A stretch of DNA of 64,000 bases, taken from Natronococcus sp. CG52. GTDB lineage: Archaea > Halobacteriota > Halobacteria > Halobacteriales > Natrialbaceae. Below the pieces are notes generated by a model. The model saw only the letters and a program-made list of their open reading frames with translations. It was not told the origin of the DNA and searched no databases. Made by a program: the position numbers and the translations under genes. The stretch is taken from positions 1,860,001 to 1,924,000 of the forward strand of contig NZ_CP099391.1 of assembly GCF_023913515.1 (NCBI RefSeq), read 5' to 3'. This document shows positions 1-64,000 of this stretch, in pieces (positions within the stretch are counted from its first letter, which is position 1; the number at the start of each line of letters is the position of its first letter).

Positions 1-611
1 GCGGACTCCGAATTCTCGAGATCGTCGACGCTCAGTTCGATCTCGTCGATCTCCGGCGTCGTTTCGCGGCCGTCGCCGGCTTCGGCCGCTCGGACGTCCG
101 CACCCGTGACCGTTCCCCGCTCGACGCGGGCCTCGAGGTTTTCGAGCGGCTCCGCCGACGTCTCGCTCGGAAGCGACGCGGCCGCGTCGTCGACGGAGGA
201 AGACGAGTTCGCCTCGGTGTCGGCGTCCTCGTCCCGTCCGTCGGCGTCGGCAGTCGGCTCGTTCGTCTCGTCGGCCGCGGTCGTCTTCGCCGCCGAGTCG
301 TCGGTCCCGCCCGGTGTGGTCGCACGGGACGATCCGTCCGTTCCGTCTTCGACTGCGGTCTCGGTCGTCGCGCCCTCGCGAGTCGCCTCGCGTTTCCGTT
401 CGTCCGCGTCGTCCGTCTCGGATTCGATCGTCGCGGTACTGCTCGAGGACTCCGGCTCCGAGTCGTCCAGCGAGTCGAGAATGTCGTCGACGCTCCGGTC
501 GGAGACGACCCGCTGCGGGCCGCCGCCGGGTTCGAGGTCGTCACCGGAGTCGGCGCCGTCGGCCGACGCGCTCGAGTCGGAAGCCGACGAGTCCGTGAAT
601 CGGTCGCTCAT
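1..611 (-). CDS. Acidic low-complexity protein, C-terminus cut by window edge
   Basis: An open frame runs from ATG at 611 leftward to the edge with no stop, giving at least 203 residues that start MSDRFTDSSASDSS. It is extremely rich in Asp, Glu, Ser, Thr and Ala and almost lacks hydrophobic residues, so the visible part looks like a disordered acidic tail of the haloarchaeal type. A short segment near residues 37-50 (VVSDRSVDDILDSLDD) and the end (EIDEIELSVDDLE) look more ordered. I see no signal peptide and no known domain. The opposite-strand open frames have basic compositions and are shadows. It lies 96 bp downstream of the YihY-like gene on the same strand and may be co-transcribed with it. 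Function unknown. Confidence 0.75.
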   Translation of the reverse strand, partial: MSDRFTDSSASDSSASADGADSGDDLEPGGGPQRVVSDRSVDDILDSLDDSEPESSSSTATIESETDDADERKREATREGATTETAVEDGTDGSSRATTPGGTDDSAAKTTAADETNEPTADADGRDEDADTEANSSSSVDDAAASLPSETSAEPLENLEARVERGTVTGADVRAAEAGDGRETTPEIDEIELSVDDLENSES

Positions 612-706
612 GGTGGAGGTGTGTCGCTGCCGACGGCATAATCTTTCCCCATGAAACCGGTTCGAAGAACGAACGGTTGACGCACCGCTGAACGCCGTTT
701 GCCCTC

Positions 707-1507
707 TTACTCAGGTTCTTCCGCCAGAGTTGGATGCGAGCGGACGACGTTGATGACGGCACCTACGAGGATCAGTATGCCGGCGAAGTACAGCCAGGTG
801 ACGAACAGAATGACGGCACCAACGGCGCCGTAGGCGGCGTACCGGCCGGCGTTCGCCGCGTAAATCTGGAAGCCGGCCTGGAGAACCGTCCAGCCGACGG
901 CGGCGAAGATCGCACCCGGGAAAACCTCGCGGACGGTGACGGAGATCGGCGGCAGCACGTAGTAGATCGGCAGGAAGACCAGAACGAGCCCGATCAACAG
1001 CGTCACCCAGCTAAGCAGGCCGGCGAACGGGATCACGCCGGCCGCGATACCGAGCAGCGTTCCGACGACGATCATCAGGACGATCGCACCCGTTCCGGCG
1101 AGGATCACGGTGAAGCCGTCCCGGATCTCGTCGAGCAGCGTATCCTCCGCAACCTCGTCGTAGACTCTGTCGAACGCGAGGCTGAGTCCGCGAAAGACCT
1201 TGAGGGCGCCCCAGGAGGCGACGCCGAGGGCGACGACCGTCGCCTGCGTACGGCCCGACTCCGTCGTGAGCGCCTCGGTCACCAGCTCTTCGCCCGCGGG
1301 CGGAAGAAAGTCACCGGTGACCAGTATCAGCCGCTCGGCGGCCGCCTGTCCGCCGAGCAACGAACCGACGACGAGCGCGAGCAGGACCAGCGGGATCAGC
1401 GAGACGAACGCGTAGTAGGCGAATCCGGCCGCGAGAAAGGAGACGTCGCGGTCGCTCGCCGTCCGGTAGATCGAAACGACCGTCTCCGACAGCTCCGTCG
1501 TATCCAT
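707..1507 (-). CDS. YihY/BrkB family inner-membrane protein
   Basis: This 266-aa protein carries the YihY/virulence factor BrkB signature: an N-terminal helix with a DVSFLAAGFAYYAFVSLIPL stretch, followed by about six hydrophobic segments. The family was once called ribonuclease BN, but no nuclease activity is credited to it and its role is unknown, possibly transport. I chose ATG 1507 (MDTTELS) over a TTG nine codons upstream because homologues begin near this point. The C-terminus (TLAEEPE) is acidic and cytoplasmic. The next gene upstream, the CAP-domain protein, is on the same strand 87 bp away. Confidence 0.9.
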   Translation of the reverse strand: MDTTELSETVVSIYRTASDRDVSFLAAGFAYYAFVSLIPLVLLALVVGSLLGGQAAAERLILVTGDFLPPAGEELVTEALTTESGRTQATVVALGVASWGALKVFRGLSLAFDRVYDEVAEDTLLDEIRDGFTVILAGTGAIVLMIVVGTLLGIAAGVIPFAGLLSWVTLLIGLVLVFLPIYYVLPPISVTVREVFPGAIFAAVGWTVLQAGFQIYAANAGRYAAYGAVGAVILFVTWLYFAGILILVGAVINVVRSHPTLAEEPE

Positions 1508-1594
1508 ACGGGGTTCTACGCGAACGAGAACCAAGAGTCTTCGACTTGCTTACAGTACAGAACCGCTGACGGGCAGCCCGATATTCGGCAATCC

Positions 1595-2353
1595 TTACCA
1601 CTCGTGACAGAAGTTGTGCGTCGCGAAGACGCGGCCGTCGTCCTCGAGGACGATCCCGACGCCGCCGCGGTCCCAGGCGTGGGGGACGTTCTCCTCTAAG
1701 ATCGCCTCCCGGTGATCGGTGGAGTTCATCCACTGATTGACGAGCCCCTCCGCCAGCCCCTCCGCGGTCTGGTACTCGACGGTTCCGTCGTCGCCGGGCT
1801 GTTCGACCGGTCTGTCGATCCAGGTCATGGCGATGTTCTCGCCGTAGCCCCGGCAGTAGTTGTCGACATCGTTAAACCGGTCGTAGGGTTGCTCCCCGTC
1901 GGGGTTCGTGTGAGCGAAGTACTCGCGCTCGGCCATGTCGCCGCTGTGTGCGCGCGAGACGGAGGCGACCGTCCCGTCCCACTCGAGCGGCTCGAGGCCG
2001 TGTTCGGCTCGTCGGTCGTTGACCTCGGCGTGGACGAAGTCCTCGACACCCGGGGAGGAGACCGTCTCGACGCGGGTCTCGTAGCTCGTCTCACCGGGAT
2101 CGTCCGGATCGGTCACGTCCGGATTGCGTTCGCCGGCCGGCGGCGGGTCGGAACTCGGCGACGGCTGTCCGTCGATACCGATCTCGTCGATCTCCGCTAC
2201 GTCGTCGACGAGCGACGGACCGATCAGGGCGGCACCGAGGACGATCCCGCCGAGGAGGGCGGCGACGACGAGGAAGTTGATGATTCCGCGCACCACAGCG
2301 CGGTCGGTCTGCCGATCGTCCGGGGCCGAACTCACGGGACGGCGGTCTCCCAT
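1595..2353 (-). CDS. Membrane-anchored CAP-domain (SCP/PR1-like) protein
   Basis: This 252-aa protein has a short charged N-terminus, one transmembrane segment at about residues 25-45 (FLVVAALLGGIVLGAALIG), an acidic linker and a C-terminal CAP domain from about residue 100. CAP hallmarks are visible: HSGDMAEREYFAHTNPDG, GENIAMTW, VNQWMNSTDHREAIL and a final HNFCHEW strand. The His residues (HSGDM, HTNP, DHREAI) fit the family's conserved cavity. The topology is type II, so the domain faces the outside. Archaeal and bacterial CAP proteins have no single agreed function. The start is ATG 2353. Confidence 0.88.
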   Translation of the reverse strand: MGDRRPVSSAPDDRQTDRAVVRGIINFLVVAALLGGIVLGAALIGPSLVDDVAEIDEIGIDGQPSPSSDPPPAGERNPDVTDPDDPGETSYETRVETVSSPGVEDFVHAEVNDRRAEHGLEPLEWDGTVASVSRAHSGDMAEREYFAHTNPDGEQPYDRFNDVDNYCRGYGENIAMTWIDRPVEQPGDDGTVEYQTAEGLAEGLVNQWMNSTDHREAILEENVPHAWDRGGVGIVLEDDGRVFATHNFCHEW

Positions 2354-2452
2354 CGTACCGAACGATGAGCCTGCGAGACAAGAGCGTCGCGGTTGCTCGC
2401 AGTCGCTGACACACCGTTGAAACGATCGCGAACGCCGCCGGCTTCGGGCGCG

Positions 2453-2764
2453 TCACTCTTCGCCGAAGATCGTCTCGTGGAAGCCGATCACGAGTCCGGG
2501 CACGACGGCCATGAAGAGGTGTTCTTCGAGCGGAATGCCGGCGACGTCGATACCGGTCCGGAGTTTGATGTCGAAGACGCCTACCGCGAGGGTGTACCGG
2601 TCCCAGACGTAGGCGATCGGGTAGAGCGCGAGGATCGTCACGCCCGCCTTGCGAAGCGCGTTCGCGCGTCGAAGCAGGAGGGCGGCGACGGCTCCCCAGA
2701 ACAGCTCCGTCACGAGGTACGTGTATCGGCCGAAGACGCTGATATCGGGCACCATATTCCCCAT
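2453..2764 (-). CDS. Lycopene cyclase domain-containing small membrane protein
   Basis: This 103-aa protein has three predicted membrane spans and the PLEEHLFMAVVPGL motif typical of the CrtYcd/lycopene cyclase domain, preceded by DRYTLAVGVFDI. Full archaeal beta-cyclases (CrtY, about 230 aa) contain two such halves; this gene encodes only one, like the bacterial heterodimer subunits. It may pair with another half elsewhere, or be a carotenoid-membrane protein of different activity. The start is taken at ATG 2764 (MGNMVPDIS); a second ATG lies three codons later. An upstream extension would overlap the divergent CBS gene and looks non-coding. Confidence 0.8.
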   Translation of the reverse strand: MGNMVPDISVFGRYTYLVTELFWGAVAALLLRRANALRKAGVTILALYPIAYVWDRYTLAVGVFDIKLRTGIDVAGIPLEEHLFMAVVPGLVIGFHETIFGEE

Positions 2765-2821
2765 ACGGCGTCTATCACAAAAGTACGCCGACGGTCCCCA
2801 CCCGGCAACACCGTGCGGTAT

Positions 2822-2829
2822 GTTAAATA
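2822..2829 (+). promoter_or_regulatory. TATA box of the CBS-HPF gene
   Basis: GTTAAATA ends 29 nt before ATG 2859, the spacing expected when transcription begins at or just before the start codon (leaderless mRNA). The surrounding 95-bp divergent intergenic region also has to hold the promoter of the lycopene-cyclase-domain gene. Confidence 0.6.
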
Positions 2830-2858
2830 CGCCGGCGTGAGTACGTTCGGTCCGTACG

Positions 2859-4016
2859 ATGAATATCGCTGATATCGCCACGAAGGATTACATCGAAGTC
2901 GACGTTGGCAAGCGCATGGGGAAGGTCCGTTCCACGTTCGAGGACGGCAACCCCAAGGGGATCATCGTCACCGACGACGGAGCATACGAGGGCGTCATCA
3001 GCGAGCGGGAGGTCCTCCAGTCTCACGTCGAAGACGACGCGAAGGTGGCCGCACTAATCAAACCCAGCCGAAACTCGCCGGCCCCGAAGATCGACCGGCA
3101 GGAAGACGTCCGAGAGACCGCTCGGATGCTGATCGAGAGCAACGCGAAGGTCGCACCGGTCTTCGAGAACGACGAACTCTGGGGCGTCATCACCGACGAC
3201 GCCATCCTCGAGGCGGTCCTCGAGAACCTCGACGCGCTCACCGTCGAGGACATCTACACGTCCGATCCCGTCACGCTGCAGGAGGGCGACGGGGTCGGCA
3301 AGGCGATCAATCACCTGCGAGAACACGGCATCTCGCGGCTGCCGATTCTGAACGAGAACGGGTTCCTCACCGGCGTCGTGACGACGTACGATATCGCCGA
3401 CTTCGTCATTCGCGAGAACCACTCGACGACGACCGGTGACCGGGTCGGAGACACCCAGCGGCTGCTCGACGTCCCGATCTACGATATCATGACCAGTCCC
3501 GTCAAGACGACGACGCTCGACGCCACCGCCCAGGAGGCCGTCGAGACGATGCTCGAGGAGGACTACGCGGGGCTGATGGTCACGCCGGAGGACGACGCCC
3601 GGGTCGTTATCGGCGTCATCACCAAAACCGACGTGCTGCGGGCACTGACGTTCACCGAGGAGGAGCACATGGACGTCCAGATCACGAACATCTCGATGCT
3701 GGATACGATCACCCGGGAGGGGATCGTCGAGAGCATCCAGGACGTCTCCGAGAAGTACGCCGACATGCAGGTGATGCACGCTCACGTCCGCTTCAAAGAA
3801 CACAAGGAGAAGCTTCGGGGCACGCCGCTGGTTCAGTGTCAGATCCGCCTGCGGACCAACAAGGGTCAGGTCGCCGGCACCGGCGAGGGGTACGGCGCCG
3901 AGAACGCCTTCCGCGTCGCGCTGGACAAACTCGAGCGCAACGTGCTCGAACTCAAGGGCGTCACCAGCGACGAGGAGTACCGCGGCCAGCTGCTACGGAA
4001 GTTGAACGAACTGTAA
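2859..4016 (+). CDS. Four-CBS-domain protein fused to an HPF/RaiA-like domain
   Basis: This 385-aa protein holds four CBS units (about 1-60, 65-125, 130-190 and 205-275). Each has the typical sheet-helix pattern with GVI/GVV turns, for example DELWGVITDDAILEAV and GFLTGVVTTYDIADFV. A C-terminal region (about 280-385) resembles the sigma-54 modulation/ribosome hibernation (RaiA/HPF) fold, with HAHVRFKEHKEK, CQIRLRTNKGQVAGTGEG and AFRVALDKLERNVL. CBS tandems usually bind adenine nucleotides such as AMP or ATP. The fusion suggests nucleotide-sensing control of ribosomes (inference). A TATA box at 2822 indicates a leaderless, singly transcribed gene. Confidence 0.9.
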   Translation: MNIADIATKDYIEVDVGKRMGKVRSTFEDGNPKGIIVTDDGAYEGVISEREVLQSHVEDDAKVAALIKPSRNSPAPKIDRQEDVRETARMLIESNAKVAPVFENDELWGVITDDAILEAVLENLDALTVEDIYTSDPVTLQEGDGVGKAINHLREHGISRLPILNENGFLTGVVTTYDIADFVIRENHSTTTGDRVGDTQRLLDVPIYDIMTSPVKTTTLDATAQEAVETMLEEDYAGLMVTPEDDARVVIGVITKTDVLRALTFTEEEHMDVQITNISMLDTITREGIVESIQDVSEKYADMQVMHAHVRFKEHKEKLRGTPLVQCQIRLRTNKGQVAGTGEGYGAENAFRVALDKLERNVLELKGVTSDEEYRGQLLRKLNEL

Positions 4017-4087
4017 CCGCGTAACCGAACTGCTGCCGTCTCGCGTTTTTGACCGAGCCGTTCGTTGCCGCGCGATCGACCCAGGAG

Positions 4088-4828
4088 TCAGAACTGCGTC
4101 GTCTCGTCGCCCCCCTCGAGTCCCGTCTCCGTGATCCGGAACTGGACCGAGCCGCCGACGGACTTCGAGCGGTGCTTCTCGAGGGTTGCGCGGCGATTCC
4201 CACCGCGGAAGCGCTCGATCCGGATGACGGTCCCGGTCCAGTGCTCTAAGGTGTTGCCGCCGAGCGGGCGCGTTCGATCGGAGTCGGGATCGGCGAACAC
4301 CTGGTTCGTGAGGACGACCGCGAGCTCGTGTTTGCGCGCGAGCGAGAGCAGGTGCGTGATCTGGCGGGCCACGCCGCGAAGCGCCTCGCCGTCGTCGCCC
4401 TCGCCGGTCCGCTCGAGGCGATAGAAGCCGGTTGCGCTGTCGAGGACGATCAGCGACGCCCGTTCGGCGAACTCCTCGGCGTCGCGGACGGCCTCCTCCT
4501 GTTCGCCGAAGTCGAGCGCGTCCTCGATAACGATCCGCGAGGCGACCGTCTCGAGGTCGTCCGTCTCCCCGCTCGATCCCGACCGTGCGCCGCGCTCGTC
4601 GACGCGCGCGTCGAGCAGTTGCTGGAACCGATCGACCGAGACGCCCTCGGTGTCGATGTAGACGGCGGTCTCTCCCGCGGCGGCCGTCTCGACCGCCGCC
4701 GAGAGCGCGAGATTCGTCTTGCCGGCGGCCGGCGGACCGTACAGCTGCGTGACAGTCCCGCGTTCGAACCCCCCGTCGAGTAACTCGTCGACCGGCGTAC
4801 AGCCGGTCGGAATCGGCTCGTCGTTCAC
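4088..4828 (-). CDS. radB: DNA repair and recombination protein RadB
   Basis: This 246-aa RecA/RadA paralogue has Walker A GPPAAGKTN at about residues 31-39, a Walker B region ASLIVLDSATGF, and ends without the N-terminal helix-hairpin-helix domain of RadA. It starts with PTGCTPVDELLDGGFERGTVTQLYG as RadB proteins do. RadB is the archaeal recombination mediator that assists RadA loading. Translation starts at GTG 4828. It is divergent from the RNase H-fold gene at 4934 with 105 bp between, so the two share a regulatory region. Its 3' end faces the CBS gene. Confidence 0.95.
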   Translation of the reverse strand: MNDEPIPTGCTPVDELLDGGFERGTVTQLYGPPAAGKTNLALSAAVETAAAGETAVYIDTEGVSVDRFQQLLDARVDERGARSGSSGETDDLETVASRIVIEDALDFGEQEEAVRDAEEFAERASLIVLDSATGFYRLERTGEGDDGEALRGVARQITHLLSLARKHELAVVLTNQVFADPDSDRTRPLGGNTLEHWTGTVIRIERFRGGNRRATLEKHRSKSVGGSVQFRITETGLEGGDETTQF

Positions 4829-4933
4829 GGGTGGTATTGGCAGGTTACGAGCAAAAACCCCCCGAAATCAGTCGCGGTTCGATCGGGAATCGATTCGCGT
4901 ACGTTTATTCGAGCCGGCGACGAAGGGCGTGGC

Positions 4934-5698
4934 GTGATCGTCGTCGCCACGTCAGATTTCGAGGTGTACCACGGCGTCGTCAACGAACTCCGCGACCGCG
5001 GATCCGCGTTTACGACCGTCGAACCCGGTGATCCGCTCCCGGACGAGACCACCGTCGTCGTCACCGGGACGGACCACGCCGACGACTTCGCGGGCGTGAC
5101 GACCATCGTCGCCGACCCCGAACAGCCGCGACGCGCCGTCGACCAGGCTCTGACCGCCGTTCGTGGCGACGGCGGACGGACGATCATCGGCGTCGATCCG
5201 GGCCGAAAACCCGGTATCGCCGTCCTGGCGGGTGACATGGTCGTCGCCGCGTTCCAGGTGCCGCTGTCCGACGCCGTCGACGTCATCCAGCGCGAGACCG
5301 ACGAGGCCCCCTCGCCGGTCGTCCGGATCGGCGACGGCTCTCGCCTCCAGAGCGCGACGCTCGTCAACGACCTCGAGGACGTCCGCGTCGAACTCGTCGA
5401 CGAGACGGGGACGACACCCTACCTCGGAACGGGATCGAGGGGGATGGGCGACGTCCTCGCCGCGGTGAACATCGCCCGTCTCGAGGGCGAGGAGATCGAC
5501 ACGCGCGAGATCGAACCGACGGCGGGAGAACTCCAGATGATTAAAGATCGCGCGCGCGAGCAGAGCGAGACGAACCGTGCGATCGACGAGATGCTCGCGC
5601 GCCGCGTGGCCGCGGGCGAGTTGACGATCGACGAGGCACTCGCGGAGCACCGGGGCGACTCGAGCGAGGGCGACGATTCGGATGCGGACGGAAGCTAA
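4934..5698 (+). CDS. RuvC/YqgF-like RNase H-fold protein
   Basis: This 254-aa protein starts at GTG 4934, about 25 nt after a TTTATTC box. Residues 1-80 form a small alpha/beta region without a recognised family. From residue 83 an RNase H-like core appears: IIGVDPGRKPGIAVL (Asp88 on strand 1), VELVDETGTTPYL (Glu157, like the DERLTT motif of YqgF) and RGMGDVLAAVNIAR (Asp173, like the KVDAIAAV helix of YqgF/RuvC). Asp88, Glu157 and Asp173 could form a metal-binding triad. The C-terminal 70 residues are charged, partly helical and acidic. Divergent pairing with radB hints at recombination or repair. I know no experimental work on it. Confidence 0.8.
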   Translation: MIVVATSDFEVYHGVVNELRDRGSAFTTVEPGDPLPDETTVVVTGTDHADDFAGVTTIVADPEQPRRAVDQALTAVRGDGGRTIIGVDPGRKPGIAVLAGDMVVAAFQVPLSDAVDVIQRETDEAPSPVVRIGDGSRLQSATLVNDLEDVRVELVDETGTTPYLGTGSRGMGDVLAAVNIARLEGEEIDTREIEPTAGELQMIKDRAREQSETNRAIDEMLARRVAAGELTIDEALAEHRGDSSEGDDSDADGS

Positions 5699-5709
5699 TC
5701 CTCCGCGTC

Positions 5710-6417
5710 TCAGTTCTTCCACTCACCCGGCTCCGCGCCGTATACCTCGCCCTTCGCCTGCCGGTCGCTCGGCCACTTCGCGATCGCGAGAAGGGCGAGG
5801 TAGAACACGGCTAGGAGTCCGACGACGACGACGCCGTGGATTCCCGGGAGCTCGGCCGCCTCGCTCCACTGCGCTTCGGGGGTGAACAGCGTGACCTTCG
5901 CGACCCACGCGACGCCGAGGACCGCGAACAGGAGCCCGTAGATGCGCCGAACCCGCCGGGACAGCGCCTCGCGTGCAGTCACCTTGAACGTCGGATGCCG
6001 GAGGTCGTTGCCCAGTTCCTCGCGCCACCGCGAGTGCTCGACGCCCGACGGCTCGAGTGCGTTCGCGAAGACGTTCTCCTGGAAGAAGCGGACGCGAGCG
6101 CGGTAGAGATCGTAGAACCGATACCGTCGGACCTCGTAGGAGAGGAAGATACACAGGATCACGATACCGACCAGCAGCAGGTATGCGGGCATGTCGGGGC
6201 TCGAGAACACCACGGACAGCAGCGCCGCGATGACCGTGATCGCCCAGTTCGTCGTCTGGTCGATCCGGTCCTGTGAGCTGGTCGCCTGACTGACCTCTCC
6301 CCGATAGTAGTGGGGAAGTGCGGAGAGAAGCGCCTCCGCGTCGTCCGCGATTTCGGCAGCGATCTCCTGGTCTTCCGGCTCCAGAGGACTATCGGTGTGT
6401 TCGGCGTCACTACTCAT
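5710..6417 (-). CDS. DUF2270 family membrane protein
   Basis: This 235-aa protein matches DUF2270: an HYYRGEVSQATSSQDRIDQT segment, then TTNWAITVIAALLSVVFSSP leading into a first membrane hairpin, RRYRFYDLYRARVRFFQENVF, and a second helical pair near the C-terminus (about 165-220). Four membrane spans are predicted. Its function is unknown. I chose ATG 6417 (MSSDAEH), seven codons inside the longest frame, because the extra residues are not acidic. It ends 11 bp after the RNase H-fold gene, convergently. Confidence 0.88.
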   Translation of the reverse strand: MSSDAEHTDSPLEPEDQEIAAEIADDAEALLSALPHYYRGEVSQATSSQDRIDQTTNWAITVIAALLSVVFSSPDMPAYLLLVGIVILCIFLSYEVRRYRFYDLYRARVRFFQENVFANALEPSGVEHSRWREELGNDLRHPTFKVTAREALSRRVRRIYGLLFAVLGVAWVAKVTLFTPEAQWSEAAELPGIHGVVVVGLLAVFYLALLAIAKWPSDRQAKGEVYGAEPGEWKN

Positions 6418-6645
6418 GCGTATACTATCGACGCGCACGGAGATAACCGCGCCAGCCGCACAGTCACTCGAACGGCGTCAGCCGCGCCGCGTGGACCTCT
6501 TTCCGGCCGTGGAATACCGCTACAAGACGAAATTCGGCGATACCGGCTGCGGTCGCCGACGGCGCTTTCGGTGTCGAAGGCACGACCGGTGAGACGACGG
6601 TCGCTTTCATCGAACGGAACTCCACCCGACGCGCTGCCCTCGGGG

Positions 6646-7611
6646 CTAGGCGTCGGTCTCCTCGCCGCTGACCGCCAGGGAGACGTGGGCTTCGGCGGAG
6701 TCGGCCGACGGCTCCGCCGGCACCTCGTCCGGATACAGCAGCCAGACGAACCGGGCGTCCGCGTCCGTCGTCGGCTCGAGGTCCTGTTCGTACGTTTCGG
6801 TCTCGCCGTCGTCGACCGCGACGTCGAACCGGTCGAGTTCGCGCTGGTCCGCGACGGTCCCGTCGTCGAGTTCCTGCTCGAGCGCGACGACCGTGTAGCT
6901 CCTCGGCTCGGATTCGTGGTTGTCGATCCCGACGAGGACTGACTCGGTCGTTCCCGGTTCGAGCACCGGTGTCTCGGACTCGTCCGTCAGCAGATCGCCG
7001 TCGGAGTCGAGCAGCGAGATCGCCGAGAAGCCGTCTTCCTCGTTCAGTTCGGGTCCGTAGCCGGCGTGATGGTCGGCAATCGCGAAGCCGACTGCGCCGA
7101 CGGCGATCACAACCGCGACGGCGAGCGAAAGCGTCAGCGCGAGGTCGGTGACGCCGCTGGGTCGGAGCGCAGCCGTTCTCCGTCGCAACCACTCCCGGTA
7201 CGGCACGCGAAGCCTGTCAGCGGGCGGAACCGCCCGTCGACGACGAACGGCGACGGCGGTTATCGCCACGGTGACGAGCGACACCGCGATCAGCGTCGGT
7301 CCGAGCCGAATTCCCCAGGGCGTCACGTTCATCGCCAGTCCGACCGTCGATACCACGATCACGCTCGCGACGACCGAGAGCGAGAGGCGGTCGACTCCGT
7401 CGACGACTCGCTCGCGGTTCGGAAACAGCGCGGCGACGACGACGTAGCCGGGGACGAATAGAACGAACGCGAGTCCGACGGGGACGCGAACGGGCGTTTC
7501 GCGGATCGCCGGTACGAACACCGCGACGTTGACGAGTCCGGTTACCAGTACCGCGGCGGCGAGATCCGCCGGCAGCCCTCGAATCGATTCGGACGGTTCG
7601 TATGACCCCAT
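6646..7611 (-). CDS. DUF1616 family membrane protein
   Basis: This 321-aa protein has five hydrophobic segments (about 15-35, 43-63, 78-98, 103-122 and 155-178) followed by an extracellular beta-rich domain (185-321) containing the DUF1616 patterns VGIDNHESEPRSYTVVALEQ and VWLLYPDE. In haloarchaea DUF1616 genes commonly lie beside S-layer or surface-glycan genes, which fits the glycan region that follows, but no enzymatic role is known to me. The 228 bp to the DUF2270 gene hold no convincing gene. Confidence 0.88.
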   Translation of the reverse strand: MGSYEPSESIRGLPADLAAAVLVTGLVNVAVFVPAIRETPVRVPVGLAFVLFVPGYVVVAALFPNRERVVDGVDRLSLSVVASVIVVSTVGLAMNVTPWGIRLGPTLIAVSLVTVAITAVAVRRRRAVPPADRLRVPYREWLRRRTAALRPSGVTDLALTLSLAVAVVIAVGAVGFAIADHHAGYGPELNEEDGFSAISLLDSDGDLLTDESETPVLEPGTTESVLVGIDNHESEPRSYTVVALEQELDDGTVADQRELDRFDVAVDDGETETYEQDLEPTTDADARFVWLLYPDEVPAEPSADSAEAHVSLAVSGEETDA

Positions 7612-7942
7612 CGACCCTGTGCTTCCACGTTCGACGAATAAAACCCGTTAGTCGTCGCTCCGAACGGTCACCGGCGGGTGAACGAGCCGAACGTCGGGGA
7701 CGCGACGCGTACGCGGCTCGAGCCGCTGATCGATCGAGCCGCGCTGCCGATATTCCCTCCCGTCGAGAAATATCGGGTTACGCCGATCGTCGCGCGGAAA
7801 TCCGGCGTTATCCCCCCACAGTTTCAAACGCCCGTTCGATGTACTCTCGGCGGATGTCTCGCGTGTCGCACGTTTCGATGCTCGCTCGGTTCTTCCGCCT
7901 CTCGCGGAGTGCCGCCACCGAAAGCCGTATGAAGAGGTGCCT
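7612..7942. other. Intergenic region, no gene seen
   Basis: These 331 bp separate two divergent genes. All open frames here encode basic, Arg/Ser-rich chains unlike haloarchaeal proteins. An AATAAAAC stretch at about 7637-7644 could be part of the DUF1616 promoter. GAGGTG at 7934-7939, just before ATG 7943, could act as a ribosome binding site. Confidence 0.5.
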
Positions 7943-8842
7943 ATGACGACCGATCTCGACGACGACGGCGCCCCGACGATTCGCAAGGGACCGACGGACG
8001 ACCTCGTCTCGAGCGACGACGGACTCGAGGCGCACCTCGGTCGGGACTCCAGGTACGAGCGCGACGACACCGTCGCTCGATCGAACCGGAACCGAAACAC
8101 GGCGCTGGGATTCGCGCTGGTCGGCGCGATCAGCTTCGTCGCCGGCCTCGCCGTCCCCGACGGGCGGCAGGTCCTGTTCGCGCTCGCGGGGATCGGCGGC
8201 TTCGCCGCGGTCCTCACGCACTCACTGGCGCCCGGACGGGTCATCGAGGTCCGAGACGCGGCCCGAGTGTACGAGACCTGTGCGGGTAATATCACCCGAA
8301 CTGCGGCCGAAATCGGAAGAACGGACGACCGGCGTTACGTCCCGGACGCCGGCGACGGCACCGTTACGATTCGGCTGTTCGTCCCTACCGCTTCCGGAGG
8401 CGACGGATCCGGCGCGACCGGTAGCGCGCTCGAGGACGGTTCGGGTCGGGAGGGACTGTTCCTCGAGCCGACCGGCGCGTCGTTCGTCGGCGAACTCGAA
8501 CAGACGCTCGGCGGCGAACTCGCGGACCGTCCCGAGCCGCTGGTCGAACAGTTGACCGCCGCGCTCGCAGAGCGGTTCGAACTCGTCGGTCGCGTCGAGT
8601 CGCTCGTCGACCTCGAGGCCGGACGCGTCGACATCGCGGTCTCGGACGGCGCGTTCGGCCCCGTCGACCAGTTCGACCATCCCGTCGCCTCGACGCTTGC
8701 GGTCGGTCTCGCGACCGGCCTCGAGCGACCGGTCGACGTCGCGGTCACCCCGGAGACGGATCGCGGGGAGTGGCTCGTGAGCTGTCGGTGGGAACGCGAA
8801 GAGAGCGCCAGCGACGCCGGCGACAGGAGTCGTCGCGACTGA
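7943..8842 (+). CDS. Haloarchaeal membrane-anchored protein of unknown function
   Basis: This 299-aa protein has an acidic N-terminus (1-48), two membrane segments (about 52-72 and 76-95, TALGFALVGAISFVAGLAV and FALAGIGGFAAVLTHSLAP) and a long soluble alpha/beta domain (100-299) with repeated glycine-rich turns. I recognise no catalytic motif. The start is ATG 7943; a GTG two codons upstream overlaps a plausible ribosome binding site. It lies 4 bp before the proline dehydrogenase gene and is almost certainly co-transcribed with it, though no functional link is obvious. Confidence 0.8.
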   Translation: MTTDLDDDGAPTIRKGPTDDLVSSDDGLEAHLGRDSRYERDDTVARSNRNRNTALGFALVGAISFVAGLAVPDGRQVLFALAGIGGFAAVLTHSLAPGRVIEVRDAARVYETCAGNITRTAAEIGRTDDRRYVPDAGDGTVTIRLFVPTASGGDGSGATGSALEDGSGREGLFLEPTGASFVGELEQTLGGELADRPEPLVEQLTAALAERFELVGRVESLVDLEAGRVDIAVSDGAFGPVDQFDHPVASTLAVGLATGLERPVDVAVTPETDRGEWLVSCRWEREESASDAGDRSRRD

Positions 8843-8846
8843 GCGC

Positions 8847-9746
8847 ATGATTCTACCCGTCGCGAAGCGGTTCGTCGCCGGCGAGACGGAAGCCGAGGCG
8901 CTCGAGCACGTCCGCCGGCTGAACGAGCGCGGCATCTGCGGGATGGTCAACAGGCTGGGCACGCACCACGACAACCGACGGCGAGTGCGCGCCGACGCGA
9001 CGGCGTACCGAGAACTGGTCGCGGACATCGGCGACACCGGCCTCGACGGCGAGGTGTCCGTCAAGCCGACGCAGCTCGGACTCGACATCGGCGAAGGCGT
9101 ATTCCGGGACTCGCTGCGGGACGTCCTCGAGACGGCGCGAGAGCGCGACGTCTTCGTCTGGCTGGACATGGAAGAGCATACGACCACCGACGCGACGCTC
9201 GACGCCTTCGAGACGTTCGCGCTCGAGTACGACTCCGACGGAACGCGATCCTCGTCGGGCCGACGGTCCGACGGCGGGATCGGGGTCTGTCTTCAGGCCA
9301 ACCTGAAACGAACTCCCGAGGACGTCGAACGGCTCGCCGGGCTTCCCGGCAAGGTCCGGTTCGTTAGGGGCGGCGCCTACGACGAGCCGCGCGCGATCGC
9401 CTACCGGGACCCGGAGCGGATGGATCGGGCCTACCGGGACGTCCTCGAGTACGCCTTCGCCGCCTTCGACGACGGAGTCGCCGTCGCGACGCACGATCCC
9501 GCGATTATCGAGCACGCGCGCTCGCTGCGCGACCGGTACGACACGCCGTTCGAGATCCAGATGCTGATGGGCGTCCGGTCGGACGCGCAGGACGAACTCG
9601 CCGACGAATACGACGTTCGGCAGTACGTCCCGTACGGAACCCGGTGGAAGCGGTACTTCCTGAATCGGGTGACGGGAACCGACCACACGTTTCGCTTCGT
9701 CCTGCGGACGCTGCTCGATCGGGACGCGTTCTCGAGACCCTACTGA
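8847..9746 (+). CDS. Proline dehydrogenase
   Basis: This 299-aa FAD-dependent enzyme of the PRODH/PutA barrel family oxidises proline to pyrroline-5-carboxylate. Family motifs are clear: SVKPTQLGLD, FVWLDMEEHTTTDATL, GVCLQANLKRT, RFVRGGAYDEP, VATHDPAII, FEIQMLMGVR and YVPYGTRWKRYFLNR. The length suits the monofunctional enzyme without the P5C dehydrogenase domain, which is not in this window. It follows the membrane protein gene by 4 bp. Its end is convergent with the flippase gene, 27 bp away. Confidence 0.95.
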   Translation: MILPVAKRFVAGETEAEALEHVRRLNERGICGMVNRLGTHHDNRRRVRADATAYRELVADIGDTGLDGEVSVKPTQLGLDIGEGVFRDSLRDVLETARERDVFVWLDMEEHTTTDATLDAFETFALEYDSDGTRSSSGRRSDGGIGVCLQANLKRTPEDVERLAGLPGKVRFVRGGAYDEPRAIAYRDPERMDRAYRDVLEYAFAAFDDGVAVATHDPAIIEHARSLRDRYDTPFEIQMLMGVRSDAQDELADEYDVRQYVPYGTRWKRYFLNRVTGTDHTFRFVLRTLLDRDAFSRPY

Positions 9747-9773
9747 GCCGCGAGCCGTCCGCACGGTCCGGCC

Positions 9774-11303
9774 CTACTCGTAGACCTTCGGGAGTCGATC
9801 GACGAGCACGAACAGGCGGCGCTCGAGCCGGGCCGGAACGACCCCGATCCCGTCCACGAGCTCGGAGAGTTCCTCGGCCGTTAACGCCCCGGTTACGATC
9901 GCCAGCGTCGCGTACACCGCCGCGCCGAGCGGCGGCACGACGACGAGCGCGAGGATCGCCGAAGGGAGCACTACCGCGACCGGGACGATCACGGCGGCGG
10001 TTACCCCGCTCGAGACGAGGACCGGTCGCCATCGGACTCCGGCGAGCGGTCGGTACCCCAGATAGCGCGCGGCCAGCGACTGGAAACCTACGAGGCTTCC
10101 GTACCCGATCGAGGTCGCGACCGCTGCACCGGCCATCCCGTACGCCGGAATTAGCGCCAGGTTGAGGACCAGGTTGACGAGCGAACAGCCGCCCGTCGCG
10201 ACCAGGAGCGGTCGCAGGGATCGTCGTCCCTGGTTGATCGCGAGCGTCGGCCGTGCGACCGCGAATCCGACGACGCCGGGCAGGAGCAACAGCAGCGGCG
10301 TGATCGACGGCTCGAACGCAGTCCCGAGGTAGAGCGGGACGAAGTCGGTCGCGAGCGCGGCGACTCCGACCGCGAGCAGCGTCGTGAACAGGAAGACGTA
10401 CCGGGTGGCTCGATTGGCCTGTCGATGGATGGCCTCGAGGTCGCCGCTCGCCCAGAGGTTCGAGATCCGCTGCAGGAGGACGAGTTGGACCGCCGTCGGC
10501 GCGAGCCAGAGGAACTCGGCGATCGAGAGGGCGCCCCTGTAGTAGCCGACGGTCTCGTCGGTCGTCCACCGTTGCAGGAGGATCACGTCGACGTGGTAGA
10601 GCGAGTTCAGGAACAGGAAGAACAGAATCGTACTGCCGAGATAGCCGACGATCCCGCGCTTGGGCAGGTCGATGCTCGGCGGCGAAACGAGCGACCGAAG
10701 CGGGATCGACTGGGCGATGAAGACCAGCGCGAGCGCGAACGCCGCCGCGCTAGCGACGATGTGGCCGACGAGGACCCCCTCGACGCCGAGCCCCGCGTAG
10801 ACGAGCGCCAGCGCGACCGTGACGAACAGCGTCTTCTCGACCACCTTCAGCGGCTCCGAACGGGACTCGCGCTCGAGTCCCATCAGAGTCCGCAGATTGT
10901 GGTACGCGAGCTGGCTGGCGACCGCGTAACCGCCGAGCAGGTAGAACAGCGACGTGAAGGGGCCGCCGAACGCCCGCGCGGCGAGGCCGGTCCACGCAGC
11001 GACCCAGAAGGCGGCCCCGACGAGCAGCCCGAGACCGAGCGCCGGCCAAAACACGTAGCCGTAGACGGCCGCCTGCCACGCCGGATCGGACCGCTCGGAG
11101 ATGTACTTGCGAACCGCGTCGCTCGTGCCGCCGATGACGACGATGTTGACGATCCCGAAGATCGAGAGGACAAGCGCGTACTGCCCGTACTCCGTCGGCC
11201 CGAGTAATCTGACCAGCGCCGGCGTGAAGAAGAAGCCGGCGAGGACGACGAAGAGCTTCGAGGCGACGACTAACCGTACTGCAGAGGAGAGCGAATCGGC
11301 CAT
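9774..11303 (-). CDS. Wzx-type polysaccharide/oligosaccharide flippase
   Basis: This 509-aa integral membrane protein has 12-14 hydrophobic helices and the fold pattern of the MOP/polysaccharide transport family: VVASKLFVVLAGFFFTPALVRLLGPTEYG at the N-terminus, EFLWLAPTAVQLVLLQRIS in the middle and a LPGVVGFAVARPTLAINQGR repeat. Such proteins flip lipid-linked glycans to the outer face of the membrane. It sits at the end of a surface-glycan region and precedes the FemAB-like gene on the same strand by 115 bp. The specific substrate cannot be told from sequence. Confidence 0.9.
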   Translation of the reverse strand: MADSLSSAVRLVVASKLFVVLAGFFFTPALVRLLGPTEYGQYALVLSIFGIVNIVVIGGTSDAVRKYISERSDPAWQAAVYGYVFWPALGLGLLVGAAFWVAAWTGLAARAFGGPFTSLFYLLGGYAVASQLAYHNLRTLMGLERESRSEPLKVVEKTLFVTVALALVYAGLGVEGVLVGHIVASAAAFALALVFIAQSIPLRSLVSPPSIDLPKRGIVGYLGSTILFFLFLNSLYHVDVILLQRWTTDETVGYYRGALSIAEFLWLAPTAVQLVLLQRISNLWASGDLEAIHRQANRATRYVFLFTTLLAVGVAALATDFVPLYLGTAFEPSITPLLLLLPGVVGFAVARPTLAINQGRRSLRPLLVATGGCSLVNLVLNLALIPAYGMAGAAVATSIGYGSLVGFQSLAARYLGYRPLAGVRWRPVLVSSGVTAAVIVPVAVVLPSAILALVVVPPLGAAVYATLAIVTGALTAEELSELVDGIGVVPARLERRLFVLVDRLPKVYE

Positions 11304-11418
11304 GGAAACCCGTCGAGACCAACGCGTGCAGCGTACTTAATCCGGGAGTGGATTGGCTCTCGATCGTGTCTGACACGCTCGCCGATACGTTTCGACGCCC
11401 GGCTTTTGCTTCCGCGTC

Positions 11419-12438
11419 CTACGTCCGACCGAACCGCCGGGAAAGCGTTCGACCGAGGTTCAGCGCCGACAGCGCCGGTGCCGGCCGTCCCCGTTCCCAG
11501 AGGAGCAGCGGGATCGGCTGCGCGCCGAAGTACTCTTTGAAGCAGAACACGCCGTTTCTGAAGTCCGGCGTCGAGCCGCGGAGGTCGTACGTCTCGTAGC
11601 CCCGGTCGATCGCCCACCTGATCGCGTGCTCGTGGAGCAACTCCGGCGCGTGGTACTCGAAGTGGTCCGCTGTGACGGCCGTGTAGAGGTGCTGGACCGA
11701 CGACTGTTCGTCGTCCGTGATGTACAGGTACGTGCCGCGTCTCGCGCCGTCGGCCCGGAGCGAAAAGATCGCTATCCTGTCCTCGACTCGCTCGAGTTCG
11801 GTCAGAAACGAGTACGGAACCGCGTCCATCCCGACGCGGTCCATCACCCTCGTGTAGTCGTCGTAGAAATCGGACAGCACCGCGTCGGTCAGCGGTTCCT
11901 CGACGACCTCGAACTCGCTTTCGCGGCCGCGTCTGATGCCACGACGGCGCTCGCCGTGCATTTCCTCGACGATCGCGTTCCAGCCGCGGGTGAGATCGAG
12001 CACGAACCGACACGAGTGGACGGCGAGTTCGTAGCCGCGCTCCCTGAGCGCGTTGTGGTAGCGGACGAACCCCTGATCGTAGGTCCGAAACTGGTTGAAC
12101 AGGACCCGTCCGTTACAGCGGTCGGCGACGCCGTCGAGCAGGAGTTCCAGCGCCCGCTCCTCGTCGGCCATCGCGACCGGGCCGCCGTAGCCCGGTTCGA
12201 TCGATTTCAGCTGACCGACCGGTCCGAGCTCGGTGACGAAGTTCGGGAGGACGGCGATCGGGTTCCCCTTCTTCGAGACGAGGACGTGTCTCGGCTCGCG
12301 GTCCGTTCCCGCCTCGACCGCCTCGAGCCACTCGTAGCGATGGAAGACACAGCCGAGTTCGGACTGTTTGATGACGTTGTTCCACTGGTTCCGATTCACC
12401 GCGTCGATGCTATCTATGTGTTCCACTTCGAGGGACAT
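11419..12438 (-). CDS. FemAB/GNAT-like acyltransferase
   Basis: This 339-aa protein resembles the two-GNAT-fold FemAB/BioF2-like acetyltransferase superfamily: an N-terminal NQWNNVIKQSELGCVFHRYEWLEAVE stretch, LKSIEPGYGGPVA, WNAIVEEMHGERRRGIRRG, and a C-terminal WAIDRGYETYDLRGSTPDF followed by GVFCFKEYFGAQPIPL. In bacteria such proteins add amino acids or acyl groups to cell-envelope polymers or lipids. In haloarchaea they recur in polysaccharide loci, where a role in modifying a glycan or its lipid carrier is plausible but unproven. Start ATG 12438. Confidence 0.82.
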   Translation of the reverse strand: MSLEVEHIDSIDAVNRNQWNNVIKQSELGCVFHRYEWLEAVEAGTDREPRHVLVSKKGNPIAVLPNFVTELGPVGQLKSIEPGYGGPVAMADEERALELLLDGVADRCNGRVLFNQFRTYDQGFVRYHNALRERGYELAVHSCRFVLDLTRGWNAIVEEMHGERRRGIRRGRESEFEVVEEPLTDAVLSDFYDDYTRVMDRVGMDAVPYSFLTELERVEDRIAIFSLRADGARRGTYLYITDDEQSSVQHLYTAVTADHFEYHAPELLHEHAIRWAIDRGYETYDLRGSTPDFRNGVFCFKEYFGAQPIPLLLWERGRPAPALSALNLGRTLSRRFGRT

Positions 12439-12604
12439 CTGCGAGACCTCGGCGCGTGCCGTTCTCTCACCGGCGTCCTCGAAGAAATAGCTTTGGAGCG
12501 TCCGCCGGATATGCTCGGGTTTCTCCTCGCCAGCGGGAACGGTAACGGCGAATTACGATGAGTCGGCTCTATCGCTCGGCGGGCGCGGGCCCGCGAGCCG
12601 GGAG

Positions 12605-13426
12605 TCAGCGTAGCGAGCCCGCGCGGTCGAGGACGGCCGAGTGCAGTCCCGAAAGCGGCGGCGGGTCGTCGGCGCCCGGCGAGAGCGCGACGACGCGGTC
12701 GGCGTCGGCGGAGACGTTCGCGAGGAGCCGCGCGTTGTCCTCGCGCTCGAGCATTTCGTTGGTCGCGAGCGTCGAGTCGCCGACGACGATCACGGTCCCG
12801 TCGCTGACGGCTTCGACCGTCGCGACGGGGTGCGAGGCGGGGCGCTCGTCTTCCCCGAGCGTCGCGTCCGGATCGTCGACGAGGTAGCTGAATTCGCTCG
12901 TGTTCGCGAGCACAGTCGCGCCGTTTGGCTCGACCGCCGTCGCGCGGTTCAGCGCCAGCCGATCGACGTCCGCGGTCAGCGCGTGGTCCGCGACGGACGT
13001 CGCGATCGGTCGCGCCGGCCCGCGGTCGTAGTGGCGGTCGTCCCGGAGCACCTGGCCGTCGAGTCGGGCCTCGGCGCCGACAGCTGAGAGGGCGGTGTTC
13101 GCCTCGGGCGAGTCGGCGACCACCACGAGCGTACCGCCGTCCCGGACGAACGCCTCGGCGTCCGCCTCGTCGCCGTCGGTCGGCGGCGACGCGATGGCGA
13201 CGGTTCCGTCGGGCTCAAGCCCGTCGTATCCCGCGGCCGCCTCGTACTCGAGGCCGGGTTCCGACTCGATCTGCTGTCGGAGTTCGCTGGTACCGTCGCC
13301 GCTCGGGTTGTACGGATCGTGGGCGACGGTCGAGGTCGAACCCGCCCAGCCGATCGCGACGAGGACGACGACCGCCAGTGCAACGAGCGCGAACCGCGGG
13401 CGGTCGACGTCTCGATCGGCGCTCAC
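12605..13426 (-). CDS. DUF4350 domain-containing membrane protein
   Basis: This 273-aa protein has one N-terminal membrane span (about 10-30), then a DUF4350/GATase-like extracellular domain with YNPSGDGTSELRQQIE, VAIASPPTDGDEAD.FVRDGGTLVVVADSP and VIVVGDSTLATNEML. In other haloarchaea DUF4350 genes lie with MoxR ATPase and DUF58 genes; those partners are absent here, and only the small membrane gene directly upstream is linked by a 4-nt overlap. Function unknown. Confidence 0.8.
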   Translation of the reverse strand: MSADRDVDRPRFALVALAVVVLVAIGWAGSTSTVAHDPYNPSGDGTSELRQQIESEPGLEYEAAAGYDGLEPDGTVAIASPPTDGDEADAEAFVRDGGTLVVVADSPEANTALSAVGAEARLDGQVLRDDRHYDRGPARPIATSVADHALTADVDRLALNRATAVEPNGATVLANTSEFSYLVDDPDATLGEDERPASHPVATVEAVSDGTVIVVGDSTLATNEMLEREDNARLLANVSADADRVVALSPGADDPPPLSGLHSAVLDRAGSLR

Positions 13427-13701
13427 GGAAGCACCCCTGGCGCGAGTAACTGAACGGTGCGGACGGCGACGACGACGACGGCGCCGGCAATCGCGACGAC
13501 GGTAATTCGGCGGAGCCGTCTCCGCCAGCGCGGGTCGACCTCGGCGGGAATCAGCAGTTCGTTCAGAACTACGAATCCGAGCACTGCCAGCAGGAAAAAC
13601 GCGCCGGGGGAGAACTCCCCCAGCGCGACGAGCGCGAGCAGCGCTCCGAGCAGCCAGACGACCTGCAGGCGAACGTACCGGCGGCGCCGCGGCGTTGACA
13701 T
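13423..13701 (-). CDS. Small membrane protein linked to the DUF4350 gene
   Basis: This 92-aa protein has three hydrophobic segments (VVWLLGALLALVALG, AFFLLAVLGFVVLNELL and ITVVAIAGAVVVVAVRTV) with Arg-rich loops. It overlaps the DUF4350 start by 4 nt, so translational coupling and complex formation are likely. The ATG at 13701 is preferred to one three codons upstream. I do not recognise a named family. Confidence 0.72.
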   Translation of the reverse strand: MSTPRRRRYVRLQVVWLLGALLALVALGEFSPGAFFLLAVLGFVVLNELLIPAEVDPRWRRRLRRITVVAIAGAVVVVAVRTVQLLAPGVLP

Positions 13702-13826
13702 CGACGGCAACCGTTCACGAGCACGTCCGTAAACCTAGCCGATGGTATCGGTCTCGAGTACGCGGTAACGCGGTTTTACGACCGATTCGAGGACTGTACT
13801 CGCGTCGGAACCGATCGAGACGCGGC

Positions 13827-15701
13827 TCAGGAGTGCAACGACACCGATCCGGAGTCGTACACCCGATCGCGGTCCTCGAGCGCGTCTCGCGGGAGGTTCG
13901 ACTCGTCGACGTACTGCGTGAACTGGAGGGGCCTGTCCTCGAGTTCGTCCTCCCGGACGAGGACGGCGTCGTGGTCGTCGAACATGGCGTCGCCCTCGGC
14001 GGCGTCGACCACCGAACACAGCGAGCCGTGGAACGCTCCCATGTACCGACAGGCGATCCGGTCGGTTCCGATCTCCCCGCGGTAGCCGTCGTCGACCGCC
14101 GCGAACGACTGGCGCTCGTGGTCGGAGAGGTAGAACGTGTAGAACGGTCGCTCGACGATCGGATTGTCGGAGGCGGTGAGCTCGTTCGAGACGGCCGTGA
14201 AGGTGAACAGCGACAGGATCAGCAGGAGGACGAGAAACGCTGCCAGCCCGCCGCGCCGGAGCAGTTCGTACAGCCCGTAGCCGCCGGCCAGCGCGACGAA
14301 CGCGAAGCCGTAGTGGCCGAACCGGTCGACGTTGACGCCGGCCACCGCGTCGAGCAGGAGCACCGGGCCGGGGAAGACGAGCGGGACGAGGAGGATCGCC
14401 ACGACGCCGACGGCCGTCGTACGACCGCTCGGCCTCCGGCTACCGTTGCGGACGACGTCGGCGCCGTCGTCGCCGCCGTCCGCGCACGCCGGCCGCCGTC
14501 CTCGCTCGAGCAGGAACAGGAACCCAAGGAGGACGAAGAAGAGGACGAACCCGTAGGGAACGAAGTTCGCGACCTCCACCCAGGGGCTCGTGATCACGCC
14601 CTCCGGGACCGCCGACTCCGTCGGCTCGAAGAGCACCGCGTAGATCGTTCCCGCGATTCGCGTGACGACGACCTCCGCGGCGTACAGCCAGTAGAGGCTC
14701 GTGAACAGGAACGTCACGGCGAGGACGTAGCTGCCGACGATCGGCTCCGACCGGGTGATCGTCCGCTCGGTGAGCGCCACGAGGGCGAGGATCGCGAGCA
14801 CGAACGGGATCGTCACGGGGTGAGCGACCACGATCGCCGCGACGAGGCCGACGGTCAGGAGCCGAATCCCCGCGGTCGGGCGACTCAGGAGCGCGAGCAA
14901 CAACGCGAGGAAGAAGATCGAGGCGACGCTGCGCGGGATCGAGTACATCCCGTAGAAGAGGTACAGCGGGAACGAGATCGCCACCAGGCTCGCCAGGAGG
15001 GCGTACTTCTCGTCCGGGTGGAGTCGGTGCGCGACGCCGTAGGTGAGACCGACGCCCGCGGCGAAGATTCCGCCGGAGAGGAGGTACATCGCGGTGTACG
15101 GCGCGATCCAGCTGCCGAAGACCAGCGAGACGAACGCGGTGTAGACGTGCCACAGCTGGAACGAGTCGTAGCTCGGCAGGAGCGTGGACGTCCGTCCGGT
15201 CTCGAGGATCGACGTCGCTATCGAGATGTGCGACGTGAGATCCGTGTGGCCGACGAAGAGCCCGTAGTTCAGGGTGACGCTGTAGATGACGAGCAGGACG
15301 GTGACCACCAGGTGATAGAGCGCGATTGCGCGGCTCGTTCGGCCGATCGGCGTCGTCGCTGTTAGCAGGAAACAGCAGAGGTAGAGGAGCGAGGCGCCCG
15401 CGTAGAACGCGTACGGACGAACGTCGGTGGCGACCAGCACGAGGACCAGTGCGCCGAGTACGAAGTGAAAAAGCGCCGACCAGACCCGCCAGTCGACCCG
15501 GGCCGGTGGCGACCAGCTGCCGGCGTCGGTGCGCACTCCTCGAGCGACGATCGGGGCCGCGATCATCGGAACGGCGACGTACAATCCCAGTATCGACAGG
15601 TTACGGAATTCGAGAAGGAGCGGGACGGCGACCCCGAGAACCGCGGCGACGACGAGCGCGACCGAGAGCGGTCGGGACACGTCGAAATCGGTTCGGATCA
15701 C
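13827..15701 (-). CDS. Large multi-spanning membrane protein, GT-C-like
   Basis: This 624-aa protein starts at GTG 15701. It has about 13 membrane helices and ends in a 115-residue outward-facing soluble domain with three cysteines. An acidic first loop (YGLFVGHTDLTSHISIATSI) just after an N-terminal helix resembles the Asp-containing loop of GT-C enzymes that use lipid-linked sugars, such as oligosaccharyltransferases and ArnT-like transferases. The C-terminal part (DGYRGEIGTDRIACRYMGAF) also resembles those proteins. Its place in the glycan region supports the idea, but the assignment is only by topology. It could instead be a polymer-assembly protein. Confidence 0.72.
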   Translation of the reverse strand: MIRTDFDVSRPLSVALVVAAVLGVAVPLLLEFRNLSILGLYVAVPMIAAPIVARGVRTDAGSWSPPARVDWRVWSALFHFVLGALVLVLVATDVRPYAFYAGASLLYLCCFLLTATTPIGRTSRAIALYHLVVTVLLVIYSVTLNYGLFVGHTDLTSHISIATSILETGRTSTLLPSYDSFQLWHVYTAFVSLVFGSWIAPYTAMYLLSGGIFAAGVGLTYGVAHRLHPDEKYALLASLVAISFPLYLFYGMYSIPRSVASIFFLALLLALLSRPTAGIRLLTVGLVAAIVVAHPVTIPFVLAILALVALTERTITRSEPIVGSYVLAVTFLFTSLYWLYAAEVVVTRIAGTIYAVLFEPTESAVPEGVITSPWVEVANFVPYGFVLFFVLLGFLFLLERGRRPACADGGDDGADVVRNGSRRPSGRTTAVGVVAILLVPLVFPGPVLLLDAVAGVNVDRFGHYGFAFVALAGGYGLYELLRRGGLAAFLVLLLILSLFTFTAVSNELTASDNPIVERPFYTFYLSDHERQSFAAVDDGYRGEIGTDRIACRYMGAFHGSLCSVVDAAEGDAMFDDHDAVLVREDELEDRPLQFTQYVDESNLPRDALEDRDRVYDSGSVSLHS

Positions 15702-16068
15702 GGTCGCCTCCGTCTCCGTCGATCGGCCCGACCGGTACGAGCCGCTCGCGCGGCGCGACGCGTTCGGCGTCCGGCGCTCGAGCCGGTCGTTCCCGTCGGG
15801 CGGTTCTGCATAGTCGAGGGTTCGCTATGCGAGCCACTGCGAAAAACGTTACAGCACGTTCAGCCGATCCGACGAGTCCGGTGACGCCCGTCGCGATGTG
15901 ACGATCGAGCTCGGTCTCGGACGTCGGATCCGGTCTCGCGATCGGACGACGCGTCCGCGGGGCCGGCGGTAGATCGAGATTACCGCCGTCGTCGTCCGCG
16001 GACAATGTCGCGCTTCTCCGCGTGACGATATCGAACCCTATAGAACGCCTGCGACGTACCTCGGCGAG
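15702..16068. other. Divergent intergenic region with a TATA-like box
   Basis: These 367 bp lie between divergent genes. The box CCTATAG at 16037-16043 is 26 nt before ATG 16069 and suggests a leaderless transcript for the lipoprotein gene. I see no small gene here; the open frames encode Arg-rich shadows. Confidence 0.5.
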
Positions 16069-17406
16069 ATGGATCGTCGAACCGTCCTGAAGACGACCGG
16101 TGCCGTCGCAACGACGGTGCTGTTAGCAGGGTGTTCGGACGACGCCGAACCCGACGATTCCGACGAGCCCGATGAGTCGGCGGAGTCCGACGAGGCGCCC
16201 GACCATAACTCGTCCGAGGACGACGAGCCGGAGGGGTTCGAGGACTCGCTCGCGGACCAGGTCGACGAGGACGACGAGGGGGTCGACGTCGTCCAGATCG
16301 ACTACGACGAACTCGACGAGCCGACCGACGTCTACCGGGTCTGGTCGGGCGACCCGACCACGTTTTCGTTCGTCGATAACCACACGTTCGACGGGGAAAC
16401 GGCACTGCGCTGCGATATTCCTCGAGGCGGAAGCGACGGGAGCAACGCGGCGTACTGGTTCCCGGAGAACGGGTACGGACAGCCGCTCGAGGTCCGCCAG
16501 CGGGCGATGGTTCGACTGGGCGACGACTGGGCGATGGAGGCGGGCGACGTCTGCCGGTTCTGGTGTCTCGGCCTGAACACGGAGGCGGGAATCCAGGGCT
16601 CCGGCGGTCGCGGACGGCCGTCCGGAAACGACGGCTGGTCGAGCATGCTCGCGCTCACGAACCGGGAGAGTCGATCGAACGGCGAGTACAAGCTCGCCGC
16701 TTACACCTACCACCTCGATCAGCCGTGGACGAGCGGCGAGTTCGAACTGACCGACGCGCGGGTGCCGGCCGACGAGTGGTTCGCGCTCGAGACCGAGGTC
16801 GTGATGAACTCGATCGACGACGACGAGGCGGTACACGACGGCGAGGCTCGCTGCTGGATCGACGGCGAACTCGCCTACGAGCGAACCGACTTTCGCTGGA
16901 CGACGATCGAAGAGCAGGCGGTCGAGTACGCCGGCCCGCTGGTGCGGTACGGAGGCGGTGAAACCGCGCCGGCAGACCTCGCGATCTACTACGACGAGCA
17001 CGAACTGCTCGCCGACGACATTCCCGACATTCCGCCGTACGACCAGGATCCGCACTTCGAGGACCCTGCGAATATGGACGCTTACGACGGGCGCGTGACC
17101 TACGTCAACGGCGACGGGACCGCGACGTACCGCTTCTACGTCGACGGCGACGTCGTTCACACCGACTGGAGCAACGTCGACGGCCACCAGGCGATGTACA
17201 ACGACACCGTCGACATCACGCCGGCTGACGCCTCCGAAAGCGGCTACGCGATCGTCGAGGCGACCGCGGAGCCGAACACCGTCGACGGCTACCTCTTCAA
17301 CGGCGAGTTCGTCGCTATCGACGCCGATCCCGATCCCGTCGAGCTGTGGGTCTCCGGGGAACAGGTCGAACCCGTCGACTACCCGCCGTCTCCTACCGAC
17401 GCGTGA
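16069..17406 (+). CDS. Secreted lipoprotein with polysaccharide-lyase-like jelly-roll domain
   Basis: This 445-aa protein begins MDRRTVLKTTGAVATTVLL and then LAGC, a twin-arginine-type signal with a lipobox Cys at residue 23. An acidic linker (25-80) leads to a jelly-roll domain (about 82-315) that looks like polysaccharide lyase family 14/20 proteins: DGETALRCDIP, GWSSMLALTNR, YKLAAYTYHLDQP, DEWFALETEVVMNS, DGEARCWIDGELAYERTDFRW, and a final GGG..LAIYYDEHEL strand. A second C-terminal beta domain (about 330-440, TYRFYVDGDVVHTDW) follows. It probably binds or cleaves an acidic polysaccharide at the cell surface. The gene at 18985 is a paralogue. Confidence 0.78.
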   Translation: MDRRTVLKTTGAVATTVLLAGCSDDAEPDDSDEPDESAESDEAPDHNSSEDDEPEGFEDSLADQVDEDDEGVDVVQIDYDELDEPTDVYRVWSGDPTTFSFVDNHTFDGETALRCDIPRGGSDGSNAAYWFPENGYGQPLEVRQRAMVRLGDDWAMEAGDVCRFWCLGLNTEAGIQGSGGRGRPSGNDGWSSMLALTNRESRSNGEYKLAAYTYHLDQPWTSGEFELTDARVPADEWFALETEVVMNSIDDDEAVHDGEARCWIDGELAYERTDFRWTTIEEQAVEYAGPLVRYGGGETAPADLAIYYDEHELLADDIPDIPPYDQDPHFEDPANMDAYDGRVTYVNGDGTATYRFYVDGDVVHTDWSNVDGHQAMYNDTVDITPADASESGYAIVEATAEPNTVDGYLFNGEFVAIDADPDPVELWVSGEQVEPVDYPPSPTDA

Positions 17407-18607
17407 AGGGAACGGGTTCGCGATCGGGAGACCGGGAGAGTTCGACGGTCGGCAGCTTGCGGACGAGTCCTGCCGGCGGCGTCAACCACGCGCCCAGGTC
17501 CGACCGATCGACGTCCCACGAAACCCCCGGCTTTGCGATCGCTCGCAGACACTCGAGCAGTCGCTCCTCCTCGCGGTTGCAGGCGTAGTAGTACAGCTCT
17601 CGAAGCGGGAACACCATCTCGCCGTCCGGTCGCGGCGACCGGGCGGGTAACCGATCCTCGAGGCCGAGCGCCGTCGCGACCATCGTCGAGGCGAACCGGT
17701 AGCCGTGCGCGCTCGCCAGCGCGTACGACGCCCAGAACTTCGGATTGATCTCCATGAGCACGAGTTCGCCGCTCGCTCGGCGCTTGAACTCGACGAGCGC
17801 GACGCCGTGCCAGCCGAGCTCCCGGAGCAACTCGGCGGCCGCAGCCTCGAGTTCGGGGTCGCGACACAGCCGGAGGTGGGTTCCGCTGCCGCCGCGACGC
17901 GGGACGGACCGCAGTTCCTCGTGGGCGACGCGGAGTTCGATCTCGCCGTTGCGGACGAACAGCCCGCACGCGTACGTCGGCGACGGGCCGGTGATACACT
18001 CCTGTACGAGGACGTCCCCCGTCGGCGCGACGGCCTCGAGACGGTCGTAAACCTCCCAGAACCGATCCGGATCCGCGACGCGAGCCGTCGTCTCGCGGCC
18101 GCCGCCCGCCTCCCGCCGCGCCTTGAGAAAGACCGGGAACGCGAGGGTCTCGAGCGATCCGGTCGGCCGGCCCCGAGCGTCGACCTCCTCGACGAGCCGC
18201 GAGTAGTCCGTCGGCACGTCGATACCGAGCGCGGCGGCCCGCTCCATCGTCGCCGCCTTGTCAGCGGCGACCTCGAACGCGTCGGGGTCGGGGAGACGGA
18301 CGGACGCGAACGACGGGAGGTCGTCCCGGACCGACTCGAGGACGGCCGCCGACTCGTAGCCGACGGGGAGGACGAACTGCGGGCGGTGAGCGCGGATCAC
18401 GGCCCGCAGCGCCTCGAGATAGCCGGGATCGTCGGTCGACGGGATCGTGACGGCGACGTCGCAGTAGTTCGACCGAAGCAGCCGGCTGTACCGCATCGTT
18501 CCCGCGCCGACGATCGTCACCCCGAGATCTTCCGACAGCTCCTGCGCGATCACGAGCGCGGTCGGGTAATCGCCGTCGAGAAGCAGCACCCGCGGCCCCG
18601 TTCGCAT
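17393..18607 (-). CDS. ATP-grasp family ligase
   Basis: This 404-aa protein starts at ATG 18607 (MRTGPRVLLLDGDYPTA). It has a pre-ATP-grasp Rossmann region (1-110), an ATP-grasp core with FPVFLKARREAGGG and DVLVQECI, and the metal-binding stretch VALVEFKRRASGELVLMEINPKFW. The shape is that of carboxylate-amine or peptide-forming ligases encoded in haloarchaeal surface loci. It could attach an amino acid to a sugar or lipid, but the substrate is unknown. Its last 14 bp overlap the end of the convergent lyase-like gene. Longer frames upstream are non-acidic and were rejected. Confidence 0.85.
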   Translation of the reverse strand: MRTGPRVLLLDGDYPTALVIAQELSEDLGVTIVGAGTMRYSRLLRSNYCDVAVTIPSTDDPGYLEALRAVIRAHRPQFVLPVGYESAAVLESVRDDLPSFASVRLPDPDAFEVAADKAATMERAAALGIDVPTDYSRLVEEVDARGRPTGSLETLAFPVFLKARREAGGGRETTARVADPDRFWEVYDRLEAVAPTGDVLVQECITGPSPTYACGLFVRNGEIELRVAHEELRSVPRRGGSGTHLRLCRDPELEAAAAELLRELGWHGVALVEFKRRASGELVLMEINPKFWASYALASAHGYRFASTMVATALGLEDRLPARSPRPDGEMVFPLRELYYYACNREEERLLECLRAIAKPGVSWDVDRSDLGAWLTPPAGLVRKLPTVELSRSPDREPVPFTRR

Positions 18608-18883
18608 GCCACGTCTCCCGTGATCGCGGGTGAAAAGCGACGCCGATCGTCTCGCCGATCCGCGGCAAGTAATCTCGATTTTCTCCGTCGAACGCGGCTC
18701 GTCGAGGAGGCATCTCGTCACCATCCGTCGTCCCTCGTCGCCGCCGCTCGAGGCGGGACGACCGCGTTCGGCGGTCGGAGCCGACCGTCGTCGCGGACAA
18801 CGAAGAATTAGCGGCGGTGAACGGCGTGTTGACTCCGGTAACACTCGTTTGGAACCGGTCTATTTAGACGCCGCGATCGGGTC

Positions 18884-18958
18884 AATCACTTTATGGTATC
18901 GCTCCACTCCGAATCACTTTCGGGATTGTTTACAGTCTTCCGAAAGAGAAAATTTATG
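18884..18958 (+). promoter_or_regulatory. Repeat-bearing promoter of the second lyase-like gene
   Basis: AATCACTTT occurs at 18884-18892 and again at 18912-18920. The second copy runs into an inverted repeat CTTTCGG (18917-18923) / CCGAAAG (18940-18946). Directly downstream is a TATA-like AAAATTTATG (18949-18958), 26 nt before ATG 18985. The arrangement looks like an operator set next to a core promoter; the regulator is unknown. Confidence 0.5.
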
Positions 18959-18984
18959 TCGGTAGTCCCCTGTTACCCGGCCGT

Positions 18985-19902
18985 ATGGAACGAGAGCACC
19001 CGGCTCGAGAACGGACCGACACGGAGCACAGCGACGGATTTCGCGGGAGTAACGATCGCGTTCTCGGCCGGCGATCGTACCTGAAACTCACCGGCGGGGC
19101 GATGGCCGCGCTGGGAGTCGGAACCGGTGGGAGCGCGACGGCCGCCGGCGACGGGTCGGAGGCAGCGGTGATCGACATCGACTACGACGAGTACGAGGAC
19201 CCCGGCGAGGTGTACGACGTCAACGACGTCCGCGGCTCCTACACTCCCGAGTTCGTGACCGACCGGCCGACGCGCGACGGCCGCTCGCTGCGCACGGAGT
19301 TTACGGGGAACTCGAAGATCGCCAACTGCGAGTACCGGCTGCCGGAGCAGGTCGGCGAGTATCAGGACGAGGTGTACACCCGGTTTACCGTCCACCCGGA
19401 GAACTTCGATCTCGGCGCGGACGACACGGTCCGGATGTTCTGGGCCCCGCTGACGAACGGCGACGGCTCGTCCGGTGGCGGCTCGGCCGGCGGCACGAAC
19501 GGCTGGTCGAACGCGATCGGCTTCGCCAACCGGAACGACTCGCCGGCGCCGGAGGGGTACAAATTCTTCTCGTACTGTTACCACATGGACGGCTCCGGCG
19601 ACTTCCAGATGACCGACGCCGTCGTACAGATGGACGAGTGGAACGAGATCGAGTGTCACGTCAAGGTCAACTCCTACGACGGCGGCTCGGCCAACGCCGA
19701 CGGCGTGATGCAGTACTGGGTCAACGGCGAACTCGCCTTCGAGGATACCTCGATGCGGTTCACCACCAGCGACGACAACCGGATCGAGACGGTCGGTCCG
19801 CTCGGCTACATGATCGGCAGCGGCGGCGGTGCGCTCTACTACGACCAGCACCAGATCGCCCTCGACATGGGCCGCGAGGAGGCCCGGAGCGCGCTCGAGT
19901 AA
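18985..19902 (+). CDS. Secreted polysaccharide-lyase-like protein (TAT signal)
   Basis: This 305-aa protein has an N-terminal tail followed by a twin-arginine motif (RRSYLKLTGGAMAALG) and a likely cleavage site after ATAAG. No lipobox Cys is seen, so it is probably released. The jelly-roll domain (about 55-300) parallels the 16069 protein: IDIDYDEYEDPGEVYDV, DGRSLRTEF, GWSNAIGFANR, YKFFSYCYHMDG, DEWNEIECHVKVNS, GVMQYWVNGELAFEDTSMRFTT and GGGALYYDQHQI. It lacks the second C-terminal domain of the paralogue. It is likely exported folded and active on, or binding to, extracellular polysaccharide. Confidence 0.8.
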   Translation: MEREHPARERTDTEHSDGFRGSNDRVLGRRSYLKLTGGAMAALGVGTGGSATAAGDGSEAAVIDIDYDEYEDPGEVYDVNDVRGSYTPEFVTDRPTRDGRSLRTEFTGNSKIANCEYRLPEQVGEYQDEVYTRFTVHPENFDLGADDTVRMFWAPLTNGDGSSGGGSAGGTNGWSNAIGFANRNDSPAPEGYKFFSYCYHMDGSGDFQMTDAVVQMDEWNEIECHVKVNSYDGGSANADGVMQYWVNGELAFEDTSMRFTTSDDNRIETVGPLGYMIGSGGGALYYDQHQIALDMGREEARSALE

Positions 19903-19933
19903 CGATACTGCCACAAGGGACACGTCGCGATCG

Positions 19934-20689
19934 TCAGATCACCAGCGAGGCCGCCAGGCCGAGGAGCGCGACGCCGAGTGCGAGTTTGAGTCGGCCCGCG
20001 TCGAGTCGGTGAGCGAGCCACCAGCCGAGTCCGACGCCTCCGAGGTACGCGCCCGTGATCGGAACGAACAGGGCGGTGACGATCGCGTCGAGGAGCAGGT
20101 AGTTGAGCGTCGTGAACAGCGCGGTCGCCACGACGACGACCTGCGTGATCGCGATCGTCGCGAGCATCGGCACGCCGACCAGCACGAGCGCCGGCGCCGA
20201 GAGCGCCGCGCCGCCGATTCCCAGAAGCCCGCCGGAGACGCCGATCACGAGTCCGACGCCGACGAACCCGGCGGTGTCCCACCCGCCCCGCCCGAGTTCG
20301 ACGCGGGGCTCGAGGTCGTGGTACTCCCGGTAGACGATCGTCCCGCCGACGACCGCGAGCAGCGCCGCGAGGACGAGGCCGTACAGCCCCCGCGAGAGGT
20401 AGGCGTTCAGGCGCACGCCGATCCATGTCCCGCCCGCGGCGGCGCCGCTCACGACGCCGGCGATCCACCAGTCGATCTCGCCCGAGCGCGCGTAGACGAG
20501 ACTCCCCAGCACCGCGCCGACGGTGAAGATGGCGCTCGAGGTGCCCGCGACCTCGGCGCTCGAGAGCGACGTCGTGAGATAGAGACCGGTGACGATGAGG
20601 ATCCCGCCGGGGCCGATCGTGGCGACGATCACGCCGCCGACAAAGGCGAGCACGACGAGCGCGACCAACACTTCGGTAGCGACGACCAC
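19934..20689 (-). CDS. TauE/SafE family permease
   Basis: This 251-aa protein with about eight membrane helices has the two internal repeats of the TauE/SafE family: GGVIVATIGPGGILIV in the first half and GVSGGLLGIGGAALSAPAL in the second. Family members export sulfite, sulfoacetate or related organosulfur anions. The start is GTG 20689. No sulfur gene lies nearby, so the substrate is open. It ends 31 bp from the convergent lyase-like gene. Confidence 0.9.
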   Translation of the reverse strand: MVVATEVLVALVVLAFVGGVIVATIGPGGILIVTGLYLTTSLSSAEVAGTSSAIFTVGAVLGSLVYARSGEIDWWIAGVVSGAAAGGTWIGVRLNAYLSRGLYGLVLAALLAVVGGTIVYREYHDLEPRVELGRGGWDTAGFVGVGLVIGVSGGLLGIGGAALSAPALVLVGVPMLATIAITQVVVVATALFTTLNYLLLDAIVTALFVPITGAYLGGVGLGWWLAHRLDAGRLKLALGVALLGLAASLVI

Positions 20690-20805
20690 GTGTCTCGGTC
20701 GGCCGTACTCGCCAGACGCGGGTACGGGTTCACCTTGCTGGCCAACGGTCGGTTCGGCTGTCGAGTGTTCGGGACTGGACTATCCACGTTGCGGTGGCGT
20801 GTGCT

Positions 20806-20960
20806 GGATGACGGCGAGCGGAGCGAGGCGCGAGCAGCGCGAGGGCCTCGAAAAGCGAATAGTGCGAGACCAGAGGTCTCGCATACCATGCGAACGGACG
20901 CGTAGCGTCCGTGAGCAGACGGTGACCGCGGGGAACCGCGAGTCGAGCGAGCCGTCATCC
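20806..20960. repeat. Hairpin-rich 155-bp palindromic element
   Basis: Outer arms GGATGACGGC (20806-20815) and GCCGTCATCC (20951-20960) are perfect inverted repeats. Between them four further perfect stems lie in a row: CGAGGC/GCCTCG (20824-20829, 20845-20850), TGCGAGACC/GGTCTCGCA with loop AGA (20863-20883), ACGGACGC/GCGTCCGT with loop GTA (20894-20912), and CGCGG/CCGCG with loop GGAA (20927-20940). The result is a closed multi-branch shape. It resembles dispersed haloarchaeal intergenic palindromes and may be a MITE-like element or a structured RNA. It encodes no plausible protein. Confidence 0.7.
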
Positions 20961-21363
20961 AATACCGCGCGAGGGATGAGCGAGCGAATCGGGTGGGGAG
21001 GACGCGGAAACCCTTGTTGCCAGCGTTAGTCGCGTACTCGAGTAACCGCATGGAACTTCGATCGGCACGCACCCCGTTCGATCGCTACGTATCGACCTCC
21101 CGCTCCGGATCGGCGATTAACTCGAGAAGGCCACGTTACGTACAGGTCAAGCAGGTAACGGAGTAGCAATCGAATTCACTGATGACTGTCAAGATTGCCG
21201 TGCTACGGAGGATGTATGTATCACGGTGAGTCCACTAGTTCAATCCACACCAGACTGATCCTCCAGATGAGGGACCAGCTTACTATGACTGAGCGCTGCT
21301 GCCGTCCAGATTCCTGATCGAACCACCTAAACCTCTCACTCTTCGATACGGAATATTGCCATC
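20961..21363. other. Intergenic region, no gene seen
   Basis: About 400 bp between the palindromic element and the next gene. The GC content falls clearly from about 21110 onward. No open frame has a haloarchaeal composition; the ATG at 21050 opens only 38 codons. No recognisable transposase relic or integrase site. Confidence 0.45.
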
Positions 21364-22410
21364 ATGGATCGGTCGAACAGTGAGTCGGGCTCCGGCGATA
21401 CGATGCAAGAACGGGAGAGTGAACGCCGTCTCAATCAGTGGATACTGTTGGAGGCAAATCGCTGGACTATCGTCGGCCTCCTCTCGCTGGCAGTATCCAT
21501 CTCGCTCGTCCTGCTCGCCATCGCCAGTCCTGCTCCCGTCAGTGAGCTTCTGCAACTCGAAGCGCCGGTGGATACTGCTTTCCAGGGACTCATCGCCGGT
21601 ATCATTACTAGCGTCACTCTCGTGCTAACGATCAACCAGTTAGTGTTATCCCAGGAGCTCGGTCCTCTGGGCCAACAGCGTGACCGAATGCAAGGTGCGA
21701 TGAATTTCCGCCAAGACGTAGAGGCAGAGACGGAGTTGGCTGTGAGCCCGACGGAAGCATCCGCATTTCTCCGAGCACTCGTTGAGGCTACCGAACGGAA
21801 AGCGGTGGCGCTCCAGGACACTGTCGGTGACAGCACTGACGAGGAAGCCGTCGATGAGATCACCTCCTACGTCGACGATCTAACCGAGAATGCCCAAGAG
21901 GTGAGCGAGCAATTAGCGGATGCACAGTTCGGAACGTACCAGGTCCTCGGAGCGGCGCTGGATTACGACTATTCGCGGAAGATACACACTGCCCGGCAGA
22001 TCCAGAGCGATCACTGTGATGCACTCTCGGACGAGACAACCGGAACACTCGACGATCTCCAGGAAGTGTTGGAATTTCTGGGACCGGCGCGTGAACACTT
22101 TAAGACGTATTACTTCCAGTGGGAACTGATCAACCTCTCCTACGCGATCCTCTTCACTGCAATCCCGGCACTGATCGTCGCGTTTACGATGGTACTGTTC
22201 TTCGATCCCGAACTCGTGTCGGGAACGATCTGGGGAATGGAGAGCGCGCTCCTAATCGTCTGTCTCGCAGTAACTCTCGGTCTCATGCCGTTCATGATAC
22301 TATTCGCCTACATTCTTCGGATCGCTACCGTAGCGAAGCGGACGCTTGCGATGGGGCCGTTTACCCTTCGCGAAAGTGGAGAAGCAGAGGAGATTCAGTG
22401 GGAGGAGTAG
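21364..22410 (+). CDS. Four-span haloarchaeal membrane protein, unknown function
   Basis: This 348-aa protein has two N-terminal spans (TIVGLLSLAVSISLVLLAIA and GLIAGIITSVTLVLTINQLVL), a cytoplasmic region (95-250) with the striking SQELGPLGQQRDRMQGAMNFRQDVE segment and helical stretches, and two C-terminal spans (INLSYAILFTAIPALIVAFTMVLFF and LLIVCLAVTLGLMPFMILFAYIL). I recognise it only as a recurrent haloarchaeal hypothetical. Its codon use is visibly less GC-rich than that of its neighbours, and it stands alone between low-GC gaps, which suggests recent acquisition. Confidence 0.8.
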   Translation: MDRSNSESGSGDTMQERESERRLNQWILLEANRWTIVGLLSLAVSISLVLLAIASPAPVSELLQLEAPVDTAFQGLIAGIITSVTLVLTINQLVLSQELGPLGQQRDRMQGAMNFRQDVEAETELAVSPTEASAFLRALVEATERKAVALQDTVGDSTDEEAVDEITSYVDDLTENAQEVSEQLADAQFGTYQVLGAALDYDYSRKIHTARQIQSDHCDALSDETTGTLDDLQEVLEFLGPAREHFKTYYFQWELINLSYAILFTAIPALIVAFTMVLFFDPELVSGTIWGMESALLIVCLAVTLGLMPFMILFAYILRIATVAKRTLAMGPFTLRESGEAEEIQWEE

Positions 22411-22565
22411 TCCGGCCAGCGGCCGACGGGCCTACCGTGTGCACTAGGGCCATCTGTTACAGTCCAGGTAACTGATCAGTGGTCATTCTGGCCACAGTAC
22501 TGAGTATCTCTATTCAATGCTCGGGTGCAGACTCTGACGATGAATACGCATTTTGTGCAGTACGG

Positions 22566-22595
22566 CTCTATCAACATATATATTTTCTGATAGAG
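22566..22595. terminator. Stem-loop between convergent genes
   Basis: CTCTATCA (22566-22573) and TGATAGAG (22588-22595) are perfect inverted repeats around an A/T-rich loop of 14 nt. It lies in the 241-bp gap between the convergent membrane protein gene and the glycan operon, so a transcription-ending or mRNA 3'-end role is likely. Confidence 0.45.
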
Positions 22596-22651
22596 TAATT
22601 ACGTTAGGTTCGCACTCTCCGCGTAACGGCTCGGCCGACTCCGGGTTATCC

Positions 22652-23545
22652 TTACCGCTGGGACGACGCTTCCCGCCGACGCTCGAGCAACTCGTAACAC
22701 TCCCCGCAGGGGCCGATCCAGGCGTCCATCGCCCGCGCCTCGCGGATTAGCCTCTCGTAGAGCGTCCGGTAGCCCGGAAATTCCTCCTCGTTCACGTACC
22801 GCGGGTGCCAGCAGACGGTCATGATCGCGCCGTGCTCGTGGGCCTCCTCGAGCAGCCGCCGACACTCCCGCCAGGCCCACTCGAGCGACGGGGCCGACGG
22901 GAGCAGCGCCCGTTCCATGAGCGTCAGCGGGAAGACGACGAACTCGTCGTCGAACGGCCGGATCACGTCGTACCGGCCGTCGAAGCCGTACCGGGTGCTC
23001 GAGCCGTAGCTGGCGTCGTACCGCAGCCCGATCGCGCGGTGGTGCTCCCAGGTCCGCTGGCCGATCAGGTTCAGGTAGTGCTGGCGTCCACCGAGGATGG
23101 GCTCGTCGAGAATCTCCTCGAGAACGCGCTTCTCCGCCCGAAGGCGGTCCCGATCGTCGTACGAGTCGTACGAGCCGTGGAGGCCAACCTCCCAGCCGCC
23201 GCGCTCGAGCGTTCGAAACGCGTCGACCAGTTCCGGATCTGTGGGATCGTACCGACCGGTGTACAGCATCCAGTTCCTCGGGACGAGCCACGCTCGAGGG
23301 GACTTCTCTCGGAGGAGCGACTGCTCGTTGAGCACGTAAAACGACGACCGGACGCCGAGGTCGTCTTCCAGGGCCGCGAGCTCCTCGAACTGCCAGTAGG
23401 GTCGATCGCCGGTGACGAGCGAGCGGAGGTGCGACGGATCCCGCTCGGTTACGGCGTAGTAGGGGGCCTGGAACGTCTTGTAGACGCGATCGACGTCGTG
23501 GGTGAGACAGAGGGCGAACTCGTGGTCCGCTAGCGACGCACTCAT
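22652..23545 (-). CDS. Polysaccharide deacetylase-like protein
   Basis: This 297-aa protein has a NodB-like fold: FALCLTHDVDRVYK near the N-terminus supplies the acidic metal-site pair, WEVGLHGSYDSYDD gives the conserved His, and MTVCWHPRYVNEEEF a C-terminal His. Enzymes of this fold remove N-acetyl groups from amino sugars. It is the last gene of the seven-gene glycan operon. Its ATG shares one base with the stop of the upstream DUF354 gene (TGATG). It may trim an acetamido sugar of the finished glycan or its precursor. Confidence 0.85.
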   Translation of the reverse strand: MSASLADHEFALCLTHDVDRVYKTFQAPYYAVTERDPSHLRSLVTGDRPYWQFEELAALEDDLGVRSSFYVLNEQSLLREKSPRAWLVPRNWMLYTGRYDPTDPELVDAFRTLERGGWEVGLHGSYDSYDDRDRLRAEKRVLEEILDEPILGGRQHYLNLIGQRTWEHHRAIGLRYDASYGSSTRYGFDGRYDVIRPFDDEFVVFPLTLMERALLPSAPSLEWAWRECRRLLEEAHEHGAIMTVCWHPRYVNEEEFPGYRTLYERLIREARAMDAWIGPCGECYELLERRREASSQR

Positions 23546-24624
23546 CAGGAGACGACCTCCGCGACGGCGCGATCGGTCGCTGCTTCCTCGGCGCCGACGG
23601 CGTCCTCGACGACGTCGACGATAAACGCGGTCGTATCGATCTTCTCCGCGAGGACGCGCCGTCGTCGCTTCGCCCAGGTCGACTCGCTCGTTCGCAGGAG
23701 TTCCCGCGCGTGGGCGACGATCTCTCCCGGGAGAGCGCCACGAGAGAGCCACCGGAGCAGCCGGTAGCGAGCCTCGAGTTCCTCGAGCACGCCCGCCCGG
23801 AGATCCGAGACGTAGAGCGCCGGGGTGCCGAGGAGACAGCTCTCGATCGCCATCGTAGCGCTCTCGCCGAGGAAGAGGTCCGCTCGAGCCAGCAGGTCGT
23901 GCATCTGATGGACGGGCACGTCGGTCCGTCGGGCCGCGAGCGTCGGTGGTAGCTCCCCCTCCGCGGTGATCCGGACGGTCGCGCCGAATCGCTCGAGACC
24001 GGCGATCACCCGCTCGAGGCCGGCGACTCCCCTCCGACCGACGTCGTGTGCGGCGTTCCAGGAGACCAGCCGCAGCACGACGAGCGGACCGTCCGCGGGC
24101 TCGAGACCGGGCGGGGCCGCCGGATCGGGAGTAAACCAGTTCGGATGGAGGTAGGCCAGTTCGTGGTAGCCGGGGTAGCGACGGTGGTGCCCGCCGTAGT
24201 CGTCCCAGAACGCGTCCGGCGTGTAGACGCGATCCGCGAACGGAAGCGAGACGGCGTTCTGGAGGGCCGCGTGCTCGGTGTCGGTAAACAGGATTCCGCG
24301 GCCGTCGACGAGCGAGGACGCGTGCGCGACCGCCGGCTCGCCGATTCCGAGCACGGCCGCCGGCTGCAACCGACGAACGCGCCGAGCGATCTCGTACTCG
24401 TACCTCGACTGCACCGCGAGCAGGTCGAGCGGCGTCTCCACGGGCCTCGCGAACCGCCGGTGGGCGATCCCGTACCGCTCGAGCAACTCGCGGGCGACGT
24501 CCTTCTCGCGAGCGAAGACGCGGACGTCGTAGCCGCGGTCGCGCAGTTCGTCGATCGCGTTCCTGAAGAAGTGAACGTGGGCGGGGTGCTGGATGGTACA
24601 CACGACGCGTCGATCGTCAGCCAT
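23545..24624 (-). CDS. DUF354 family glycan-biosynthesis protein
   Basis: This 359-aa protein belongs to DUF354, whose fold is that of GT-B transferases and UDP-GlcNAc 2-epimerases: VVCTIQHPAHVHFFRNAIDELRDRGYDV at the N-terminus, ILFTDTEHAALQN, and a C-terminal DLLARADLFLGESATMAIESCLLGTPAL typical of nucleotide-sugar binding. It could be the transferase for the operon's unusual uronic acid or a 2-epimerase turning the gluco into the manno form. Start ATG 24624; it overlaps the GT2 gene end by 8 nt. Confidence 0.83.
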   Translation of the reverse strand: MADDRRVVCTIQHPAHVHFFRNAIDELRDRGYDVRVFAREKDVARELLERYGIAHRRFARPVETPLDLLAVQSRYEYEIARRVRRLQPAAVLGIGEPAVAHASSLVDGRGILFTDTEHAALQNAVSLPFADRVYTPDAFWDDYGGHHRRYPGYHELAYLHPNWFTPDPAAPPGLEPADGPLVVLRLVSWNAAHDVGRRGVAGLERVIAGLERFGATVRITAEGELPPTLAARRTDVPVHQMHDLLARADLFLGESATMAIESCLLGTPALYVSDLRAGVLEELEARYRLLRWLSRGALPGEIVAHARELLRTSESTWAKRRRRVLAEKIDTTAFIVDVVEDAVGAEEAATDRAVAEVVS

Positions 24625-25648
24625 GTCGTTGCACCTCCAGTCCCTCGGTGACGCGCAGTTCGAGTCGGGCCGCGAGCGACAGGAACACCGAGCCCGCAGC
24701 CAGCAGGAGGGCGCTCGCCGCCAGTTCGACGAGTCCGCGGTCGTCGGACCGGCGTCGGTGGCGGTACAGCGACCGGATTCCGCCGAGGAGGCCGCCACCG
24801 ACCGTGAGCGCGGCGGCGGCGTAGAACAGCGGGACGGGATGGGCGTCGCCGATCGGGTATCGGGTCGCGAGTCGCCGGGCGAAAGATCGCACGAGCAACG
24901 CGGAGAGCTTCGGAACGTACGTGGTGTAGTCGATGGTCGACTCCTCGTCGCCGTAGACGGCCGGCATCGCGACGTCGGCCACGCGCAACTCGTTGGCGTT
25001 GAGCCGTACCAGCAGATCGTTGGGGTAGCCGTAGTCCTCGTACATCGATTCGACGTCGATCGACTCGAGCGCGTACACCGAGATCGCCGTGTACCCGTTC
25101 TGGGGGTCCATCGTCCGCCAGTAGCCGGACGAGACCTTCGTCAGGAGCGTGAGCAGCGCGTTTCCGAACAGCCGGAATCGCGGCATCCCCTTGCGGTAAT
25201 TATCGCTTACCAGCCGGTTTCCCTTCGCGTAGTCGGCCTCGCCGTCGACGATCGGATCCAGCAGCGAGGGCAGGTGGTCGGGATCCATCTGGCCGTCGCC
25301 GGCCATCACGGCCGCGACGTCGAGTCCGTCTTCGAGCGCCCGCAGGTACCCGGTCTTGATCGCGCCGCCCACGCCGCGGTTCTCCGCGTGGCGGATGGGA
25401 ACGGCCCGACGGTCGAACGCCGATCTACCGTTCGCGACGAGCGTGTCGCGTTTCCGGACGGTCGCCCGCGCCTCGTGGTTCACCCGGGCGGCGCGGCGGG
25501 TGATTTCGGTCCAGGTGTCGTCGGTCGATCGGTCGTCGACGACGTAGACGCGGTCGACGTACCTCGGTACCGTCTCGATCACGTCGCCGACGAACTCCGA
25601 TTCGTTGTACGCCGGCACGACGACGCCGATCGTGTGCCCCCTATACAT
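24617..25648 (-). CDS. Family 2 glycosyltransferase with C-terminal membrane helices
   Basis: This 343-aa protein has the GT-A pattern: IGVVVPAYNESEFVGDVIETVP, YVVDDRSTDDTW (nucleotide-sugar Asp), NRGVGGAIKTGYLRAL and MAGDGQMDPDHLP (metal-binding Asp), then MDPQNGYTAI. Two membrane spans lie at the C-terminus (about 285-335). It resembles dolichol-phosphate sugar synthases and related lipid-linked transferases of haloarchaeal glycosylation loci. Start ATG 25648 (MYRGHTIG); the longer frame upstream is not acidic. It overlaps both neighbours by 8 nt. Confidence 0.9.
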   Translation of the reverse strand: MYRGHTIGVVVPAYNESEFVGDVIETVPRYVDRVYVVDDRSTDDTWTEITRRAARVNHEARATVRKRDTLVANGRSAFDRRAVPIRHAENRGVGGAIKTGYLRALEDGLDVAAVMAGDGQMDPDHLPSLLDPIVDGEADYAKGNRLVSDNYRKGMPRFRLFGNALLTLLTKVSSGYWRTMDPQNGYTAISVYALESIDVESMYEDYGYPNDLLVRLNANELRVADVAMPAVYGDEESTIDYTTYVPKLSALLVRSFARRLATRYPIGDAHPVPLFYAAAALTVGGGLLGGIRSLYRHRRRSDDRGLVELAASALLLAAGSVFLSLAARLELRVTEGLEVQRHG

Positions 25649-27146
25649 CGGTTCCCTCCTCCGCTTCGACGCCGCTCTCTCCCGCGTCGCCCTCCGCTGC
25701 TCCATCGCGTCCCGTTCCGATCGTGTACACGCGGTGAGAGTCGGGAACCGCGTCGTCCTCGAGGGCGTCGCGGCCGTCGACCACGACCAGTTCGCCGCCG
25801 TCACGGCCGAGCGCGTTCCAGTCGATCGTCTCGAACTCCTCGTGGGGCGTCACCAGTACTACGGCGTCGAAACCGTGGTCGTCGATCCCTCGCTCGTCGA
25901 TCGACTCGAGCGGAAGCGGCGTCAGCCCGTGTCGCTCGAACGCCTCGAACGACTCGAGCAGCGGATCGACGCCGTAGACCGCCGCTCCGCGCTCGCCCAG
26001 TTTCTCGGTGATCGCGAGCGCCGGCGACGCGCGGATCTCCTCGACGCCGGGGCGGTAGGTGAGTCCGAGTACCAGCACCGAAGCGTCGCCCAGCGCGGTC
26101 CCGGTCTCCGACAGCGCCGCCTCGAGTCGATCGACCGTGTACGCCGGCATCGAATCGTTCACCGCGCGCGCGGCCCGCAACAGCGGCGCGTCGGTCTCGA
26201 ACGGCTCGATCACGAAGTACGGATAGTACGGAATGCAGTGGCCGCCGACGCCGGGGCCCGGGTCGTGGATGTCGCAGTAGGGCTGGGTGTTCGCGAGGTC
26301 GATCGCCTCCCGCACGTCGATTCCGAACTCGTCGGTGAACGTCGCGAGTTCGTTCGCCAGCGCGATGTTGACGTCGCGGTACAGCCCCTCGAAGACCTTG
26401 ACAGTCTCCGCGGTCGTCACGTCCGAGGTGGGAATCACCCCGGACTCGTTGAGTTCGCCGTACACCAGTTCGGCGACGCGGGTGCTCTCGGCGTCGACCC
26501 CGCCGACGACCTTCGGATACGCGCCGCGGATGTCCTCGAGCGCCCGGCCGCTGGAGGTTCGTTCCGGACAGCACGCGAGGCCGAACTCGCCGCGCTCGAG
26601 CCCGGATTCGCCCTCGAGTGTCGGTAGAACTCGGTCCACTGTCGTCCGAGGCGGGACCGTACACTCGACGAAGACCGCGTCGCCGGGTGCCAGTCCCGAA
26701 CCGATCGCCTCGACGGCGGCGTCGAGCGCCGCGAGGTTCGGTTCGCGGTCGTCGGTCAGCGGCGTCGGGACGACGACGACGTGGATCGCGGCCCGGTTCG
26801 CAGCCTCGCTCGGCTCGGTCGTCGCCGCAAGCGCTCCCTCGTCGACGGTTTCGCGCACGAGTTCGGCCAGGCCGGGTTCGCGCTTCACGTGGCAGTCGCC
26901 GTTTTCGACCGAGTCGACGACCGCCGGATCGACGTCCGCGCCGACGACGTTTCCCGTCACGTCGGCGAAGACGGCGGCGAGCGGCAGCCCCATCTTCCCG
27001 AGTCCGTAGACGGCCACCGGAACCGACCCGCTCGTGAGCGCCGAACGCTGTCGGTCGGTCGGGGCAGCTATCCCGTACGGGGACTCGGCGGTATCGTCCG
27101 GCGGACTACCGGTCCGTCGGTGCAGCCCCCGCTCCGAATCAGTCAT
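25641..27146 (-). CDS. UDP-N-acetyl-hexosamine 6-dehydrogenase (WbpA/WecC type)
   Basis: This 501-aa protein has an NAD-binding GLGKMG at residues 48-53, VVVPTPLTDDREPNL, AETVKVFEGLYRDVNIALANE and the catalytic Cys304 within PGPGVGGHCIPYYPY, then a C-terminal UDP-binding domain with LTYRPGVEEIRASPA. It oxidises C6 of a UDP-N-acetylhexosamine to the uronate with two NAD+. The first 40 residues are a low-complexity extension. Together with the next three genes upstream it completes a WbpA-B-E-D set. It overlaps the 27139 gene by 8 nt. Confidence 0.92.
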   Translation of the reverse strand: MTDSERGLHRRTGSPPDDTAESPYGIAAPTDRQRSALTSGSVPVAVYGLGKMGLPLAAVFADVTGNVVGADVDPAVVDSVENGDCHVKREPGLAELVRETVDEGALAATTEPSEAANRAAIHVVVVPTPLTDDREPNLAALDAAVEAIGSGLAPGDAVFVECTVPPRTTVDRVLPTLEGESGLERGEFGLACCPERTSSGRALEDIRGAYPKVVGGVDAESTRVAELVYGELNESGVIPTSDVTTAETVKVFEGLYRDVNIALANELATFTDEFGIDVREAIDLANTQPYCDIHDPGPGVGGHCIPYYPYFVIEPFETDAPLLRAARAVNDSMPAYTVDRLEAALSETGTALGDASVLVLGLTYRPGVEEIRASPALAITEKLGERGAAVYGVDPLLESFEAFERHGLTPLPLESIDERGIDDHGFDAVVLVTPHEEFETIDWNALGRDGGELVVVDGRDALEDDAVPDSHRVYTIGTGRDGAAEGDAGESGVEAEEGTDV

Positions 27147-28125
27147 GCGGCACCTCCACGTCGACCGTTGGCCTGCCCTCGGTCTCCCGCGCCTCGATCT
27201 GCCGTGCGATCTGGAGGGCTGCGAGTCCGTCGTCGACCGTCACCTTCGGCGTCCCGTCCGTTCGGACGGTCTCGAGGAACGACTCGAGTTCGTTCCGCAG
27301 CGGCTCGTCGTTGGGAACGTGGGGTCGCTCGACGAGGCTCTCGTGTCTGAATCGGATATCGCCGCCGTTCTCGACGTACTCCGGCACCGAGCGACGGTGG
27401 ATCTCGATCGACTGGTCGATGTAGTCGACCTCGACGAGACACTCCTCCGCGGTGACCTCGAGCGTCCGCACCTTCCGCTGGGTCAGTCGGCTCGCCGTCA
27501 GCGACGCCATCGTGTCGGAGAACTCGAGCAGGGCTGAGGCGTGACGATCGTCCGCGACGCCGCAGCTCATGACCGCGACGGGCTCCTCCCCGAGCAGCGC
27601 CAGCACGATGTCGATGTCGTGGACCATCAGATCGACGATGGCGCTGTCGTCGATCCGCCGGTCCGGCGGCGGGCCGAGTCGACGCGCGGTAACGCCGATA
27701 ATCGACAGATCGTCGAGGATGGTTTCGAGGGTCTCGACGGCGGGGTTGAACCGTTCGACGTGGCCGACCTGTACCGGCACGTCCGCCGCGGCCGCTTTCG
27801 CTCGCAACTTCCGCCCCGTCTCGGGGTCGTCGACGACCGGCTTTTCGACCAGGGTCGGGACGCCCATCTCCAGGCAGGTCGTCACGACCTCGTAGTGGTG
27901 GACGGTCGGGACGGCGACGGAGACGGCATCGACTCGCTCGAGAAGCGTCTCGAGGGAGGCCGCCGTCGTTCCGTGTCGTCCGGCGACCGCGCTCGCTCGC
28001 TCGGCGTCGACGTCGAAGACGCCGATCAGGTTCGCCGCCGCCAGTTCGTCGTATACGCGCGCGTGGTGCTGTCCCATCGATCCGACCCCGATCACGCCGA
28101 CGTCGAGCGAGCGCTCACCCGCCAT
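27139..28125 (-). CDS. Gfo/Idh/MocA oxidoreductase (WbpB/WlbA-like 3-dehydrogenase)
   Basis: This 328-aa protein has a Rossmann motif VGVIGVGSMGQHHARVY, the family EKP motif (GVPTLVEKPVVDD, Lys near residue 117) and HVERFNPAVE, then a C-terminal alpha/beta domain. In WbpB/WlbA enzymes the 3-hydroxyl of UDP-GlcNAcA is oxidised to a ketone. The assignment follows from the neighbours: the aminotransferase and acetyltransferase next to it would act on that keto sugar. It overlaps the aminotransferase gene by 11 nt. Confidence 0.88.
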   Translation of the reverse strand: MAGERSLDVGVIGVGSMGQHHARVYDELAAANLIGVFDVDAERASAVAGRHGTTAASLETLLERVDAVSVAVPTVHHYEVVTTCLEMGVPTLVEKPVVDDPETGRKLRAKAAAADVPVQVGHVERFNPAVETLETILDDLSIIGVTARRLGPPPDRRIDDSAIVDLMVHDIDIVLALLGEEPVAVMSCGVADDRHASALLEFSDTMASLTASRLTQRKVRTLEVTAEECLVEVDYIDQSIEIHRRSVPEYVENGGDIRFRHESLVERPHVPNDEPLRNELESFLETVRTDGTPKVTVDDGLAALQIARQIEARETEGRPTVDVEVPHD

Positions 28126-29191
28126 AGGACGCGATCACCTCCGCGATACGGTCGACGTCGTCGTCCGAAAGAGCCGGATGGACCGGCACCGAGACGACCT
28201 CGGCGGCCGCCCGCTCGGCGCGGGGAGCGTCGTGGCTCACACCGTCGTAGGCCGGCTGTTCGTGGATACACCGCGGATAGTAGACCGCAGTTCCGACGTC
28301 GTGGGCCTCGAGGCGTTCCCGGAACGCCGCCCGCTCCCGAGCGCGGACGGTATACTGGTGGTAGACGTGCTCGCTGCGGTCGGGGTCGACCGGCGGCTCG
28401 ATCCCGTCGGTCCCCGTGACTGCGGCGGTGAGGCGAGTTGCGTTCTCCCGCCGGCAGGCGACGAACCCGGGAAGCCGCTCGAACTGCGCGCGACCGATCG
28501 CGGCCGCGACGTTCGTCATTCGGAAGTTGTGCCCGACCGACGCGTGCGTGTAGCCGCCGACTCGCCCGTGGTCGACGAATCGCTCGACGCGCTCGGCGAC
28601 GTCGTCGCGGTCGGTCAGGACCATCCCGCCCTCGCCCGTGGTCATGTTCTTCGTCGGATAGAACGAGAAGCAGGCGGCGTCGCCGAACGAACCGACTCGC
28701 TGGCCGCGATAGCTCGCCCCGTGAGCCTGGGCGCAGTCCTCGACGAGGGGAATCTCGAGGTCCGCTGCAAGTTCCACGAAGGCGTCCATCTCCGCGGGAC
28801 AGCCGTAGAGGTGGACGACGAGGATCGCGTCGACGTCCTCTGTGCGCGCTGCGTCGCGGGCCGCCTTCGGTTCGAGGTTGTACGTGACCGGATCGACGTC
28901 GGCGAACACCGGTTCGGCGCCGGCGTGTCTGATTGCGTTCGCCGTCGCGACGAACGAAAACGGGGTCGTGAGGACGCGGTCGCCCTCGCCGATCCCGAGC
29001 GCGACGAGCGCGGCGTGCAGCGCCGCCGTTCCGTTCGCGGTCGCGATCGCGCGATCGGTGCCGCAGTAGTCGGCGAACTCCCGCTCGAACTCGCGGACGA
29101 CCTCGCCCTCGGCGAGCATTCCGGTCTCGAGAACGCGGGTCACGCGATCCACCTCGTCGTCGCCGAGGACGGGACTGGCGATCGGGATCAT
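28115..29191 (-). CDS. DegT/DnrJ/EryC1/StrS aminotransferase (WbpE/WlbC-like)
   Basis: This 358-aa PLP enzyme starts MIPIASPVLGDDEVDRVTRVL and has TANGTAALHAALVALGIGEGDRV, VPLVEDCAQAHGA-type context (LEIPLVEDCAQAHGAS), and the PLP-binding Lys181 in SFYPTKNMTTGEGGM. Sugar aminotransferases of this family convert keto sugars to amino sugars; beside a 3-dehydrogenase and a LbH acetyltransferase it should produce the 3-amino group of a 2,3-diamino uronate. It overlaps the acetyltransferase gene by 4 nt. Confidence 0.92.
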   Translation of the reverse strand: MIPIASPVLGDDEVDRVTRVLETGMLAEGEVVREFEREFADYCGTDRAIATANGTAALHAALVALGIGEGDRVLTTPFSFVATANAIRHAGAEPVFADVDPVTYNLEPKAARDAARTEDVDAILVVHLYGCPAEMDAFVELAADLEIPLVEDCAQAHGASYRGQRVGSFGDAACFSFYPTKNMTTGEGGMVLTDRDDVAERVERFVDHGRVGGYTHASVGHNFRMTNVAAAIGRAQFERLPGFVACRRENATRLTAAVTGTDGIEPPVDPDRSEHVYHQYTVRARERAAFRERLEAHDVGTAVYYPRCIHEQPAYDGVSHDAPRAERAAAEVVSVPVHPALSDDDVDRIAEVIASYGG

Positions 29192-29766
29192 GGTTCGTCG
29201 TTCCCTCCTCGAAGCGGCTCCGGAAGCGGTTCGTGTCCCGCCGGAACGCCGACCGCGAGCGTCTCGGCGGGAACGTCGCGCGTGACGACCGCACCGGCGG
29301 CGACGAACGACCCCCGACCGACGGTGACGCCGGGGAGAATCGTCGCGTTCGCACCCACCGAGGCGTGCTCCTCGAGCGTCGGCCCCTCGAGTTCCGACTC
29401 CTGGCGAAGGGGATACGGATCGTTCGTCAGGACGGCGTTCGGACCGAGGAAGACGTGATCGCCGATCGCCGTCTGCGGCGGGACGTAAACCCCAGTCTGC
29501 AGACTGGCGTTCGAACCGACCGTCGCGGTGCCGTCGATGGTCGCGTTGGTTCCGACGAGGACGTCGTCTCCGATCTCGGTCCGCTCGCGAATCAACGCGA
29601 AATGTCCGGTCCGAAATCGGTCGCCGATGACGACGTCGTCGTAGACGATCGTCCCGGGCCTGATCGCGGGGTCGGATCCGACGACCGGCGGATTCGAGTT
29701 CTCGCTGTACTCGTAGCCGACGGTCGTCGTAACTGCCGTACGTTCGTCTGACAGGCCCTCACTCAT
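29188..29766 (-). CDS. Left-handed beta-helix N-acetyltransferase (WbpD/WlbB-like)
   Basis: This 192-aa protein is built of hexapeptide repeats (IRPGTIVYDDVVIGDRF, IGDDVLVGTNATIDG, IGDHVFLGPNAVLTNDPYP, VGANATILPGVTVGRGSFVAAGAVVTRDVP), ending in AVGVPAGHE as acyl-CoA-dependent sugar acetyltransferases do. LTNDPYPLR matches the loop of WbpD/WlbB that acetylates the 3-amino group. It is the first gene of the operon. I chose ATG 29766 (MSEGLSDE); upstream codons are not acidic. Confidence 0.9.
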   Translation of the reverse strand: MSEGLSDERTAVTTTVGYEYSENSNPPVVGSDPAIRPGTIVYDDVVIGDRFRTGHFALIRERTEIGDDVLVGTNATIDGTATVGSNASLQTGVYVPPQTAIGDHVFLGPNAVLTNDPYPLRQESELEGPTLEEHASVGANATILPGVTVGRGSFVAAGAVVTRDVPAETLAVGVPAGHEPLPEPLRGGNDEP

Positions 29767-30321
29767 GTTCTCTCCCTCGTTCCATGGAGAGAGGGTTTCA
29801 AAAGCCGAAAAGATCGTTGCGAGCGTTAACACGCTCAAATTCCGCTCAAATCACACGTTCGATCTGCCAGAACTCGACCGGTCGGTCGGTTCTGGTTTCG
29901 CTCCGGACACGATTCAAACTCCGGGCTCGCGAGCCGACAACTTCCGGTTACACCGGCAAAACGGGACGTCGAGACGATCGTTCAAGTCGCCGTCAGAGCA
30001 TTTTCCGAGCGGAGTCGGCGCGGAACGAGATCGGCGACGCTCGGCGGTCTCGAGGGATCGCATATCCGAATTACTCCCGCGTGACGGAACAGAACCGGTC
30101 GTTTCGTCGGATACGGTCGGACACTTCCACCGCGAGTTGTCGATCCGTTCGATTCGCGGTATCGGTCCGTCTTCGCGGCGTTCGTCCGCATCGCGCCCTC
30201 GCACTGGCGACGTAGTCGAACGAGCGCGTAACGAGCGAGACGACGCGCCCTCTGCTCGAGTTCGGAAGAAACGGAAGAAACGTCCGATACGGAAGTCGGT
30301 TACCTGACTGATACGTTCGCG
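29767..30321. other. Long intergenic region, no gene seen
   Basis: These 555 bp separate the glycan operon start from the end of the Q/N-repeat gene. Open frames on both strands encode Arg/Ser-rich chains unlike haloarchaeal proteins, so I call it non-coding. It must contain the operon promoter, but I could not find a convincing TATA box; an A/T-rich TTTCAAAAG at about 29789-29797 is the best guess. Confidence 0.45.
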
Positions 30322-31914
30322 TTACGCCGCAACCCAAACGTTCGTCGCAGCAACCGACGTGAACTGGACGTTCTCGTTCTGCTGCATACTCACCTGCGCG
30401 GCGTTCGCGCTGCCGCCGTCGTCAGCGACTGCCAGCGCCATCTGCTGTTCGTTGATGTTCTGCTGGGTAACGAACTGGTGTTGTTCGATCTCCGCGCTCG
30501 CGTACTGGTCGACGTCGTGCGTCTGGTCGCCGTTAGCGGTGTCGTAGTCGTACGACATGCCGGCAGCGCCCTCGATGTCGTTTCCGTCCACGGTCACGGA
30601 CGTACTCTTCGTCTGCGTGACGTCGTCGTGAGCGTAGCTCGGCCCCGCGTAGACGTTAAGCGCCGACGCGTAGCCGATCTGCGCGTTCACGTTCTGTTGC
30701 TGGGCCCACTGCACGGCGGTCGCGTCACTGTCGTTCGTGGCGATCGCCATCGCAGTGTTCTGCAGGTTGACGTTGAGCTGCTCGACGGCCTGTCCCTGGG
30801 TCACTTCGGACGTGGCTTCCTGCGAGATACCGTTCTTGTCGGCCTTCGTGTCGTCGCCGCCGGTCGTCGATCCCTGGGTGGAGACGACGTCGCCGCCGTT
30901 GCCGGCGCTCGCGACGTTCATCCCGGGCATCGAGGCGAGGACGTTCACGGCCTCGGCGGATCCGAGCTGTTCGTTGATGTTGGTCTGCTCGGTGATCTGG
31001 ATCGCCGTTGCGGTGCTGTTCTCGCCGATCGCGATGGCGACGGCAGCACCCTGTTCGTTGACGTTTACCTGTTCAACGTCCTGCCCCTGTTCGACTACCG
31101 AGCTCGCGCTCTGGCTCGCATCCGCGCCGCTCGTTCCTTTCTTCGGCTTGTCGCTGAACTTGCCGTCGCCGAGGTAGACGTTGGACGCGTTAGCGGCACC
31201 GTCTTGCAAGTTGTAGTTGGACTGGGCCGTCTGCTGGAGAGCCGTCGCTTCGCTGTCGTTCGCGGCGAGCGCGAACGCGGTGCTCTGTTCGTTGACGTTC
31301 GCCTGGCTGACGTTCTGCGCCTGGGTGACGGCCGCCTGCGCTTCCTGGCTCGCGGTCAGTTCGTTCTTGTCACCCTTGGTGTCGTTGACACCCCAGCCGT
31401 TGAACTCCTGGCTGTCGCCGTTACCCATGACGAGGTAGACGTCGCCGACGTCCTCGAACTGGGTTTCCTGAATCTGGCCTTCCTGGTTCTCGGACGTCGC
31501 CACGCCTTCCTGAACGTTGGAGTTCAGCTGGCTCGCTTCCTGCACGGCGGTCGCCTCTCCACCGTCGATGGAGATCGAGGTCGCCATACCCTGTTCGTTG
31601 ATGTTTACCTGTTCAACGTTCTGGTATTGAACGACATCGGAGACCGCCTCTTGCCCTTCAGCCGTTGCTCCGGGGTTGTCGGTCACGTGCGCATCGAGGA
31701 ACTCCTCGAGCGATTGCTCGCCGAGATCCGCGCCGAAGACGAGGTAGAGTTCCTCGCCGTCCTCGAGCGCGTGAAGCGTCTTGGAGTCGGCATCCGTGTT
31801 CGTAGTGTCGCCGGCCATCGCTGCCGGTGCGCCGGCGGCCAGCATCGATATGGCGACGATACAGGCCATCAGGACTGTCGTAAGTTGTGAGCGTTTCGTG
31901 TGTGTATTTGTCAT
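30322..31914 (-). CDS. Secreted Q/N-rich repeat protein, curlin-like
   Basis: This 530-aa protein has a Sec-type signal (hydrophobic 11-33, likely cut after AAMA at 34). A short region (53-76, ELYLVFGADLGEQSLEEFL) precedes five ~55-residue repeats at about 92-142, 194-249, 270-326, 368-424 and 473-529. Each repeat follows VxQxQxVxQxNVNEQ..A.A.A......ATA.Q...Q.N.N.Q...A.A.NV, with spaced Gln/Asn, alternating small hydrophobics and almost no Cys. The pattern resembles curlin repeats of CsgA and suggests stacked beta strands. It has no membrane anchor, so it is probably extracellular. Two smaller relatives lie 650 bp and 2 kb away on the other strand. I know of no named family. Confidence 0.85.
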   Translation of the reverse strand: MTNTHTKRSQLTTVLMACIVAISMLAAGAPAAMAGDTTNTDADSKTLHALEDGEELYLVFGADLGEQSLEEFLDAHVTDNPGATAEGQEAVSDVVQYQNVEQVNINEQGMATSISIDGGEATAVQEASQLNSNVQEGVATSENQEGQIQETQFEDVGDVYLVMGNGDSQEFNGWGVNDTKGDKNELTASQEAQAAVTQAQNVSQANVNEQSTAFALAANDSEATALQQTAQSNYNLQDGAANASNVYLGDGKFSDKPKKGTSGADASQSASSVVEQGQDVEQVNVNEQGAAVAIAIGENSTATAIQITEQTNINEQLGSAEAVNVLASMPGMNVASAGNGGDVVSTQGSTTGGDDTKADKNGISQEATSEVTQGQAVEQLNVNLQNTAMAIATNDSDATAVQWAQQQNVNAQIGYASALNVYAGPSYAHDDVTQTKSTSVTVDGNDIEGAAGMSYDYDTANGDQTHDVDQYASAEIEQHQFVTQQNINEQQMALAVADDGGSANAAQVSMQQNENVQFTSVAATNVWVAA

Positions 31915-32394
31915 CGTTCGTGTAATCTCTGACGTGATAGTGTTGCGTTCTGAGCCGATTCGACGCGAACCGTCGTATTTCGATGACAGACATAGTTATC
32001 TGCGAGTTGAAGCGTGTATGAAGCGGCCTACTGATCGGAAAGAGGTACATTGTAGACCGAAGGCATCGTCTTCGGAGTGAAACGAACCCGTTCTACTGCG
32101 TATCGCCGGTATCAACTGGGAGCCGAACCGGCCTCCACGAGGGCGGCAACGAGGGCTACAAAGGGGGTTTCGACGAGGTTCGGAGCACGAATCATTTCGT
32201 TCGTAAGGCGGAATTGTCGTTCAATCCGGTTAATTGCAAACTGTTTTGCCGTCCGAGTTTCGTGACGGGGTCGAACCGTTATCGAGACAACTGTTAACAA
32301 TGCTCGCGATAGTCTCGGCGTATCGTCGACGGCGAGATACCCCTCGCGGACGGACTTTCACACAGATTTCCGTTGTCTCCCCCTTAGAAACACT

Positions 32395-32475
32395 AATACG
32401 CCCATTCGTCCCGAAACTGTTCTCCGGATTCAAGTCGGATTCCGTGATGAGGGACAGTACGGGTAACGCGCCACA
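32395..32475 (+). promoter_or_regulatory. Upstream block shared with the second small Q/N gene
   Basis: Within the 650-bp divergent region (31915-32564), the stretch around CGAAACTGTTCTCCGGATTCAA (split here: CGAAACTGTTCTCC at 32412-32425, then GGATTCAAG) matches the block at 33806-33880 upstream of the second copy at most positions, including a later (G)GG(T/C)AACGCG. Both lie about 90-170 bp before their ATG. It is probably the promoter/regulatory region carried along in the duplication. I see no clear TATA box. The rest of 31915-32564 shows no gene. Confidence 0.5.
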
Positions 32476-32564
32476 GCGGAAACACGTCCGCGGTAGTCAC
32501 GGTGAGCCGTCGCTCCACGCGAGAGACGGCCGCCCTCGCGTGTGGTGTGTCCCGGTGACCAACA

Positions 32565-32969
32565 ATGAAGCGCACACTCACGATCACGCTGACGGTAGCA
32601 CTGATTGGCAGCCTTATGTTCATGGGGTTCGCCGGAACTGCGGCGGCACAGGAACTCGATATCGACGTCGAGCAGGAAACCGGCGACGCGACGAACTACG
32701 CTGAGGTCGACCAGACCAACAACAACGCGCAGGTCGGTATCGCGGAGGCGAACGCGGCCGCAGCGAGTGACGGCCACTCCGATAAGCACAAGAAGTCCGG
32801 TAGCAGTGGCGGCGACGCTTCGGCTGCTGCCTCCGCTAACGTCGACCAGGTGCAGGTCGTTGATCAGAACAACACCGCAACGGTAGATCAGAACGCTGAA
32901 ACCGGAGATAACGAGGCCGAAGTCGAATTCGAATTCGACATCGAGGCTTTCCTCGGCGCCCTCACCTAA
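32565..32969 (+). CDS. Small secreted Q/N-rich protein, tandem copy 1
   Basis: This 134-aa protein starts MKRTLTITLTVALIG with a Sec signal cut after GTAAA (residue 28). The mature ~106 residues hold QTNNNAQVGIAEANAAAA, a flexible charged Gly/Ser/Lys linker (HSDKHKKSGSSGG), then SANVDQVQVVDQNNTATVDQ and an acidic tail ETGDNEAEVEFEFDIEAFLG. VDQVQVVDQNN fits the VxQxQxVxQxN motif of the 530-aa protein with exact spacing, so the three genes form one family. No Cys, no anchor. The sequence is nearly identical to copy 2 at 33970. Likely a small fibre subunit or adhesin-like secreted protein (inference). Confidence 0.85.
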   Translation: MKRTLTITLTVALIGSLMFMGFAGTAAAQELDIDVEQETGDATNYAEVDQTNNNAQVGIAEANAAAASDGHSDKHKKSGSSGGDASAAASANVDQVQVVDQNNTATVDQNAETGDNEAEVEFEFDIEAFLGALT

Positions 32970-32987
32970 GCAATCCGCACGCATCGA

Positions 32988-33002
32988 TTCGTTTTCTTTT
33001 TT
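32988..33002 (+). terminator. Oligo-T terminator of copy 1
   Basis: The run TTCGTTTTCTTTTTT lies 19 nt after the stop codon. The same sequence, with at least 50 further identical bases around it, follows copy 2. Oligo-T tracts end transcription in archaea. Confidence 0.6.
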
Positions 33003-33420
33003 AGCCGCGTACGTCGCGACCCGTCGAGAGACCGTGACCTGTTCGTTGACGGCGTACGGTCACGGCTGAACACGACGCGACCCTCGCGTAGATTCGATCG
33101 TTTCCGTCGTAGAGCGGCGAGATGCGACGCCGAACGCGAGTCACGAAAGTGCGGTAGAGCGCGGCGTCGGTACACTATCGACGACGGAACTCCGCACGTC
33201 GAGTGCTCGAGCAGAAGATCTCGACGATCCGGGGCCGTCACCGCCGCCCTCCGTTCCGGACGGGACCGGTTCTCGAACTGACGTCCGTGCTGCGTAGCGA
33301 GCGAGGAACGCACCAGGGCGGGACCCGCGAATCCGCCGAAGTAGGCCGAACGCGTCTCGGACCGGCCCTTCCGGGAACGGTTTCGATCGTTCTCCTCACG
33401 CGGTGCGCGCCCGAGGTTGA

Positions 33421-33580
33421 CGACGAAATCACCTCACGATCACGCCGAGGGCAGCACCGATCAGCGCCCCCGCGCACGTGGAGGTACACGAAAACGGAAA
33501 CAGCAGAGACCGTCACCATCGAGACGGGGCGGAAACCGGCGCCCAGGCGACCTCTGCGACGGTCATCAGGATCGCCGTTC
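33421..33580 (+). pseudogene. Decayed third copy of the small Q/N-protein gene
   Basis: CTCACGATCACGC at 33433-33445 equals bases 13-25 of the two intact copies, and GAAACCGGCG at 33532-33541 equals their bases 112-121. The distance between these blocks is 99 nt in all three, so no net indel has occurred. About 70% of the first 51 aligned bases match by hand count, and about half over 99. The start codon is lost, the reading frame no longer encodes the protein, and similarity fades after about 33580. Translated out of frame, HDHAEGSTD parallels HDHADGSTD of the intact copies, confirming common ancestry. The rest of 33003-33805 shows no gene. Confidence 0.6.
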
Positions 33581-33805
33581 GCGTACAAATTCTTCACGGG
33601 CGAGTTTTCGATCCCGAACGCGTCGAACTCGTTTTCCCGCGCGGACCGAATCTCATCGCGGCCTTCCTCGCGACCGTTCGGATCCTCGATCCGTTCTCAC
33701 GGCCCGTCCAGACGATCCGCTCTCATCAGAGATTTCCCATCCGGGACGGCGAAACGCGACGCTGAAACGATCGGACCGCGAGGAATAGCGGGGCGATACA
33801 GCCGA

Positions 33806-33880
33806 TGAATCGATACTTTCGGCACGAAACTGGTCTCTGGGTTCAAGTACTGTTCCGTGCTGACGATCAATCGGGCAACG
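33806..33880 (+). promoter_or_regulatory. Upstream block shared with the first small Q/N gene
   Basis: CGAAACTGGTCTCTGGGTTCAAG (start 33825, written here in parts: CGAAACTGGTC, TCTGGGTTCAAG) and a later GGGCAACGCG match the block at 32395-32475 upstream of copy 1. The distance to ATG is 145 nt here and 153 nt there. The intervening bases have diverged, which suggests that the block is under constraint. Confidence 0.5.
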
Positions 33881-33969
33881 CGTCACCGAAGTGGGTCGCA
33901 ATAGCGTTGAGCGAACGACTCGCTCGATAGTATCGGATCCGTTCGTGTGACGCGTGCCACTTCTAAACA

Positions 33970-34368
33970 ATGAAGCGCACACTCACGATCACGCTGACGG
34001 TAGCACTGATTGGCAGCCTCATGTTCATGGGGTTCGCCGGAACTGCGGCGGCACAGGAACTCGATATCGACGTCGAGCAGGAAACCGGCGACGCGACGAA
34101 CTACGCCGACGTCAACCAGACCAACAACAACGCGCAGGTCGGTATCGCGGAGGCGAACGCGGCCGCAGCGAGTGACGGCCACTCCGATAAGTACAAGAAG
34201 TCCGGTAGCAGTGGCGGCGCTTCGGCTGCTGCCTCCGCTAACGTCGATCAGGTGCAGGTCGTTGATCAGGACAACACCGCAACGGTAGATCAGAACGCTG
34301 AAACCGGAGACAACGAGGCCGAAGTCGAATTTGACGTCGAGGCTTACCTCGGCATCCTCAACGGCTAA
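33970..34368 (+). CDS. Small secreted Q/N-rich protein, tandem copy 2
   Basis: This 132-aa protein differs from copy 1 by few residues: a Glu/Asp and Asp/Asn exchange near residue 51, His to Tyr in the linker, a missing Asp, one Asn to Asp, and a shorter, different C-terminus (EFDVEAYLGILNG). The signal peptide and the VDQVQVVDQ motif are the same. Nearly all bases are identical over the first 360 nt although the upstream DNA has diverged, which points to purifying selection or gene conversion. The unit length from ATG to ATG is 1,405 bp. Likely the same role as copy 1. Confidence 0.85.
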   Translation: MKRTLTITLTVALIGSLMFMGFAGTAAAQELDIDVEQETGDATNYADVNQTNNNAQVGIAEANAAAASDGHSDKYKKSGSSGGASAAASANVDQVQVVDQDNTATVDQNAETGDNEAEVEFDVEAYLGILNG

Positions 34369-34387
34369 GCAATCCGCACGCATCGAT

Positions 34388-34402
34388 TCGTTTTCTTTTT
34401 TA
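34388..34402 (+). terminator. Oligo-T terminator of copy 2
   Basis: The same T-rich tract as after copy 1 (GTTTTCTTTTTTAG) begins about 20 nt after the stop; identity with copy 1 continues through GCCGCGTACGTCGCGACCCG. Confidence 0.6.
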
Positions 34403-34585
34403 GCCGCGTACGTCGCGACCCGCCGAGGGACTGCGATGCGTTCACCGGCGATCCGTGTGAATTCGTAGGTTCGGCGAAACCGCCGTCGTACGGAATGTCG
34501 GACGGCGAACGCTGCGTAAGCGTGCTACAGTGCAGCCTCTCGCACCCGGACTCGAGAACGAATCCCGATTCGACCGCTGAACGGA

Positions 34586-35932
34586 TCACTCCTCGAGCGA
34601 ACGGCGATACCGGGCGTTCGCCCGCTCGAGAACCGTTCGGACTGGCAACCCGGTCTTCGCCGCGACGGCCAGCGCGTCGTCGTACTCCGCGCTCACGTCG
34701 TACACCTCCCCGTCGACGTCGCTCGCGATTTTCACGGTAACCTCGTAGCGCTCTCCGTCGATCTCGAGCGCCACCGTTTCGAACTCCCGCTCGGCGATCC
34801 AGCGGTGGGTCGCGCCGGCGTCGCGGACGCCGAGCGTTCCCGTCTCCTCGGCTAGCGCCCGCGCGACCCGCTCGCGGTCTTCCGGCTTGCAGATCACCTT
34901 CACGAGGTGGCCGGGCCGGGACTTCTTCATCGTCGCCGGGATAATCGAAACGTCGCGCGCGCCCGCGCTCGCGAGAGTTTCCTGAAGTCCGCCGAGCACC
35001 TCCGGTGTCGCGTCGTCGAGGTTCGTCTCGAGCACCGCGATGTCGTCCTTCGCGAGTTCGTTCCCGCCGTCCCCCACTAGCGCCCGGAGCACGTTCGGGT
35101 GCGGATCGAGGTCGTAGCCGCCGCCGCCGTAACCCGAGTCCTCGAGGTCGAGCGACGGCAGCGATTCGACGCCGTCGGCCAGGTGGCCGAGGATCGCCGC
35201 TCCCGTCGGCGTCAACAGCTCCGCATCGACCGGGCCGCCGCGGAGCGGCCAGTCCGCTCGCTGGGCAATTTCGACGACCGCGGGCGTCGGGACGGGGTAC
35301 TCGCCGTGGCTCATCGAGACCGTCCCGCCGCCGGTCGCGAGCGGCGTCGTTACGATCCGCTCGGGCTCTATGTCGTGGACGAGCGCGACTGCGCCGACGA
35401 CGTCCGCGATCGCGTCGTCGGCGCCGACCTCGTGGAAGTGGATCTCCTCGAGGGATTCCCCGTGGACGCTCGCCTCGGCCTCCCCCAGTAGCTCGAAAAT
35501 TGCGAGCGCGTCGCGTTCGATCGCCGGCTCGAGGTTCAGTTCCTCGACGATCTTACGGACCTCGAGGTAGCTACGGTGGGGGCCGTGGCCCTCGGCGTGG
35601 ACGCCCTCGTCGTGCGCGTGTTGGTGGTTTTCTTCGCCGTGATCGTAGTCGTGCGAGTGGTCGTGATCGCCGTCGTGATGGTGCTCGTACCCATCGTCGT
35701 GGCCCTTCTCGTGATCGGTCGATCGGTCACCGTCGGCGTCGGCATCCGTCAGGATCACGTCCACGGTCGTCGCCGCGATGCCGCTCTTGACCGCCTCGTC
35801 GATCCGATACTCCAGGTCCAGCGACGTCGTGACGGGCTCGAGCGCCGTCGGATCGGCCCCGGCATCGAGCAACGCGGCGAGGATCATGTCACCGCTTGCA
35901 CCCATTCGGCCGTCGAACGCGAGCGTTTGCAT
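34586..35932 (-). CDS. larC: LarC nickel insertion protein
   Basis: This 448-aa protein matches LarC (pyridinium-3,5-bisthiocarboxylate mononucleotide nickel chelatase): start MQTLAFDGRMGASGDMILAALLDAGAD, then EIHFHEVGADDAIADVVGA, TPTGAAIL, VLETNLDDATPEVLGG and IIPATMKKSRPGHLVKVIC. Residues 63-120 form a His/Asp-rich loop that probably stores nickel. LarC makes the nickel-pincer cofactor of lactate racemase-type enzymes. Neither larB, larE nor a larA-like gene is in the window. The single-gene form (no LarC1/LarC2 frameshift) is used. The start is ATG 35932; upstream codons are not conserved. Confidence 0.93.
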   Translation of the reverse strand: MQTLAFDGRMGASGDMILAALLDAGADPTALEPVTTSLDLEYRIDEAVKSGIAATTVDVILTDADADGDRSTDHEKGHDDGYEHHHDGDHDHSHDYDHGEENHQHAHDEGVHAEGHGPHRSYLEVRKIVEELNLEPAIERDALAIFELLGEAEASVHGESLEEIHFHEVGADDAIADVVGAVALVHDIEPERIVTTPLATGGGTVSMSHGEYPVPTPAVVEIAQRADWPLRGGPVDAELLTPTGAAILGHLADGVESLPSLDLEDSGYGGGGYDLDPHPNVLRALVGDGGNELAKDDIAVLETNLDDATPEVLGGLQETLASAGARDVSIIPATMKKSRPGHLVKVICKPEDRERVARALAEETGTLGVRDAGATHRWIAEREFETVALEIDGERYEVTVKIASDVDGEVYDVSAEYDDALAVAAKTGLPVRTVLERANARYRRSLEE

Positions 35933-35970
35933 ACTGCAACGAGCGACCGGCGGAGTCAAAAATCCACCTT

Positions 35971-36004
35971 CTCAGTTTCTGCAAACCGGTTCTCAGTTCC
36001 TGCA
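35971..36004. promoter_or_regulatory. Tandem 13-bp direct repeat upstream of larC
   Basis: CTCAGTTTCTGCA (35971-35983) and CTCAGTTCCTGCA (35992-36004) differ at one base and are 21 bp apart, two helical turns. A shorter CTCAGTTAG lies at 36052-36060. They sit 38-72 bp upstream of the larC start in the region shared with the cdc48 gene. This looks like an operator for a dimeric or tandem-binding regulator. Confidence 0.5.
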
Positions 36005-36154
36005 GAAGGTTCAAAACCCACCGAAGCCGGTACATCTATGTGTCCTCCCATCTCAGTTAGATATGGTGTTACCTAGCACGGTGGAGATTAACGCTAGCAA
36101 AAAGCCTATCCGCTCCCGAATCGGAATCACTGACATCGCCGTCCATCCTGAATC

Positions 36155-38383
36155 ATGAACGAAGTCCAACTGGAGGTTGCGAAGGCGTACCCGAACGACT
36201 CGGGTCGTGGCATCGCCCGACTCGACCCGGACACGCTGTTGCATCTCAAGCTAAGTCCGGGCGACATTATCGAGATCGAAGGTGCAGATACGACTGCCGC
36301 AAAGGTGTGGCGTGCTGACCGGCAGGACTGGAACACCGATACCGTCCGCATCGACGGATTCACCCGGCAGAACGCCGATGTTGGCATCGGCGAACGGGTG
36401 ACGATCCGAAAGGCGGAGGCGACGAAGGCGGACAAACTCGTCCTCGCGCCGCCGGAGGAGGCGTCGGTCCAGTTCGGATCGGACGCCGCCGGCATGGTCA
36501 AACGGCAGATTCTGAAACGACCCGTCGTCGGCCGGGACATCGTTCCCGTGATGTCCTCGACGAACCATCCGTTCATGCGGTCGCCCGGCCAGGCGATCCC
36601 GCTGATCGCGGTCGAAACCGAACCGGAGGGCGTGGTCCTCATCACCGAGGACACGGACGTCGAACTCCGGGAGGAGCCGATCTCCGGCTTCGAGAAGACC
36701 GGCGGCGGGATCACCTACGAGGACATCGGCGGCCTACAAGGAGAGATCCAGCGGGTGCGCGAGATGGTAGAGTTGCCGATGAAACATCCCCAGATCTTCA
36801 AGAAACTGGGGATCGAGCCGCCCCAGGGGGTCCTGTTACACGGACCGCCGGGGACGGGGAAGACGCTGCTCGCCAAGGCGGTGGCCAACGAGACCTCCGC
36901 CAGTTTCTTCTCCATCGCCGGCCCCGAGATCATCTCGAAGTACTACGGGGAGTCCGAACAGCAGTTACGCGAGATCTTCGAGGACGCGAGCGAGGAGTCG
37001 CCCGCGATTATCTTCATCGACGAACTCGACTCGATCGCGCCCAAGCGTGAGGACGTGACCGGCGAGGTCGAGCGTCGGGTCGTCGCCCAACTGCTCACGA
37101 TGATGGACGGCCTCGAGGCTCGCGGCCAGGTCATCGTCATCGCGGCGACCAACCGGGTCGACTCGGTCGACCCCGCGCTCCGTCGCCCGGGTCGGTTCGA
37201 CCGCGAGATCGAGATCGGCGTCCCCGACGAGGTGGGTCGCGAGGAAATACTCCAGATCCACACGCGCGGAATGCCGCTCTCGGACGACGTCAACCTCGCA
37301 CATCTGGCCGACGAGACCCACGGCTTCGTCGGCGCCGACATCGAGTCGCTGACGAAGGAGGCCGCGATGAAGGCCCTTCGCCGGTACCTGCCCGAGATCG
37401 ACTTGGACGAGGAGGACATCCCGCCGAGCCTGATCGACCGGATGATCGTCAAGCGCCAGGACTTCCGCGGCGCGCTCAACGAGGTCGAACCCTCGGCGAT
37501 GCGGGAGGTCCTCGTCGAACTGCCGAAGATCTCCTGGGACGACGTCGGCGGTCTCCACGATGCGAAAGAGCAGGTCAAGGAGTCCGTCGAGTGGCCGCTG
37601 AACAACCCCGAACGGTTCGACCGGCTGGGAATCGATCCGCCGGCCGGCGTCCTGCTGTACGGTCCGCCGGGCACCGGGAAGACGCTGATGGCTAAGGCGG
37701 TCGCCAACGAGACCAACGCGAACTTCATCTCGGTGCGCGGCCCGCAGTTGCTCTCGAAGTGGGTCGGCGAATCCGAGAAGGCCATCCGCCAGACCTTCCG
37801 CAAGGCGCGGCAGGTCTCGCCGACGGTGATCTTCTTCGACGAACTCGACGCGCTGGCGCCGGGCCGTGGCGGCGAGGTCGGTTCAAACGTCTCCGAGCGG
37901 GTCGTCAACCAGCTGCTGACCGAACTCGACGGTCTCGAGGAGATGGAGAACGTGATGGTCATCGGCGCGACGAACCGTCCCGACATGATCGATCCCGCCC
38001 TGCTGCGGTCGGGTCGATTCGACCGGCTGGTCATGATCGGCGAACCCGACATGGAGGGCCGCGAACGGATTCTCGACATCCACACGGAGCACACGCCTCT
38101 CGCCGCGGACGTCAACCTGCGCGAGATCGCCGAGATCACGGACGGCTACGTCGGAAGCGACCTCGAGTCGATCGCCCGCGAGGGAGCGATCGAGGCACTG
38201 CGCGAGGACCACGAGGCCGACATCGTCGAGATGCGTCACTTCCGTCAGGCCATGGAGAACGTCCGACCGACGATCACCGACGACATCCTCGACTACTACG
38301 AGCAGATCGAAGAGGAGTTCCAGGGCGGCTCGAGCGGCCCCGACCCGACCGGCCGCCGGGGCAGTCGGATCGGCTTCCAGTAG
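36155..38383 (+). CDS. cdc48: CDC48/VAT-type AAA+ ATPase
   Basis: This 742-aa protein has an N-terminal double-psi barrel and N-c subdomain (1-185), then D1 with Walker [19 protein letters not shown] (about residue 231), Walker [15 protein letters not shown] and an arginine-rich [19 protein letters not shown], and D2 with a second [18 protein letters not shown] and [15 protein letters not shown]. It unfolds proteins for the proteasome and remodels complexes. The C-terminus ends [10 protein letters not shown] and lacks the classical HbYX ending. It is a single gene with a 222-bp upstream region shared divergently with larC. Confidence 0.97.
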
Positions 38384-38814
38384 TCTCGCCGCGCGACGCC
38401 GAGCGACGATCGGCGCGACGCGGCGACCGGCTTTTCCCATCGAAGTGTTGGTCGCGATTACATCGACGATATGGACCGGTTTCTGAACGATCGCTGTCAG
38501 TTTTCGGGCGAATATTCCGACGGTAGCATCCGCGAGACAGCCGAACGCCGTCGTTCGGAACCGCGTGTCCGGCGCGTTCGTTCCATCCCCCGAACGATCC
38601 GAACTGCTCATCGAAACGAGTGATTGTACGCGGCGACGACGCGGCCGACCCCGTCAGACGTTCGGTGAACGGAGCGCTACCGGTTATCCGTTCGCTCGCG
38701 CTCGGTTCGGTTCAGTTAGTCCCTTACTCGAGTGAATTCTACACAACCCGTCGAAACGGTCTCGCCGATATATGTGCGCACGTGGTAGATAGACGTTCGT
38801 CGCCAGGTGTTTCG
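38384..38814. other. Intergenic region, no gene seen
   Basis: About 430 bp after cdc48. The only open frame of note on the plus strand (from 38471) has 50 codons of basic, Arg-rich sequence and is not convincing. A TATAT at about 38769-38773 lies 42-46 nt before ATG 38815, slightly far for a leaderless start. Confidence 0.45.
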
Positions 38815-39087
38815 ATGTCGAGTCCCCCAACAACCCACGATTCCCCCACTTCTCCTTCCAGCGAGGGCACCGAGAGACAGAACAGTGATCGAGTTCTTGA
38901 GCGACTGCTCCCCCGACTCGCCGACCCCATCCGGAAGATCGGTTTCTGGACGGCGATCGTTCTGCCGTTCCTGTACGTCCCCCTGCTCGTAACCGGGCTG
39001 TCGACGGCGACCGAGACCGGGACGTTTCTCGTTCTCCTGGCGGTCAACCTCCTCGCGCTCTACGTCGGTCACGCACACCGACAATAG
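38815..39087 (+). CDS. Small membrane protein of unknown function
   Basis: This 90-aa protein has a disordered Ser/Thr/Pro-rich head (1-25), an amphipathic DRVLERLLPRLADPIRKIGF stretch and two membrane segments (FWTAIVLPFLYVPLLVTGL and FLVLLAVNLLALYVGHA). The ATG at 38815 is preferred because the longer upstream frame is basic. I do not recognise a family. It is convergent with the EamA permease gene, 34 bp apart. Confidence 0.7.
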   Translation: MSSPPTTHDSPTSPSSEGTERQNSDRVLERLLPRLADPIRKIGFWTAIVLPFLYVPLLVTGLSTATETGTFLVLLAVNLLALYVGHAHRQ

Positions 39088-39121
39088 AGCCGGCCCTGAC
39101 CCCCTCCGTTCTTTACTCGGC

Positions 39122-40048
39122 TCACTGCCCGGAGCGACGCCGCCTGGCAGCGACGACCTCCTGACGGAGCGCGCGGCGCTTTACGAGAACGAAGCCGACG
39201 GCGATCAGCGTGAAACCGGCGACCGTCGTCGCATCGACGACCTCGCCGAGGTAGAGCCAACCGACGGTCGCCGTGAATATCGGGGCGACGTAGGAGACCA
39301 TGTTGATCTCCACCGCGCCGAGTCGCTCGAGCAGGTCGAAGTAGAGCAGGAAGCCGAACGCGCTCGCGGCCAGCGCCAGGTACGCCAGCGCCCCGATCGC
39401 CTCGGGATCGGTCCAGGTTGCCGGCTCGACCGGTTCGGCGAGCGCGAGACTCACGAGGTGCATCAGGAGAGCACCGCCGAGCATCGACCAGGCCTCCATC
39501 GTCTCGATCGGGACCGACGCGTCGATGCGCCGCGTGAGGACGCTTCCGAGCGCGAACGCTGCCGCCGCACAGAAGACGAGGAACTTCGCCACGGCGTCCG
39601 TCGCGAACAGGTTCGAGGGATCCGGCTGGACGACGACGGCGACGCCGAGCAGCCCGACGAAGACGCCGACGACGCCGATAGCCGAGAGCGCGTCGGACGG
39701 AACCAGGGCCCGCGCGAACCCGGCGGTCAACACCGGCGAGAGACTCACCAGCACGGCGGCTGCCGCCGCCGTCGTGTTCTGCTGGCCGACGAACAGGAAC
39801 ACGTGGTAGGCCGCGATCAACAGGACGGCCCCGACGACGACTGTCGCCCACTCGCCCCGTCCCGCGGGTCGCCAGTGATCGACGGCATACATCGCGTACG
39901 CGAGCATCGCTACACCCGCTATGTCGTACCGGAGTGCAGCGAACAACACGGGCGGAAAGTGTTCGAGCCCCGCACTGATCGCGACGAACGAACTTCCCCA
40001 GACGACTGCGAGAACGAGAAAGAGCGCGGCGTTTCGATATCGGCTCAC
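39122..40048 (-). CDS. EamA/DMT family permease
   Basis: This 308-aa protein has ten hydrophobic helices arranged as two EamA repeats (VVWGSSFVAISAGLEHFPPVLFAALRYDIAG in the first, LAYLALAASAFGFLLYFDLLERLGA and SYVAPIFTATVGWLYLGE in the second). Members export amino acids, nucleotides or drugs, or import metabolites; the substrate is unknown. It is a single gene with 141 bp to the next gene upstream on the same strand. Confidence 0.92.
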   Translation of the reverse strand: MSRYRNAALFLVLAVVWGSSFVAISAGLEHFPPVLFAALRYDIAGVAMLAYAMYAVDHWRPAGRGEWATVVVGAVLLIAAYHVFLFVGQQNTTAAAAAVLVSLSPVLTAGFARALVPSDALSAIGVVGVFVGLLGVAVVVQPDPSNLFATDAVAKFLVFCAAAAFALGSVLTRRIDASVPIETMEAWSMLGGALLMHLVSLALAEPVEPATWTDPEAIGALAYLALAASAFGFLLYFDLLERLGAVEINMVSYVAPIFTATVGWLYLGEVVDATTVAGFTLIAVGFVLVKRRALRQEVVAARRRRSGQ

Positions 40049-40189
40049 ACTCGCCGTTTGACGAGTGACGTCCTATTCGTTTCGAATCGAAACGAACGCC
40101 GATCGAGATGTGAGAGGGAGATGATCGGGATTCGAGGGTCTGGCGCCGGTACCGCGACCCGCGACCGGTGGGGCCGGAATCGAGCGGCT

Positions 40190-40555
40190 CTAGAGCAGCG
40201 GCCGTTCCCGGATTTCGGGCTTCTCTTCGGTCTGTTTGAACTGCTCGAGCAGCGGTCGAATGTCGTCGAACCCTTCCTTGAGCACGACGTCACCGCTTCG
40301 CAGGTCGTAGTCGATGATGTCGTAGTCCGCGAGCCGCGGCAGGTGGTTGTGGGCGAGCGAGACGTAGATGCGCTGTCTGTGGTCGGAGCCGAGCGACTCG
40401 TCGGTGTCGTCGCGCTCCCACGCGGCGATCCGAGAGACGATCTCCTCGAGGTTTCCGCGCCGGTCCTCCGCGAGCTGGTAGAGCAGATATCGGCGCTTAG
40501 ACTCGGCTAACAGCGAACATGCGGCCTCCATACGAGAGTGGGTCGTCTGCTTCAT
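40190..40555 (-). CDS. DUF7344 winged-helix protein
   Basis: This 121-aa protein has the haloarchaeal DUF7344 pattern: ACSLLAESKRRYLLYQLAEDRRGNLEEIVSRIA, then RIYVSLAHNHLPRLADYDIIDYDLRSGDVVL, which reads as an ArsR-like winged helix (HNHLPRLAD as recognition helix). It is probably a small transcription regulator. The ATG at 40555 (MKQTTHSR) is followed by another eight codons later. Two GTTTGTAA repeats upstream could be its own binding sites. A second DUF7344 gene is at 55780. Confidence 0.85.
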   Translation of the reverse strand: MKQTTHSRMEAACSLLAESKRRYLLYQLAEDRRGNLEEIVSRIAAWERDDTDESLGSDHRQRIYVSLAHNHLPRLADYDIIDYDLRSGDVVLKEGFDDIRPLLEQFKQTEEKPEIRERPLL

Positions 40556-40572
40556 ACTTGGAGAAAGCCACC

Positions 40573-40613
40573 GTTTGTAATTACACCTGCTGCCAAAACG
40601 AATTGGTTTGTAA
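40573..40613. promoter_or_regulatory. Direct repeats GTTTGTAA upstream of the DUF7344 gene
   Basis: GTTTGTAA occurs at 40573-40580 and 40606-40613, 33 bp apart (about three helical turns), each followed by A/T-rich bases. They lie 18-58 bp upstream of the start of the regulator gene and may serve autoregulation. Confidence 0.4.
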
Positions 40614-40702
40614 ATTCTGGCGACGGTCCGCGTTTTTGTCACACCGTCCGTCTCTCCGCAGTTCTCTCGGCGGAGGAGGGTCGAGTCGCCGGTTCCCGAG
40701 AG

Positions 40703-42028
40703 CTACTGCAGCGGTTCCGTCCCTTCGTGCCGGTCGGCCGCCTCGCCGTAGAGGTGACAGGCGGCCGGGTGACCCCCGTTTCCGAGGCCGGGATTCCGTC
40801 GCTCACAGACGCTCTCGTACTCCGCGCGCAACTGCGCGGCGGCTTCGTCCCAGTTTCCCTTCGCCAGTTCCGACAGCGCCCGACTGACTATCTCGTCGTG
40901 CGCTGCGGGGAGCTCCGCGTCGAGTAGTCGGTCCTGAAGGGCATCGGTAAACGCGGGTACGTCCTCGCCGGGGACGGTACCGTCCTCGAACCCGAACCGG
41001 CCCTCGTCGCCCACCGTCTCCAGCGAGATGTCGCGACGCTCGACGCGCTCGCGCAGCGTCATCAGTTCGCGGTAGGTGTCCTGGTCGATCTCGAGGTCTT
41101 CGGGCGGGATGACCCTCGGACACCGGGTCCGGAATCGGCAGCCGCTCGGCGGGTCCCGGGGCGAGGGGACGTCGCCGGAGAGCGTCTCCCGATCGCGGTC
41201 TCGCTCGCCGGTCGCCGCGCGCGGAACGCTCTCGAGCAGCGCCTGCGTGTAGGGGTGTTTCGGATCGTCGAAGAGTTCCTCGACGGGGGCGATCTCGACG
41301 ATCTCGCCGAGGTACATCACGGCGACGCGGTCGCAGACGTGGCGGATCACGGAGAGGTCGTGGCTGATCAGCAGGTAGGTGAGATCGAACTCCGCTTGCA
41401 GGTCGTCGAGCAGGTTCAACACCTGCGCCTGGACCGAAACGTCGAGCGCCGACGTCGGCTCGTCGAGGACGATAAACTCCGGCTCGAGCGCGAGCGCGCG
41501 GGCGATACCGATGCGCTGGCGCTGTCCGCCGGAGAACTCGTGAGGGTAGCGCTCGAGCTGGTCGGCCGAGAGGCCGACGCGCTCGAGGAGGTTCCGAACC
41601 CGTTCGCGCCGTTCGCTCTCGGTGCCGATCTCGTGGACATCGAGCGGCTGCTGGACGGTTTCGCCGATCGTCATCCGGGGATCGAGACTCGAGAACGGGT
41701 CCTGGAAGACGACCTGCGCTTCCCGCCGGAAGTCGGTGAGTTCGCTCCCGGAGAGATCGTAGACGTTGTTGCCGTCGAATTCGACCCGGCCGTCCGTCGG
41801 TTCCTGAAGTCGCAGGACCGTCTCGCCCGTGGTCGACTTGCCACAGCCGGACTCGCCGACCAGGCCGAGGGTCTCTCCCTCCCTGATCTCGAAGCTGACG
41901 CCGTCGACCGCTCGAACCGGGACCGGGTCAGCGCCCAGCAGCTGATCCAGGAGCGAGTCCTGCTCCCAGAAGTACTTCTGGAGGTCGTCGACGCGGACGA
42001 GCGGCTGCTCCGATCGGTCGGTGCTCAC
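40703..42028 (-). CDS. Dipeptide/oligopeptide ABC transporter ATPase (DppF-like)
   Basis: This 441-aa ATPase has Walker [10 protein letters not shown] (58-66), Q-loop [11 protein letters not shown], signature EFSGGQRQR (about 164-172) and Walker [13 protein letters not shown]. The oligopeptide-type C-terminal region begins CRFRTRCP and ends CERRNPGL...HPAACHLYG; about 110 residues are inserted between these Cys motifs, which are usually close together. Start GTG 42028 overlaps the DppD stop by 4 nt. It is the last gene of a five-gene operon and powers uptake of peptides or similar solutes with DppD. Confidence 0.93.
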
Positions 42029-43308
42029 AGTCGACCACCTCCCGAGTCCTCGACGGGCGGCTGCGCTCGCTCGGGCTGGATGTCGTCCTCTGTCTCGTCC
42101 GGATCGGCGTGTTTGTCTGCGGCGGCCCGCTCGGACTCGTCGAAGTAGTCCGACGGAAGCGCCCGCTGCTCGCTGTACTCCCGCTCCGCGAGCACACACC
42201 GGACTTCGTGATCCTCGCTTCCCGACGCCTCGAACGCCGGCGGATGGTCGAGACAGTCTTCCATGGCCTTCGGACACCGATCGGCGAAGTAACACCGGTC
42301 GCCCATCTCCTCGTCGACCAGACTCGGAACGTTACCGGGGATCGGCTGGAGCCTGTCGGCGGCTCCCTCGAGGTCGGGTACCGAGCCGAGCAGTCCTTCC
42401 GTATACGGGTGGACGTAGTCGTCGAAAACGTCCGTCAGCGTCCCCCGTTCGACTATTTCACCGGCGTACATCACGCCGACCCTGTCGCACATGCGCGCGA
42501 TGACCCCCAGGTTGTGCGTGATCAGCAGGATCGTCATTCCGGTTTCCTCCTGGAGTTCGTCGAGGAGGTCGAGCACCTGGGCCTGAATGGTCACGTCGAG
42601 CGCCGTCGTCGGCTCGTCGGCGACCAGGACGTCCGGTTCGCCGGCGAGCGCCTGCGCGATCATCGCCCGCTGAAGCATCCCGCCGGAGTACTCGTGGGGG
42701 TACTCGTCGGCGCGTTCGACGGGGTCGGGGATTCCGACGAGCTCCAGTAGCTCGATCGCTCGCTCGCGGCTCTCCTCGCTGATGTACTTCTTGGATGGTA
42801 ACACCGTCGAGAGCATGAGCGAGCCCAGCGAGTACTCGTCGGACTCGGTCCGAGCGCGAGTCGATCGCGGCCGGGCGCTGGCTCGCCGCTGGACCTCGAC
42901 GGCTTCGGCGAGTTGCTCGCCGACGGTGAGCGTCGGATTGAAGCTGCTCTCCGGGTCCTGAAAGATCATGCTGAACGACGTTCCCCGGAGCGACCGCCTG
43001 ACGCCTTCGGGAAGCTCGAGCAGGTTCACGAACTCCCCGTCGACTGCGTCTGGATAGTCGTCCGCGACGTCCTCGGCGAAATCGGCGTTCCGGTATCGGA
43101 TCTCCCCGGCGGTGATCTCCCCCGGCGGTTCGATCAGGTCCATGATCGATCGGGCGGTAACACTCTTGCCGCTGCCGCTTTCGCCGACGATCCCGAAGAC
43201 CTCTCCCCGTTCGATCGTCAGATCGAAGTCCGAGACCGCGTTTATCTGTCCCTCTTGCGTGAAAAACCGCGTCGAAAGGTCGCGTACCTGAAGTATATTC
43301 TCTGTCAT
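42025..43308 (-). CDS. Dipeptide/oligopeptide ABC transporter ATPase (DppD-like)
   Basis: This 427-aa ATPase has Walker A GESGSGKS (about 41-48), [17 protein letters not shown], signature EYSGGMLQR and Walker [13 protein letters not shown], followed by the oligopeptide C-terminal [14 protein letters not shown]. About 35 residues are inserted before the signature helix ([19 protein letters not shown]...). The last 60 residues form an acidic low-complexity tail. The gene overlaps both neighbours by 4 nt, so the operon is translationally coupled. Confidence 0.93.
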
Positions 43309-44300
43309 CGTCCCTCACCCTCGATGTTCGGATCCAGTGCGTCGCGGAACCAGTCGCCGAGTAGATTGACGCCGATCACCGTCAGGACGATCCCGATCCC
43401 CGGGAGCATCGAAACCCACGGCCGAGTCCTGAGAACGTCCTGTCCTCGCTCGATCTCGTACCCCCACGAGAGCGTCGTCCCGGAGAACCCGAGATACGCG
43501 AGCGAGGCCTCGAGCAGGATGATGACCGCCACCTGGATCGTCGCGAGGACGATTATCGGCGTCAGACTGTTCGGGAGCACGTGTTTGAGCAGAATCGTCC
43601 CGTCGCTCGTTCCGAAGCTCCGAGCCGCCTTGACGTACTCTTCGTTGCGAATCGACAGCGCCTCGCCGCGAGCGACGCGTGCGAACCAGACCCAGGTGAC
43701 GAGCGCGACGACGATGGTCACCGTTCCGGGGATCGGGATGGATTCGGGCATTCCGTCGGCGAAACCGGCCATCACTATCGGGTCGGGAACCATGACCGGC
43801 GACGATCCGAACACGCCGATCAGGGCCAGTGCGAGTACGAGCGCCGGAAACGCGAGCATGGTGTCCGCGATACGCATCAGTCCGTCGTCGACTCGCCCGC
43901 CGTAGTATCCCGCGACGAGCCCGACCGGGACACCGATCGCCAGTGCCATACTCGTTCCGAGGATCCCGACGAGCAGCGATACCCGCGCTCCGTAGAGGAA
44001 CCGCGAGTAGACGTCCTGTCCGACGTTGTTCGTTCCGAGGACGTGCTCGGTGGTCGGCTCGACCGTCATCTCGACGAGATCACCGTCCTCCGGGATCTGC
44101 GTCGTGTATTCGTGTCCGAGCGGCGGATACTCCGCTCCCTGTTCGTCGTAGTGTCCCGTCCGCGACGGATCGTGGGTGGCCAGAACCGGCGCGAAGATCG
44201 CCATGAAGACGATGGAGACCAACAGCAGCAGTCCGAGTTTCGGGAGCAAACTCTCGGAAAACGTCTGTTTCAGATTCGACTTGACTCGGTCCGAGATCAT
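43305..44300 (-). CDS. ABC transporter permease (DppC-like)
   Basis: This 331-aa permease has six spans, an N-terminal hydrophobic helix (LGLLLLVSIVFMAIFAPVLA), an extracellular loop with HVLGTNNVGQDVYSRFLYGARVSLLVG, and the EAA-type cytoplasmic loop ARSFGTSDGTILLKHVLPNSLTPIIV. These features are typical of the DppC/OppC group. It forms the channel with the DppB-like gene upstream, which it overlaps by 4 nt. Confidence 0.93.
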   Translation of the reverse strand: MISDRVKSNLKQTFSESLLPKLGLLLLVSIVFMAIFAPVLATHDPSRTGHYDEQGAEYPPLGHEYTTQIPEDGDLVEMTVEPTTEHVLGTNNVGQDVYSRFLYGARVSLLVGILGTSMALAIGVPVGLVAGYYGGRVDDGLMRIADTMLAFPALVLALALIGVFGSSPVMVPDPIVMAGFADGMPESIPIPGTVTIVVALVTWVWFARVARGEALSIRNEEYVKAARSFGTSDGTILLKHVLPNSLTPIIVLATIQVAVIILLEASLAYLGFSGTTLSWGYEIERGQDVLRTRPWVSMLPGIGIVLTVIGVNLLGDWFRDALDPNIEGEGR

Positions 44301-45286
44301 TCTTCTCTCACCTGCGGATCGAGGGAGGTGTACAGCGCGTCGACGACGATATTGATCGACACGAACGCGATGGCGATGAACACGACGATCCCCTGCATGA
44401 GCGGCCAGTCTCGCGCGTCCAGCGCGTCGATGAGGCGGAGCCCGAGTCCCGGCCAGTTGAACACCGTTTCCGTGATGACCGCACCGCCCATCAGGGTCCC
44501 CATCTGCAGTCCGAGGACGGTGATTATCGGGATCATCGTGTTCCGCAACACGTGTTTGTACCGGATCAGCACCGACGGTAATCCTTTCGCCCGGCTCGCC
44601 GTGACGTAGGGTTTCCCGAGCTCGTCAACCATACCGCTCCGGGTGAGGCGGGTGATAAGCGCGGTGAAGTACGTTCCGAGCGTAATCGCCGGCAGCGTGA
44701 TGTATTTCAACCAGACGAGCAGATCGTAGACCGAGCCGTACCGAACGAGCGTCACGACGGCCTCGGCGAATCCGACCGGCCGCCGGCCGGTCGGGAAGAG
44801 ACCGGCCCACACGCCCAGCAGCAAGATCAGCATGAGTCCGAGCCAGAAGTTGGGCGTCGAGATGCCGAGCAGCGAGAACAGCGTCGCCCCGTAGTCTGAG
44901 GCCTCGTTCCGCCGCGTCGCCGAGATCACGCCCAGCGGGATCGCGATGACGACCGCGACGATCGTCGCGGCTATCGCGAGTTCGATCGTCGCCGGAACGC
45001 GCTCTATCACCATCGCCTCGACTTGCCTGTTGGACCGCCAGGAGTAGCCGAAGTCGCCGACGACCATTCCCTGGATATAGTCGAAGTACTGGACGTAGAT
45101 CGGCTCGTTCAGCCCCTCCTGTTCGCGGACGTGCTCGATGAGCTCCTGCGTCGCTCCCTCCCCGAGCATCAGTGTCGCCGGATCGCCGGGTGATACCGCT
45201 CGGAGCCCGAACATGATCGTGATCACACCCCAGATGACGAACACACCCTGGAGTATCCGCCGTACGAGGAACTTCCCCATCGTCAT
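44297..45286 (-). CDS. ABC transporter permease (DppB-like)
   Basis: This 329-aa permease starts MTMGKFLVRRILQGVFVIWGVITIMFGL and has LGEGATQELIEHVREQEGLNEPIYVQYFDYIQGMVVGDFGYSW, the DppB/OppB hallmark, and the EAA loop SRAKGLPSVLIRYKHVLRNTMIPIITVLG. The first ATG is 45286; ATG 45280 is also possible. A TATA-like TAATATATT (minus strand, about 45290-45298) overlaps the start, and an 11-bp duplication containing a second ATG lies upstream. Confidence 0.93.
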   Translation of the reverse strand: MTMGKFLVRRILQGVFVIWGVITIMFGLRAVSPGDPATLMLGEGATQELIEHVREQEGLNEPIYVQYFDYIQGMVVGDFGYSWRSNRQVEAMVIERVPATIELAIAATIVAVVIAIPLGVISATRRNEASDYGATLFSLLGISTPNFWLGLMLILLLGVWAGLFPTGRRPVGFAEAVVTLVRYGSVYDLLVWLKYITLPAITLGTYFTALITRLTRSGMVDELGKPYVTASRAKGLPSVLIRYKHVLRNTMIPIITVLGLQMGTLMGGAVITETVFNWPGLGLRLIDALDARDWPLMQGIVVFIAIAFVSINIVVDALYTSLDPQVREE

Positions 45287-45314
45287 TGGAATATATTACC
45301 CGCCGTCATTGGAA
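45281..45314. repeat. Duplicated start region of the DppB-like gene
   Basis: CGTCATTGGAA occurs at 45281-45291 and 45304-45314. On the minus strand each copy contains an ATG. The upstream one (45309) would open an eight-codon frame whose TGA overlaps the true start. Either a chance micro-duplication or a leader affecting translation. Confidence 0.45.
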
Positions 45315-45373
45315 CGTGTCGAGTGAATCAAGGGAGAGATAATTACCGTTTCGCTTTACTTAGGTGTCAATAG

Positions 45374-46984
45374 CTACTGCTCCATTCCCCAGATGTAGAC
45401 CGTTTCGTCTTCGCGAGGGTCCCACTGGATGTCCTCTCTGACGCCGTAGATACTCTCCTGGGTGTGGAGGAACAGGAACGGCGCCTTCTCTCGGGCCAGT
45501 CGGTTGACTTCCTCGAGTTGCTCGCGTCGATCGTCCGGATCCTCGATCTGCTGGCTCTCCAGGATCGCGTCGCTGAGCTCCTCGTCGTCGAACGTCCGGG
45601 CCTCGTTGTCGGGGATGGTAAAGAAGCCCTGTACCCCGTAGTCGGTGTCGCCGGTAATGGTACCCCACCCGATCAGGTAGAACGGGATCTCGAATCCGTC
45701 GGGATCGACCCCAGCCGAGTTCGCGTCCGAGACGACGCCGAAGTCTTCGATGCTCGCCTCACAGCTGACGTTGTCGAGCTGGTCGATCTGATCGGCGACC
45801 GTCTCGCCGACTTGAGCGTCGTTGAGGTACCGACCCTGTGGCACGACTAGTTCGATCTCCGCGCCGCCGTAGCCGCTCTCCTCGACGAGGCTCTCGGCCG
45901 TGCCGATATCCTGTTCGTAGGGTTCGATCTCGTCGTTGAAGCCGTTGATTCCGGGCGCAACCGGCTGTCCTCTCGCTTCGCCGTACCCGCTGAGCACCGA
46001 ATCGACGATCCCCTCGTTGTCGACGGCGTAGTTCATCGCCTGCCGGAACTCCTGGCTGTCGAACGGCTCGACCGTGTTCTTCATCGGGCAGAAGATGTTC
46101 CGGAAGCTCGTCACCTCCCTGATCTCGACGTCGTCGGCGTCCTGAACGGTCGCGACGTCCTCCGGCAGGATGTTGATCGTGAGGTCGGTCTCGGCCGTCT
46201 CGAGTGCCGCGACTCGACCGCTGGATTCGCCGTCCGCGTTGAACGTCACGCGCTCGAACGGCGGTTCGTCGCCCCAGTAGTCGTCGAACCGCTGGAGGAC
46301 GATTTCCTCACCGGAGGTGAAGTCGACGACCTCGTACGGCCCCGTTCCGTTGAAGTCCTCAGGGTCAGCGCCGGAGATCGCCTCGTTCTCGGCGTCGTAA
46401 TTGTCGATCGCCCACTCCATGTTGAGCGCACGTGCGTAGTTACCGAACTCGAACTCCGCAAGGCCCGGCGCCGCACCGTACTGGATCTCGACCGTCGTCT
46501 CGTCGAGAGCCTCCGCACCCTCGATCGAGCCGAGTCCGTACGAGCCGATGTCGCTGACGACGCCCATGTCCGGATCGACCGTCCGTTCGATCGTCCACGC
46601 AACGTCCTCCGCGGTCAGGTCGTCGCCGTTGTGGAACACCACGTCGTCCCGCAGGTAAAGCTCGGTCGCGCCCTCACCCTCCTGGATTTCCCAGTCCTCG
46701 ACGACGCGCGCGAAGATTCCCTCGCCGGGTTCGAAATCGAACAACGGCTCGTAGATGTGGTCGTACACGTCGAAGTAGTCCCCGGTAATGTGATCGAGCG
46801 GATCGATGGTGTCCGGAAACTGCGACAGCGTGATCGTAATCTCGTTCTCGCCGTCGCCGTCGTCTCCCCCGTCGGGATCGTCTAAACAGCCGGCGATCGC
46901 GCCCAGCCCTGTCGTTGCTCCAGCAGCGCCGGTGATTTTCAGCAGCGTCCGCCGATCGATACTGTGTCTGTTGGCACCCTTCAT
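45374..46984 (-). CDS. Peptide-type ABC transporter substrate-binding lipoprotein (DppA-like)
   Basis: This 536-aa protein starts at ATG 46984 and has a twin-arginine signal (RRTLLKITGAAGATTG) ending in a lipobox AIAGC (Cys about 31), then an acidic linker and a family 5 solute-binding domain: FPDTIDPLDHITGDYFDVYDHIYEPLF, DDVVFHNGDDLTAEDVAWTIERTVDP, NGTGPYEVVDF and FRQAMNYAVDNEGIVDSVLSGYG. Family 5 binds peptides, nickel, sugars or opines; specificity is not readable. It is the first gene of the operon, with a strong TATA box upstream. Longer frames upstream are rejected because the signal would be internal. Confidence 0.93.
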   Translation of the reverse strand: MKGANRHSIDRRTLLKITGAAGATTGLGAIAGCLDDPDGGDDGDGENEITITLSQFPDTIDPLDHITGDYFDVYDHIYEPLFDFEPGEGIFARVVEDWEIQEGEGATELYLRDDVVFHNGDDLTAEDVAWTIERTVDPDMGVVSDIGSYGLGSIEGAEALDETTVEIQYGAAPGLAEFEFGNYARALNMEWAIDNYDAENEAISGADPEDFNGTGPYEVVDFTSGEEIVLQRFDDYWGDEPPFERVTFNADGESSGRVAALETAETDLTINILPEDVATVQDADDVEIREVTSFRNIFCPMKNTVEPFDSQEFRQAMNYAVDNEGIVDSVLSGYGEARGQPVAPGINGFNDEIEPYEQDIGTAESLVEESGYGGAEIELVVPQGRYLNDAQVGETVADQIDQLDNVSCEASIEDFGVVSDANSAGVDPDGFEIPFYLIGWGTITGDTDYGVQGFFTIPDNEARTFDDEELSDAILESQQIEDPDDRREQLEEVNRLAREKAPFLFLHTQESIYGVREDIQWDPREDETVYIWGMEQ

Positions 46985-47006
46985 ACCACATGGAAAAACA
47001 GGCAGG

Positions 47007-47016
47007 TATTTAATAA
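47007..47016 (-). promoter_or_regulatory. TATA box of the ABC transporter operon
   Basis: On the minus strand TTATTAAATA lies 23-32 nt upstream of ATG 46984, as expected for a leaderless haloarchaeal mRNA. The 161-bp region is shared with the divergent RNase H gene, for which GCTTAAGTG (about 47115-47123) may serve as the TATA box. Confidence 0.6.
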
Positions 47017-47145
47017 GTGTTGATGATCCTACTTTCTCTTCAGCGGTGTCGTTCATTCCAACTAGATCTGCTGTACAAACGCGAGGCTCTCGCACCCTGT
47101 GATATCGCCCACAAGCTTAAGTGAGCTACACGACCTACATCGGGT

Positions 47146-47787
47146 ATGGCCGCTCACGGCCGGTCTGCCCTGCGGGACCTGTTCGACGAGTCGCCTACGC
47201 CGCACATTGCCCATCCTCCGCGCACCCATCACCGTGACTTCTACGTCGCTACCGACGGGTCGTTCCGCGAGTCGGGCGGTGGCCTAGGCGCCGTCATCGA
47301 AACGCGCGACGGCACCCGTGTCGCTCGTATCGCGACCACGGACACGCCGCCGGACAACAACGTTGCCGAGTACCGGGCGCTCCACCTCGGGTTGGACGTA
47401 CTCGCCGCTCGAGCGCCGCGAGACGCCCGCGTCGGCGTCCTCGTCGACCACGACGCGCTCGCCAGCAACGTCAACAACATCGTCCTCGCGACCGGACACC
47501 CGGATCGAAAGCCGCCGCGCCCGGTCTCGGTGCCGGCGGCGACGCGCTATCACTGGCGCGGGATTCAGGCCCGACTCAACGGCTTCGCGGAGATTCGAGC
47601 CGCCCGGATCGACAGCGACCAGAACCCCGCACACCCGCTCGCGAACGCCCCGACCCAGTACCAGCACGTAAACCGGGAGGCCGACCGCTGTGTCCTCCCG
47701 GAGCCGCCGGAGGCGACGGCGGCGACCGAGTTCCCGCCACCGTCTCGAGCCGACCGCAACGGTGGCGGCGGCCGAGCCTCCGACTGA
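47146..47787 (+). CDS. rnhA: Ribonuclease HI family protein
   Basis: This 213-aa protein has an RNase H core with the four expected acidic residues: FYVATDGSF (Asp37), NNVAEYRALHLGLDVL (Glu75), VLVDHDALA (Asp101 or Asp103) and HVNREADRCV (late Asp). It degrades the RNA strand of RNA-DNA hybrids, as in haloarchaeal type 1 RNases H. The N-terminal 30 residues are an extension, and the C-terminal 25 are Pro/Gly-rich. It starts at ATG 47146. Confidence 0.9.
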   Translation: MAAHGRSALRDLFDESPTPHIAHPPRTHHRDFYVATDGSFRESGGGLGAVIETRDGTRVARIATTDTPPDNNVAEYRALHLGLDVLAARAPRDARVGVLVDHDALASNVNNIVLATGHPDRKPPRPVSVPAATRYHWRGIQARLNGFAEIRAARIDSDQNPAHPLANAPTQYQHVNREADRCVLPEPPEATAATEFPPPSRADRNGGGGRASD

Positions 47788-47888
47788 GCCGCTGACCGCC
47801 TCACCGGAGAACGGTCGTCCGGGGGCACGAAGCCCCGCCTCGTTCGGAACCGCCACCGTTTTCTCGTCGCTGGAGAGAGTCGTGTTCG

Positions 47889-48341
47889 ATGAGTCTTCGC
47901 GTCGCCGCTGCCGCCCCGTTCATCCAGAACGGGAGTCGTCGGCTGCAGGAAAACGAGTTCGTCGTCGCCCTCTCGCTCGACCGCGACTGGTTCTCCCCCG
48001 ATCAGGCGAAGCGACTGATCGACGTCGCAGTCCAGGAGGGACTGCTCGAGCACGAGGGCGGCGAACTCGTGGCCGCGTTCGATCCCGCCGAGGTGACGAT
48101 CCCGGACGAGTTCGTTCCGGAGGAGGACCTCCTGCAGGGACGGTCGGCGTTCGAGCGCGTTCTCGACGCGCTCGTCGCCGAGGGAATGGAGAAACACGAC
48201 GCCGTCGGCGCGATAAACGCCCTCCAGCAGGAACTCGGAATCACGATCGAGGCCGCGGCGGTCGTCTACGCCCGCCGCGAGGGGATCGACGTCGAGGATC
48301 TCGCCCCCGTCGCGCGGTCCGCGCTGATCGAAGAGCGTTAG
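47889..48341 (+). CDS. DUF2240 family protein
   Basis: This 150-aa soluble protein matches DUF2240: VAAAAPFIQNGSRRLQENEFVVALSLDRDWFSPDQAKRLID, then EEDLLQGRSAFERVLDALVAEGMEKHDAVGAINALQQEL and AAAVVYARREGIDV. The shape suggests a winged-helix N-terminal half followed by helices, found across euryarchaea, with unknown function. It is followed 23 bp later by another same-strand gene, so the two are likely co-transcribed. Confidence 0.85.
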   Translation: MSLRVAAAAPFIQNGSRRLQENEFVVALSLDRDWFSPDQAKRLIDVAVQEGLLEHEGGELVAAFDPAEVTIPDEFVPEEDLLQGRSAFERVLDALVAEGMEKHDAVGAINALQQELGITIEAAAVVYARREGIDVEDLAPVARSALIEER

Positions 48342-48364
48342 GGGCCCGCCGACGGACCGAGGGT

Positions 48365-48748
48365 ATGGTCGAGGACCGGACCACCGACGGCCGACGGATC
48401 GCCGAACTGCTCGCGTCCGAACTGGACGGCCGCGAGGATGGGGTACTCGCGGGCGTCTCTATTCTCAACGCCGATCGCGACGTCGAACCCTCGGCGAACG
48501 GCGCCCGGGCGTACGACATCGTCGTCGACGGCCGGGAGGAACCGTTCGCGCGCGCGTTCGTCCACCCCGATCGATCCCACCTCGAGTTCGAGCGCGGTCA
48601 GGACGCCGCGGCGGATGCGGCGTCAGAAGCCGAACTCCGGGTCCGGCCGAAGGCGACGACGCCCCCGAAGACGCTGGTGTTCGTCGAGAGCGGCGCCGAA
48701 GTCAAGCGGGCGACGGACGTGATCCAGGCCGTCGTCCGTGCGGAGTAG
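48365..48748 (+). CDS. Conserved haloarchaeal hypothetical protein
   Basis: This 127-aa acidic protein begins MVEDRTTDGRRIAELLASELDGREDG and has mixed alpha/beta character (ARAYDIVVDGREEPFARAFVHPDRSHLEFE, TPPKTLVFVESGAEVKRATDVIQAVVRA). I recognise no domain. The start ATG 48365 follows the DUF2240 stop by 23 bp. A longer frame upstream is the out-of-frame shadow of the DUF2240 gene. Confidence 0.75.
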   Translation: MVEDRTTDGRRIAELLASELDGREDGVLAGVSILNADRDVEPSANGARAYDIVVDGREEPFARAFVHPDRSHLEFERGQDAAADAASEAELRVRPKATTPPKTLVFVESGAEVKRATDVIQAVVRAE

Positions 48749-48848
48749 TTCGCCGTTCGTTGCGATCCGGACGTTGGCACTCCATCGAACCGTTCGAGTG
48801 AGACGCTCGTCGCGGTGTCGCACAACGGACCGGGTGAGAAATCAGTTC

Positions 48849-49532
48849 CTACGAGCCGACGCTGTGGGCCGTCCCGGCGAGTTCGGCGATCACCGACGGG
48901 ACGGCGGTCGAGACGTCCGCCTGCTCGACGTGGGCGACGGCGCGCGGATCCGGTTCGGGGCCGCCCTCGAGCAGCACCTGAATCGCGGCCATCCCGGCGC
49001 CCGTCGCGCCGCGAATATCGGCCTCGACCTCGTCGCCGACGTACACCGCGGCCTCGGGATCGACGTCGAGGGCGTCGGTGATCGCCTCGAACGCGCGAGG
49101 ATCGGGCTTTCCGGCCTCGAGTTCGCCCGTCACCAGCGCCGCGTCGAAGGCGTCCTCCCACCCGAGCGTCGACAGTTTGTCCCGCTGGGCGCGAACGGGG
49201 CCGTTCGTCAGCAGCCCGATCCGATACTCGTCGCCGAGTTCCGCGAGCATCGATTCGACACCGGGTAGCGGCTCGAGGGCCGCCGCGATCTCGTTGCGGT
49301 AGGCCGCGGCGACCTCCGCCGGGTCGGCGTCGGTGTCGCGGTCGGCGAGCAACTCCTCGAAGATCGGCTCGCGCGTCTCTCGAGTGAGGTTTCGGCGGTG
49401 GGCGTCGAGGTACGCGCTTCGTGAGAGTTCCGGCGCACCGACGGCGTTCGCTGCGTCTTCGAGGATCGTCGCTCGGTCCTGCTGTGGAACTGCGAGCGTG
49501 TAATCGAGGTCGAAGACGACCGCCTGTAACAT
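48849..49532 (-). CDS. HAD family hydrolase
   Basis: This 227-aa protein has HAD motif I DLDYT (Asp8 and Asp10), motif II LLTNGP, Lys in GELEAGKPDPRAF (motif III) and motif IV VYVGDEVEADIRGA. A helical cap lies at about 20-90, so it is the subfamily I type related to phosphoglycolate phosphatase and haloacid dehalogenase. The substrate is probably a small phosphate ester. Monocistronic. Confidence 0.92.
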   Translation of the reverse strand: MLQAVVFDLDYTLAVPQQDRATILEDAANAVGAPELSRSAYLDAHRRNLTRETREPIFEELLADRDTDADPAEVAAAYRNEIAAALEPLPGVESMLAELGDEYRIGLLTNGPVRAQRDKLSTLGWEDAFDAALVTGELEAGKPDPRAFEAITDALDVDPEAAVYVGDEVEADIRGATGAGMAAIQVLLEGGPEPDPRAVAHVEQADVSTAVPSVIAELAGTAHSVGS

Positions 49533-49637
49533 GGTCTTCGGGAGGGAGTCAACGCGCTTGAACCTATTGTTTCAGGATCGGAGGGAACGTGAACGAACGA
49601 CGGACACGAGGCGGTCGATCCGCGACTCGAGCGGCGT

Positions 49638-50918
49638 TCAGTCGTCGCTCGGCTGGGGCGTCGGCTCCGCCTCGCTCTCGAGTAGCGGGACGACGGCGTC
49701 CTCGATCCGGTCGGCGTACTGCATGAGCGTCGTGCCGAGAATGCTCATGAGCAGCACGTAGCCGACGGCGAAGGCGTAGATCGTTTCGGCCGTCCCCTCG
49801 ACGAGTCCGGTCCCGGCGCCCGCGAGCGCGATACTCGCGATGATGAGCGAGAACTCGCCGCGCGTCGTCATGCCGAGTCCGACCCGCACGGAGCGGCGCT
49901 CGTCGAGGTCGTAGATTCGGCCGCCGAGGTAGCCGCTGACGAGTTTCGTCGGTGTCGTCAGCACCGCGGCGAGCGCGATGAGCCCCAGCACGTCGATGAA
50001 CAGCGTCGGATCGGTGATCAGGCCGATCCAGAAGAAGAAGATCGCCGCGAACGTGTCGCGAAGCGGCTCGAGCAGGTTCTCGAGTTCGTGCACGTGGTCG
50101 GTCGAGGAGAACGCCATCCCGACGAAGAAGGCCGCGACAGCCTCGCTGACGCCGAGTGCGAGCGCGGCCCCCGAGATGAGGATGGTGATGCCGAGCGCGC
50201 GAAGCACGACGAACTCGTGGGAGTCGGTCTCGAGGCTGCGCTGGAACCAGGCGGTCCCGACGTAGACGAGCAGGAGCAACACGAGGATAAATCCCATCGC
50301 GATGCCGATCTGGCCGGCCGCCTCGCCGATATCGCCGCCGCCGAGGACGAGCGCGGACGCGATCGCCAGGTAGACGGCGATGAAGAGGTCCTCGTAGACG
50401 AGCGTGCCGAGCATCGGGTCGGCCTCGTCGTTGGCGATCCAGCCGAGGTCGATCAGCGACTTCGTGATGATCGCGCTCGAGGAGATGTAGACGATCCCGG
50501 CGGTGAGAAACGCGGGGAGGAACGACCCGAAGACGGCGTATCCGAGCACCAGGCCGATCCCGAAGTTGACGATCAGGTCGACCGTCCCCGCCTTGCCGAT
50601 CCGCTCTTTGGCGGCGATCAGCCGGTCGAGGTTGAACTCGAGGCCCAGAAAGAACAACAGGAGGACGATCCCGAGTTCGGCCCCGAGGTAGATGAAATCC
50701 GTCTCGAGGAGGGCGAGTTCCGCTCCGTGTGGAACCGTATCCGTGCCGAGCAGTGCCGGAAAGTCGGCCCGGCCGAGGACGTACTCGCCGAGCACCGTCC
50801 CGATGAGAATGTAGAACGGGATGACGGATTGGTTGATCTTGTTCGCGATAAGCCCCGCCAGTGCGACGGCCGCGAACAGGATCCCGACGTCGATCAGCGC
50901 GGTCGATTCAGCTGCCAC
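49638..50918 (-). CDS. Cation:proton antiporter (CPA2, KefB/KhtU-like)
   Basis: This 426-aa membrane protein has about 12 spans and CPA2 features: LLFFLGLEFNLDRL, FLTAGIVYISSSAIITKSLIDLGW, a central EDLFIAVYLAI and GMTTRGEFSLIIASIALA. It has no attached TrkA domain; the gene just upstream (50955) encodes a separate TrkA-C-type subunit, giving a KhtTU-like pair that would exchange K+ or Na+ for H+. The two genes are 36 bp apart on the same strand. Confidence 0.92.
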   Translation of the reverse strand: MAAESTALIDVGILFAAVALAGLIANKINQSVIPFYILIGTVLGEYVLGRADFPALLGTDTVPHGAELALLETDFIYLGAELGIVLLLFFLGLEFNLDRLIAAKERIGKAGTVDLIVNFGIGLVLGYAVFGSFLPAFLTAGIVYISSSAIITKSLIDLGWIANDEADPMLGTLVYEDLFIAVYLAIASALVLGGGDIGEAAGQIGIAMGFILVLLLLVYVGTAWFQRSLETDSHEFVVLRALGITILISGAALALGVSEAVAAFFVGMAFSSTDHVHELENLLEPLRDTFAAIFFFWIGLITDPTLFIDVLGLIALAAVLTTPTKLVSGYLGGRIYDLDERRSVRVGLGMTTRGEFSLIIASIALAGAGTGLVEGTAETIYAFAVGYVLLMSILGTTLMQYADRIEDAVVPLLESEAEPTPQPSDD

Positions 50919-50954
50919 TGGCTCTCACCTCCAACTGCCTCATCATCGGTCGAA

Positions 50955-51449
50955 TCAGGCTTCGCTCTCGCCGCTGATCAGCTTCTCGAACTCGAGGCAG
51001 TCCTCCTGTTCGCCGACGACCACGACTGTATCACCGGTCTCGATAACGGTGTCCGGCGTCGGCGGGGTGATAACCTCGTCGTCGCGCTGGATCGCGACGA
51101 CGGAAACGCCGGTCCGCTCGCGAACGTTGGACTCGCCGATCGAAACGCCCGCGAGTTCGGAATTCTCTTCGACGCTGTACCACTCGAGGAACGTTTCGTC
51201 GGAGAGCATCGTCTCCACGCGATCGGTCTGAACCGGCTGAAAGTACGCGCCCTCGAGAATCGTACCGACCTTTCGGGCCAGCTGATCCGACAGTTCGAAC
51301 AGTTTGTCGCTGTCGGCGTCGGGGTCCGGTTTGAGGTAGACCTCTCGCTTGCCGGTGTTGTGGGTCACGATGACGAGCCGTTCGCCGCCGTCGAGTTCGA
51401 CCTCGAACTTCTTGCCGACGCCCGGGAGGTCGCTCTCGTAGATGGTCAT
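50955..51449 (-). CDS. Antiporter regulatory subunit with TrkA-C domain (KhtT-like)
   Basis: This 164-aa protein starts MTIYESDLPGVGKKFEVELDGGERLVIVTHNTGKREVYL as KhtT proteins do, and its C-terminal half is a TrkA-C (RCK-C) domain: WYSVEENSELAGVSIGESNVRERTGVSVVAIQRDDEV and DTVIETGDTVVVVGEQEDCLEFEKLI. In KhtTU this subunit gates the antiporter in response to a nucleotide or pH. It is the first gene of the two-gene operon. Confidence 0.92.
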   Translation of the reverse strand: MTIYESDLPGVGKKFEVELDGGERLVIVTHNTGKREVYLKPDPDADSDKLFELSDQLARKVGTILEGAYFQPVQTDRVETMLSDETFLEWYSVEENSELAGVSIGESNVRERTGVSVVAIQRDDEVITPPTPDTVIETGDTVVVVGEQEDCLEFEKLISGESEA

Positions 51450-51721
51450 ACGAGAACGACGGTTGCCTCGCGTAATAAATTGACGTGACCCGTCGGTTCA
51501 CCCCTTCTCAGTCGACGGTAGCGCGGCTTCCGGAACCGTGCCGACCGAGATTTCCGCCACGGTCGCCCTCCCCGGTCAGCGCTCGACCGTCGGTCGTCGC
51601 CTCGAAGCTGAACTCTGAACCGCGCGCAGACGGCGTCGGTATCGCGGGCGAACCGGGCGGACGACCGCTCAATTCCCAAGCAGTCTTTTGGTCCGGGGGT
51701 GAACGACGGTACCACCGTAGC

Positions 51722-52423
51722 ATGAACCGGGATCTCGGCGTCACCGAAGCGATTCGTCGCGCAGTGCCGGAGTGGACCGTCTCCCTCTTCGATGCGATCG
51801 CGCTTCTCGGCGACGAGTTCGTCGTCGTGGCCGTCCTGCTCGGGATCGCGGCCGCCGAAGCGGTCCGTTCGGTCCGACGGGACGTCGATCGGCCGCTCTC
51901 GAGGCGGACGGGGTTCGTCCTGGGCGTCGTCCTCGGCGGACTGGCGCTGACGCTCCTTCTGAAGACCGCGTTCGGGTTCTCGCGGCCGCCGGAGTCGTTG
52001 CAGGCGATTCCGCGGGAGGGCGAGGGATTTCCCAGCGGACACACGATGGCGGCGACGATTCTCTGGGGAGCACTGGCGCTCCGGAGCAGAACGTCCACGC
52101 ACCGACGACGGCTGCTCGCCGCGGCGCTCCTCGTCGGACTCGTCGGGCTGTCCCGACTCGTCCTCGGGGTCCACTATTTCGTCGACATCGTCGCGTCGGT
52201 CGGCTTCGGCGCGGGCTACCTGCTCGCCACCGAAGCGGCGCTCGACGGCGATCCGGAGCGAGCGTTCGCGGTCGCCGTCGCACTCGGCGGACTGTCGCTG
52301 ATCGTCACCGGCGGGGCGACCGACGGGCTGCTGGCGTTCGCCGGGTGTGTCGGCGGCGCGGCGGGATGGTTGGCGCTGAACCGACCGGCGGTCCGAAACC
52401 TGTGGTCCACCCTCGCCCAGTGA
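51722..52423 (+). CDS. PAP2 family lipid phosphatase
   Basis: This 233-aa membrane protein has the three PAP2 motifs: KTAFGFSRP (KX6RP), PSGHT and SRLVLGVHYFVD (SRX5HX3D). About six spans are predicted. In archaea such enzymes dephosphorylate polyprenyl or dolichyl pyrophosphates or phosphatidate-like lipids, which could supply glycan carriers, but the substrate here is unknown. The ATG at 51722 is preferred to longer frames. Confidence 0.9.
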   Translation: MNRDLGVTEAIRRAVPEWTVSLFDAIALLGDEFVVVAVLLGIAAAEAVRSVRRDVDRPLSRRTGFVLGVVLGGLALTLLLKTAFGFSRPPESLQAIPREGEGFPSGHTMAATILWGALALRSRTSTHRRRLLAAALLVGLVGLSRLVLGVHYFVDIVASVGFGAGYLLATEAALDGDPERAFAVAVALGGLSLIVTGGATDGLLAFAGCVGGAAGWLALNRPAVRNLWSTLAQ

Positions 52424-52628
52424 GCCGCGCCCGCGTTCGACTCACGGCGACCGCTCCCACCCGACCGCGACGAATCGCGTTCGGGGCTCGAGGAGATCCC
52501 GTGGAAGGGTGACGTGCGCGCCGACGGCGTTCGTCGCGGCGTCCGTGAGGATCGCCGCGCGATAGGGAACGAAACGACTGGAAGAGTTCCATCAGGGCAG
52601 GTCGTCCGCGCGGTCGTCCGAACGTCGT

Positions 52629-52997
52629 TCAGTCGGCGAGTCCCTCGATGAGGAACTCCGCGGAGGCGAGGTTCGTCGCCAGCGCCGTGTCGTGGACGTC
52701 ACAGATCCGCAGGAGTGCGGAGATATCCGGCTCGTGGGGCTGGGCGCGCAGCGGATCGCGAAGGAAGACGATCCCGTCGAGTCTGGCCTCCGCGACCTCG
52801 GAGCCGATCATCAGGTCGCCGCCGAGGGGACCGGACTGCTTCCGGTCTATCTCGAGGTCGGTTTCCTCCATCAGTCGCTTCCCCGTCGTGCCGGTCGCGA
52901 TCAGTTCGTACTCTCGCAACTGTTCCTCGTGGTGCTGTGCGAACTCGATGAGATCCGGCTTCTTCTCGTCGTGGGCGATAAGCGCGACGCGAGTCAT
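52629..52997 (-). CDS. mgsA: Methylglyoxal synthase
   Basis: This 122-aa protein has VALIAHDEKKPDL (His9), the phosphate loop ATGTTGKRL, SGPLGGDLMIGS (Asp62), FLRDPL and the HEPDISALLRICD block. It turns dihydroxyacetone phosphate into methylglyoxal and phosphate. Family length is about 120-150. It lies near an SDR and a glyoxalase-like gene, though 94 bp from the SDR stop and not obviously in one operon. Confidence 0.93.
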   Translation of the reverse strand: MTRVALIAHDEKKPDLIEFAQHHEEQLREYELIATGTTGKRLMEETDLEIDRKQSGPLGGDLMIGSEVAEARLDGIVFLRDPLRAQPHEPDISALLRICDVHDTALATNLASAEFLIEGLAD

Positions 52998-53091
52998 ATC
53001 GAACGATTAGTCGCCGTGAAAATAACACTACTCGTCGGGAGCGACGACTGATCGGAACGGTCCCATCCGTCTACTGCGAGCGGTGTCCCTT

Positions 53092-53793
53092 TCAGAAGTC
53101 CTCGACGTGCGGACGAACGTCGAGTTCGAGCGTCCACGCCGATCGATCCTGGGTCACGAGGTGCCAGTACGAGTCGGCGATCGCGTCCGGATCGAGCAAT
53201 TCCGTATCGTCGTGGTCGGACGCTCCTCCGCGGCTGCCCGAGGATCCGATCTGCCCGTCGATCACGACGTGGGCGACGTGGATTCCGTCGGGCCCGAGAT
53301 CTCGGGCCATCGATTCCGCCATCCCGCGAACCGCGAACTTAGCCGAACTGAAGCCGAGTGCGCCGTCTCGGCCGCGAACCGACGAAGTCGCTCCCGTGAA
53401 GACGACGGTCCCACCATCCTCGGCGAGCATGTCCTCGACCGCCGCCTGCGAGCACAGCAATCCGCCGTAGGCCGAGACGCGCCACGCCCGTTCGAACTCG
53501 TCGGGCGAGAGACCTCGGATTCCCTTCCACGCACCGCCGCTCGCGTGGTTGACGAGGACGTCCACCGTTCCGAACGCGTCGCGAACCGTCCGAAACCCTG
53601 CCTCGACCTGTTCGGGGTCGGTGACGTCCGTCGGGACGGCGACTGCGTCCTCACCGAGGTCGTCGGCCAGCTCCTCGAGGTAGTCCGCCGAGCGCGCGAA
53701 CAGCCCGACTCGACAGTTCTCGTCGACGAACGTGCGTGCGATTGATTCTCCGAGTCCGGGTCCGACGCCGGCGATCACGGCTGTGCGTGCCAT
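53092..53793 (-). CDS. SDR family protein lacking the catalytic Tyr
   Basis: This 233-aa Rossmann protein has the variant glycine motif AVIAGVGPGLGESIAR, DVLVNHASGG and TGATSSVRG, but the YxxxK site reads FSSAK (Phe148, Lys152) in GALGFSSAKFAVRGMAESMARDLGPDGIHVAHVVIDG. I recall a group of SDRs with this Tyr-less site and the same downstream stretch. Such proteins may use another acid or be non-catalytic. Start ATG 53793; longer frames upstream read through the divergent VOC gene. Confidence 0.87.
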   Translation of the reverse strand: MARTAVIAGVGPGLGESIARTFVDENCRVGLFARSADYLEELADDLGEDAVAVPTDVTDPEQVEAGFRTVRDAFGTVDVLVNHASGGAWKGIRGLSPDEFERAWRVSAYGGLLCSQAAVEDMLAEDGGTVVFTGATSSVRGRDGALGFSSAKFAVRGMAESMARDLGPDGIHVAHVVIDGQIGSSGSRGGASDHDDTELLDPDAIADSYWHLVTQDRSAWTLELDVRPHVEDF

Positions 53794-53901
53794 AGAGTGA
53801 GAGACGGTCGCGTTCCACAAAACGCTGTTCGGCACCCTCCACGTTCGGCGGGCGAGCCGCCGCCGAAGCACTTTTCTCGCGGGCTCGTATCCCCCCATAC
53901 T

Positions 53902-54321
53902 ATGACGACACTCAGCGCACACCACGTCGGGATCACCGTCAGCGACCTCGAGAAGACGCTCCCGTTCTACCGCGATACCCTCGGCCTCTCGGTCGTCGAT
54001 CGGTTCGAGGTCGGCGGCGACGCCTTCGCCGACGCCGTCGACGTCGACGGTGCGAGCGCCCGATTCGCCCACCTCGAGGCCGACGGGATCCGGCTGGAGC
54101 TCGTGGCGTACGATCCCGGGGCGCCGGCCCGACCGACCCCCGATATCGACGAACCGGGGGCGATCCACGTCGGACTCGCCGTCGCCGACCTCGAGACCGT
54201 CTACGAGGAACTCCCCGACGAGGTGCCGACGCTCAGCGAGCCCCGAACGACCGAGAGCGGAACGTCGATTTGCTTCCTGCGTGATCCCGAGGGCAATCTC
54301 GTCGAACTGCTCGAGGCGTGA
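53902..54321 (+). CDS. VOC/glyoxalase I-like protein
   Basis: This 139-aa protein has two beta-alpha-beta-beta-beta repeats and the four metal ligands of glyoxalase I and methylmalonyl-CoA epimerase: His8 (SAHHVGITV), Glu66 (IRLELVAYD), His89 (AIHVGLAVADLE) and Glu135 (NLVELLEA). It could isomerise the methylglyoxal-thiol adduct or be a methylmalonyl-CoA epimerase; the nearby mgsA favours the former. Start ATG 53902. Confidence 0.87.
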   Translation: MTTLSAHHVGITVSDLEKTLPFYRDTLGLSVVDRFEVGGDAFADAVDVDGASARFAHLEADGIRLELVAYDPGAPARPTPDIDEPGAIHVGLAVADLETVYEELPDEVPTLSEPRTTESGTSICFLRDPEGNLVELLEA

Positions 54322-54399
54322 GAACGGTGCGGTGAACCGGGTCGCCGACCGCTCGGCGGGATAGCAATCTTTTCGACCGTTCGGTGGCCACTCGTCGGT

Positions 54400-55200
54400 A
54401 TGAACTTCTTCGATCGCCTGCACGACCGGATTCGGACGGTCGACAGCGTCGTCTCGGTGGGGCTCGACCCCGACCCGTCGCGCATCCCTGACCACCTGCA
54501 GGACCACGACCTCCCGCGGTGGGCGTTCAACCGTCGGATCATCGACGCGACACACGAACACGCCGCCGTCTTCAAGCCGAACGCGGCCTTCTACGAGGAC
54601 CCCGACGGCTGGCGAGCCTTAGAGGAGACGATCGCCTACGCGCAAGGGAAGGGCGTTCCCGTCCTGCTCGACGCCAAGCGGGCCGATATCGGCAACACGA
54701 CGCGCCAGTACGCCCAGCTGCTCGACAGCGCGGACGCGATCACCGTCAACCCCTACATGGGTCGCGACTCGCTGCAGCCGTTCCTGGCCGACGAGGAGTC
54801 CGGGATCTTCGTCCTCTGCCGGACCTCGAATCCCGGCGGCGCGGACATCCAAGACCTCGAGCTCGAGACCGGCGAACCCGTCTACGAGCGAGTGGCTGCG
54901 CTCGCGGATCTCTGGAACGAAAACGACAACGTCGGTCTCGTCGTCGGTGCGACCAACCCCGACGAACTCGAGGAACTGCGCGAGCAGGTCCCCGATCTCC
55001 CCTTCCTCGTGCCGGGTATCGGCGCGCAGGGTGGCGATGCGGAGGCCGCCGTCGAGTACGGACTGTCGGGCGAGGTCGGCCTGATCAACTCCTCGCGAGG
55101 TATTATTTTCGCGGGCGAAAACGAGGGCGAGCGGTTCGCGAGTGCCAGCGGCCAGGCGGCCAAACGGCTCAAGAAGCGACTGAACCAGTACCGCGACTAG
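54400..55200 (+). CDS. pyrF: Orotidine 5'-phosphate decarboxylase
   Basis: This 266-aa protein is the type-2 (mycobacterial/archaeal long) OMP decarboxylase: SVVSVGLDPDPSRIP, VFKPNAAFYE, VLLDAKRADIGNTTRQYA (catalytic Lys/Asp pair) and LFLVPGIGAQGGD (phosphate loop, here LPFLVPGIGAQGGD), ending in LINSSRGIIF. It forms UMP in pyrimidine biosynthesis. The gene overlaps the convergent 55197 gene by 4 bp. Confidence 0.95.
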   Translation: MNFFDRLHDRIRTVDSVVSVGLDPDPSRIPDHLQDHDLPRWAFNRRIIDATHEHAAVFKPNAAFYEDPDGWRALEETIAYAQGKGVPVLLDAKRADIGNTTRQYAQLLDSADAITVNPYMGRDSLQPFLADEESGIFVLCRTSNPGGADIQDLELETGEPVYERVAALADLWNENDNVGLVVGATNPDELEELREQVPDLPFLVPGIGAQGGDAEAAVEYGLSGEVGLINSSRGIIFAGENEGERFASASGQAAKRLKKRLNQYRD

Positions 55201-55451
55201 TCTTCACAGGTCGGCGAGACGACGCGGCCGGCGACCAGTCCGTCGACGATGCGGCCGACGATCTCTACCTCGACCGACTCCCGAGGTGGCCGTTCCTCGA
55301 GCAACTCGAGTCCCTCGACGACGGCGACGTCCATCGGACTAGTGTCGTGAGGATGGGTTGCCACGAGGGTTTCGTCTCGCTGCTCGAGTTCGAGGCAGAA
55401 CGTCTCACCGATCGCGAGCGACTCACTCAGCAGGTTTCGAATCGACGTCAT
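55197..55451 (-). CDS. Small haloarchaeal hypothetical protein
   Basis: This 84-aa soluble protein is acidic and beta-rich (FCLELEQRDETLVATHP, SVEVEIVGRIVDGLVAGRVV). No domain is recognised. It lies 20 bp downstream of the zinc-finger gene on the same strand, so the two are likely co-transcribed, and it is convergent with pyrF. Confidence 0.7.
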   Translation of the reverse strand: MTSIRNLLSESLAIGETFCLELEQRDETLVATHPHDTSPMDVAVVEGLELLEERPPRESVEVEIVGRIVDGLVAGRVVSPTCED

Positions 55452-55471
55452 TGGGGATCGTGACTCACGCG

Positions 55472-55651
55472 TCAGAACCGGTGGATGTCGACGTCTTCGG
55501 ATTGTTCGTCGGGCTGTGCCTGCGTGGCGCAGTCGGCACAGAGGCCCGCGTCCGGCTCGTAGTGTACCTCACACGCGAGCGTTCCACAGTTGGGACACCG
55601 CTCTTGTGCCTGCCGCGATTCGCAGATCTGGCAGAGGCCACTGATGCTCAT
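55472..55651 (-). CDS. HIT-type zinc-finger protein
   Basis: This 59-aa protein starts at ATG 55651 and has eight potential zinc ligands in HIT-type order: Cys7, Cys10, Cys19, Cys22, Cys27, His30, Cys38 and Cys41 (CQICESRQAQERCPNCGTLA). The tail is acidic. Such small fingers bind two zincs and mediate protein contacts; the partner is unknown. Longer frames upstream are basic shadows. Confidence 0.85.
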   Translation of the reverse strand: MSISGLCQICESRQAQERCPNCGTLACEVHYEPDAGLCADCATQAQPDEQSEDVDIHRF

Positions 55652-55779
55652 ACCAGTCCGTACGGGCTCGAGGGGCTTGAAAGGGGGCCCGGCAGCGCCG
55701 GGGTCTTCGTTTCGACTCCCGCAGGTCGGTGGAGGACGAAACGATGGTGCGAAGTGAATCGGTTCCCGTCGACCGAAGG

Positions 55780-56193
55780 CTACTCGGCGTCCGTCTCGAG
55801 ATCGTGACAGCACTCGAGAACCTGCTCGAGGTCGGCGGTCGGTGACGTCCACCTGACTGTGCCGCTCCGACTGTCGTACTCGACCAGTTGCCGATCGGCC
55901 AGTTTCGGCAGCTGATTGTGATAGAGGTCGATCAGCACCGGTTCCCGCTCGTCGGCCGTGATCTGCTCGACCGGCAGGTCAGCCTCGCGAGCGGCGATCG
56001 TCGTCGCCAGCGACTCGACGTCCGCGATCTCGTTTTCGGAGAGGTAGTACAGGACGTCGCGGCGCCGCTGATGACCGAGAAGCGAGAGCAGTTCGTCGAC
56101 TGACGACCGTTGATCGTCGACAGCAGGCGCGTCGAGTCGAAACTCGCCCGGCGCTGACTGGCCGTCGGACTTCTCGGAACGATAATCAACCAT
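55780..56193 (-). CDS. DUF7344 winged-helix regulator beside the CHAT module
   Basis: This 137-aa protein has VDELLSLLGHQRRRDVLYYLSENEIADVESLATTIA and PVLIDLYHNQLPKLADRQLVEYDSRSGTVRW, the same pattern as the 40190 protein: an ArsR-like winged helix with a YHNQLPKLAD recognition helix. A disordered acidic N-terminus (1-30) precedes it. It is divergent from the HalOD1/DUF7504 gene with 188 A/T-rich bp between, and may control that module. Confidence 0.86.
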   Translation of the reverse strand: MVDYRSEKSDGQSAPGEFRLDAPAVDDQRSSVDELLSLLGHQRRRDVLYYLSENEIADVESLATTIAAREADLPVEQITADEREPVLIDLYHNQLPKLADRQLVEYDSRSGTVRWTSPTADLEQVLECCHDLETDAE

Positions 56194-56218
56194 ATATCTG
56201 TTGAGTATCGACCGACGC

Positions 56219-56304
56219 TAATAAATTTGCTAGAGAAGTGTTCCGCCAGAGCGTAGGAAACAAACACAAAATCAGATGTAATACATACTATTCTTTTGAT
56301 AGTA
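56219..56304. promoter_or_regulatory. Divergent promoter region with inverted repeat
   Basis: A TATA-like TAATAAATTT (56219-56228) lies 26-35 nt upstream of the DUF7344 start at 56193. TACTAT (56286-56291) and ATAGTA (56299-56304) form an inverted repeat with a 7-nt spacer about 80 bp upstream of ATG 56382. The whole 188-bp gap is strikingly A/T-rich. Candidate site for the neighbouring regulator. Confidence 0.45.
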
Positions 56305-56381
56305 ATTCGCGTTAGTTTCACGCTTTTTTCGACTAGGATATCCGCGACCTTTTCGTGGGGCTCGCTCGTACTCCGCTGCAG

Positions 56382-57611
56382 ATGACGAACGATTGCTCTC
56401 GGACGCGAGACGGATCTCGGGGTGGTAGCGAAGGTTCTACAGCTACCGAGATCTCGACTCGTCCGAGTGTCGCAATCGTCGAGCAGATCGCGGACGAAGC
56501 CGGAATCTCGCCGCTCGGGTTGCGGCCGCTGAACGACACGATCGATGCGGACGCTCTGGACCAACTGCTCGATGACGCGGACGAGACAGCGAACGACGCG
56601 TGGCCGACCGTCGTCTTTACGTACGCGAACCACCGCGTTTGCGTGACCGCCGACGGCCAGATAACGCTCTCGAGTCCCAGCGCTACCGACATCTCGGTCG
56701 TCGACGAGTGGACTCACGTTTCGATCGTCGAGACGTCAGACGAAGCAGACGTCGCGACGCGCGCCGTGTCGGCAGTCGCCGAGCACTCCGGACGGGACCT
56801 CGCGAAGGTTCGGTCGGCGATCGGGAACGTCGTCGACATCGACGCGATAGCTCGACTCGGAGAGGAGCGCGGAAACGGGGCGTCGCGATCCGGGGCCACC
56901 GTGTTGTTTTCGGTACTCGGTTACGACGTCGTCGTCGAGTCCAACGGAACGATCGCCGTCGGATCCACGCTCAAACGGCTGAAACAGACCGGAGGGAACG
57001 TGTTGATCGCCGGCGCCGTCCCCGATGCGCTCACCGACGTCGCCAGCGCCAATCTGCTCGGCGACCCCGAGCGCGGCCGCCGGCACGTTTTCGCGTTACT
57101 CGATCGCGACGGCACCGTCGTTCCCGCCCGTCTGGGTTCGACGGACGCGACGGCCGCGCGCGTCGTCGACTACACGGCGGCGTCGCGTTCCGCGGCGAGC
57201 GCACAGCCGACCGTCGACGGCGGCCCCGCTGTCACCGACGAGCCGACCGATCTCGACGAGCTCGGGACGGCGATCGAGACGGAAATCAGGGCGCTCGTAG
57301 CGGGAACGGCCCTCTGTGAACCGGGAGAGCTCCGCCTCTGCGTCGACTCGCTGCGGCCGGTGCTGGACCAGCGCGACGCGGAGGAAGCCGTCGCGTTCCT
57401 CGAACCGATCTGCGAATCGGTTCGAGGCGTATCGGGGCTCGCACACTACGTGCTGCCGGTCGACCGGGACGAGCCGGTCGTACGGACGCTCGAGTCGCTG
57501 TTCGACGCGACGATCGAACTTCGAGTGACCGAGTCGGGTCCCGAGCAGCGGTGGCACCTTCACGAGAGCCACTACACGACCGACTGGTTCCCCCTCGCCC
57601 CCGTCCAGTGA
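56382..57611 (+). CDS. Two HalOD1 domains plus DUF7504-like domain
   Basis: This 409-aa protein has two HalOD1 output domains (about 28-97 and 125-195), each showing V..V.E..G.....L....D.ID.DAL..L and a VVF.Y....V.V...G.I.L sheet, then a DUF7504-like alpha/beta domain (about 200-409) with GGNVLIAGAVPDALTDVASANLLGD, LRLCVDSLRPVLDQRDAEEAVAFLEPI and a closing RWHL strand. These are haloarchaeal signalling families; DUF7504 resembles a RecA-like fold without a visible Walker A here. Start ATG 56382. It is followed after 61 bp by the CHAT gene, probably in one transcript. Confidence 0.8.
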   Translation: MTNDCSRTRDGSRGGSEGSTATEISTRPSVAIVEQIADEAGISPLGLRPLNDTIDADALDQLLDDADETANDAWPTVVFTYANHRVCVTADGQITLSSPSATDISVVDEWTHVSIVETSDEADVATRAVSAVAEHSGRDLAKVRSAIGNVVDIDAIARLGEERGNGASRSGATVLFSVLGYDVVVESNGTIAVGSTLKRLKQTGGNVLIAGAVPDALTDVASANLLGDPERGRRHVFALLDRDGTVVPARLGSTDATAARVVDYTAASRSAASAQPTVDGGPAVTDEPTDLDELGTAIETEIRALVAGTALCEPGELRLCVDSLRPVLDQRDAEEAVAFLEPICESVRGVSGLAHYVLPVDRDEPVVRTLESLFDATIELRVTESGPEQRWHLHESHYTTDWFPLAPVQ

Positions 57612-57672
57612 AATCCCGAACGCCCACTCGAGGACGTGTCGCTCGCGATCGAAACCCGATCGCCACTCAACG

Positions 57673-59763
57673 ATGAGCCTGAATCCGACGTTTCAACCGG
57701 TTGATGACAGACCCGGACTGACCGTCATCGACCCCGTCGAAAACAAGCAGTATCCGTTCCAGACTCCCGATTCCGTTTCGCTGTATTCGACTGACGACGA
57801 GGGGTTCTACTTCCCGGTCGACGCCGCCGTCTCGTTTACCACGACCAAGCTGGTGTTGCCCTACGTCGTTCCGATCTACGTTCGGGATCCGGCGGGTGAG
57901 ATGCTCCTCGAGGCCGAACACTACGCCTACGAGACGCTGCCCGAGGGGGAGTACATCCTCGAGTTGATGGCGCCGATCAAACTCTACGTTCGCGTTCGAA
58001 GCGAGGTGACGATCGCGTCCTCCGACGATCGCCTCTCGTTCGACTTCGGCGGACCGACGTCCGTTCGACTGGGTGCACGCTCGCGTCACAAGCGTCCCGC
58101 GGCGACGGTCGGGACGACGGCCGACCCCGCCGACCTGGCACGCGCCGTCTCCACCTTCGGCTCCGCGCTGAAGACGACCCGCTGCGATCGGTCGCTCCCC
58201 TCGTTCCGGGGCCATCCACCGCGGCTCGTGCTCGAGGACGAACTCCGGATTCCGGAGGGGCTCGAGCCGCCGGATACCGGGATCACTATCGTCGTGCCGC
58301 CGGAGCGGACGGCGATCTACGCCGTCAGTTCGCTCGCCTACTATCTCGGCGCGACGGTCGAAACGGGGTCGCGTCCCCGGATCGAAACAGATCGCGGATT
58401 CGAGTTCTCGCTCGCTCGCTCGGATGAGCCGTTCGACCGGACGGTCCAGCGGGTTCTCGAACGCGTGTTCTTCTTCGACTGCGTGACTCGGACGGAGGGA
58501 TTTTACCGGGTCGACCTCCACGAGCGCCGTCGCCTCGAGGAGCGCGTCGATCTCTCGTTCGACGAGTTGTACGAGGCGCCGCTGGCCGATCGGCTGGCCA
58601 CCGTTCTTTCGGTGCCGTTCGAGACCGTCGCGGATCTCGTCCCGCAGTGGCACCTCGTCACGCACGCGACGGCGGCGGCGGAGAACGCGGCGACGCTTCC
58701 GTTTCTCGTAAACGAACTCTCCGTCGTCCGGACCGCCCCGGACGACGGGGAACGAGACGCTCCCTCGTCGGCGCGACCACCCGCCATCGAAGAGTTCACG
58801 CGCTCGAGCACCCGATCGACGGAGGGCAATTCCGACTCCTCCTCGATCGACTCCTACGTCTCACCGCCCGACGTCGACGCCTTCGAACAGGCGTGGCTGG
58901 GCGACGGCGTTCCGGTCGGAGCGAACAAACTCTCGCGAACCGCGTTCGAGAACGGACTCGATCGATCGACGTCCAGCGACGGTGTCGAGGTTACGATCGT
59001 TTGTAACGATCCGGAGATGGCCGCCGAACTCGAGGCGGGCGACGACGGTCTCTACGGGAAGCGCGAGGAACTCCCCTTCGACGTCACCGTTCACCGAAAC
59101 GTCTCCGGCGACGAACTGCGTCGGCTGTTCGCCGAAGACGTCGACTTCCTCCACTACGTGGGCCACGTCAGGGACGGCGCCTTCGTCTGTTCCGACGGGA
59201 TGCTCGACGCCGGAGCGCTCCCGGATATCGGCGTCGAGGCGTTTCTGATCAACGGCTGTCGGTCGTACGATATCGGAACTCGACTGATCGAGGAAGGAGG
59301 TGTCGGCGGAATCGTCACGCTCAGCGAGGTCGGTAACCAGGATGCGATCGCAGTCGGCCGGTTCATCGCGAAACTTCTGAACAACGGGTTTACACTCCGG
59401 TCCGCGGTCTCCTTGGCGCGTTCTCACCGCTTCGTCGGCAACCAGTACATCGTCGTCGGCGACGGCGGCGTCGCGGTCGGACAGGCCGGAAGCGGCGTTC
59501 CGAACAGTTGTCGTCTCGAACGAATCGACGGCGACGACGCGTACCGGCTCCAACTGCAGTTGTATCACGTCGACAGCGGTGTCGGTGCGCAGTACATCCC
59601 CTACCTCGATGGCGTAGACTGTCACTTCCTCGCAGGAAACGAACTTCCGCCGATACGGGTTTCCGGCGAGTCGCTGGCGCGCTTCCTGCGGCTAGCGCAA
59701 GTACCGGTCGAGTACGACGAAGAATTTTGTTGGTCGACTGACGATCGGTTCGCTACGCTGTAA
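57673..59763 (+). CDS. CHAT-domain (caspase-like) protein
   Basis: This 696-aa protein has an N-terminal beta-rich region (1-150) of unrecognised type, a middle alpha/beta region (200-350), an acidic Ser-rich linker (355-395) and a CHAT domain (about 435-600). The domain shows VDFLHYVGHVRDGAFVCSDG with His494/His498 and AFLINGCRSYDIG with Cys529, then GGVGGIVTLSEVGNQDAIAVGRFIAKLLNNGFTLRSAVSLAR, the usual helix-strand tail of CHAT proteases. His498 and Cys529 would be the catalytic pair. A C-terminal extension (600-696) follows. CHAT proteins are proteases in some bacterial defence and death systems. The substrate is unknown. Confidence 0.83.
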   Translation: MSLNPTFQPVDDRPGLTVIDPVENKQYPFQTPDSVSLYSTDDEGFYFPVDAAVSFTTTKLVLPYVVPIYVRDPAGEMLLEAEHYAYETLPEGEYILELMAPIKLYVRVRSEVTIASSDDRLSFDFGGPTSVRLGARSRHKRPAATVGTTADPADLARAVSTFGSALKTTRCDRSLPSFRGHPPRLVLEDELRIPEGLEPPDTGITIVVPPERTAIYAVSSLAYYLGATVETGSRPRIETDRGFEFSLARSDEPFDRTVQRVLERVFFFDCVTRTEGFYRVDLHERRRLEERVDLSFDELYEAPLADRLATVLSVPFETVADLVPQWHLVTHATAAAENAATLPFLVNELSVVRTAPDDGERDAPSSARPPAIEEFTRSSTRSTEGNSDSSSIDSYVSPPDVDAFEQAWLGDGVPVGANKLSRTAFENGLDRSTSSDGVEVTIVCNDPEMAAELEAGDDGLYGKREELPFDVTVHRNVSGDELRRLFAEDVDFLHYVGHVRDGAFVCSDGMLDAGALPDIGVEAFLINGCRSYDIGTRLIEEGGVGGIVTLSEVGNQDAIAVGRFIAKLLNNGFTLRSAVSLARSHRFVGNQYIVVGDGGVAVGQAGSGVPNSCRLERIDGDDAYRLQLQLYHVDSGVGAQYIPYLDGVDCHFLAGNELPPIRVSGESLARFLRLAQVPVEYDEEFCWSTDDRFATL

Positions 59764-59785
59764 CGACGCCGTTCAGATTCGGACG

Positions 59786-59920
59786 TTACCACGTGCCGCC
59801 GCCGTTCCCGGCAGCGACGGTGCCGGCCTGCGACAGCAGGAGGCAGGCGGCGAACAGGACGCCCATCAGTCGGGGATGCTCTGCGAAGAACGCTTGTAGT
59901 CGGCCATTACTGGATGACAT
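59786..59920 (-). CDS. 44-aa membrane peptide, DUF7503-like
   Basis: The minus-strand frame from ATG 59920 encodes MSSSNGRLQAFFAEHPRLMG, then VLFAACLLLSQAGTVAAGNG and GGTW before TAA. AEHPRLMGVLF followed by LLLSQAGTVAAGN is the pattern I recall for the tiny haloarchaeal DUF7503 family: one hydrophobic segment and a Gly-rich end. A TATA box (TAATATAATT, 59947-59956) lies 27-36 nt upstream. It sits 22 bp from the end of the convergent CHAT gene and was too short for usual gene finding. Confidence 0.78.
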   Translation of the reverse strand: MSSSNGRLQAFFAEHPRLMGVLFAACLLLSQAGTVAAGNGGGTW

Positions 59921-60326
59921 TACACCATTACCTTCGCCGGCGCTCGTAATATAATTTTCCTAAAACATTGTTTACGTAATTAGTAATTTCTTACCAGATT
60001 CCTTCAAAAATAATATTATTATGTTCGGTTTGTATTACCTAATTACCGAGACAGAACGAGAGATTACCGAACGAGAACGAGAGCGATAGTGCAGCTCTCG
60101 GGACGTAAGACGCGCTTTCGGGAGTAATATCGGATTTAGGCCGGAATTTGTCGGGAAGCGAGCGAGACTCCCGCTCGAACCGGCCGCTACAGTGGCCGAA
60201 ACTGGCTCTGACCGCGAACTAGCTTCGTTCGTGAGACGATTTCCGACCGAGTTGTTCCGCCTGTGTGCTGTGCTAACTTCTCACTCGGGCGGGAAGTTTT
60301 TATCAGTTCGCCTGCTACCCGCACCC
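59921..60326. other. A/T-rich intergenic region with two promoters
   Basis: From 59936 to 60060 the DNA is far richer in A/T than the rest of the window. It contains the TATA box of the 44-aa peptide gene (minus strand, 59947-59956), and a 12-bp palindrome AATAATATTATT (60009-60020). A second TATA-like GTTTTTATC (60296-60304) lies 23 nt before ATG 60327 and serves the GTPase gene. No further gene is convincing. Confidence 0.5.
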
Positions 60327-61928
60327 ATGACCCGTGACCGGGCCCTCCTCGACCGGGCCCTGGAACGTGGCGAACAGGACGGGGGTAGCATCGAGTTCAA
60401 GGAACGACTGCTCCGGGACGTCCACCTCGAGGGGGGACGCAGGGAGAGTCTGGCCGCTCAACTCCGACACCGAATGCTCTCGGGCGACGGCGAGGCGACG
60501 TACGTCGTCGGCGTCACCGACGATGGCGGCCTCGCCGGCATCGACCCCGACACGTTCTCCGAATCGATGGACGTTCTCTCGCTGCTCGCGGAGGAAGCCG
60601 ACGCCCACATCGACGACGTCCAGACGTGGGGTCTCGAGGGCGGGATCGTCGGCGTCGCACGGATCTGCGACGGGGCGATCCTCGAGACCGACGACGAACA
60701 CCTCGTCGTCGGAACGGCAGGCCACGTCGACCACGGAAAGAGCACGCTCGTCGGTTCGCTCGTCACCGGAACGGCCGACGACGGCGACGGCGCGACGCGC
60801 GCGTACCTCGACGTCCAACCCCACGAGGTCGAGCGCGGACTGTCGGCGGACCTCTCGTACGCCGTCTACGGCTTCGACGACGGCGGGCCGGTCCGCGTGC
60901 GCAACCCGAACCGGAAAGCCGACCGCGCCGAGGTCGTCGAGGAGGCGGACCGACTCGTTTCGTTCGTCGACACCGTCGGCCACGAGCCGTGGCTCCGCAC
61001 GACGATCCGCGGACTCGTCGGCCAGAAACTCGACTACGGACTGCTCGTCGTCGCCGCCGACGACGGTCCGACGCGAACGACGCGGGAACACCTCGGCGTC
61101 CTGCTGGCGACCGACCTCCCGACGATCGTCGCGATCACGAAAACCGACGCGGTCAGCGAGGAACGGGTCGAGGAGGTCGAACGCGAGGTCGAGCGACTCC
61201 TCCGCGACGTCGACAAATCACCGCTACGGGTCGCCCGTCACGGCGTCGACGCCGCCGTCGAGGAGATCAACGAGCGCGTCGTCCCGATCGTCGCGACCAG
61301 TGCGATCACGATGGACGGTCTCGAGACGCTCGACGAACTGTTCGATCGCCTGCCGAAGACCTCCCAGGACACCGGCGAGTTCCGAATGTACGTCGACCGA
61401 AGCTACTCCGTGACCGGCGTCGGGGCGGTGGCCTCGGGCACCGTAATGGCGGGCGAAGTCGAGGCCGGCGACGAACTCCTGATCGGCCCGATGCCCGACG
61501 GCCGGTTCCAGCAGGTCGAGGTTCGCTCGATCGAGATGCACTACCACCGAGTCGACAGGGCCCGGGCCGGCCGGATCGTCGGGATCGCGCTCAAGGGTAT
61601 CAAGGAGAGCGCCATCGAGCGCGGCATGGTCTTGCTCCCACGGGACGCCGATCCCGACCCCGTCCAGGAGTTCGAGGCCGAGGTCATGGTGCTCAACCAC
61701 CCGACTCGCATCGGCGACGGCTACGAACCGGTCGTCCACCTCGAGACGATCGGCGAGGCCGCGGCCTTCTCCCCCGAGAACGGCCGCCTCCTGCCCGGCG
61801 ACACGGGGAAGACTACCGTCCGGTTCAAGTTCCGTCCGTACCTCGTCGAGGAGGGTCAGAAGTTCGTCTTCCGCGAGGGCCGAAGCAAGGGTGTCGGAAC
61901 CGTAACCGACGTCCGCCCAGCCCAGTAA
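60327..61928 (+). CDS. GTPBP1-like translational GTPase
   Basis: This 533-aa protein starts at ATG 60327 (MTRDRALLDRAL). An N-terminal region (1-130) is followed by a G domain with G1 GTAGHVDHGKSTLVGSL, G3 FVDTVGHEPW, G4 ITKTDA and G5 TSAITMDGL, then EF-Tu-like domains II and III (MYVDRSYSVTGVGAVASGTVMAGEV, FRPYLVEEGQKFVFREG). It belongs to the archaeal/eukaryotic GTPBP1/2 group, linked to ribosome rescue and mRNA quality control in eukaryotes. Longer upstream frames are shadows. Confidence 0.9.
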   Translation: MTRDRALLDRALERGEQDGGSIEFKERLLRDVHLEGGRRESLAAQLRHRMLSGDGEATYVVGVTDDGGLAGIDPDTFSESMDVLSLLAEEADAHIDDVQTWGLEGGIVGVARICDGAILETDDEHLVVGTAGHVDHGKSTLVGSLVTGTADDGDGATRAYLDVQPHEVERGLSADLSYAVYGFDDGGPVRVRNPNRKADRAEVVEEADRLVSFVDTVGHEPWLRTTIRGLVGQKLDYGLLVVAADDGPTRTTREHLGVLLATDLPTIVAITKTDAVSEERVEEVEREVERLLRDVDKSPLRVARHGVDAAVEEINERVVPIVATSAITMDGLETLDELFDRLPKTSQDTGEFRMYVDRSYSVTGVGAVASGTVMAGEVEAGDELLIGPMPDGRFQQVEVRSIEMHYHRVDRARAGRIVGIALKGIKESAIERGMVLLPRDADPDPVQEFEAEVMVLNHPTRIGDGYEPVVHLETIGEAAAFSPENGRLLPGDTGKTTVRFKFRPYLVEEGQKFVFREGRSKGVGTVTDVRPAQ

Positions 61929-61985
61929 TCGTCGTCACGCCGTCCCATTGTCCCGTTTTCCGGAACGGACCGGCGGGATCAGTTA

Positions 61986-62480
61986 TCAGTCCTGTTTCCG
62001 CCGGTATCCGTTCTCCGTTCGTTCCGCCAGCCCGGGTAACACCGCCCACTCGAGGAGTCGCTCGATACGTGCTTCTCGACGCTTCTCGAGTCGGCTCGAG
62101 CGTTCGTGACGCGCGTTGTGAGAACTCGTCTCCGAGAGATGTGTCACGGTCGCCTTCGTGGTGAGAGGGTCGTCCGCTGCCTCGAGTCGAGCGAGCAACT
62201 CGTCGGCGCGGTAAACCCGGTCGCGAAACGCCCGCCGAAGGCTCTCGAGATCGAAATCGCGTCGGATCCGAGCGAAACCCGACGTGCTCACGGTCGCGAG
62301 TTCGAGCGCGCGAAGGAAGGTCAGCCACGCGGCAGCCGCGCCACGCGATTCGATCTCGGTTCGATCCACGAGTCGGGCACAGCAGTCGTCCGCGTCCTCC
62401 GGATCGCGCGGCACGGCTCGCCGGACGGTCTCGAGGGACTCGAGCGAGTCGGGCGCCGGGGGAACGGGTTTGAACTGCAC
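61986..62480 (-). CDS. Conserved haloarchaeal hypothetical protein
   Basis: This 164-aa mostly helical protein starts MQFKPVPPAPDSLESLETVRRAVPRDPEDADDCCARLVDR and has WLTFLRALELATVSTSGFARIRRDFDLESLRRAFRDRVYRADELLARLE, ending in a basic tail. No domain is recognised. It follows the mch gene by 2 bp on the same strand, so the two are co-transcribed. Confidence 0.75.
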   Translation of the reverse strand: MQFKPVPPAPDSLESLETVRRAVPRDPEDADDCCARLVDRTEIESRGAAAAWLTFLRALELATVSTSGFARIRRDFDLESLRRAFRDRVYRADELLARLEAADDPLTTKATVTHLSETSSHNARHERSSRLEKRREARIERLLEWAVLPGLAERTENGYRRKQD

Positions 62481-62482
62481 GC

Positions 62483-63415
62483 CTACAGGTCGAACGACTC
62501 GGCGAGGAGTTCCTCGTCAGTCTCGCCGTGGACGTACGTCGGTCCGCCGAGCACGTCGACGGTGACCTTCGCCGGGGCGAACAGGTCCGACGGGACTTCC
62601 TCGAACTCCCAGTCGAGATCGTCGAAGACGTCGGCGAACGGGCGGCCGTGGTCCTCCGCGGCCGTCGACGGGATCGAGTCGAAGACGTCGGCGTCCTCGC
62701 GGACGGTGAGGTGTGCGGTGCCGCCGTAAGCGAGCGCGTCGTTCGTCCGGGCGATCGCGGTCTCCTCGTCGGCCGCGACGGGCGCGACCGGCGCACGACC
62801 CGTCGCCGAGACGATGTCGAGCGGCTCGTAGCCGAGTTCCGTGAGTCGGTACGTCGCGAGTTCCGCCGCGCGCGCGGCGGTGGTGATACTCCCGGCGAGA
62901 CTCGCGGTCCGGTAGGCGAGCAGGAAGACGCTGCCGGTCTCGACCTCCGCGAGGTCGGCGACCTGTTCGGCCGCCGACTCCGGCGGGAGTTCATCGCTCT
63001 CGACGGCGAGCGCCGTCAGATCGAACGCGTCCGTGTAGCCGACCTGACGGAACTCCTCCTCCTCGGCGACGAGCGCCCGGGCGGGACCGCTGCCGAGCCC
63101 CTCGAAGTCCTCCGTGGTCAGCTCCCAGCCCGCCTTCTGCGAGCACAGCAACGAGAGCGCCGGCTGGTCGGTCGTCAGTTCGATGTGCGGAATCGGCGCA
63201 CCGTCGATCTCTCCCAGTCCTCGGCTCGGCGTCGCCATTCCGGCGGTCTGGATCTCCGTGAGCAGGAGTCCCGCCTCGAATCCGCCGTCGAATTCGACGC
63301 CGAAGTCGAGGACGGTCGCCTCGTTGTCGAGATCGAAGCCGCCGATGTTCAGCTCTTCGGCGTACTCGAGGGCCTCGTCGACCAGCTCGATCGCCATCCG
63401 GTTAAGACTCTCCAT
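62483..63415 (-). CDS. mch: Methenyltetrahydromethanopterin cyclohydrolase
   Basis: This 310-aa protein matches Mch: ESLNRMAIELVDEALEYAEELNI, ATPSRGLGEIDGAPIPHIELTTDQPALSLLCSQKAGWEL and GSGPARAL, IVSATGRAPVAPVAADEETAIARTNDAL, and AEDHGRPFADVFDDLDWEFEEVPSDLFAPAKV. It interconverts methenyl- and formyl-tetrahydropterin. In non-methanogenic haloarchaea it serves one-carbon metabolism. Start ATG 63415. Confidence 0.95.
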   Translation of the reverse strand: MESLNRMAIELVDEALEYAEELNIGGFDLDNEATVLDFGVEFDGGFEAGLLLTEIQTAGMATPSRGLGEIDGAPIPHIELTTDQPALSLLCSQKAGWELTTEDFEGLGSGPARALVAEEEEFRQVGYTDAFDLTALAVESDELPPESAAEQVADLAEVETGSVFLLAYRTASLAGSITTAARAAELATYRLTELGYEPLDIVSATGRAPVAPVAADEETAIARTNDALAYGGTAHLTVREDADVFDSIPSTAAEDHGRPFADVFDDLDWEFEEVPSDLFAPAKVTVDVLGGPTYVHGETDEELLAESFDL

Positions 63416-63487
63416 ACCCTCTCTTCCGTGCCGGACGTAAAACAGTTTGTCAGTTCGATTCCGCGGGGCGGGGGCGTTCCAGCGGTC

Positions 63488-63694
63488 TCAGGCGACGACC
63501 TCGTATCCCGCGTTCTCGATCGCGTCGCGAATCGATCCGACGGTGGTCGTCTCGTCGTGCTCGACGCGCACCTCGTCGTTCTCGTGGTTGGCCGTCGCCG
63601 AGGAGACGCCCGAGAGCGCCTCGAGCGTCTCGGTTACGTTCGCCTCACAGCCGTCACAGGACATGCCGGTGACCTCGAGTGTCGTTTGCTCCAT
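63488..63694 (-). CDS. Heavy-metal-associated (HMA) copper chaperone
   Basis: This 68-aa protein has the HMA fold and metal site GMSCDGCEANVTETL (Cys13 and Cys16). A CopZ-like role of passing Cu(I) to an exporter is likely; no P-type ATPase lies in the window. Start ATG 63694. It lies 72 bp upstream of mch on the same strand. Confidence 0.92.
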   Translation of the reverse strand: MEQTTLEVTGMSCDGCEANVTETLEALSGVSSATANHENDEVRVEHDETTTVGSIRDAIENAGYEVVA

Positions 63695-63789
63695 ACTCGA
63701 GGACGCTCTCTCCAGGGAGTTTTTCCTTCCGCTTCGTCGGCCGTCCGAACGAGTGGTAGTTTGATATGGTTCTCGAACAGGAATTGCGT

Positions 63790-64000
63790 ATGTACACCGT
63801 CCTCGTACCGATCGACGACAGCGACGAACGGGTCAGGAGTCAGATCGAGACGGTTCGCGGCCTGCCGGCAGTACCGGCCGAGATCGCCGTCGACGTACTG
63901 CACGTCCGCGAAGAGCTCGACTTCTCCGCCGAAGACGTCGAGGACGTCTCGATCGGCCAGCTCGAGACGGATCTCGAGGATCTGTCGGAACTGCCGGAGA
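63790..64000 (+). CDS. Universal stress protein (UspA family), C-terminus cut by window edge
   Basis: The first 70 residues begin MYTVLVPIDDSDERVRSQIETVRGLP and continue IAVDVLHVREELDF, the opening strand-helix-strand of UspA domains. The frame stays open to the edge. The ATP-binding GxxG(9)GS motif would lie beyond it. A TATA-like TTTGATAT (63760-63767) is 23 nt before ATG 63790, indicating a leaderless start. Confidence 0.85.
   Translation, partial: MYTVLVPIDDSDERVRSQIETVRGLPAVPAEIAVDVLHVREELDFSAEDVEDVSIGQLETDLEDLSELPE

Follow-up and report, generated by a model that had tools for sequence, protein, structure and literature searches.

The central question raised by this locus is whether three genes for Gln/Asn-rich proteins, located within a 4-kb stretch of a contig of Natronococcus sp. 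CG52, encode an extracellular fibre system of the amyloid type. All three open reading frames proposed in an earlier note were recovered in the window, the 64,000-nucleotide stretch of DNA analysed here: LARGE, a 530-aa five-unit protein and candidate major subunit (30322..31914, minus strand), SMALL-1, a 134-aa candidate minor subunit (32565..32969, plus strand), and SMALL-2 with 132 aa (33970..34368, plus strand). LARGE begins, as claimed, with a Sec-type signal peptide (residues 1–36; 31807..31914, minus strand), in which inspection and orthologue alignment revealed a KR n-region, a hydrophobic core and an AMAG cleavage region. A conserved N-terminal segment follows at residues 50–80 (LEDGEELYLVFGAD...EEFLDAH; 31675..31767, minus strand; orthologue alignment), with near-invariant L50, E51, E54, L56, Y57, L58, F60, G61, A62, D63, E70 and E71. 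The signals of SMALL-1 (32565–32648) and SMALL-2 (33970–34053) were likewise assigned by sequence inspection; together with PGF-CTERM-bearing relatives, these signal peptides support the prediction that LARGE and SMALL proteins are secreted. Gln and Asn make up 10.8% and 8.5% of LARGE, and their sum of 19.2% compares with 4.4 ± 1.7% for the other genes of the window (ORFs picked as coding by a composition filter). LARGE orthologues have a similar length throughout the Natrialbaceae, and the comparison with N. pandeyae gave Ka/Ks values of 0.041/0.162.

The repetitive part of LARGE was resolved by unit alignment and profile comparison into five units of 56–57 aa, all on the minus strand, at residues 88–143 (31486..31653), 190–245 (31180..31347), 268–324 (30943..31113), 365–420 (30655..30822) and 470–525 (30340..30507). 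The five repeats of about 55 residues described previously hold in number and length; they are not contiguous, with linkers of 46, 22, 40 and 49 residues between the units. A profile built from 45 units matched 14 other genomes, and every LARGE-type protein found there has exactly five units; ten units in one scanned genome correspond to two LARGE-type proteins. The consensus of the units reads QxAxAxVxQxQxVxQxNxNEQxxAxAIAxxGSxATAxQxxxQxNxNxQxGxAxAxN. Across 37 orthologues, conservation falls on every second residue of the units, with a conserved face of 55% Gln/Asn and 0.2% charged residues and an opposite face that is 26% charged. The entropy autocorrelation is −0.47 at lag 1 and +0.62 at lag 2, and the alternation contrast of 1.09 lies far beyond the shuffles (sd 0.084; largest of 5000, 0.32), which bears out the proposed regular Gln/Asn spacing and alternation; no alternation was seen in the linkers by entropy analysis. 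Gln and Asn also occupy 56/112 near-invariant LARGE columns (odds ratio 7.7, p = 1e-16, a nominal value since the alignment rows are related). Chance Gln/Asn richness of LARGE and SMALL is ruled out by shuffle, reversed-sequence and conservation tests. Alternating conservation of this kind is also compatible with a folded, non-polymerising beta protein.

The same pattern bears on the idea that LARGE is a largely disordered acidic matrix or hydrogel polymer, holding water or ions or binding polysaccharide, with repeats that act as sticky patches and form no ordered cross-beta core. Its net charge of about −62, the low-confidence linkers of its AlphaFold model and a nucleotide-sugar gene set adjoining it in the window are in line with such a polymer. 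However, the strict two-residue alternation with one nearly chargeless face across 37 orthologues points to extended strands under tight constraint, and we consider a disordered polymer improbable.

SMALL-1 contains the two half-units of one unit, and the resemblance of the SMALL proteins to LARGE goes beyond the similar sequence style noted earlier. Comparison of the LARGE unit with the SMALL profile gave E = 1.5e-6 (hhalign, profile–profile), and SMALL-1 scores 20.6 bits against the LARGE unit profile, with maxima of 9.0 for shuffles and 16.5 for reversed sequences. In addition, a small protein of Haladaptatus holds one complete LARGE-type unit (E = 1.9e-14) and matches the window LARGE directly (BLASTP 8e-11). 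These comparisons indicate true homology of the SMALL proteins to the LARGE units, with each SMALL protein built around a single unit. SMALL-1 and SMALL-2 are 92% identical (Ka 0.030, Ks 0.057) with near-identical 3′ flanks, so that SMALL-2 is evidently a recent tandem copy of SMALL-1.

The pair is kept together: a divergent small gene lies beside LARGE in 40/44 named loci and a downstream one in 1/44, at a median start-to-start distance of 637 bp, so that LARGE and SMALL form a conserved module. This arrangement, with the hhalign value given above, upholds the proposed pair of large and small subunits as homologous and retained side by side. A few LARGE genes have no small gene nearby. The unusually long gaps reported before, 555–1000 bp, were also found, with 650 bp between LARGE and SMALL-1, 1000 bp between SMALL-1 and SMALL-2 and, on the low-coordinate side of LARGE, 555 bp with an internal ATG near 29766 as the start of the adjoining gene (483 bp with a TTG at 29838); 217 bp follow SMALL-2. 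As the earlier note had suspected, the long gap contains control regions in the form of conserved promoter blocks. Block A of LARGE (window form AGATAACTATGTC; 31989..32001, minus strand) has the consensus AGATAACAAAGTC and lies 86–130 bp ahead of the start codon; GATAACAAA occurs in 18/21 non-redundant loci (shuffled maximum, 4). In 14 genomes block A is found essentially once, at the LARGE locus, and the few extra sites approximate the chance number. Block B precedes SMALL-1 (GAAACTGTTCTCCGGATTCAAGT...CGGGTAACGCG; 32413..32470, plus strand) and SMALL-2 (GAAACTGG...CTGGGTTCAAGT...CGGGCAACGCG; 33826..33882, plus strand), and its strict pattern was confined to the SMALL-1 promoter site in a whole-genome scan. 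LARGE and SMALL have two different, dedicated and locus-specific promoter blocks; a wider regulon is ruled out by the near-single occurrence of A and the single strict B site.

The further surroundings include syntenic housekeeping genes outside the system, namely a larC-like nickel-insertion protein (34586..35959, minus strand; PF01969, E = 2.6e-130) and a CDC48-type AAA ATPase (36155..38383, plus strand; PF00004 and CDC48 domains). Conserved fibre-assembly neighbours were therefore rejected: SMALL itself aside, no chaperone, secretion or nucleation gene stands beside the pair at the locus. An RNA element was rejected as well: the single Rfam match at the locus scored far under the gathering score and lies within coding sequence.

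Do these proteins belong to a known fibre family? Neither Pfam, NCBIfam nor PDB families gave a match for LARGE or SMALL, weak matches being composition or signal-peptide noise, which agrees with the previous statement that no named family shows this pattern; by these searches they constitute a haloarchaeal protein family without a name. The curlin likeness put forward in the earlier note failed, including in the HMM search it had proposed as a check: PF07012 (curlin repeat) detected the E. coli control but matched nothing in the whole genome and no member of the LARGE and SMALL families, and hhalign of the LARGE units and the SMALL family against the K-12 CsgA/CsgB repeats gave probabilities of 0.7% and 1.2%. 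Curlin homology is ruled out by these results. What LARGE and SMALL share with curli is a single repeat family as the source of a (candidate) major and a minor subunit, the style of the Gln/Asn ladder, a long intergenic control region and over-representation of the hemi-motif (S/N)-x-Psi-x-Psi-x-Q in the LARGE family. By contrast, curlin repeats are contiguous and about 22 aa long, whereas LARGE units of about 56 aa sit on linkers, and csgG, csgE, csgF and csgD are absent from the neighbourhood of the LARGE locus.

The closer parallel is FapC of Pseudomonas, a proven amyloid whose imperfect repeats keep a hydrogen-bond network of conserved Asn and Gln and are set apart by long linkers (PMC12392863, PMC12822426). 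Features common to FapC/FapB and the haloarchaeal pair are secretion, imperfect repeats some tens of residues long in which invariant Asn/Gln alternate with Ala and hydrophobics, flexible linkers that vary, a constant number of repeats and a related minor subunit gene nearby. Replacing invariant Gln/Asn by Ala reportedly slows fibrillation of FapC. However, FapC has three repeats of about 38 aa as opposed to five units of about 56 aa, with different motifs; the minor Fap protein has three units and SMALL one; the Fap genes form an operon while LARGE and SMALL are divergent; fapA, fapD, fapE and fapF are absent from the LARGE locus; and LARGE, acidic and archaeal, meets no outer membrane on its way out. 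Set against the motif reported for FapC, gNqQN-Psi-(a/s)-Psi-(a/s) (PMC12392863), the LARGE unit consensus has only the tail N-x-Q-x-x-A-Psi-A in common. In anatomy LARGE is nearer to FapC than to curli, while its sequence does not make it a Fap member.

Could the system still be a divergent archaeal form of curli or Fap by descent? The hydrogen-bonding residue types are alike, and N-x-Q-x-x-A-Psi-A, resembling the end of the FapC motif (PMC12392863), occurs once per unit, 204 times in 37 LARGE proteins compared with about 3 in shuffles, but it was picked after the fact. Besides the curlin nulls and a locus devoid of csg and fap accessory genes, the LARGE unit profile retrieved no FapC or CsgA among PDB chains at E ≤ 10. 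Common descent is strongly disfavoured by these comparisons, and we regard it as highly improbable.

Among archaea, the methanogen sheath proteins MspA/SH (Methanospirillum, Methanosaeta) are extracellular, amyloid-like and built of imperfect repeats (PMC6242892, PMC10593813), as LARGE is extracellular by prediction and repetitive. MspA differs in having two repeats of about 80 aa, building a sheath and belonging to another archaeal group; in the comparison, made through PDB searches, no MspA/SH was among the sequence and fold matches of LARGE.

Structure prediction gave an AlphaFold model of LARGE with a mean pLDDT of 49.8 and a pTM of 0.42 (linkers below 50 pLDDT), in which all five units contain paired long strands, several per unit, at low confidence; the SMALL model (pLDDT 51.7, pTM 0.17) was too poor for use. 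Fold searches with both models returned no significant match. Of just six PDB matches with E ≤ 10 for LARGE, two are FapC, the sole proven amyloid among them, and at E = 8.5 and 9.8 they give a hint at most. Seen against the Greek-key cross-beta layer of each Fap repeat, the model offers several strands per unit at low confidence.

Matches to the LARGE–SMALL family came from Natrialbaceae, throughout which it occurs, and Haladaptataceae-type genomes only; a viral origin was rejected, as viral contigs encode no relative. The window LARGE has no anchor, as claimed (no TIGR04126 match), like most orthologues, but several relatives do carry one: the PGF-CTERM (TIGR04126) tail scores above the curated cut-off in L046, L049, L051, L158 and L159, and anchors with acidic linkers occur in several orthologues and in Halomicrococcus. 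PGF-CTERM, the mark of archaeosortase A proteins, names the anchor and not the body of a LARGE-type protein; it places these relatives at the cell surface. A sister class, about 40% identical to LARGE, carries a Tat-like signal (KRRGYLKGLAA), and a Tat signal implies folding before export. Anchors and Tat-like signal speak for the main rival to the fibre reading, a surface or near-surface protein (an adhesin, a stalk protein or one associated with the S-layer) whose beta-repeats fold without polymerising. Its five units would stack within the chain, as a closed body or a solenoid, with SMALL as binding partner or spare single-unit form. The strict five-unit count and the conserved N-terminal segment also suggest a defined particle. 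However, characteristic unit numbers are known from FapC and CsgA as well, the window form and most orthologues lack the anchor, and a conserved face rich in Gln/Asn instead of hydrophobic residues would be unusual for a globular core. We consider such a surface protein rather unlikely.

The explanation we favour, at about even likelihood, is that this haloarchaeal pair builds amyloid-like (cross-beta) fibres or matrix from two subunits, a major one with five units and a minor one with a single unit. It draws on the observed repeats, two-faced conservation, homology, synteny, promoter blocks and anchored relatives, and on this basis we infer fold, stacking, polymerisation, the role of SMALL and matrix function. 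The pair combines traits of functional amyloids, namely predicted secretion, imperfect Asn/Gln repeats and, judged by homology and synteny, a related minor subunit encoded next door. LARGE would leave the cell through Sec, and each unit of about 56 residues would form long beta-strands joined by turns. The nearly chargeless inner face of Gln, Asn, Ala and Val would pack as hydrogen-bonding side-chain ladders, and the acidic, variable outer face would contact the brine. Five units may stack within a chain, with flexible linkers looped out, and LARGE molecules may stack end to end, while SMALL, as one unit or its two halves, could start, cap or cross-link the stack; fibres or matrix would assemble outside the cell. 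Low model confidence, fold matches short of significance, the absence of assembly genes beside the pair, the Tat-like sister class and LARGE genes without SMALL nearby are points against the fibre reading.

A broader proposal, to which we give slightly less than even chances, is that archaea have evolved a third kind of functional amyloid made of repeats, separately from curli and Fap. It would comprise a five-unit subunit and a single-unit protein that starts or caps the fibre, carry an acidic coat suited to saturated brine, pass directly through the one membrane with no pore of its own and, in some species, be held by an archaeosortase anchor. The literature searched contained no repeat-built functional amyloid of the curli or Fap style in haloarchaea. 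The biofilm matrix of the haloarchaeon Haloferax volcanii takes up Congo red and Thioflavin T, indicating a putative amyloid (PMC4180959); the LARGE family turned up solely in the genomes named above. If the amyloid reading is true, LARGE–SMALL would be a genetic candidate for an amyloid-type matrix in haloarchaea, whose biofilms stain with such dyes without a known gene. The candidate is well delimited, conserved, made up of two genes and present in species that can be cultured. Natrinema gari carries the system, and its strain J7-2 is open to genome editing (PMC10433800), which makes the fibre question directly testable. A fibre of this kind would also show the workings of a Gln/Asn ladder in saturated salt with one membrane, and LARGE may offer a salt-stable fibre scaffold.

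All three open reading frames claimed in the earlier note are present, and its observation of secreted, Gln/Asn-rich repeat proteins proved real and stronger than stated there. LARGE, the candidate major subunit (30322–31914, minus strand), has a signal peptide of Sec type and a Gln+Asn content of 19%, compared with 4.4 ± 1.7% among the remaining genes of the window that were taken as coding. The two small partners, SMALL-1 (32565–32969, plus strand) and SMALL-2 (33970–34368, plus strand), share the conserved signal MKRTLTITLTVALIGSLMFMGFAGTAAA. They are 92% identical (Ka 0.030, Ks 0.057) and are followed by almost the same 3' sequence, which we attribute to a recent tandem duplication. Natronococcus pandeyae is close to the window genome (LARGE 92%). 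Inside the LARGE coding region, a weak Rfam RNA-thermometer match (30843–30945, plus strand; 24.4 bits, gathering 125) most likely reflects chance.

LARGE comprises five units of 56–57 residues with linkers of 22–49 residues. Inspection of the unit consensus (QxAxAxVxQxQxVxQxNxNEQxxAxAIAxxGSxATAxQxxxQxNxNxQxGxAxAxN) revealed Q-x3-Q-x-N-x-N-x-Q in both halves. Across 37 orthologues, conservation within units strictly follows every second residue (autocorrelation lag-1 −0.47, lag-2 +0.62; alternation contrast 13 standard deviations over shuffles), and the same analysis found no alternation in the linkers. The conserved face contains 34% Gln, 25% Ala, 21% Asn and 0.2% charged residues, and the opposite face 26% charged residues. 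This alternation and face composition are characteristic of extended strands that bury uncharged Gln, Asn and Ala and turn an acidic side towards the brine. Ka/Ks values of about 0.18–0.42 show that purifying selection acts on the LARGE orthologues.

Profile comparisons place the small protein in the same family as LARGE. The LARGE profile found both window small genes (E 4e-5 and 3e-4), the small-family profile reciprocally found the LARGE units, and hhalign aligned the two over 47 columns (E 1.5e-6). The unit HMM scored 20.6 bits on SMALL-1, with controls reaching 9.0 (best of 2600 shuffles) and 16.5 (best reversed sequence). In Haladaptatus salinisoli, from another family, plasmid small proteins beside LARGE hold one intact unit (hhalign E 1.9e-14; BLASTP 8e-11 against the window protein). 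Larger small-family members of ~257–343 aa, at the compared loci L080 (7548–8495), L088 (7514–8323) and L158 (3580–4611), carry an extra domain inserted between two half-units. In strains of Natrinema and Haloterrigena (L105, L106, L108, L111; about 2.5–5.3 kb), the neighbourhood of LARGE also encodes a ~296-aa secreted protein with two AIDTITFYNDDGGELEQ domain copies and the signal peptide type of the small proteins.

In the class sample, 55 of the 74 genomes listed for its own family, the window genome among them, carry LARGE, as do five from other parts of the order, although two of these five gave marginal partial matches only; annotated plasmids added Haladaptatus and Halomicrococcus as carriers. 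None of the viral contigs searched encoded a relative. LARGE and the small gene form a conserved module: of the 44 named loci whose upstream sequence reaches 3 kb or more, 40 include between one and four divergent genes for small secreted proteins rich in Gln/Asn (median start-to-start distance to the nearest 637 bp), and such a gene lies downstream of LARGE at one of the 44. The order LARGE/SMALL/larC/CDC48 is repeated in many genera. The earlier remark on long intergenic gaps is borne out by two conserved promoter blocks, both largely private to this locus: block A (GATAACAAAGTC), 86–130 bp ahead of LARGE, and block B (GAAACCGTTnnnCGGGTTCAAGT...GGGCAACGCG), ahead of the small genes. GATAACAAA was present in 18/21 non-redundant loci (shuffled maximum 4).

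The partners can separate or be lost, since the larC/CDC48 locus of one Natronococcus genome (G007; L066, 5941–11016) contains three small genes and no Sec-class LARGE; the Tat-class LARGE of this genome lies elsewhere. Another genome holds an intact LARGE and a second, possibly decaying copy with one in-frame TGA (G172:C1:2023882–2025429). Four adjacent minus-strand genes in the window (25641–29838), encoding a UDP-glucose/GDP-mannose dehydrogenase, a GFO/IDH/MocA oxidoreductase, a DegT aminotransferase and a hexapeptide acyltransferase, resemble a set that supplies nucleotide sugars to a surface glycan, and in the two closest relatives three of them likewise adjoin LARGE.

The AlphaFold2 model of LARGE, built from 37 sequences, has several strands per unit, two of them long (block-mean pLDDT about 45–76), and disordered-looking linkers, at low global confidence (mean pLDDT 49.8, pTM 0.42); the small protein gave a model without resolved structure. 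A Foldseek search of the PDB with this low-confidence LARGE model returned no significant match. Two of the six matches at E ≤ 10 are the amyloid FapC (E 8.5 and 9.8, TM-scores 0.06–0.14), a hint and no more. Window LARGE has no anchor, but the C terminus of several orthologues consists of an acidic linker followed by a PGF-CTERM domain scoring above the curated cut-off. Both forms occur in Natrononativus amylolyticus: its chromosome carries a free LARGE accompanied by three small genes (L043), and a plasmid carries a LARGE with a PGF-CTERM anchor (L062/L159). The sister class, about 40% identical, bears the Tat-like signal KRRGYLKGLAA. The serious rival explanation is that LARGE is a folded, non-polymerising surface protein.

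Searches of Pfam, NCBIfam and the PDB with the LARGE and small families gave no match, and we found no description of the family in the open-access literature. The curli label of the earlier note is wrong as a statement of membership, which comparisons with the curlin models and CsgA/CsgB profiles ruled out. Nearest in anatomy is FapC, with three imperfect ~38-aa repeats in nearly fixed number, flexible linkers, highly conserved Asn/Gln forming a hydrogen-bond network and a minor subunit of the same repeat type (PMC12392863, PMC12822426). LARGE units and FapC have the sub-motif N-x-Q-x-x-A-Psi-A in common, and no likeness is detectable at profile level; convergence is the simplest reading. The known archaeal amyloid-like proteins are methanogen sheath proteins, whose repeats differ from LARGE units (PMC6242892, PMC10593813). 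Amyloid dyes also stain Haloferax biofilms (PMC4180959). As the best single hypothesis, to which we give about an even chance, LARGE and SMALL would work like a repeat-built functional amyloid forming putative fibres.

Follow-up and report, generated by a model that had tools for sequence, protein, structure and literature searches.

A conserved pairing of CHAT-family proteins with the micropeptide DUF7503 in haloarchaea: a possible signalling cassette

Our survey reveals that a gene for a CHAT-family protein and, converging on it from the opposite strand, a gene for the micropeptide DUF7503 form a conserved unit in Halobacteriales. DUF7503 is very probably a functional partner of the CHAT protein, and we give about even chances to the broader proposal that the two constitute a haloarchaeal signalling cassette, in which a cysteine endopeptidase of the CHAT family (clan CD, caspase/separase-like) works with a dedicated micropeptide. 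What is known of CHAT proteases comes mostly from bacterial immunity and development; if the proposal is true, such proteases would take a central place in the everyday signalling of archaea and would have a fixed peptide partner, DUF7503, itself a new kind of haloarchaeal micropeptide.

All coordinates refer to the window, a 64,000-nt stretch of Natronococcus sp. CG52 (NZ_CP099391.1, positions 1,860,001 to 1,924,000; the host genome comprises 4.74 Mb). An earlier note on this DNA had described a DUF7344 gene, a gene for a protein with two HalOD1 domains and DUF7504, a CHAT protein and a 44-aa peptide, and all four genes lie where it had placed them (Table 1).

Table 1. Features of the CHAT/DUF7503 locus, in positions of the window
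Feature	Position	Strand	Basis or remark
DUF7344 winged-helix protein, 137 aa	55780..56193	-	Pfam PF24035, E 5.6e-22; divergent from the HalOD1/DUF7504 gene
HalOD1/DUF7504 protein, 409 aa	56382..57611	+	Pfam HalOD1 (two stretches) 1.8e-29, DUF7504 7.9e-48; NCBIfam DdfA
First HalOD1 domain	~56457-56669	+	Within the 409-aa protein, which has two HalOD1 domains
DUF7504 domain, C-terminal in the 409-aa protein	~56991-57521	+	
CHAT-family protein, 696 aa	57673..59763	+	Predicted structure, homolog alignment
N-terminal half of the CHAT protein	57673..58716	+	Homolog conservation; fold models
CHAT peptidase domain, residues 436-600	58978..59472	+	Fold matches; dyad conservation
Catalytic His498 codon (predicted)	59164-59166	+	Aligned homologs
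Catalytic Cys529 codon (predicted)	59257-59259	+	Aligned homologs
Gap of 22 bp separating the stop codons of the convergent CHAT and DUF7503 genes	59764..59785	.	
DUF7503 micropeptide, 44 aa	59786..59920	-	Pfam PF24335, E 3.3e-17

The conserved pair and its lineage-specific surroundings

Linkage was studied in 40 loci from ten families, chosen solely by their match to DUF7503; these loci are the better-scoring matches, spread by hand over the genera, and are a non-random sample. All 41 DUF7503 genes in them are convergent with a CHAT gene, as are 53 of 53 when all fetched loci are counted, with a median of 65 bp between the domain ends. Among 195 Halobacteriales genomes, 163 possess both families, 10 only CHAT and 22 neither, and none possesses DUF7503 only (Fisher 1e-21, the genomes being related and non-independent). 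These figures speak against a chance grouping, and the pair of protease and peptide strongly withstands the refuting condition of the earlier note, namely families that do not co-occur elsewhere. Since the two genes are convergent and not co-transcribed, their linkage is no proof of a physical interaction. The CHAT family is present in 173 of the 195 genomes (89%), and further copies are carried by haloarchaeal megaplasmids (24 records). DUF7503 was not found among the genomes searched outside Halobacteriales, and CHAT relatives beyond that order are present in family f25. Because the searches scored only a few candidates in each genome, copy numbers are lower bounds: DUF7503 usually has one or two copies per genome, CHAT copies multiply in some genera, and the genome of the window possesses at least eight or nine CHAT paralogs and five DUF7503 genes, each of the latter tail-to-tail with a CHAT paralog. 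In one well-sampled genus each genome carries a single CHAT gene, and the five loci read there all contain an intact dyad, DUF7503 and DUF7504.

The genes upstream of CHAT are far less constant. DUF7504 lies directly upstream of CHAT and co-directional with it in 12 of the 40 sampled loci; the fusion of HalOD1 with DUF7504, with DUF7344 in front, was seen only in the window and in loci L009-L014 (Natronococcus and one Natrialbaceae MAG), and DUF7344, of which the genome of the window has about 50 copies, is absent from the remaining sampled CHAT loci. Because both DUF7344 and the fusion with HalOD1 are peculiar to one lineage, the four-gene module proposed by the earlier note is rejected as a general unit; it is a lineage-specific elaboration of the widespread pair. 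In the 22-bp gap, potential RNA structure is no more stable than in shuffled sequences (z -0.11), and a scan for terminators and promoters, made with a sigma-70 model unsuited to archaea, gave nothing above chance.

The 409-aa protein exceeds the curated cut-offs of HalOD1 (Pfam PF18545, 102.1 bits, cut-off 26.3) and, in its DdfA-like HalOD1 part, of NCBIfam DdfA (86.5 bits, cut-off 70). Its DUF7504 domain may be an inactivated KaiC/RecA domain, to judge by eye from a RecA-type pattern with a lost Walker A; the P-loop GPPLTGK is kept only in the paralog at locus L023, and a profile search of solved structures with DUF7504 returned nothing meaningful and no KaiC match. We regard the protein as a candidate sensor or adaptor.

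Fold and active site of the CHAT protein

The 696-aa protein has no match in Pfam, NCBIfam or PADLOC profile scans, and a sequence search of solved structures yielded nothing meaningful. Weak Pfam CHAT matches are found in 12 of 56 homologs (best E 5.7e-4), and in the scan that shows cut-offs the sole match scored 14.9 bits versus 24. This cut-off serves detection and does not define CHAT proteins biologically, and the family is out of reach for the Pfam CHAT model. Public plasmid annotation names most relatives 'hypothetical protein'; one is entered as 'caspase family protein' and another as 'CHAT domain-containing protein'.

In an AlphaFold model of the whole protein, built from nine sequences (mean pLDDT 62.5, which is middling), the C-terminal core is modelled better than the rest. 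Foldseek placed SAVED-CHAT (E 5.2e-6 to 2.3e-4) and human separase (5.2e-4) at the top of the solved structures; with VIA-align the best match was Craspase TPR-CHAT (Z 15.0 over 163 residues, 4.0 A), followed by DdvA (Z 14.2), SAVED-CHAT (13.6), separase (11.9, 159 aligned residues), gingipain R (11.1) and caspases (9.9-9.3), all of them covering approximately residues 398-600 of a model whose residue-level confidence is moderate. By both tools the modelled core has the caspase-haemoglobinase fold of clan CD peptidases. His498 follows a predicted strand (490-496) and Cys529 another (521-527), as is characteristic of the clan CD dyad. In the alignment of 57 homologs the motif of the His is [FL]-H-[YF]-x-G-H, that of the Cys N-[AG]-C-x-S. 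This His/Cys pair, which the earlier note had pointed out, is kept in 56 of the 57 homologs first aligned and broken in one only. Fold matches to CHAT proteins, separase and caspases thus join the conserved dyad in bearing out the proposed identity as a CHAT protease. We regard the CHAT assignment as secure and a CHAT fold as close to certain; that the protein is an active protease is likely.

The N-terminal half is of a different nature. Residues 1-140 are beta-rich, with a borderline match to a sugar-enzyme-like beta-sandwich, and a conserved RS-P-RGHPP region is found around residues 173-183 in the homolog alignment. Modelled alone, this half is predicted confidently (pLDDT 80.6), and its best Z, 8.3 to beta-sandwiches, is within the stated noise of the tool. 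It is retained even in family members without the catalytic pair.

Retention of the dyad follows the pairing. We examined 123 CHAT proteins. Every one of the 63 with a DUF7503 partner has an intact dyad, whereas the 60 unpaired proteins have kept it in 31 cases and lost it in 29 (Fisher 9e-12, the members being related); parsimony requires only three dyad changes on the tree, each of them in an unpaired lineage. A role of the peptide as protease target is compatible with a dyad that no paired copy has lost. In 18 of 19 loci the unpaired active paralogs have the transcription regulator TbsP as a neighbour, and a single inactive CHAT clade adjoins PAS/GAF histidine kinases in nine loci; the CHAT family as a whole therefore associates with signalling genes. 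TbsP has been described as acting on motility and biofilm formation via glucose metabolism (PMC13286277).

The micropeptide and the proposed mechanism

The peptide of the window belongs to DUF7503 (62.2 bits, Pfam cut-off 27) and consists of HPRL, a hydrophobic core, SQAGTVAA with a putative AxA-type signal-peptidase site, and the tail GNGGGTW. The family was analysed in 64 homologs, and its 63 distinct peptides share one plan, in which [HN]P[RK] precedes, by three residues, an invariant Gly; next come a hydrophobic stretch some 11-12 residues long, SQAG and small residues, and last a short tail. From HP[RK], 62 of the 63 peptides extend 30-35 residues to their end, and the tails, 7-10 residues long, are variable; 47 of the 63 end in Gly-Pro, and six, including that of the window, in Thr-Trp. 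A positive residue, the hydrophobic core and small residues at -3/-1 correspond to a Sec signal peptide, and the small residues stand at a fixed position in 53 of 53 peptides, in agreement with the signal-peptidase rule. Where CHAT identity is about 37%, the leaders agree at 62% and the tails at 22%. DUF7503 may be a minimal membrane anchor or, as the short core would favour, a leader that resembles a signal peptide and carries a variable tail. The membrane character that the earlier note gave to the peptide is uncertain, as a cleavable signal peptide fits at least equally well.

Clan CD enzymes are regulated endopeptidases. We propose that the CHAT enzyme is a cytoplasmic protease that would be held off by its conserved N-terminal half. 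Where DUF7504 or HalOD1-DUF7504 lies upstream, this inactive-KaiC-like protein would relay a sensory signal to CHAT, and the activated enzyme would then cleave a specific target. DUF7503 is the most likely direct partner, as substrate or precursor, and would be delivered to the membrane by its HP[RK]-hydrophobic leader. Because several clan CD enzymes cleave after Arg or Lys, the conserved Arg/Lys of DUF7503 at the membrane border is a plausible cut site. That DUF7503 is itself a direct substrate of CHAT is a tentative suggestion to which we give slightly less than even chances. Several observations speak against the proposed cassette as a whole: the loss of the dyad rests on just three independent events, the hydrophobicity and the Arg/Lys of DUF7503 may be mere features of a signal peptide or of membrane topology, and most CHAT genes are without an adjoining DUF7504. 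The output is probably physiological signalling, of a stress, shape or motility type, and not phage defence; for a role in signalling rather than in defence our confidence is fairly high.

The conservation pattern of the peptide may have another explanation. DUF7503 could be the precursor of a secreted peptide signal, in which type I signal peptidase cuts after AxA and frees the variable Gly-Pro-ended peptide of 7-10 residues, with CHAT as the intracellular processing or response enzyme. The invariably small -3/-1 residues, a core that is short for a membrane span, the contrast between conserved leaders and variable tails, and the frequent Gly-Pro end all agree with this reading. Nevertheless, we consider it unlikely: the leader is more conserved than a plain signal peptide requires, the tails are low in charge and complexity, no transporter or surface receptor gene recurs beside the pair, and the sole chemically studied haloarchaeal quorum signal is resistant to proteinase K and was termed a small molecule (PMC12240190). 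An identity of DUF7503 with this known signal, DFS, is disfavoured by the same resistance.

Still less probable is a peptide that is not cut at all and holds CHAT at the membrane as a tether or regulator. The strong conservation of the cytoplasmic-side HP[RK] and of the hydrophobic core would suit such a function, as would the lack of a membrane span in the CHAT protein of the window (max KD19 1.32), but the core is short and is followed by polar or small residues and the AxA motif, and independent transcription from the opposite strand would be atypical of a tether.

An antiviral or abortive-infection module, in which infection would lead CHAT to release or cut DUF7503 as a small membrane toxin, is the least probable, and a role in defence or cell death, at which the earlier note had hinted, is not supported: bacterial CHAT and caspase-like proteases such as Craspase and SAVED-CHAT do work in immunity, and megaplasmid copies and the multiplication in some genera could be read in its favour, yet the family has a near-universal chromosomal presence with DUF7503 usually in one or two copies, housekeeping or signalling genes surround it in the loci sampled, no relatives were found in viral contigs and phages, and none of the four proteins matched a PADLOC defence model.

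Comparison with known systems

In extracts of Haloferax volcanii, a strong activity that hydrolyses LEVD, VEID and IETD and is sensitive to zVAD has been described, with no known gene (PMC3615174); this caspase-like activity is Asp-specific and has been reported from Methanosarcina too (PMC3615174). Such haloarchaeal activity was reported in 2010-2012 without a gene, and a CHAT family with an intact caspase-type dyad could supply one. We therefore hypothesize that the CHAT family is a candidate enzyme for it: the family has a caspase-like fold, and the H. volcanii genome, our control, contains DUF7503 and DUF7504 genes above the Pfam cut-offs. On the other hand, the activity cuts after Asp and is also reported in Methanosarcina, which belongs to a methanogen group without an identified family member. 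Proteasomal activity is a rival source of haloarchaeal caspase-like activity. It would take a bold and rather improbable combination for CHAT to be the missing 'archaeal caspase' behind the zVAD-sensitive activity and, at the same time, for the processing of DUF7503, as the substrate dedicated to it, to release or control a short exported Gly-Pro-ended peptide in a form of archaeal protease-peptide signalling.

In haloarchaea, proteins that combine HalOD1 with iKaiC are known as signal outputs (Galperin et al. 2018, PMC5847659), and Haloferax needs its HalOD1 protein DdfA to form disks and for the quorum response (PMC10869688, PMC12240190). The HalOD1-DUF7504 protein of the window resembles these proteins in architecture, if DUF7504 is taken as iKaiC from its motifs, but differs in its two HalOD1 copies and its direct operon linkage to a CHAT protease; no such linkage was found in the literature searched, which left out a 2017 study of KaiC hubs and a 2024 study of TbsP.

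In its variable, short C-terminal part behind a conserved leader, DUF7503 is similar to peptide-pheromone precursors of the AgrD and Phr type. In contrast to these, no dedicated exporter or surface receptor was found with it, and the gene to which it is linked, on the other strand, encodes a CHAT protease.

Separase, likewise of clan CD, cuts defined substrates after Arg and has a similar peptidase fold; outside this fold, however, a sequence relation is undetectable, and the haloarchaeal protein has neither a cohesin nor a securin partner. The closest parallels are Craspase TPR-CHAT/Csx29 and SAVED-CHAT, with which the CHAT protein shares the peptidase fold, the His/Cys dyad and a large N-terminal part, regulatory and switched by a signal in those systems and presumably so here. 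Unlike them, it shows no recognisable CRISPR, SAVED, cyclase or TPR part, its N-terminal half is of another kind, its partner is a 44-aa leader peptide, and its locus belongs to the core chromosome and not to an immune system.

The window's own genome: a decayed copy, probable overlapping contig ends and a neighbouring ORF

Another copy of the cassette (CHAT gene plus DUF7503 micropeptide gene) in the genome that contains the window has decayed: its CHAT gene is broken across two frames and its DUF7503, at 77 aa, reads beyond the usual end. Two stretches of contig C1 of this genome, L024 and L025, are 99.9% identical across 10.7 kb. The two ends of the contig probably overlap by about 35.7 kb and were left uncollapsed, so that genes close to either end count twice, one DUF7504 gene among them. 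Also listed in the window is an ORF for a Cys-rich protein outside the module; it has the orientation of the DUF7344 gene and overlaps that gene's end.

Coordinates of the window ORF and of the compared loci
Feature	Sequence	Position	Strand	Remark
Small Cys-rich zinc-finger-like protein	window	55472-55852	-	weak B-box/zf-HIT matches, below cut-off
Decayed cassette copy (L020)	G000:C3	358568-360776		own genome
L024	G000:C1	18000-29000		own genome
L025	G000:C1	3954000-3965000		own genome
Tandem CHAT genes (L101)	G072:C1	411000-429000		Halobacterium

Active CHAT genes without the micropeptide

In an active, unpaired CHAT clade (L099, L100, L102, L103 and 14 further loci), the gene of the transcription regulator TbsP adjoins CHAT in 18 of 19 loci, commonly within a glyA/folD neighbourhood. 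A Halobacterium genome carries three tandem CHAT genes with the active pair intact and without an adjacent DUF7503 gene.

CHAT relatives outside Halobacteriales, and clades without the catalytic pair

One CHAT relative each occurs in four genomes (G202, G211, G220 and G229; loci L086-L089) of a family outside Halobacteriales; DUF7503 is absent with these four, and one has lost the dyad. Two large clades, of 16 and 12 members (L090-L098, L110, L115, L131, L139, L142 and L108, L109, L113, L114, L116, L143, L145), have lost the catalytic pair and retained the N-terminal half. Tandem arrangement is frequent among them, PAS/GAF histidine kinases adjoin one of the two clades, and the members of both look like pseudo-protease regulators.
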